A stretch of DNA of 23,950 nucleotides from positions 1 through 23,950 of IMG/VR virus record IMGVR_UViG_3300021085_000214, one strand, 5' to 3'. Shown piece by piece: positions 1-23,950 of the stretch (positions are counted from its first letter, which is position 1; each line of letters begins with the position of its first letter). The notes under the pieces are model-generated. The model made no database searches. It was not told the DNA's origin and saw only the letters and a list, made by a program, of their open reading frames with translations. A program made the position numbers and the translations under genes. Origin of the DNA: a virus.

Positions 1-707
1 CAGAGTACGGTGAGGAGTGTCGTTCTTTATTTATAACTAAGAAGGGATACAAGCTAGTAGGTTGTGATGCTAGTGGGTTAGAGTTAAGAATGCTTGCACA
101 TTACCTATCGACTTGGGATGGAGGAGAGTACTCTAAAGCTATACTTGAAGGAGACATACACTCTGTTAATCAGAAGGCAGCAGGGTTAAAGACTAGAGAT
201 CAAGCTAAGACATTCATCTATGGATTCCTTTACGGAGCAGGGGATGCAAAGATAGGTGAGATCGTAGAGGGTACAGCACAAGATGGGAGTAGATTAAAGA
301 AGAAGTTCCTGTCTAACTTACCTGCGTTGAAGATACTTAAACAACTAATCCAAAAGAAAGCAGAACAGAACGGATGCTTAACAGGACTAGACGGTAGGAT
401 TCTACCGATAAGAAGTGAACACGCTGCACTCAATATGTTACTTCAATCTGCTGGTGCTGTACTAATGAAGGTAGCTTTAATTAAACTACACACCAAGCTT
501 ACTGACATTGGATGGCAACACGGAAGAGAGTATTCATTCGTAGGTAACATACACGATGAGTTCCAAGCTGAGGTTAAACCTGAGTTAGTAGAGACATACG
601 GAGAGTTAGCTGTCAAAGCAATCCAGTCAGCAGGTAGAGAGTTAAAGATGAAGTGTCCTATGGATGGTGAATATAAAGTAGGAGAGTCATGGGCAGAGAC
701 ACACTAA
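1..707 (+). CDS. T7-type family A DNA polymerase, C-terminal part (5' truncated by window)
   Basis: The reading frame is open from base 3 to the TAA at 705-707, so this is the polymerase (palm/fingers) end of a gene that starts upstream. It would replicate the phage genome. Visible motifs match T7 gp5 closely: motif A DASGLELRMLAHY with the metal-binding Asp, the fingers helix RDQAKTFIYGFLYGAG (motif B, with catalytic Arg/Lys and the Tyr equivalent to T7 Tyr526, E. coli Pol I position 762), the GLDGR and HAALNMLLQSAGA segments, and motif C IHDE. Compared with T7, the stretch before GLDGR is shorter. The exonuclease domain and thioredoxin-binding region, if present, are outside the window. The next gene starts 1 nt after the stop. 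Identification rests on motif recognition and is very secure. Confidence 0.97.
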   Translation, partial: EYGEECRSLFITKKGYKLVGCDASGLELRMLAHYLSTWDGGEYSKAILEGDIHSVNQKAAGLKTRDQAKTFIYGFLYGAGDAKIGEIVEGTAQDGSRLKKKFLSNLPALKILKQLIQKKAEQNGCLTGLDGRILPIRSEHAALNMLLQSAGAVLMKVALIKLHTKLTDIGWQHGREYSFVGNIHDEFQAEVKPELVETYGELAVKAIQSAGRELKMKCPMDGEYKVGESWAETH

Positions 708-708
708 G

Positions 709-1158
709 ATGAAAACAGAAACTTGTAATATCTGCAAAGAGACTATGCTTATAACGGAAATGATTACAGATAAAAAATCAAAAACAGGTTATGGGAAAAG
801 ATGTAAGAATTGCAGAAGAGACCAACAACGAAGACGCATCAAAGAAAACCCTGAGCATTACGAAGCTATATGGAGGAGGCAACATCTTAAAAATAGATAC
901 GGTATAACTCCCGAAGATTACGAAGACATGTTATCAGAGCAGAAAGGAAAGTGTGCTATATGTGATCGACAGGGACAAAGTCCAGGTAATAAAAGATTTT
1001 TAGATGTAGACCACTGTCATAAGACAGGGAAGATAAGAGGTCTGTTATGTAACAGATGTAATCAATCAATGGGTAAAGTTAAAGATGATATAGATTTGTT
1101 AAAGAAGTTCCTAGCTTACCTAATCGGATGGGAAAGAAGACATGACACTAGAGCTTGA
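709..1158 (+). CDS. Endonuclease VII-type HNH nuclease
   Basis: A 149-residue protein of the recombination endonuclease VII family (T4 gp49-like, beta-beta-alpha-metal fold). The C-terminal half holds the whole signature: zinc cysteines C82/C85 and C114/C117, and the catalytic set D101-H102-x-H104 followed by N118 directly after the last CxxC. An extra N-terminal CxxC pair set (C6/C9 and C32/C35) suggests a second zinc knuckle, probably for DNA binding. The family cuts branched DNA; related HNH enzymes are also free-standing homing nucleases. Position right after the polymerase and before the recombination exonuclease fits a role in resolving replicative junctions, but a homing origin cannot be excluded. 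It overlaps the next gene by 17 nt. Confidence 0.9.
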   Translation: MKTETCNICKETMLITEMITDKKSKTGYGKRCKNCRRDQQRRRIKENPEHYEAIWRRQHLKNRYGITPEDYEDMLSEQKGKCAICDRQGQSPGNKRFLDVDHCHKTGKIRGLLCNRCNQSMGKVKDDIDLLKKFLAYLIGWERRHDTRA

Positions 1159-1609
1159 ACATGATTACTACTTGTCGCTTGCTAACTTGTATGATACAAC
1201 TGATTTGAACATGCCTTCATCAAACGCACAAAGGATAGGAGCAATCGCAGAGTCGAGGTTTACAACAGAATGTTTAGAGAGAAACTTCGAACCTCATTTA
1301 CCTACAACACCTATGCCTTGGGACTTCATTGTCACCTGCCCTGCTGGTACTTTAAAGGTGCAGATTAAATCAACAACCCATAAGTCATCAGCTAATAGTT
1401 ATACAGTATCGACCAATTCAGGAGCAATAAACAAGGGAGCTATGTGTGAATCAATAGATGTAGTAGGATGCTACGTTATACCTGAGAAGACATGGTGGAT
1501 GATACCAAGAAAAGAAGTGAACGCACTAACCTTAAAGGTAAGTATGTTACCACAAAGTAAATCAAAATATAAAAAATACCAAGAGAACTGGAGCATATTC
1601 TATGAGTAA
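1142..1609 (+). CDS. PD-(D/E)XK endonuclease (putative Holliday junction or branched DNA nuclease)
   Basis: A 155-residue protein with the layout of the small PD-(D/E)XK nucleases (PDDEXK_5-like): GAIAESRF near the N-terminus supplies an acidic residue (E37), a WDF segment supplies D61, and a beta strand LKVQIKS supplies Q74-x-K76. The order E...D...QxK and the spacing fit the family core. The likely role is a structure-specific or nicking endonuclease in phage recombination, possibly taking the place of T7 endonuclease I (gp3), which is also PD-(D/E)XK. The start at 1142 lies inside the upstream nuclease gene and has a GGAAAGA-like ribosome site; a later ATG at 1211 would keep the motifs but has no ribosome site. 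It overlaps the exonuclease gene by 8 nt, indicating translational coupling. Substrate is inferred. Confidence 0.72.
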   Translation: MTLELEHDYYLSLANLYDTTDLNMPSSNAQRIGAIAESRFTTECLERNFEPHLPTTPMPWDFIVTCPAGTLKVQIKSTTHKSSANSYTVSTNSGAINKGAMCESIDVVGCYVIPEKTWWMIPRKEVNALTLKVSMLPQSKSKYKKYQENWSIFYE

Positions 1610-2531
1610 AACAACCATACTAATTGACGCAGATGTGTTAGCATTTGAATCGTCAATCATAGCACAAGAAAATATACAATGGGAGGAAGAGCTTTGGACT
1701 GTACACGCAGACATGGCAGTAGCAAAGAGCAGAGTACTAGGAAGGATAGAACAATTCAAAGACTTACTCAAAGCTGATGAAGTAGTGTTAGCATTGAGTG
1801 ACCGAGCGAACTTCAGAAGGAAACTATTCCCTGAGTACAAGTCTAACAGAAGGAAGTCAGTACTACCTATCATCTTAAAACCTATGAAGGAATGGATGAT
1901 CAATGAACTAGACGCACAACTGTGGGCTAATGTAGAAGCTGATGATGTACTAAGTATCCTTGCTACTGAAAGACCTAACAGGTTAGACAAGCGTATCATC
2001 GTATCAATCGACAAGGACTTCAAGAGTGTACCAGGAATCTTCTATGATTATAACAGAGAAGAATACCATGAACCTACAGAAGAAGAAGCAGATAACTTCC
2101 ACCTATTACAATCACTCATGGGAGATTCAACAGATGGATTCAGTGGTGCAAAGGGAGTAGGAGCTGTGACTGCTAAGAAGTGGTTGGATGAACACGGATA
2201 CACTTGGGAATCTGTTGTCGCACTATACGCTAAGAAGGGACAAGACGAACAAGATGCTTTAATGAATGCTTGGATGGCAAGACTATTAAGAAAACAAGAA
2301 TACAATAAGAAACAAAAACAAATAACAAAACTATGGACACCGAAGAACTACCAAACTCTGGAAAGAAAGAACATTATGCCACTGGTGCGGAGCGTGACGG
2401 GGCTACTGGACGGGGACGATTCAGCCTTATTCCTCCAATCGCCCTTCGATCCCTTGCCCTCAGATTTGAAGAAGGAGGAAAACTCTACGGAGACAACAAC
2501 TGGCACAACGGATTCCCACTCAGTAGATTAA
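1602..2531 (+). CDS. T7 gp6-like 5'-3' exonuclease (FEN family)
   Basis: A 309-residue protein related to T7 gp6, which degrades host DNA and removes RNA primers. FEN-family acidic clusters are all visible: LIDAD (D9/D11), ALSD (D67) followed by FRRKLFPEYKSNRR, VEADD (E112, D114, D115), SIDKDF (D137, D139) and MGDSTDGF (D175, D178) leading into the helix-hairpin-helix GAKGVGAVTAKKW. Homology to the family appears to run to about LWTPKN (residue 249). The last 60 or so residues, rich in Ser/Thr/Asp/Glu, are encoded over the first part of the downstream hydrolase gene in another frame and look like an overprinted extension. The start overlaps the PD-(D/E)XK gene by 8 nt. Confidence 0.93.
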   Translation: MSKTTILIDADVLAFESSIIAQENIQWEEELWTVHADMAVAKSRVLGRIEQFKDLLKADEVVLALSDRANFRRKLFPEYKSNRRKSVLPIILKPMKEWMINELDAQLWANVEADDVLSILATERPNRLDKRIIVSIDKDFKSVPGIFYDYNREEYHEPTEEEADNFHLLQSLMGDSTDGFSGAKGVGAVTAKKWLDEHGYTWESVVALYAKKGQDEQDALMNAWMARLLRKQEYNKKQKQITKLWTPKNYQTLERKNIMPLVRSVTGLLDGDDSALFLQSPFDPLPSDLKKEENSTETTTGTTDSHSVD

Positions 2532-2713
2532 TAGATAGCATGAGTAGACATCTGTTAGCACTTAGTGAAGGAGATGATTCAGAAGATCACGCAGGTGCTA
2601 TACTGTGGAACGCCAGTGCTTTCCTGTGGACCGAGGATCAAATAACAAAAGGTAAGCTACCACAAGAACTAGATGATAGGAGTTATAATAAATGGACTGG
2701 AGACACGCAATAA
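2333..2713 (+). CDS. dATP/dGTP diphosphohydrolase-domain protein (DUF5664/MazZ-like)
   Basis: A 126-residue all-alpha protein matching the phage dATP/dGTP diphosphohydrolase N-terminal domain: TGAERDGATGRGRFSLIPP, then EEGGKLYGDNNW, PLSRLIDSMSRHL, and EDHAGAILWN. These Glu, Asp, Arg-His and Asn positions are the conserved face of the MazG-like hydrolase fold. The family converts purine dNTPs to dNMP; in Z-genome phages a relative removes dATP/dGTP to favour 2-aminoadenine, but the same domain is common in ordinary phages. The first 199 nt lie inside the exonuclease gene in another frame, and no Shine-Dalgarno precedes the ATG at 2333, which is the only in-frame ATG before the conserved block. 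The segment 2381-2460 is about 61% GC, far above its surroundings, with CGN/GCC/CTT codons unlike the neighbours. Confidence 0.85.
   Translation: MDTEELPNSGKKEHYATGAERDGATGRGRFSLIPPIALRSLALRFEEGGKLYGDNNWHNGFPLSRLIDSMSRHLLALSEGDDSEDHAGAILWNASAFLWTEDQITKGKLPQELDDRSYNKWTGDTQ
2699..2703 (+). promoter_or_regulatory. Shine-Dalgarno GGAGA deciding the start at 2713
   Basis: GGAGA lies 9 nt before the ATG at 2713 and after the alternative in-frame ATG at 2692, so it supports the later start with the TAATG junction. Confidence 0.7.
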
Positions 2714-2907
2714 TGGAAGACGAACTAATGCCTCTTATAAGCGAGGCTATGATAAATAGGTTAGAGCAATTATATCCTGACAAATGTCCTGACTTGACGA
2801 ACACGGAAAAAGATGTTTGGTTTAAGAGTGGTCAAGTATCTGTAATAAGATTCTTAAGACAAATTTATAACGATCAACTTCAACAAAACATTTTAACGAA
2901 AGACTAG
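2713..2907 (+). CDS. Small conserved phage protein of unknown function
   Basis: A 64-residue protein. The start at 2713 forms a TAATG stop/start overlap with the upstream gene and has GGAGA at 2699-2703 nine bases before it, so it is preferred over the in-frame ATG at 2692. It contains a helical segment ending in a W-F-x-S-G-Q-x-S-V-I-R-F-L motif, a pattern I associate with small proteins found between the exonuclease and portal genes of T7-like marine phages. No catalytic motif, signal or membrane segment is visible. Function unknown. Confidence 0.75.
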   Translation: MEDELMPLISEAMINRLEQLYPDKCPDLTNTEKDVWFKSGQVSVIRFLRQIYNDQLQQNILTKD

Positions 2908-2909
2908 AT

Positions 2910-3116
2910 ATGTGTATGTCAGCACCCGATATTCCACCACCACCACCACCTCCAGCTCCTCCTCCTCCACCTCCTCCTGTCGCTGAAGGGTCTAAGACTG
3001 TTAGACAAACACAGCCTAAGAAGAAGAAGGTAGGAGCACAAGCACAACTCAAGCGTTCTGCTAGACCTACACTAGGTGGATCAAATGGTGGTACTGGTGT
3101 TTATATGTCTTCTTAA
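2910..3116 (+). CDS. Polyproline/basic small protein, T7 gp7.3-like (possible tail assembly)
   Basis: A 68-residue protein in three parts: an N-terminal MCMSAPD, a run of seven prolines, one alanine and seven more prolines (residues 9-23), then a Lys/Arg-rich middle and a Gly/Ser C-terminus of the form RSARPTLGGSNGGTGVYMSS. The C-terminal pattern (basic, then RS, then Gly-rich and a hydrophobic end) resembles T7 gp7.3, a small protein needed for tail assembly and adsorption, and the location just before the portal module is the same. The proline blocks should stall ribosomes unless EF-P is present. Homology to gp7.3 is an inference from position and C-terminal pattern; the N-terminal MCMSAP-polyproline form is common in podophages. 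Confidence 0.75.
   Translation: MCMSAPDIPPPPPPPAPPPPPPPVAEGSKTVRQTQPKKKKVGAQAQLKRSARPTLGGSNGGTGVYMSS
2934..2978 (+). repeat. CCN triplet repeat encoding Pro7-Ala-Pro7
   Basis: Fifteen codons, CCA- then CCT-rich, broken once by GCT. It is a coding microsatellite inside the gp7.3-like gene, prone to length change by slippage in steps of three bases, which would keep the frame. Confidence 0.9.
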
Positions 3117-3140
3117 TAACAAATATAACTATATAATACT

Positions 3141-3458
3141 ATGCTTCGCACACTCTCAAAAAAGACTTTGCTATCATCTGTCGTTGCGACAGGGGCTGGC
3201 AGTGAGTTCTCAGTAGAGCGTTCTAAGGGTTGGACCTTTGTGATCGCTTCTTCAGCTGTAACCACAGGAGGCACGGTAGACATTGAAGCCTACATCGGTG
3301 GTTCTTGGTTTGTTATACACAGTCAAGCTGTTACAGCTGATGGTTCTATCTTAGTAAGAGATGACCACGGACACTACGAACAGATCAGAGGAAATGTTTC
3401 AGCTAGGACTGACGGTACTTACAGCGTCTACGCTACAGGTACTACTGATTCTCTGTAA
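3141..3458 (+). CDS. Small beta-rich putative virion protein
   Basis: A 105-residue protein I cannot assign by name. It has alternating hydrophobic residues and many Gly, Thr and Val, with segments such as GTVDIEAYIGGSWFVIHS, then a VRDDHGHYEQIRGNVSA stretch and a TYSVYATG end. This is the pattern of small beta-sandwich domains often encoded beside phage portal or head-closure genes ('strand, turn, W-x-x-I, then Y-x-x-I/L-R-x-N-V'). No signal peptide or membrane segment. The leader is AT-rich with no Shine-Dalgarno. A role as minor head or decoration protein is an inference from context. Confidence 0.7.
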   Translation: MLRTLSKKTLLSSVVATGAGSEFSVERSKGWTFVIASSAVTTGGTVDIEAYIGGSWFVIHSQAVTADGSILVRDDHGHYEQIRGNVSARTDGTYSVYATGTTDSL

Positions 3459-3461
3459 GCA

Positions 3462-3734
3462 ATGTCTCTTACCTTTCCAACCGCTACTCTGAATCTTCCG
3501 AGTGGTTTAACTGTCATACCTAATGGATTCGTAAGACCTTCGTTTGGAACAACTTATGCATTTGATGAGGCAGCTACAGCAAGTACAACATTCCAAGCAG
3601 AGTATAACACAGAAGCTTATATACTAGCTGTAGTTTCTCCTGGTCTAGGACTAACTTACTTTGTTACTGACAAAGCTACACCTACTCTAGCTGTTTACGA
3701 TGGAACTGACTGGCAATATTACGAGGGAGTATAA
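3462..3734 (+). CDS. Small putative virion protein ending in a 'TD..L.VYDG.W' module
   Basis: A 90-residue protein lying 3 nt after the previous gene; its TAA overlaps the portal ATG (TAATG). The N-terminal part (MSLTFPTATLNLPSG) is hydrophobic and beta-prone. The last 25 or so residues have the form YFVTDKATPTLAVYDGTDWQ followed by YYEGV. This is the same short module that ends or sits inside three genes at the far right of the window (22991, 23221 and 23490), all near the fibre. The shared module suggests a common structural role, probably a small beta-hairpin/trimer contact in virion appendages. Function not known. Confidence 0.7.
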   Translation: MSLTFPTATLNLPSGLTVIPNGFVRPSFGTTYAFDEAATASTTFQAEYNTEAYILAVVSPGLGLTYFVTDKATPTLAVYDGTDWQYYEGV

Positions 3735-5296
3735 TGAAAGAAACTGCACAAGGGCTATATCATAGCTTAGAGAATCAGCGTTGGTCATTCTTGGATAGAG
3801 GTCGTACCTCATCTGAGTTAACGATACCTTACATAATGCCACCCGATGGGCATAACTACGCTACTAAGTACTACACACCATATCAAGGAGTAGGAGCTAG
3901 AGGAGTTAACAACCTAGCATCTAAGTTATTGTTAGCACTGTTACCACCTAACGCTCCGTTCTTCCGTCTTGTTATTGACAGGTATGAATTAGATAAAGCA
4001 AAACAGGAGTTAGGACCAGAGGGAGGAGAGCAATTACGATCTGACTTAGAGAAAGCATTAGCAGATGTAGAACGAAGTGTATCTCAAGAAGTAGAAGTTG
4101 AAGCATTTAGAGTAGGAGTGTTTGAAGCGTTGAAGAATCTATTGGTCACAGGTAATACTTTATTGTACCTACCTGATGACGGAGGGATGAGAGTGTTTCG
4201 ATTAGATCGTTACTGTGTGAAGAGAGACCCAATGGGTAACGTAACACACATAGCTATCAAAGAGACTGTTGCTCCGATGATGCTTCCTGAGTCTGTAAGA
4301 GAAGAGGTGTATCGTCAAGAGAAAGAGAATAGTTGTGACCTATATACCTCTGTTGTTAGAGAAGGAAATGAATTTGTAGTACAACAAGATGTAAAAGGTA
4401 TAGTCATTGAAGAGTCAAAGGGTAGGTATCCTATCGAGAAGACTCCCTTCCTACCTCTTCGTTATACAAGGATAGACGGTGAAGACTACGGACGAGGATT
4501 TGTAGAGGAGTACATTGGTGATCTTAAATCTTTAGAGTCGTTAACAAAAGCGATAGTCGAAGGTAGTGCAGCAGCAGCTAAGGTATTGTTCATGGTTAAT
4601 CCTAACGGTACAACCAGGGCTAAGACTTTATCTGAATCTCCTAACGGTGCAATTGTACAAGGTAGTGATGGAGATGTATCTGTTCTACAACTTAACAAGT
4701 TCAATGACTTCCGTACTGCACAAGGAGTAATGAATGGAATCAGTGACAGATTGTCTCAAGCCTTCTTACTTAACAGTGGTGTAGTCAGAGATGCAGAACG
4801 AGTAACAGCAGAGGAGATACGAATGTTATCTCAGGAGTTGGAAGCTGCACTTGGTGGTCTTTATTCCTTACTGTCACAAGAGTTTCAAATGCCTGTCGTT
4901 ACTAGGTTAATGGCAAGGATGAGTAAAGAAGGAAGACTTCCTAAGTTACCTAAAGACATTGTTAAACCTACTATTGTTACTGGTGTTGAAGCACTAGGAC
5001 GAGGTAATGATTTACAGAAGCTTGATCTATTCCTTGCAGGGGCTAATCAAATCGTTGGTCCTCAAGCAGTTGCACAATATGTTAATGTATCTGACTACTT
5101 CAAGAGAAGAGCGACAGCGTTAGGTATTGAGACTGAAGGACTAATTAAATCAGACGAAGAAATTCAACAAGCTATGCAGCAAGCCCAACAACAAGAGATG
5201 ATGATGAAGTTGGGTGGACCTGCTGTAGCACCTGCTATCAATGCTGCACAAGAGCAGTACATGGCATCACAACAACCACAAGAAGAACAACAATAA
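3734..5296 (+). CDS. Portal protein (head-tail connector, T7 gp8-like)
   Basis: A 520-residue protein, close to the 536 of T7 gp8. It forms the dodecameric portal through which DNA enters and leaves the capsid. Family features: an N-terminal R-W-S-F-L-D-R-G-R segment and LTIPYIMPPDG, the YQGVGARGVNNLASKLLLAL stretch, a central RYTRIDGEDYGRGFVEEYIGDL block, and a helical RVTAEEIRMLSQELEAALGG segment preceding the Gln-rich C-terminus. The start overlaps the preceding stop codon. Identification is secure from these conserved blocks and the gene order. Confidence 0.96.
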   Translation: MKETAQGLYHSLENQRWSFLDRGRTSSELTIPYIMPPDGHNYATKYYTPYQGVGARGVNNLASKLLLALLPPNAPFFRLVIDRYELDKAKQELGPEGGEQLRSDLEKALADVERSVSQEVEVEAFRVGVFEALKNLLVTGNTLLYLPDDGGMRVFRLDRYCVKRDPMGNVTHIAIKETVAPMMLPESVREEVYRQEKENSCDLYTSVVREGNEFVVQQDVKGIVIEESKGRYPIEKTPFLPLRYTRIDGEDYGRGFVEEYIGDLKSLESLTKAIVEGSAAAAKVLFMVNPNGTTRAKTLSESPNGAIVQGSDGDVSVLQLNKFNDFRTAQGVMNGISDRLSQAFLLNSGVVRDAERVTAEEIRMLSQELEAALGGLYSLLSQEFQMPVVTRLMARMSKEGRLPKLPKDIVKPTIVTGVEALGRGNDLQKLDLFLAGANQIVGPQAVAQYVNVSDYFKRRATALGIETEGLIKSDEEIQQAMQQAQQQEMMMKLGGPAVAPAINAAQEQYMASQQPQEEQQ

Positions 5297-5297
5297 G

Positions 5298-5657
5298 ATG
5301 GCTAATAGAAAGAATTTAAAAGTGAGCAAGCTCCCTCCTATGCCTCCAAAAAGGAAAGCTCCTACAAATGTAAGCGAAGCGATAGAGCAGTATAAGATGA
5401 AAGCTTTTGGTTCTGATTCAGTGCCTCCTACTCCAGCTAAACTTGAAAAGAAAGTGAAAGAGATACGAGCAGTTTGGGCTAAGAGAGCTAAAGACGAAGC
5501 TACTGTTAAAAGACAAATGGCTAAGGATGAAGCAGAAGAGAAAGCTCGTCAAAAGAAACTAGCTGAAGCTAAGAAAAAGAAACCAGCTCCTAAGAAGAAG
5601 TCACCACCTAAGCGAAAACTTTCCATTAACAGACGAAAGTCTAGGATTAAGAAATAA
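5298..5657 (+). CDS. Lys/Arg-rich protein between portal and scaffold, unknown
   Basis: A 119-residue, very basic protein starting 1 nt after the portal stop (an upstream in-frame ATG at 5241 lies inside the portal gene and is not needed). The N-terminal third has KLPPMPPKRKAP, the middle is a likely coiled helix rich in Lys, Glu and Ala (residues about 45-90), and the C-terminus is Pro/Lys/Arg-dense, ending RRKSRIKK. Such charge suggests nucleic acid binding or contact with the strongly acidic scaffold encoded next. I do not recognise a family. Codon use resembles the neighbours, so it is an expressed gene rather than a chance ORF. Confidence 0.75.
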   Translation: MANRKNLKVSKLPPMPPKRKAPTNVSEAIEQYKMKAFGSDSVPPTPAKLEKKVKEIRAVWAKRAKDEATVKRQMAKDEAEEKARQKKLAEAKKKKPAPKKKSPPKRKLSINRRKSRIKK

Positions 5658-5684
5658 AACATAAACACAGAAAGAGAGAGAGAT

Positions 5685-6458
5685 ATGGCAGAATTACACC
5701 GAGTAGAGATAAATGAGAAAGCACCACAGGAGATTGACCCTGAGTCAGAAGAAGCTGTTGAGGCAGTACCTGAAGAACAAACAGACAGACCTGAATGGTT
5801 ACCTGAAAAGTTTAAGAACGCTGAAGACATGGCTAATGCCTATAGTGAGCTTGAGAAGAAGATGGGAGCAGGGGCTAACGAACAGGAACAAGAAGAAGTA
5901 CAACAAGAAGAAGAGCAATCAACAGATGAACAAGATGACACTCAAAAGGAAGACAGTAATACTAACGATGTTATCGTGGAAGCTTCTAAAGAGTTCTTTG
6001 AGAATGACGGTGTTATATCTGAAGAGACCTATAAGAATCTTGCTGAAGCTGGGTTACCGAAAGAGTTAGTAGATAGCTACGCAGCTGGACAACAAGCACT
6101 ACAACAAAGTGAAGAAGGTAATATCAAAGCAGCTGCTGATGGTAACTGGGATCAAATGGCAGAGTGGGCAGCTAATAACTTATCTCCTGAAGAGGTAAAT
6201 ACTTTCGATGATATCGTACAGAACGGTACAGTTGACCAAGCAAGACTGGCTACTAAAGGATTATATGCACAATACAAAGCAGAGAATGGAGTCAGTCCTA
6301 AACTTGTACAAGGTGCTGTAAGTGGTTCATCATCAATGCCTTTTAAATCTAACCAAGAACTTGCAAGAGCAATGTCTGATCCTCGATACAAGAGTGGTGA
6401 TAAAAGTTATCACGAAGAGATTGACAGACGCATTGCAGCAAGTCAGAATTACCTATAA
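5685..6458 (+). CDS. Scaffolding / capsid assembly protein (T7 gp9-like)
   Basis: A 257-residue acidic protein located between portal and capsid genes as in T7. It guides assembly of the major capsid protein and leaves before DNA packaging. Visible: an acidic N-terminus, the P-E-W-L-P-E-K-F-K-N-A-E-D-M-A-N-A-Y-S-E-L motif typical of podophage scaffolds, a long Gln/Glu/Asp linker, and a helical C-terminal half finishing with SDPRYKSGDKSYHEEIDRRI, a scaffold-like capsid-binding end. A GAGAGAGAGA purine tract (5673-5682) gives a good ribosome site. Shorter than T7 gp9 (307 residues). Confidence 0.93.
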   Translation: MAELHRVEINEKAPQEIDPESEEAVEAVPEEQTDRPEWLPEKFKNAEDMANAYSELEKKMGAGANEQEQEEVQQEEEQSTDEQDDTQKEDSNTNDVIVEASKEFFENDGVISEETYKNLAEAGLPKELVDSYAAGQQALQQSEEGNIKAAADGNWDQMAEWAANNLSPEEVNTFDDIVQNGTVDQARLATKGLYAQYKAENGVSPKLVQGAVSGSSSMPFKSNQELARAMSDPRYKSGDKSYHEEIDRRIAASQNYL

Positions 6459-6479
6459 TTTTATTTGGTTGGTTCATAT

Positions 6480-6929
6480 ATGAAGCCTTGGACTCCATCT
6501 TTTTTCTTGCCAGTGTTGGTTCTGGTTCTTTTGGGTGGATGTTCCAAGGCTTCTTTTTATCCGTTAATAGGTAGTGTAGGTGGAGCAACTGTTGGTAGTC
6601 TTGGTGGTCCTGGTCCTGCTGCTGGTGGTGCTGCCCTTGGATGGGGACTAGGAGAGGGTGCTAAGTTAATGGAGGAGAACAAAGGATTAGCCAACAAAGT
6701 TAAAGCTATATCCGAAGGAGATGTACAGGAACTTGTACAACAACAATTAGATGAGAAGATGGACGATGGCTTCTTTGATTCTATGTTAGATGAAGTATAT
6801 GGTTTCTTGAAACTATGCCTAATGGGTGTAATACTTTGGAACATCATACCGATAATTTATACTAGATATGTACAGAAAAAATCTAACAATAATGATAAAT
6901 CAATTAAAAAGACTAAGAAGAATTTATAA
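6480..6929 (+). CDS. Lipoprotein with C-terminal membrane anchor, unimolecular-spanin-like
   Basis: A 149-residue protein if started at the ATG at 6480 (a TTG 15 nt upstream is in frame but would spoil the signal sequence). Residues 8-20 are a hydrophobic signal ending in LLGGC, a lipobox with Cys21. Residues 28-58 are Gly-rich (glycine-zipper-like GSVGGATVGS and AAGGAALGWGLGEG). A mainly helical segment follows (60-105), then a strong transmembrane stretch (109-128) and a Lys-rich tail. Outer-membrane lipid anchor plus inner-membrane C-terminal anchor, with the basic tail in the cytoplasm, is the topology of u-spanins such as phage T1 gp11, which fuse the two membranes in lysis. Odd: it sits between scaffold and capsid. 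Alternative: a virion or superinfection-exclusion lipoprotein. Function inferred from topology only. Confidence 0.65.
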   Translation: MKPWTPSFFLPVLVLVLLGGCSKASFYPLIGSVGGATVGSLGGPGPAAGGAALGWGLGEGAKLMEENKGLANKVKAISEGDVQELVQQQLDEKMDDGFFDSMLDEVYGFLKLCLMGVILWNIIPIIYTRYVQKKSNNNDKSIKKTKKNL

Positions 6930-7008
6930 CAACTTGAACAAGAAGGAGAAGGCTATTGTCTTGACTGTTCTATGTTTAAGTGGAATTATAATACTTAACT
7001 TACTTTAA
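6892..7008 (+). CDS. Possible 38-residue membrane peptide
   Basis: A short ORF overlapping the 3' end of the spanin-like gene by 38 nt in another frame. It encodes a basic N-terminus (MINQLKRLRRIYNNLNKKEK; seven Lys/Arg in 20 residues) followed by one hydrophobic helix AIVLTVLCLSGIIILNLL reaching the C-terminus. The positive-inside rule predicts N-in, C-out. It could be a tiny holin/pinholin-like or accessory lysis peptide. There is no clear Shine-Dalgarno; an AAGGAGAAGG purine run lies inside the ORF. The clean split into basic and hydrophobic halves argues against a chance ORF, but expression is unproven. Confidence 0.4.
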   Translation: MINQLKRLRRIYNNLNKKEKAIVLTVLCLSGIIILNLL

Positions 7009-7133
7009 CAGACAATTAGTAGCACTAATGTCAAGACCCACTGCGGTGGACAATCTCGATCAAAGGTTCAAACGAAAGTCGCAAAACAAATACATAAACA
7101 TTAATAACAAAATACATAAGGAGATAATATATC
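7009..7133 (+). other. Leader region of the capsid gene
   Basis: A 125-nt stretch between the small membrane-peptide ORF and the capsid start. The first half contains a patch with higher GC (7021-7080, 28 of 60 bases) and a small CCAC/GTGG hairpin (7037-7048). The second half (7081-7133) is strongly AT-rich and ends in the capsid ribosome site. A 37-codon ORF (7028-7141) crosses it but ends in low-complexity sequence. In T7 a strong phage promoter sits here; I cannot recognise one because the phage polymerase promoter consensus is unknown. Confidence 0.4.
7118..7124 (+). promoter_or_regulatory. Strong Shine-Dalgarno AAGGAGA of the capsid gene
   Basis: AAGGAGA with a 9-nt AT-rich spacer to the ATG at 7134. 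It resembles the T7 gene 10 leader and is among the best ribosome sites in the window, as expected for the most abundant virion protein. Confidence 0.85.
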
Positions 7134-8195
7134 ATGGCTAATGGAGATACATCCCCCTCACGTGTAGGACAAGTTAATAGTGCTGGTGACGTAGATGCTT
7201 TGTTTCTTAAAAAGTTCAGCGGAGAAATCTTGCAGACCTTTGAGGAGTCAAACATTTTCAAACCACTACATACTGTTCGCACAATCGAAAACGGTAAATC
7301 AGCTCAGTTCCCAGTAACTGGCGTAGCTTCCGCTGACTACCACACACCTGGCGAAAACATCGCTGACGGTGGAAACTCATACTTGAGCGACATCAAGAAA
7401 GCAGAGAAAGTAATCACCATCGATAAGATGTTACTTGCTTCTACCTTCTTGGCTAACATCGACGACGTAAAGAATCACTACGACATCCGCAGCGTTTACG
7501 CTAACGAATTGGGTAAGGCTCTTGCTAAACGTTTCGACGAAGCTATTGCTAAAGTATTCATCGCTTCTGCTCGTTCAGCTGCTGCTGTTACTGGTGGTAA
7601 AGTCGGAGGAATCCTCGACGTTTCTGCTAACGCAATGGGAGACGGAGCTGACTCAACTGATGATGCTGACAACACTGATCCAACAGGAGCAGAACTTGTT
7701 GCTGCTTTATTCACTGCTGCTCAGAAGCTCGACGAAAACGACGTACCTAGTGACGGACGTTTCTGCGTACTTCGTCCTCAAGAGTATTACAAGTTAATCA
7801 CTGGCGGTGCTGGTGCGTTGGCTATCTCTACTTCGGCTGTCAATAAAGACGTTGGAGGAGTAGGAAGTATTGCTTCAGGATCGATTCCTCAAGTTGCAGG
7901 TATCACGATCTACAAAAGTAATCACATCCCTTCGACTGATTTATCAGCTGTTGTTACTGGAGACGGTGCTTCTAACAATGATGTCTTCGGTGCAAACGGA
8001 GCAGGTTACAATGGTAACTTCGTAAACACTTTAGGTGTTGTTGCTCACTCTGCTGCTGTCGGAACAGTTAAGCTTCTTGATCTTGCTACTGAAAGCGAGT
8101 ATCAAATTGAGCGTCAAGGAACACTTTTTGTTGCTAAGTATGCTATGGGTCACGGAGTTCTCCGTCCTGAGTGTGCTATCGAATTACAGAAATAG
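7134..8195 (+). CDS. Major capsid protein (T7 gp10-like)
   Basis: A 353-residue HK97-fold capsid protein (T7 gp10A is 345). It forms the icosahedral shell. Conserved T7-like blocks: NGKSAQFPVTG, TPGENI, EKVITIDKMLLAS, KNHYDIRS-x-YANELGKALA, a middle ENDVPSDGRFCVLRPQEYY strand, and the C-terminal YAMGHGVLRPECAIEL. Codon choice differs from the neighbours (more GAC, CGT, ATC, AAC), typical of very high expression. A strong ribosome site precedes it and a terminator follows. No clear slippery heptamer for a T7 10B-like frameshift is seen at the 3' end. Confidence 0.97.
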   Translation: MANGDTSPSRVGQVNSAGDVDALFLKKFSGEILQTFEESNIFKPLHTVRTIENGKSAQFPVTGVASADYHTPGENIADGGNSYLSDIKKAEKVITIDKMLLASTFLANIDDVKNHYDIRSVYANELGKALAKRFDEAIAKVFIASARSAAAVTGGKVGGILDVSANAMGDGADSTDDADNTDPTGAELVAALFTAAQKLDENDVPSDGRFCVLRPQEYYKLITGGAGALAISTSAVNKDVGGVGSIASGSIPQVAGITIYKSNHIPSTDLSAVVTGDGASNNDVFGANGAGYNGNFVNTLGVVAHSAAVGTVKLLDLATESEYQIERQGTLFVAKYAMGHGVLRPECAIELQK

Positions 8196-8203
8196 TTCTC
8201 TCT

Positions 8204-8257
8204 TCGGTGTTGGGTGGTCTGTGATTCGTTCCGCACCCTCCACCGATATTTTTATTT
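8204..8257 (+). terminator. Rho-independent terminator after the capsid gene (T-phi-like position)
   Basis: An inverted repeat: TCGGTG (8204-8209) pairs with CACCGA (8241-8246), and GGGTG (8212-8216) pairs with CACCC (8234-8238), with a 2x2 internal mismatch and a 17-nt loop. A T-rich run (TATTTTTATTT) follows directly. It lies between capsid and tail tube A genes, exactly where T7 has T-phi downstream of gene 10. Confidence 0.8.
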
Positions 8258-8270
8258 ATAAAGAAAAGCG

Positions 8271-8849
8271 ATGGCACTGACTACTAAACTAGAAGCGGTA
8301 AACATAATGATCTCTGTAATAGGAGAGTCACCTGTTAATACTTTAAGTGGAACTAGTGTTCCTGTAACCGTTACACAGGCAGTCCATGCGTTAGAAGAAA
8401 CCAGCAAAGCCCTCCAATCAGAAGGATGGCATTTCAACACAGAGTATGATTACCCACTTGTTCCTGATTCTGTTACAAGTAGGATTACTCTTCCTGTTAA
8501 CACTTTAAAGGTAGACTTAGACCCTGAGATATACACGGACTCTGATCCTGTACAACGAGGTCTTAAACTATACGACAGGAAAAACCACAGGGATACTTGG
8601 ACTAAAGACTTAAAGGCTATTATTACTTTTGAGTTAGACTTCGAAGAACTACCTGAACAATTTAGACATTACATTGCTGTTAAATCAGCTCGCATCTTTG
8701 CTGCTAGGTTCTTAGGTAGTCGAGAGATAGAAGGGTTTGCTTTAAGAGATGAGATCGAAGCGAAAGCTAGAGCTATCGAGAGTGACTCTGAGAATGCAGA
8801 TAGAACTATCTTCGATAACTATAGCGTATTACGAGTACTTGATCGATAG
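8271..8849 (+). CDS. Tail tubular protein A (T7 gp11-like)
   Basis: A 192-residue protein, near the 196 of T7 gp11. It forms the ring joining the portal to the tail nozzle. Diagnostic features: N-terminal LEAVNIMISVIGESPVNTL, the EGWHFNTEYDYPLVPD block, the LYDRKNH segment, and LPEQFRHYIAVKSARIFAARFLGS followed by an acidic helix. No good ribosome site is seen, only an A-rich leader (AAAGAAAAGCG). It begins 14 nt after the terminator's T run. Confidence 0.95.
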   Translation: MALTTKLEAVNIMISVIGESPVNTLSGTSVPVTVTQAVHALEETSKALQSEGWHFNTEYDYPLVPDSVTSRITLPVNTLKVDLDPEIYTDSDPVQRGLKLYDRKNHRDTWTKDLKAIITFELDFEELPEQFRHYIAVKSARIFAARFLGSREIEGFALRDEIEAKARAIESDSENADRTIFDNYSVLRVLDR

Positions 8850-8851
8850 AG

Positions 8852-11800
8852 ATGCCACTGCTTAACACCAGTATTCCTAACCTTGCCCAAGGTGTATCAC
8901 AACAGCCTGACAATTTAAGATACCCTGGACAGTGTGATGAACAAGTTAATGCTTGGTCAACTGTAGTAGAAGGTCTAGTAAAAAGACCTAACAGTAGGTT
9001 CTTATATGATACTGACTTAGGTGCTAATGTTAGCTCTGATTTATTTAGTCACTATGTAGATAGAGATGAACAGAATAAATATGTTATTACCTATGACTCT
9101 GTTAACGGATTAAAAGCAAGAGACTTAACTGTCGATAACATTAGTGATGGTGATATGAGTATTACTATTGAAGATGCTACTGCTGGTGCTTACGTAGCTG
9201 TTTCTCTTGCTGGTAATCCTCTTAAAGACCTTACAGCTTTAACTATAGCAGACTCTACCTTTATTGTTAACAAAACTAAGACGGTAGAAGCACTATCAGT
9301 GTTACAAGAACCTTTAGAAAAGGAAGCTTTAATCTTTGTTAAACTAGGAGACTACGAAAAGGGTTACAGTATTTTTATAGACGGAGAATTAGTTCCTGTT
9401 GATACTGCTTTACACAATTATCACGAATATGCTCATACATCAGGAGCATCTCCTTCCACTTACATCAGTGGACCTAGTACACACGGACTACACGCTGATA
9501 CTGAGTTCATCGCTAAAGATTTAGAAACTTGTTTAAACACTAGGTTTCCTTCAGGTACTGTTAATGTGATGGATACAGTTTCAATTAGCTCTCCTAACGG
9601 AGGGTTGGGTTATCTTAAGCCTGTTAATCCTTATGTAACTGGTTACAAAGTAGAAGTAACTATCAATCAAACAGCAGGGTTATCAGGACCAGCACAGTCC
9701 GCAAAAGGAGAAGCTATTATAGATTCCAATGGTACGATAACTGGAGTTAATTTGACACACATCGGAGCTAATTTCGCATCGGCAGGTGTTATAGCATCCG
9801 CTGATTTACAAATTACTATTACAGAGTTAATAAAGAGCGTATACTTTGGAACGAGATGGTTTGATGTAAATGTTTTCGATAGTTATGTATCAAGGGTAAC
9901 ACTAGCTGCTAATACAGCTAATTGGGTATTTACGACAATTGCTAGTACTCCTTTTTCTATTGATCGTAAAGGAAGTGTAATCAAAGTAACGAACGCTTTA
10001 GACAAGGATTTTCAAATAAGAGTTACTGATGGACTGGCAGATCAAGGACTAGGTGTTATATATAAAGAAGTATCTAGCATTACAGACCTACCAGCTAATT
10101 GTTATAATGGTTTTAGAATCAAGATCATAGGCGATGCAGAGTTAGATCAAGATGATTACTATGTTAGTTTTAAGACTAAAGACAATGAAGACTTCGGGGA
10201 AGGTAGTTGGGTAGAAACAGCAGGGTGGACGCAAGACGGTTCTGCTACTGGTTCTAGTCAATATATTGATAATGCTTTAGACCAAGACACAATGCCTGTC
10301 CAACTATTTCCTGACCAAGCAACAGGTAAGATAACAAGCTTTACTTTAAAAGTTGTGGATTGGGCAGGTAGAAATTCAGGAGATGACAACAGTAACCCTC
10401 TTCCTTCCTTTAAAGGTACTAAGATCAATGACATCTTCTTCTTTAAGAACAGACTAGGATTCCTTACTAATGACTCAGTAGTGTTCTCAGAAGCAGATGA
10501 ATACTTTAATTTCTTCAGGACCACAACACAATCGTTACTTGACTCTGCTCCTATAGATGTAGGAATATCACACACTAAGATAAGCTTACTTAAATACGCA
10601 CAAGCGTTCCAAGAGAAGCTAATGTTATTCTCTGCGAAGACACAGTTTGTATTAAGAGGTGCAGACTTGTTAACACCTAAGACAGTTACGATCTCTCCAG
10701 TTACTGAGTACGATGTATCAGAAAGTATTAGACCGTTAGCATTGAGTAGTCACATATACTTTAACTTTAAAAGGAATAGCTTTGAAGGATTGTTAGAGTA
10801 CACTGTTGATAACAACACAGAGACCTACGGAGCAGCTGAGATAACAGAACAAGTTAATAAGTACATCCCTTCTAACATCGTAAGGATGGAAGGTAGTTCA
10901 TCAGAGAACATGATTATCATACAATCCGATAGCGACTATAAGAAGTTGTTTGTATATAAGTACTTTTGGCAAGGCAGAGAGAAGATACAGAGTTCCTGGA
11001 TGTCCTTTACTTTTGCTAGAGAAGTCAGAGCTTTTAAGTTTATTGAATCTACTTTGCATATCATTACCACAGACAGTGACGGTACTTACTTAGAGAAGAT
11101 ACCAATGGAGAATGGATTAGCAGAAACAGGTAGAGACTATGCTTTATTGTTAGACGGTAGAATACAAAGCAGCAGTACTAATTATATACAAAGTATAAAC
11201 TATACTAAGCTGAGTAGTACGACACCTCAAAGCTTTAACGGAACTAATCATACTGATGTTACTTACATGAGGTTTAGGAATAGCTTTTTGTTTAAAGAAG
11301 GCATGGCTATTTACTCTAAGAACGGAACAAGGAAAACAGTAACACGTCACTCTGTTAATGAGATCGAGATTTTAATTGACGGTAAGTTAGCTAATTATGT
11401 TAACTATAGCGGTTCACTTTATAAGTGTGTTGAAGGACATACCTCCTCCGCATCGATACTCCCTACAGATACTAACTATTGGCAACCTACTGTAGAAGTG
11501 GATTCAGCACCTGTATGGAGCGAGGAAGGTTACGAGTATTTAAGTGTGTATGATTACTTCATTGGATACGAGTACGATATGTTATACAGGTTCTCTAAGC
11601 AGAACTTAAAGCAACCTACAGAGAGAGGTGGACGATCTGCTTCTGATTATACTTATCAAACAATTCGTAACGGTAGTATTGAATACTCAGAGACAGGACA
11701 CTTTAATGTGGAAGTCACACCTAAGTTCAGAGATACATACACTTACACCTACAACCCAAGTTTGTTAGCCTCTGTCAGTACCCTTAATAAATTCACACCT

Positions 11801-11947
11801 GAGACTGGATTCTTTAAGTTTGCTGTTCAAGCTCAACCTAATGATGCTACGATAGAGATTAAATCTTCTAGTGCTTTACCAGTGAAGTTACTATCTGCTG
11901 AGTTTGAATCAACAATCATATCAAGGAGTAGACGCTATGGAGGTTAA
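8852..11947 (+). CDS. Tail tubular protein B / nozzle (T7 gp12-like), extended
   Basis: A 1031-residue protein, clearly longer than T7 gp12 (794). It forms the hexameric tail nozzle. The N-terminus (SIPNLAQGVSQQPDNLRYPGQ, QVNAWSTVVEGLVKRP) and the central block (FFKNRLGFLTNDSVVFSEADEY, then DSAPIDVGISHTK and EKLMLFSAKTQFVLRG) are diagnostic. Extra length includes a beta-rich insertion around residues 190-325 and a segment near residues 849-880 (G-S-L-Y-K-C-x-x-G-H-T-S-S ... D-T-N-Y-W-Q-P) resembling a CBM5/12-type carbohydrate-binding motif. It starts 2 nt after gp11's stop and its end overlaps the next gene by 11 nt. Confidence 0.95.
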   Translation: MPLLNTSIPNLAQGVSQQPDNLRYPGQCDEQVNAWSTVVEGLVKRPNSRFLYDTDLGANVSSDLFSHYVDRDEQNKYVITYDSVNGLKARDLTVDNISDGDMSITIEDATAGAYVAVSLAGNPLKDLTALTIADSTFIVNKTKTVEALSVLQEPLEKEALIFVKLGDYEKGYSIFIDGELVPVDTALHNYHEYAHTSGASPSTYISGPSTHGLHADTEFIAKDLETCLNTRFPSGTVNVMDTVSISSPNGGLGYLKPVNPYVTGYKVEVTINQTAGLSGPAQSAKGEAIIDSNGTITGVNLTHIGANFASAGVIASADLQITITELIKSVYFGTRWFDVNVFDSYVSRVTLAANTANWVFTTIASTPFSIDRKGSVIKVTNALDKDFQIRVTDGLADQGLGVIYKEVSSITDLPANCYNGFRIKIIGDAELDQDDYYVSFKTKDNEDFGEGSWVETAGWTQDGSATGSSQYIDNALDQDTMPVQLFPDQATGKITSFTLKVVDWAGRNSGDDNSNPLPSFKGTKINDIFFFKNRLGFLTNDSVVFSEADEYFNFFRTTTQSLLDSAPIDVGISHTKISLLKYAQAFQEKLMLFSAKTQFVLRGADLLTPKTVTISPVTEYDVSESIRPLALSSHIYFNFKRNSFEGLLEYTVDNNTETYGAAEITEQVNKYIPSNIVRMEGSSSENMIIIQSDSDYKKLFVYKYFWQGREKIQSSWMSFTFAREVRAFKFIESTLHIITTDSDGTYLEKIPMENGLAETGRDYALLLDGRIQSSSTNYIQSINYTKLSSTTPQSFNGTNHTDVTYMRFRNSFLFKEGMAIYSKNGTRKTVTRHSVNEIEILIDGKLANYVNYSGSLYKCVEGHTSSASILPTDTNYWQPTVEVDSAPVWSEEGYEYLSVYDYFIGYEYDMLYRFSKQNLKQPTERGGRSASDYTYQTIRNGSIEYSETGHFNVEVTPKFRDTYTYTYNPSLLASVSTLNKFTPETGFFKFAVQAQPNDATIEIKSSSALPVKLLSAEFESTIISRSRRYGG
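11923..11928 (+). promoter_or_regulatory. Shine-Dalgarno AAGGAG inside the gp12-like gene, sets the gp13-like start
   Basis: AAGGAG with an 8-nt spacer to the ATG at 11937. It supports that start over the in-frame ATG at 11904, which has no ribosome site. Confidence 0.75.
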
Positions 11948-12377
11948 GATAGAGAAAGCACAAGCACTTGAAGACGCTCCTTTGTTATATGATGACTTAC
12001 GAGAAGAGGACATGATGGAATGTATCGGTCTAATGCACCACCCTAGAGATGCTGTGTACGGATCGTTTGAATCAAGTAGTAAATGCTATAGCGTCAAGAC
12101 TGATCAAGACGGATTGTTAGCTTGCTTCGGAGTGAGTCCTAGAGGGAACATCGGGATTTGTTGGTTGCTAGGTACGAGAAACTTTTATAAGATAAAGAAG
12201 AAGTTTGTTAAGGAATCACAGATGTGGATAGATGACTTGATGGGAGACTTCGACTACTTAACAAACTATATCATGGAAGCTAACACACTAAGTATGAGAT
12301 GGTTAAAATGGTTGGGTGCTAGTTTTGAGGATTGCAATATCCCTGGTTATAAGTCATTTAAGATAGAGAGGAAATAA
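11937..12377 (+). CDS. Internal virion protein A (T7 gp13-like, GNAT-like fold)
   Basis: A 146-residue protein beginning inside the end of the nozzle gene. Size (T7 gp13: 138) and position between gp12 and gp14 homologues fit internal virion protein A. The sequence has GNAT-acetyltransferase-like traits: a strand LLACFGVSPRGNIGICWLLGT, then a basic segment, a helix, and a C-terminal MRWLKWLGASFEDC block (the 'L..lGF' end of GNAT folds). Acetyl-CoA binding is not obvious, as the R/QxxGxG/A loop is not seen, so catalysis is doubtful. T7 gp13 is needed for virion assembly but is scarce in the mature particle. Confidence 0.82.
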   Translation: MEVKIEKAQALEDAPLLYDDLREEDMMECIGLMHHPRDAVYGSFESSSKCYSVKTDQDGLLACFGVSPRGNIGICWLLGTRNFYKIKKKFVKESQMWIDDLMGDFDYLTNYIMEANTLSMRWLKWLGASFEDCNIPGYKSFKIERK

Positions 12378-12378
12378 T

Positions 12379-13002
12379 ATGTGTTTACCATTAGCAGCAA
12401 TAGGAGCAATAGCAGGTGTAGCAGGAGCAGGTGCAGGGTTTATAGGGCAAAGACAGCAAGCTAAAGCACAAGCAGCGTATCAAGCACAGTCAGCAGCAGC
12501 TGAACAGCAAAGAGCGTTACAGGAGCAGTCCTCTATCCGTATGCAACAAGCTCAACAACAAGAAGCTACTGCTAGGGAACTACAACAAGTTAGTAAGAAA
12601 TCCCAAGAAGCGTTATCTAGGGCTAGAGTTTCAGCAGGGGAAGCAGGTGTTGCAGGTGCTAGTGTACAAGCTTTGATGGATGACTATACTAGACAGGAAG
12701 CAGGGTATAGAGCAGCAACTTTAAGACAACAAGAGTTAACAGGAGTAGGTACACAGCTGGGATTAGAACAAGCTGGATTAGCTTCTCAACAGAGACTTAT
12801 AGGGATTCAACAACCTATTAATAGACCTAGTTTATTAGTGTCAGGATTACAAGCTGTTAGCGGTGGACTTAGTGGATATGCAGCAGGTCAAAGTATTAGC
12901 AGTAGGATGGGATCACCGTCTACTATAGATATAGGAGGAGGACAGGTTTCTAGGTATATGCCCAAGACAGATCAATATAGCATTCCTACACCAGGTTATT
13001 AA
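12379..13002 (+). CDS. Internal virion protein B (T7 gp14-like)
   Basis: A 207-residue protein (T7 gp14: 196). It is ejected at infection and forms the outer-membrane part of the DNA channel. The N-terminus MCLPLAAIGAIAGVAGAGAGF is a Gly/Ala-rich membrane-active segment, followed by a long Gln/Ala-rich coiled region (residues 25-125) with GEAGVAGASVQALMDDY, the family hallmark. A Gly-rich C-terminal part follows. Located 1 nt after the gp13-like stop with a GAGAGG ribosome site. Confidence 0.92.
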   Translation: MCLPLAAIGAIAGVAGAGAGFIGQRQQAKAQAAYQAQSAAAEQQRALQEQSSIRMQQAQQQEATARELQQVSKKSQEALSRARVSAGEAGVAGASVQALMDDYTRQEAGYRAATLRQQELTGVGTQLGLEQAGLASQQRLIGIQQPINRPSLLVSGLQAVSGGLSGYAAGQSISSRMGSPSTIDIGGGQVSRYMPKTDQYSIPTPGY

Positions 13003-13004
13003 TT

Positions 13005-14795
13005 ATGGCAGAACGAGTACAAGTACAAGGGTTAGGTGACGCAGTTCCAGGTATTCAACCTACTATTCAACGAGCAGGTCAATACAGTGTAGGTCAGCGT
13101 AGAGCTGGTAGGAATAAGTTGATGGACCTTGCTGATGCTTTGTCACAGGTTAATCCTATCTTACAACAGTACGGTAATATTCGTAGGTTAGAACAAGAAA
13201 GAAAGAAGTCGTTAGAAGAAGCACTAGAAAAAGAAGGTTACAGAGCTTATCAAACTGCTCCAGCTACTATGGCTGTTGAGTTAGAAAAGACACAAGCTAA
13301 GATTAGAGCTGCAACAGAGCGAGGTGAAATACCTGACGAAGCTAATGTACCTAGAATTATGGGTGCTTTGAAAGCTAAATCAGAAGTGTTAGCTAATAGA
13401 GATTACAGGAACATATTAATGAACCCTGAACTGTTAGAGAGTACAACTGATCCTGTAAAAGTAGTACAACAACAAAGAGAAGAGTTTTTAAAAAGAACAG
13501 AGTTTGAATCACCTAGTGTTAGAGATCATGTATTTCAACATTTAGAAAAAGTAGAGAACGAATTTGTAAATAAAGTAGAAAGTAGGTTGGCTGCTTTTGA
13601 AGTAGAGGAAGGTAAACAGAATTGGTTGCTTACTGGTAAAGACTCTGTAAGCCAAGTTATAAACGGAGAGCTAGATGTAAATGATCCCATTATTAAGAAC
13701 TGGATAAATAATCCAGCAGGGTTGTTTAAGGGGTCTAGGAAATACGCTTGGGATAACTTGATGAAGGAGGAGTTAAAGGAAGGGTTAACAAGTGGTGCAG
13801 TTAGTCCTACAAAAGCTGTTAAGTTCCTTGACAGTTTAAGAGAGTTAGATTTAGGTGGTGGAGTTAAATTTGCAGACGCTGAGACAGGCAATGCTATAAG
13901 TGACTTCTACGATGTGATTGAAAATCAAAGAGGTGTGTTAGAAAATAAAGCAGCACAGAAAGCTAATCTTGAGTTTGATTTATTAAATAACGGTCTTGTT
14001 GATTCGTTGCTAGAGTCATTAGGGGAAGGAAACAATGTATCGTCTGTTGACGCTAGAAATATAAGAGAGTCTTATTTATCTTCTTTACCCAAAGCAATCT
14101 CTAAAGAAAAAGCTATAGATACTTTTGATAAGATTCTCGGTAATGTTAATAAGCCAGGAAGCGATGCAACTAAATTAATTACAGGTAAACTAGATACTCT
14201 TATAGAGGAAGGACTTGAACTAGATGTAGCAGTTTCAGAAGTACAAAGCACGTTTGAAAGTGGAGGTATAACAGTTACGGATAGAAATAGATTGTTAAAA
14301 AAGATAGAGGACTCTAGGGACTTTGACAGGTTAATTTATAAGGCTGACTTTTACAGGAATATAATAACAGTAGATGAAGAATTAATAACAGGGTTTGTGA
14401 AAGAAAGAGCAGCTTTTAGTGGTGCGACTTATGAGGTAGGTTATTTCACTGAATTGGGAGCTGATAAGGGAGGTAAAAATGGTGTCTATGATTCTATTGT
14501 AGATAAAAAAACAACATTTGCTGCTAAATCTTTTGTTAACAGAAGATACAATGCTTATGAGTTATCGTTAAGAGAAGCTTTTGAAAGTAAATTTAAAAGG
14601 TACGAAAGTGATCCTTCATTTACTCCAGAGCAAGCACAAGAAAAATTAATAGAAGAATCTCAAGGAATAAGAGATCAAGTTTTTAAACAATGGGAGCGAG
14701 AATCGATTCTATTAGCTAACAGTACTTACGACTTAAATATCGTAGTGCAGCAGGAGGAATTTATCTCGCCTGGTGTTATGAAGAAACTTAAATAA
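13005..14795 (+). CDS. Internal virion protein C (T7 gp15-like)
   Basis: A 596-residue protein placed between gp14- and gp16-like genes, shorter than T7 gp15 (747). In T7 it forms the periplasmic conduit with gp16. It is mainly helical, charged and without membrane segments. The N-terminal RVQVQGLGDAVPGIQPT and QRAGQYSVGQRRAGRN segments resemble those of gp15 homologues in marine T7-like phages. It starts 2 nt after the gp14 stop without a Shine-Dalgarno. Identity rests on order, size and N-terminal pattern rather than on a catalytic motif. Confidence 0.85.
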   Translation: MAERVQVQGLGDAVPGIQPTIQRAGQYSVGQRRAGRNKLMDLADALSQVNPILQQYGNIRRLEQERKKSLEEALEKEGYRAYQTAPATMAVELEKTQAKIRAATERGEIPDEANVPRIMGALKAKSEVLANRDYRNILMNPELLESTTDPVKVVQQQREEFLKRTEFESPSVRDHVFQHLEKVENEFVNKVESRLAAFEVEEGKQNWLLTGKDSVSQVINGELDVNDPIIKNWINNPAGLFKGSRKYAWDNLMKEELKEGLTSGAVSPTKAVKFLDSLRELDLGGGVKFADAETGNAISDFYDVIENQRGVLENKAAQKANLEFDLLNNGLVDSLLESLGEGNNVSSVDARNIRESYLSSLPKAISKEKAIDTFDKILGNVNKPGSDATKLITGKLDTLIEEGLELDVAVSEVQSTFESGGITVTDRNRLLKKIEDSRDFDRLIYKADFYRNIITVDEELITGFVKERAAFSGATYEVGYFTELGADKGGKNGVYDSIVDKKTTFAAKSFVNRRYNAYELSLREAFESKFKRYESDPSFTPEQAQEKLIEESQGIRDQVFKQWERESILLANSTYDLNIVVQQEEFISPGVMKKLK

Positions 14796-14800
14796 TTATT

Positions 14801-17800
14801 ATGGCTAAAGAAGAAACAGAACTTGAGAACATAGAAAGCAAAGCACCTGCTCTTAGTCAGGAAGAATTTCAGTTACTAAGTGAAGACCAACCAATCACTC
14901 AAGAACAAAAGGCTAAAGGTATTGCAGAGTTTAAAGAACAAGCTAAACCTGTTTTTAAAGCAGCTGAAGAAAGTATGCTTGAGGGAGTTCGTACAGGACA
15001 ACCTGTCAGAGCGGAAGAAATAACAGGGCAACAGCAACAAGAACCCAAGCAAAAGTACGAAGTACCTACTACTTTACCTGACCACGGTATTCGAGGTTTA
15101 TATACTCCTGAAGAACAGATTTTAGATAGAGCAACTCAGATAACAGGTCTACCTCCTGAAAGCCCAGCTAATCACTATATAGCACAGGCATTAGCCAAAG
15201 GTGATCCTTTCAGTGCTGCTTCGATGGAAGCTGCTAAAGAAGAAACAATGAAGCTTGTTAGAGCTGGTATCATACCCAACCCTGACTACGAAGGTTTTGG
15301 TGGGTTTCTCAGTGAAGCTGTAGATGTTGCTGGTCCGATAGCAGTTGAAATAGGATTGCCTATGTTCACAGGTATCGTGTCATCTCCTTTGTTAATTTCT
15401 CCTGAACCCTTTTCAAAAGCAGGTTGGATAGGACTTCAAGCTTCTTCTTCTACCTTTGCTAATCTACTAGCTCAACAGATGCGTATATCTTCTGGAATGC
15501 AGAAAGATACATCGTATATGGAAGCAGCAGCAGCAGGGGCTTTTGGTTTAGTTCCAGGATTAAAGACAGGTAAAGATTTAAGTACTGCTGCTACAGTAGG
15601 TATAAGAGCTGCTGAAGGTGCTTTCATGGCTGGAGGGGAAGATTTAACTCGTCAAGGTCTACAGATTTTATTTGAAGAAAGAGAAGGTTTTAAACCTATG
15701 GAGACTCTCACTGCTGTTGGAGTGGGTGCTGGACTTGGATCAGGTTTAGGTAGGTTAGAAAAAGCTTTAGTATCTTACACTCCTAAGAAAGACCCCGCTG
15801 CTCCTATATTAAGGAAAGCACTACAAGATGAGTTAAAGGAAGTTAAGAAAGAATTACAAAGGACAGAGAAGCGTGGAGCTGTTAATGTAGAAGCTAGGGA
15901 TAAGGTCAAGCAGATCGAAGATAAGATTAACGCTTTAAAGCCTGATGAGGAAAGAGTGTTACAACAAGCTATTGATAGTCTTGATGAAGCTGAACAGAAA
16001 CAAGCACAAGAAGTAGCAGCAGCAGCTGAAGAGTTTCAACAAAGTGAAGCAGCTAAGATATTTAAAGAAGCGGATGAACCTACTGTAGCTGTTAAAGAAC
16101 AAGAAGCACCTACCACTACTCAAAAACCACAAGAAGAAGTTAGTGTTGAAGCAAAGGAAATTGTAGATGACTTTATGTCTGGTGGTGGTACTCGTGATGT
16201 AGACCCTGAGACAGGTAAACTTAAAGATAGTGAAGACGAAGTAAAAGCTAGGTTGTTAACAAGCGACACTGAAAAGCAAAGACTTATCAACGCTGTTACT
16301 AGAGCTATTGATACTGACTTAAAGAATGTTAAAGGTGGAAGAGTAGGTAAACTACAATACTTAGCTAAGGTTCAACAAGAGTTAAACAGAAGGTTAGGTA
16401 AAGAAGCAGGTGATGAATTTGCTCTTGTCATGAAAGCTTCTCAAGTATCTGACAATGCCCAAGTAGCTGATGCTATCGATCAACTAGGAGTACACATGGC
16501 AGCTAACGGTGCTATCATGGTACAAGGTTTTGATGATGTATTGAAGTTCTTAGACGGTGCTGACTTAAATAATAAAGAAGTTCTCAACAATGCAATGGTA
16601 AGTATTCATAAGTTAATACCTGCTATGATGGGTTGGAAGAAAGCTGGTTCTGCTTCAGGTAGGTTATTACAATCAAGGAAGTACGAGAAAGACATCATTG
16701 AGATAAAACAGGAACACTTAAAAGAAAAGTTAGAAGGTAACTTAGTAAGCAGTCTAAAAGAAGCTAAAGATTTAAACCCTGAACAGCTTGAACAACAAAT
16801 TAAAACATTTGGAGATATACAAGTAGTTAAGAAGCTATTACAAGCTGTTCAACAAGCTGAAGATATTTCTGAAGTCAAAGATATATTAATTAAACAACAA
16901 GAAGCTTTTCAAAGTAAATCAGCTAAAGCAGTTGCTAAGAAACTGTTAAACTCTCCTTATGAACCAGGTGAAGGGGGAAGTACTTACACTAAAGTTAGAG
17001 ATGTTGCTTCTGATGTAGCTTACGCTAGTATGTTAAGTAGTCCAGTTACACCCGCTAAAGTTGCTATATCTAATAAGCTTATGTCTGGTTATAATGTACT
17101 AGCAGGAGCTGTAGGGGCTAAGTTTATGGCTACTGTACCTTGGTCGAGGAATGGATTAACAAGACAACAGTTTGAAGAAGCAGGGGCTTTTTGGTCTAAA
17201 GTATCAAGTTCATACGGTAATTTTTCGGAGATAGCTAATAAAGAAGCTTTAAGAGTTTTAAAAACAGGAGATGCAGATTTACAATCACACTTTGAAAGAA
17301 TAGGTGAGTCAGCTCTTTCTATGGAGCGTACTGGTCTTACAGGTGCTTTTGGTCAAACCGTAGAGAATGTAGGTAGGTTTGTTGATATTCCTGGTAAAGT
17401 ATTGGCAGCAGTAGATGTGCGTACAAGACTTAACATTGCACATTCTATGACTAGAGCTAAAGCTGAAATGGATTACATAGCAGCTAAAAAAGCAGGTGAG
17501 GATGTAGGTACTTTACAAGATTACTATGACAAGTTCGTAGCTAAAGTATTTAACGAGTCTAAAACAAAAATGCTCAACGAGGACCAAGTAAGAAGAAAAG
17601 CAGTCTTAATGGCAGAGCAAGAAGGTGTTAAAGCTGAAGACCTAGCATCTTATATTGATAACTTTGTTAAAGATAATTGGAATAAAAACACAAGTAGTTT
17701 CGTTGATTTTGTTAACAGGAACTTAAAGGAAGTTACTTTTACTGAGGAGATAGGTGAGTTTGCTGAAGCTGGTTGGAAACAAAGAGCAAAAGAAGGAGCA

Positions 17801-19474
17801 CCGATATTGGGCGATCCTAATGTAATAGAAAGAGGAAGCAGACACATTGAATCTTTCTTAAAGACATATCCATTACTTCACGTTGTATTAAATCCTTTCA
17901 TGCGTACTGGTCGTAATATAACTAGAGGAGCAATGGCTTCTACAAGTTCTCTTGTTTCAGTCGCTAATGCTACATCTAAAATCCCGGGAGTTAACAAACT
18001 TAAAATAGATAGGATAGCTGAGAGGTTGTGGAGTAAGACAGCTAAAGATTTAGCAAGTGATGATCCTATCGTAGTAGCTAGAGCAAAAGGGCAACAGATT
18101 GTAGGTGCTGGTGTTATATTAGCAGCTATAGGATTATCTGAAGGAGTTGAAGATGTATTTGAATTTGTAGGTACAGAAAGCCAAGATTGGAAAAAGAAGA
18201 AGAATATCAGAGCTGCGACAGGAATGCCTGAATATACTTTGAGAGTAGGTAAAGAAGGAGAAAAGGTTGCTATTAGTCTAGCTGCTTTAGAACCTTTAAA
18301 CACCATCCTAAGTATTACAGCTGATATGAAGACTCTTAACAACGGTACTGTTGCACAAAGAGAAGAAGCTAGAGGTTTAATGGAAGCAGCTGCTTTAGCT
18401 ATTACAAATAACATAGCAAACAAGTCTTACTATAAAAACTTAGGAGATGCTATTAAACTTGTAACACAAGCTACAGATAGTTCCGAAGCAACTAGCAGAG
18501 AGTCTTTTAAGTTGTTGAAGAGTCTAGGAAGTACTTTTGTTCCTTCCGCTGCCAATACATTAAACTATATGTCTGATGATATCATCCGCGAGAACAATAC
18601 ATTATTGCAAGTCATAGCGAGAAGAATGAACGGTCTTTCTAAGCTTGTACCTCCGATGCGTGATATATTTGGAGATGTACAGACAAGAGGATTTAAGCAA
18701 AGGAAGATAGGAGGTTTGGCTTTGTTGTCTCCCTTTGGTGTGTTTACTCAGAAAGGTTCTGTAGATAAGTATGTAGACATTGACGCTGAGACTGAATTTA
18801 GAACTCTTAACATTCCTAAGATAACAAAAGCTAGTGTAAGAAAAGAAATTGCTAAAGACGGTAGAACAAAAATAACACCTGAAGTTTTAGAAGATGCGTA
18901 TCAAGCTAAGATAAGTGAAGCTGCTGCTGCTGTTATAGTAGAACTAGGAGGTACACACCACTTCAACGGAGGCACTTCTAAATGGGAAGGTATGGACTTA
19001 GAGGAAATCATACATCCTGAGACACAACAAAATGCTTTTGATAGATGGCAAGAATTAACCACTCAAGTTAAACTTAACCCAATAACTGGAAACTCTTCTA
19101 AAACAGGTAAAACTTTAAAAGAGATGATTGTTGCTGTTTCTAGTCAAACGGACTTTAAGAAAAGGGTAGCACCTAAAGGAGCTTTGCCTGAAAGGTTTGA
19201 ACAAGAAGATAAGAGACTTGATGCTATACGATCTATTTTTAAAGGTTACAGAGACAATGCGAGATACCAACTCCTAGAAGAGTATCCGATACTTATGGAA
19301 GACATAGAAGCTAGAGGAGAGTTACAAGAGCAATTAAGCAAACCTGCCGATACCCTAGAAGAACAAAGAGAATTAGAAAAGGCTTTACCTGGTACTGAGT
19401 TCCCTTTGGAGAGTTATAAGAAGACACAGCGTCCTTCTTTATTAGAAGAAAGATTACTGCCTTTCAGAAACTAG
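14801..19474 (+). CDS. Internal virion protein D (T7 gp16-like ejection protein), no transglycosylase domain seen
   Basis: A 1557-residue protein, the largest in the window (T7 gp16: 1318). By order it is the inner-core protein that, with gp14 and gp15, builds the trans-envelope channel and helps pull in DNA. The N-terminus is acidic and Gln-rich, a Gly/Ala-rich hydrophobic region is around residues 165-320, a long coiled-coil region lies at about 330-430, and a hydrophobic patch (IVGAGVILAAIGL) is near 1097. The N-terminal lytic transglycosylase of T7 gp16 (catalytic Glu with GLMQ-type motif) is not visible anywhere. The C-terminus ends LEERLLPFRN. Leader AT-rich with no Shine-Dalgarno. Confidence 0.87.
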   Translation: MAKEETELENIESKAPALSQEEFQLLSEDQPITQEQKAKGIAEFKEQAKPVFKAAEESMLEGVRTGQPVRAEEITGQQQQEPKQKYEVPTTLPDHGIRGLYTPEEQILDRATQITGLPPESPANHYIAQALAKGDPFSAASMEAAKEETMKLVRAGIIPNPDYEGFGGFLSEAVDVAGPIAVEIGLPMFTGIVSSPLLISPEPFSKAGWIGLQASSSTFANLLAQQMRISSGMQKDTSYMEAAAAGAFGLVPGLKTGKDLSTAATVGIRAAEGAFMAGGEDLTRQGLQILFEEREGFKPMETLTAVGVGAGLGSGLGRLEKALVSYTPKKDPAAPILRKALQDELKEVKKELQRTEKRGAVNVEARDKVKQIEDKINALKPDEERVLQQAIDSLDEAEQKQAQEVAAAAEEFQQSEAAKIFKEADEPTVAVKEQEAPTTTQKPQEEVSVEAKEIVDDFMSGGGTRDVDPETGKLKDSEDEVKARLLTSDTEKQRLINAVTRAIDTDLKNVKGGRVGKLQYLAKVQQELNRRLGKEAGDEFALVMKASQVSDNAQVADAIDQLGVHMAANGAIMVQGFDDVLKFLDGADLNNKEVLNNAMVSIHKLIPAMMGWKKAGSASGRLLQSRKYEKDIIEIKQEHLKEKLEGNLVSSLKEAKDLNPEQLEQQIKTFGDIQVVKKLLQAVQQAEDISEVKDILIKQQEAFQSKSAKAVAKKLLNSPYEPGEGGSTYTKVRDVASDVAYASMLSSPVTPAKVAISNKLMSGYNVLAGAVGAKFMATVPWSRNGLTRQQFEEAGAFWSKVSSSYGNFSEIANKEALRVLKTGDADLQSHFERIGESALSMERTGLTGAFGQTVENVGRFVDIPGKVLAAVDVRTRLNIAHSMTRAKAEMDYIAAKKAGEDVGTLQDYYDKFVAKVFNESKTKMLNEDQVRRKAVLMAEQEGVKAEDLASYIDNFVKDNWNKNTSSFVDFVNRNLKEVTFTEEIGEFAEAGWKQRAKEGAPILGDPNVIERGSRHIESFLKTYPLLHVVLNPFMRTGRNITRGAMASTSSLVSVANATSKIPGVNKLKIDRIAERLWSKTAKDLASDDPIVVARAKGQQIVGAGVILAAIGLSEGVEDVFEFVGTESQDWKKKKNIRAATGMPEYTLRVGKEGEKVAISLAALEPLNTILSITADMKTLNNGTVAQREEARGLMEAAALAITNNIANKSYYKNLGDAIKLVTQATDSSEATSRESFKLLKSLGSTFVPSAANTLNYMSDDIIRENNTLLQVIARRMNGLSKLVPPMRDIFGDVQTRGFKQRKIGGLALLSPFGVFTQKGSVDKYVDIDAETEFRTLNIPKITKASVRKEIAKDGRTKITPEVLEDAYQAKISEAAAAVIVELGGTHHFNGGTSKWEGMDLEEIIHPETQQNAFDRWQELTTQVKLNPITGNSSKTGKTLKEMIVAVSSQTDFKKRVAPKGALPERFEQEDKRLDAIRSIFKGYRDNARYQLLEEYPILMEDIEARGELQEQLSKPADTLEEQRELEKALPGTEFPLESYKKTQRPSLLEERLLPFRN

Positions 19475-19513
19475 CTTGAACTTTTATCACAAACAAACTA
19501 ATAATAGATTACC

Positions 19514-21826
19514 ATGGCTAATACATACGTAGACTACACAGTTGGAGCAAGTCAGACGGACTTTGCATTCTCCTTTCCTTATCTTGATGACACTCATGTA
19601 GTTGTACAGCTAGACGATTCAACAGTTGATTCTCCAGGAGGTAAGTTTTATACTGTTTCTACAGGAGATTATTCTATTATCACATCCCCTTCTGCTCTTA
19701 TTAGGTTCACTACTGCTCCTGAAACTGGTGCTAGGATAAGAATCAAAAGAGATAGTGCATCTGATACTGCTCTTGTAGACTTTGAGAATGGTAGTGTACT
19801 TACTGAAGTAGAACTAGATCGTGCTTACTTACATAACTTATATCTGAGCGAAGAGATTGAAGAGGGTAGTGGTAAGAACACGATGACTAAAGACCCTGTT
19901 GATGGGAACTACGATGCTGATTTATCCAAGATTAAAAACCTTGCTGATCCTACAAACCCACAAGATGCAGTAACTAAGAACTACGCTGATACTACTTTTG
20001 TTGATGTTGCTGGTGACACGATGACTGGTAACTTGGACATGGGTTCTAATAAGGTTACTTCTTCTGCTGTTCCTGGTACTGGTAATGATCTTACTAACAA
20101 GACTTATGTAGACGGTCAAGACGCACTGCAAGTTACTAAAGCAGGTGACAATATGACAGGTGACTTAGCTATGGGTGGTAACATGGTCAGTGGTTTAGGT
20201 GCTCCTATTAGTAGTGATCACTCTGCTCGTAAGGGTTATGTAGACCAACAAGACGCTCTTCAAGTTACCAAGGCAGGAGATTCAATGTCAGGTACTTTGG
20301 CTATGGGTGTTAATAAAGTAACTTCTGCTGCTGTTCCTACTGTTGGTACTGATTTAACTAATAAGACTTATGTTGATAGTGTTGATATTTTAAAGGTAAA
20401 CAAAAGCGGAGACACGATGAGTGGTACGCTGGACATGGGAACTAATAAAATAGCGAATGTTCTTGATCCTTTAAATGCTCAGGAAGCTGCTACTAAAAAA
20501 TATGTGGATGATACTATCACTACATCTTTTGCCACAGGGACTCCACCTCCAGCCAATCAGATAGGTACAAATACTATTACTGATTCTGCAATCACAACAG
20601 AGAAGATCAATAACTCCTCTATCACAACAGAGAAGATTAACGATGGGGCTATCACTGCTGACAAGCTTGCTAACACTGCTGTTACTCCAGGAGCTTATAC
20701 TGCTACTAATTTAACAGTAGATGCACAAGGAAGGATTACAGCTGCTGCGAACGGTAGTCCTTCTCCTACGGCTGCTGAGGTTAAGACCTTATATGAAAGC
20801 AACGCGAACACTAATGAGTATGATGATACTGAACAAACGAAGTTGGCAGGTATTGCAGCAGGTGCAACCGTTAATGATACAGACTCTAACTTAAAGAACA
20901 GGGCTAATCACACAGGTACTCAACTTGCTTCTACTATATCGGACTTTGACACGGAGGTTTCTAATAACTCTTCTGTTGCAGCTAATACGGCAAAAGTAGG
21001 ACTAAACGGACCAGTACAAAACGATTCTGTCATTGGACCAAATACTAATGATGTTGTTTATGGAGATGCTAGTACTTTTGAAAATGCAGGTTCAGGCACT
21101 ATTAATAGCACTATGTTTGGACGCTCTGCTGGTCAATGTATCGACGCAAGTTCGGGATTAGCTAATAGGAATACAGCATTAGGGCAGTCGGCTTTAGGGT
21201 TGATTTCTTATACTCAACCTACTCCTAATGCAATTGACGGTAATACTGCTGTAGGGGGTTTATCTTTAGTTAATTGCACAGGAAGTTTTAATACTGTTGT
21301 AGGTTCAAGTTCAGCTTATTCTGGTGGTAGTGCTTATGCACATTCAAACACTACAGTTTTAGGTTCTGGTACTACAGCCACTGGAGATAATCAAGTAGTA
21401 TTAGGCGACACAAGCGTTACAACTTTAAAATGTAATGTCACAAGTATTACTTCACTGTCTGATGAAAGAACAAAAGAGAATATTGAAGATAGTACTTTAG
21501 GTTTAGAGTTTATCAATGAACTTAAAACAAAAACTTTTAACAAGAAAAACCCTGCTGACTGGGAGGAAGGTATCTTAGAAGAACGTTATCAAGACAAGAA
21601 CAGCGAGGAGTATAAGAGACCTTCAGATAACCCAGCTACTTATACAGGTTTAATTGCACAAGAAGTTAAAGGTGTGCTGGATAAATTAAACATAGGTGAA
21701 TGGGATGGTTGGGATGAAGAACCTAACGGAGTACAAAGACTAGGTTACGGTGCTCTTGTCATGCCTTTAATTAAAGCTGTTCAAGAACTCTCTGCACAAG
21801 TAGAAGATTTAAAAAGTAAAATCTAA
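19514..21826 (+). CDS. Tail fibre: T7 gp17 N-terminal anchor, fibre repeats, YadA-like head, S74 chaperone
   Basis: A 770-residue receptor-binding fibre. Residues 1-115 match the T7 tail-fibre N-terminal domain ([50 protein letters not shown]), which docks to the tail. Residues 129-333 hold one degenerate and four clear repeats of the G-D-x-M-x-G-x-L-x-M-G type with a 44-residue period. Residues 340-490 carry TEKIN repeats, a [13 protein letters not shown] motif and an HTGTQ-x-x-x-TISDF motif. Residues 535-640 show N-T-x-V-G/L-G repeats like YadA heads. From Ser649 (SDERTKENI) to the end is a peptidase_S74 intramolecular chaperone expected to fold trimers and cut itself off before Ser649, ending in a coiled coil. 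Confidence 0.95.
19898..20512 (+). repeat. Tail-fibre repeats with 132-nt (44-residue) period
   Basis: In-frame repeats inside the fibre gene. Units at residues 166-209, 210-253, 254-297 and 298-333 (partial) share A/S-G-D-x-M-x-G-x-L-x-M-G-x-N at the start and K-x-Y-V-D at the end; residues 129-165 are a degenerate copy. The exact 44-residue spacing suggests duplication of whole units, as in phage fibre shafts. Confidence 0.9.
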
Positions 21827-22077
21827 TGACTGAACAACTCTCACACTTTCTCGACACTGCTCTAGCTGTTATTCTAGGTGTCATTGGTTGGATGATTAAG
21901 AAGCTGACTGATCGACTAGACAACGATGAAAAAAGGTTAACAAGTATTGAAGTAGAACTTGCTACTCAAAGAGAACGAGACACTGCTGTGGAGAATAGAA
22001 TGAGTGGTCTTGAAACTACTGTTAAAGAGATCAACGGTAAACTAGATAGAATGATGGAGATATTAATTAAACGATGA
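21826..22077 (+). CDS. Holin-like membrane/coiled-coil protein (BhlA/UviB-like topology)
   Basis: An 83-residue protein starting on the fibre stop (TAATG overlap), the place where T7 has its holin gene 17.5. Residues 9-25 form one transmembrane helix (LDTALAVILGVIGWMI), flanked by KK on the C-terminal side, then a charged coiled coil runs to the end (residues 27-82, ending MMEILIKR). The positive-inside rule puts the coiled coil in the cytoplasm, which disfavours an i-spanin and matches the small BhlA/UviB holin-like proteins. Function as holin is inferred from topology and position. ATGA overlap joins it to the next gene. Confidence 0.65.
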   Translation: MTEQLSHFLDTALAVILGVIGWMIKKLTDRLDNDEKRLTSIEVELATQRERDTAVENRMSGLETTVKEINGKLDRMMEILIKR

Positions 22078-22196
22078 AAAAAGGATTATACGCAAACATT
22101 AACAGAAGAAGGAAGCTAGGCATTAGTCGTAGCAAAAAGAAGTCTACAATATCACCTAACTCTTACGCTAATATGAAGAGTGGGTTTAAAAAGTGA
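22074..22196 (+). CDS. 40-residue basic phage peptide (MKKGLYANI-type)
   Basis: A very short gene starting in an ATGA overlap with the holin-like gene and ending in a GTGA overlap with the next. The product is basic, beginning MKKGLYANINRRRKLGISRS, with SKKKSTISPNSYANMKSGF near the end. I recognise this pattern (MKKGLYANI ... SP..YANMK.GF) from small conserved proteins of marine phages. Both stop/start overlaps and the conserved look support a real gene. Function unknown; a nucleic acid or ribosome contact is possible given the charge. Confidence 0.75.
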   Translation: MKKGLYANINRRRKLGISRSKKKSTISPNSYANMKSGFKK

Positions 22197-22432
22197 GAAG
22201 TGTATCTATATCTTTAAGAGCTTCTGATAAATCAGCTAAAGGTGGTCTTAGTGAGTCAGGAAGGAATCGGATCAACAAGGCTACAGGTTCTAACTTAAAA
22301 GCCCCTCAGCCTGGTGGTGGTCCTAGGAAGCGTAGCTTCTGTGCTCGTATGAGTGGTAACAAAGGACCTATGAAAGACTCTAAAGGTAAACCCACTAGAA
22401 AAGCCTTAGCTCTTAGACGTTGGAAGTGTTAG
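22193..22432 (+). CDS. DUF6321-like small basic protein
   Basis: A 79-residue protein with a GTG start overlapping the previous TGA. The sequence SAKGGLSESGRNRINKATG, then LKAP and a Gly/Pro turn, then KRSFCARMSGNKGPMKDSKG, and KPTRKALALRRWKC matches a domain common in marine tailed phages that I know as DUF6321. Two cysteines (C50, C79) and many Arg/Lys suggest nucleic acid or metal binding, but there is no known function. The downstream gene follows the stop immediately. Confidence 0.82.
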   Translation: MRSVSISLRASDKSAKGGLSESGRNRINKATGSNLKAPQPGGGPRKRSFCARMSGNKGPMKDSKGKPTRKALALRRWKC

Positions 22433-22654
22433 ATGCCTAGAAGACCTGTAGTTCGTGTTCACCCTCTTACTTTTCAAAGTAGGACTATCGCTGCGTCTGC
22501 TGGTGCGGTAGCTACGGACAACAAAGAAAAAGCAGATACTTTAGAATCACAAGTAGAATCCTTAGAGAATGAACCTTTCTTTGCCATCCTTGATGGTGGT
22601 GCTCCAGTAATGGAGGAAACTGATATATTTGACGGAGGATTAATTGATGCCTAA
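22433..22654 (+). CDS. Small acidic protein of unknown function
   Basis: A 73-residue protein whose ATG follows the preceding TAG without a gap. The N-terminus is basic (MPRRPVVRVHPLTFQSR), then an Ala-rich helix, a short Glu-rich coil (KADTLESQVESLENEPFF), and an acidic end (EETDIFDGGLIDA). Its last 8 nt overlap the next gene, and the GGAGG of that gene lies within it. I do not recognise a family. A virion assembly or adaptor role next to fibre genes is possible. Confidence 0.65.
   Translation: MPRRPVVRVHPLTFQSRTIAASAGAVATDNKEKADTLESQVESLENEPFFAILDGGAPVMEETDIFDGGLIDA
22634..22638 (+). promoter_or_regulatory. Shine-Dalgarno GGAGG for the Mtd-N-like gene
   Basis: GGAGG with an 8-nt spacer to the ATG at 22647. 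It selects that ATG over the in-frame TTG at 22644. Confidence 0.75.
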
Positions 22655-22976
22655 CTTTACGAAACGAATACAACTTAGAAGAGGAGAATCCTCTTTATGG
22701 GAATCCACTAACCCTGTTTTATTAGCAGGTGAATTTGGGATTGACTTAACTAACAAGCGTGTCAAATTGGGTGACGGTGTCACTACTTGGAACAGTCTTA
22801 CCTATCTTGGACCAGTACAGACTGTTGCAGGGAGAACTGGAAATATCATTCTTCAAAACGATGATGTGTTTGGTTCTGCTTCTCAAGTTAGCTTACACTC
22901 AGTAGAAACAGACCTAAGTAATCTTCGTGGCGAATTAGGAGACATGGATGATTATACGTCAGGATTAACCAACTAA
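22647..22976 (+). CDS. Mtd-N-like / hyaluronidase-type phage tail appendage protein
   Basis: A 109-residue protein. Residues 1-55 match the small domain found at the N-terminus of Mtd and many phage fibres: RIQLRRGESSLWES, NPVLLAGEFGID, then KLGDGVTTWNSLTYL. Residues 56-80 carry a second common fibre motif, TVAGRTGNIILQNDDV, followed by a short helix. This looks like an adaptor that attaches other fibre parts; on its own it lacks a receptor-binding lectin domain, which may be supplied by the following genes. The start has GGAGG at 22634-22638. Confidence 0.82.
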   Translation: MPNFTKRIQLRRGESSLWESTNPVLLAGEFGIDLTNKRVKLGDGVTTWNSLTYLGPVQTVAGRTGNIILQNDDVFGSASQVSLHSVETDLSNLRGELGDMDDYTSGLTN

Positions 22977-22990
22977 AATGAATATAAATA

Positions 22991-23179
22991 ATGAGCGTAT
23001 GGTATCAAATGGGACAAGCAGTAAGAAACGTTTTAACAACTCTATCAAACAAAGCGATATTAGACACAGAGAGTAACATCCAAGCTAGGACTGGTGATGA
23101 ACTAGGAGCGATGGCTTTTGCTACAGATACAAGTAAACTCTATGTTTATACAAGTAGTGGATGGGTACACGCTCAATAA
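22991..23179 (+). CDS. Small fibre-module protein 1 (ends in 'ATDTSKLYVY..GW')
   Basis: A 62-residue protein beginning MSVWYQMGQAVRNVL, then RTGDELGAMAFATDTSKLYVY and a short SSGW tail. The motif R-T-G-D-x-x-G-x-x-x-F-x-T/S-D-x-x-x-x-Y-V-Y-x-x-x-x-W is shared with the next gene, and a looser form with the third gene and with the gene at 3462. No signal peptide or membrane helix. The leader is AT-rich with no Shine-Dalgarno. Probably a small virion appendage part, as it follows the fibre and Mtd-N-like genes. Function inferred from neighbours only. Confidence 0.7.
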   Translation: MSVWYQMGQAVRNVLTTLSNKAILDTESNIQARTGDELGAMAFATDTSKLYVYTSSGWVHAQ

Positions 23180-23220
23180 CTTTGACACTTTTTAAATTAT
23201 AACTTAAAACTAAATACACA

Positions 23221-23478
23221 ATGGCAAACATTCTACAACAGATCGGTACAGTAGTTAAAAGCAAGCTTGATGATAAAGTCGATAAGACTGATGCAACAGG
23301 TGACTTTATTAAGGCTGTACTAGGAATAGACACTGACACAACAACACCAACAGTTGCACTTGAATCCGATATAACTACAAGGACAGGAGATGCTAACGGC
23401 ACTTTGTTCTTTGGTTCTGACTCCGCTGACTTCTATGTCTATAACGGAGGAACTTGGTATCAATTCAACAACTCTTAA
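23221..23478 (+). CDS. Small fibre-module protein 2 (ends in 'GSDSADFYVYNGGTWY')
   Basis: An 85-residue paralogue of the previous gene. N-terminus MANILQQIGTVVKSKLDDKV parallels that of its neighbour (x-x-G-x-x-V-x-x-x-L), followed by an insertion GDFIKAVLGIDTDTTTPTVAL and then the shared RTGDANGTLFFGSDSADFYVY module with the GGTWYQF end. Local repetition suggests tandem duplication. A 41-nt AT-rich gap (23180-23220) with no ribosome site precedes it. Confidence 0.7.
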   Translation: MANILQQIGTVVKSKLDDKVDKTDATGDFIKAVLGIDTDTTTPTVALESDITTRTGDANGTLFFGSDSADFYVYNGGTWYQFNNS

Positions 23479-23489
23479 AACAATATAAT

Positions 23490-23950
23490 ATGAGCGATAT
23501 AGCATTAATTAATGACTCCCAGCAATCTGCGATTGTAAGTAATGGGATAGGTAAGAATGGAGAGATATACATGAAGGCAGCTGGCAGTACGGACGCTGGT
23601 GCTCTTGTTGTATATGACGCAGGTAATTGGAGGAAGTTTGAACATGAAGCTAGTTCTTCCTTTAGTAATGCATACAGTGTAGATTTTGATGGCACTAATG
23701 ACTACATCCAACTGCCCAATGGCGTTCTAACTGCACTTTCAGGTACTGCCTACACGATAAGTGCGTGGTACAATTTAGATATAGTAGGGTATTATCAAAT
23801 GATTTTTACTGCTAGTAGTAATTTGCAAGTATACTTTAGACCTAGAACCCCACAGGTAGGACTAGAACTTTGGGTTAATGGATCGAGTCGGATAATTCAA
23901 AACACTCCATATAGTAGTGTGGGTTCATGGGTTCACGGTTGTATTTCAGT
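23490..23950 (+). CDS. LamG/concanavalin-like lectin fused to the fibre module (3' truncated by window)
   Basis: An open frame from the ATG at 23490 to the window end, 153 codons so far. Residues 1-55 contain the loose module (NGEIYMKAAG, then ALVVYDAGNWRKFE). From about residue 60 the pattern SVDFDGTNDYIQLP, then YTISAWYNLD, and later GLELWVNG and GSWVHG, is that of LamG-like/concanavalin A-like jelly-roll domains (Laminin_G_3), which bind glycans. This suggests a receptor-binding or decorating adhesin that uses the short module as its attachment end. The domain's end lies beyond the window. Confidence 0.8.
   Translation, partial: MSDIALINDSQQSAIVSNGIGKNGEIYMKAAGSTDAGALVVYDAGNWRKFEHEASSSFSNAYSVDFDGTNDYIQLPNGVLTALSGTAYTISAWYNLDIVGYYQMIFTASSNLQVYFRPRTPQVGLELWVNGSSRIIQNTPYSSVGSWVHGCIS

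Follow-up and report, generated by a model that had tools for sequence, protein, structure and literature searches.

A probable multi-slot receptor-binding locus with exchangeable lectin heads in uncultured marine T7-like phages

What is built from a row of very small, mutually similar genes that leads from the tail fibre region of a T7-like phage into a lectin-like gene? The stretch of DNA analysed here (the window) is a virus fragment of 23,950 bp, recognisably T7-like by its DNA polymerase A, exonuclease, portal, nozzle (8852-11947), gp14-like protein and gp17-type fibre. Its right end falls inside the last of three consecutive genes that an earlier note had read as interchangeable appendage parts, built around one docking module and ending in a LamG lectin. 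The three reading frames are real: those at 22991-23179 (62 aa), 23221-23478 (85 aa) and 23490 to the window end (153 aa, open) are intact in more than 70 related contigs. They are named M62, M85 and LECA below. The reading that we prefer, with a probability of roughly two in three, is that uncultured marine T7-like phages have here a multi-slot receptor-binding locus, in which constant adaptors are combined with exchangeable lectin heads and class-matched accessories. The features on which the argument turns are the following.

3141..3458, + strand: conserved 105-aa gene, the upstream border of slot C
3462..3734, + strand: slot C stem (90 aa), directly 5′ of the portal gene; module present, headless in the window phage, lectin-filled in relatives
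19514..21826, + strand: gp17-like tail fibre with S74 chaperone domain (PF03906 and PF13884)
22433..22654, + strand: P73, small block-conserved protein, by its conserved position
22647..22976, + strand: Mtd_N-domain protein (109 aa), member of the conserved block (PF18454, E = 3e-12; conserved position)
22991..23179, + strand: M62, constant small adaptor (62 aa) with an N-terminal helix-like segment and a beta module (median dN/dS 0.089)
23221..23478, + strand: M85, constant small adaptor (85 aa) with predicted helices at residues 2-19 and 25-34 and a beta module at 44-82 (median dN/dS 0.111)
23490..23648, + strand: LECA stem (residues 1-53), constant N-terminal part, slot A; 95.7% mean identity in the close group, module strands at 25-29, 39-43 and 46-49
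23649..23950, + strand: LECA head (residues 54 onward, cut by the contig end), LamG/ConA-like jelly roll and exchanged part, by PF13385, fold and swapping

The conserved block and its three slots

A second contig, L004, is 100% identical to window positions 13221-23950 (10,730 bp) and extends 2.6 kb beyond them, and therefore completes the locus. It carries the whole of LECA (273 aa), followed by S77 (77 aa), LECB (47 aa), F412 (a 412-aa fibre whose repeats resemble a coiled coil), a ribbon-helix-helix-like protein (RHH) and the small terminase. That the series seemed to end in a LamG lectin was thus due to where the contig stops: LECA is followed by S77, LECB, F412, RHH and the terminase genes. 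Extension past 23950 did reveal a further module gene, the 47-aa LECB (LECB47), with a profile score of 33 against 16.8 for shuffled profiles. The complete block reads TF-holin-P73-Mtd_N-M62-M85-LECA-S77-LECB-F412-RHH-TerS-TerL, and the same gene order was found, to the extent of each contig, in about 70-75 of the 80 loci detected with M85; these loci are mutually related, so such counts overstate independence. All small genes tested are under purifying selection (dN/dS 0.08-0.24). The Mtd_N protein is conserved in the close group (98.5% identity); the gp17-like fibre also varies among relatives (45% mean identity in the same group).

None of about 50,700 deposited phage records matched M85, LECA, P73 or the 105-aa border gene, common as these are in virome contigs, and M85 had no relative in 84,980 bacterial species genomes. 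Judged by its portal, AP013544 is the nearest deposited genome; the block is missing between its fibre and terminase genes. Two further queries, an 86-aa slot C stem and a 171-aa adaptor from L079, had no match among isolates.

Lectin-type genes occur at three positions. Slot A is LECA itself. Slot B is LECB, which bears a head in 11 loci and consists of a 47-aa stub in 60 others. Slot C lies about 19 kb upstream of slot A, with the 105-aa gene on one side and the portal gene on the other. The window, five other loci and the relative holding L002 have a headless stem of 90 aa there, and in most other relatives the slot contains lectins, beta-helix-like proteins and accessory genes. Two slots can be filled together: A and C in one 39-kb relative (listed for G004/L021), and A and B in the relative with L002, where slot C is empty. 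Counting gp17, several receptor-binding-type proteins are thereby encoded in one genome. In slot C of L125, L137, L176 and L183, proteins ending RLRPSSPCINAGTAS resemble beta-helix (lyase-type) domains instead of lectins.

The position of slot C next to the portal gene bears on the main rival to a receptor-binding locus, namely that lectins and adaptors decorate the capsid or a head vertex, not the tail, and serve adhesion to particles, mucus or polymers and not host selection. Several PHROG neighbours classed as 'head and packaging' or head decoration point the same way. Slots A and B, however, lie in the tail-fibre/lysis/terminase region beside gp17 and the Mtd_N protein; hypervariable heads on a constant backbone are what selection by host receptors predicts; and the metavirome islands of marine phages are likewise enriched in host-recognition genes (PMC3909814). 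A capsid location is thus regarded as unlikely, while being the alternative to take most seriously. Considerably less probable is that the proteins act in or on the infected cell, for example by blocking receptors against superinfection. The small size of many of them would suit such a role, but the late structural position, the fibre partner, the fibre-type beta modules and the lectin heads fit virion parts better.

Constant adaptors and a recurrent module

In the preferred reading, a receptor-binding locus, M62 and M85 are constant parts. M62 is 62-64 aa long across 72 loci and M85 exactly 85 aa in 75; each has 37 invariant positions and is under strong purifying selection, and both are headless in every locus of the main block (70+), their architecture being constant. 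The view of M62, M85 and the lectin as interchangeable parts was not supported: exchange is confined to heads, those borne on the stems of LECA, LECB and slot C. The same figures bear on the idea that M62 and M85 are functionless, decayed stubs of former lectin genes. LECB and the slot C stem, which exist headless yet bear heads in relatives, lend it some colour; the absence of heads from all 70+ loci, the nearly fixed length, the invariant positions and a dN/dS of about 0.1 make it very improbable.

The motif reported for all three genes held clearly for two of them. Over a module of about 40 residues, none of 2000 shuffles reached the real M62-M85 score, and the profile-profile comparison, judged like the others against column-shuffled controls, gave 66 (shuffled maximum 15.7). 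For the N-terminal 55 aa of LECA, 6 of 2000 shuffles reached the score against M62 and 1 of 2000 that against M85; the profile-profile score was 23 with M85 (14.7 shuffled) and a non-significant 13.4 with M62. Judged by these comparisons, the shared module is certain in M62 and M85 and marginal in LECA. Two clearer members had been overlooked: LECB47, beyond the window, and the slot C gene at 3462-3734, whose stem family scores 62-92 against M62/M85 (shuffled maximum 15.5).

A docking function had been assigned to this module. LECB47, however, has matches in 35 PHROG families and in 287 phage records, and the C-terminal module reads as one form of a short beta motif that is frequent among phage fibre proteins; being so widespread in fibres, it need not be the docking part. 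A better candidate lies at the other end of the proteins. An N-terminal segment of the form xxIGQxxKS is common to M62, M85 and F412 (profile scores 25.6 and 33.8, shuffled maximum about 11), and what had been called an N-terminal plug corresponds in M85 to a predicted helix at residues 2-19. As this helix recurs in three otherwise different proteins, we infer that it is the docking element. The same helix motif was also seen in distant phages (L078-L081), where a 171-aa M85-like protein is paired with a 333-aa F412-like fibre and both carry it.

A fold search with M85 gave nothing significant (best E 0.015). The Mtd_N profile (PF18454) had no match in M62, M85 or LECA at the Pfam cut-off, and LECB47 reached E 0.00096 against it, which is below the cut-off. 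A common Mtd_N origin for all modules was not supported, the Mtd_N protein scoring at chance against M62 and M85 both in profile scores and in shuffles.

Exchange of lectin heads between phages and slots

The third protein was correctly recognised as containing a LamG-like jelly roll: PF13385 matches the window fragment with E = 6e-9 and the full 273 aa with E = 4e-25 (1-151 of 151), and fold matches agree. The LECA model (mean pLDDT 84.5) places a small beta module at residues 25-49, a jelly roll at about 63-206 and a C-terminal beta segment behind it. Its fold matches include pentraxins, an AbnA domain, 4dqa and other carbohydrate-binding ConA-like folds, together with unstudied marine virus proteins. 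The best match to full LECA, A0A0F7LB22 (BFVD; E 3e-18, TM 0.71/0.66), is a LamG-like jelly-roll protein of an uncultured marine virus; it was also the second, non-significant, match of M85, and differs from LECA in sharing 25% identity and in being itself unstudied.

Lectin heads are exchanged among near-identical phages and between slots. Within the close group, identity in LECA is 95.7% over residues 1-53, drops to 38% in the head and rises again to 87% over the last 30 residues. Among 78 pairs of loci with backbones at least 97% identical, the median head identity was 34%, and 79% of the pairs fell below 50%. Across 62 loci, stem identity correlated with backbone identity (0.46) and head identity did not (0.07); the 86 heads form 55 clusters at 60% identity. 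The region is hypervariable while the backbones are near-identical, as in metaviromic islands. The proposal of an adhesin-type locus of several components, its lectin heads swapped like cassettes among relatives, is supported by this direct record of head exchange.

Heads are also shared across slots. The slot B head of L062 and the slot A head of L073 have 99.2% DNA identity over 715 bp, while the surrounding blocks are only 85-96% identical; those in slot A of L011 and slot C of L141 are 95.4% identical over 635 bp. The window's own LECA head has 88.4% DNA identity over 621 bp with slot C of L124, and 82% amino acid identity with slot B of L002. A shared stretch of the L062/L073 type starts just after the stem and stops at or near the stop codon, so the conserved flanks are likely the site of recombination. 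An M85-LECA-S77-type cassette was also noted at the contig end of L051, where the phage backbone is apparently different, which suggests cassette transfer between phage groups.

The pattern of divergence tells against targeted hypermutation by a diversity-generating retroelement as the source of head diversity, a notion to which the Mtd_N domain protein in the block might lead and which we consider barely credible: the divergence of heads extends over their whole length and includes indels, what different slots share are whole blocks, the Mtd_N protein itself is conserved, and no reverse transcriptase was found in any of 11 related records, some of them fragments.

Accessory proteins, proposed mechanism and known systems

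Small genes accompany the heads. In slot B, an S77-type accessory follows 8 of 8 heads and 0 of 59 stubs; over all loci, 116 of 120 S77-type genes lie directly behind LamG heads. For a second family, K (MKYS..GKWKxD), the preceding head belonged to another ConA-like class in 10 of 15 cases. After dereplication, with accessory and head classes assigned by profile scores, the counts were 77/1 against 5/7 (Fisher p = 8e-7). The exceptions are five K genes after LamG heads and one S gene after the other class; near-identical heads may also precede different S variants. In L024 and L054 the head is not of LamG type, and a 61-aa accessory replaces S77. The pairing recurs in the isolate S-SKS1, where an S77-like gene stands behind a protein with four LamG domains, and in L202, a Bacteroidota MAG contig (binned Chitinophagaceae) that is probably a phage and holds the one S77 relative found in bacterial genomes, after three tandem ConA-like proteins. 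In Flavobacterium phage immuto, the protein encoded ahead of the S77-like gene matches nothing in Pfam. S77 itself gave no match in Pfam or PHROG and no homology to a known chaperone family, yet it lies directly downstream of, and is co-inherited with, a receptor-binding-type protein, as expected of a chaperone. By analogy, an assembly chaperone or cap is its likeliest role.

For a receptor-binding locus, a working scheme can be proposed. M62, M85 and F412 would probably dock to the tail, or to each other, by their common N-terminal helix, and the small adaptors with F412 would form a fixed platform. To this would attach LECA, whose stem is constant and whose exchangeable LamG head probably binds glycans on the host surface, and also optional further lectins: those of slot B, which sit on the downstream LECB stem, and those of slot C, encoded ahead of the portal gene. 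The accessory encoded right behind a head (S77, or another family for other head classes) would probably aid folding, assembly or capping. Recombination at the conserved sequences of stem and tail would carry heads from slot to slot and from phage to phage, and the exchange of heads would shift host recognition. A stronger version, to which we lean less than to the foregoing and which is offered tentatively, is a plug-in adhesin rack: the tiny adaptors would provide at least three docking positions per T7-like virion, and heads with their class-matched accessories would circulate from slot to slot and across unrelated families of marine phages.

Parts of this arrangement have precedents. The available part of one report describes metaviromic islands of marine phages in which carbohydrate-binding or lectin-like genes and tail fibres vary between near-identical phages; slot architecture, constant adaptors, head sharing across slots and head-accessory pairing do not figure in that part (PMC3909814). 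Branched complexes of several receptor-binding proteins (RBPs) are known from the Ackermannviridae (TSP1-4; PMC11414711) and from the T7-like phage KP32, whose gp37 and gp38 are two stacked RBPs (PMC8262889). As there, several receptor-binding proteins would here be joined by conserved N-terminal docking parts and carry exchangeable distal domains, docking being presumed for the present locus. The proteins of those systems are large tailspikes that carry gp10-like XD domains or anchor domains, whereas the presumed docking parts here are separate proteins of 62-85 aa and the heads are LamG lectins; a Pfam search found no gp10-like XD or gp9/10-type docking domain. In Alteromonas phages V22 and A5, a tail fibre and its cognate chaperone or cap form modules common to different phage families (PMC10579305). 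The likeness is a small gene right behind the receptor-binding protein that moves with it between unrelated phages; S77 and K differ in having no detectable relation to known families and in being tied to a head class, not to one fibre.

The earlier statement that no T7-like system of this form had been described is thus only partly right, given the stacked RBPs of KP32 (PMC8262889) and the lectin-type hypervariable islands of marine phages (PMC3909814). Hypervariable lectin-type genes in marine phages and branched multi-RBP tails, including that of a T7-like phage, are already known. What appears to be new are the tiny invariant adaptors, the presence of three slots, the recurrence of the same heads on other stems and the accessory families matched to head classes. 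The locus gives lectin hypervariability in marine phages an anatomy: which parts are fixed, which are swapped, where the swaps begin and end, and which small genes accompany which heads. Host assignment from head type, and the role of the S77-like proteins, become directly testable.

Three further genes of the window were noted. At 709-1158, directly 3′ of the DNA polymerase gene, lies an Endonuclease VII-type gene (PF02945, E 3e-25); it is missing from the corresponding place in the relative holding L002 and is therefore likely a mobile insertion. Just 5′ of slot C, at 2910-3116, a short proline-rich protein with a Gly/Ser-rich tail is encoded, in a position that we take to be like that of T7 gene 7.3. 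The gene at 22193-22432 encodes a basic Cys-containing protein that matches the C-terminal ends of several PHROG families, and in relatives other small basic Cys-rich proteins occupy its place.
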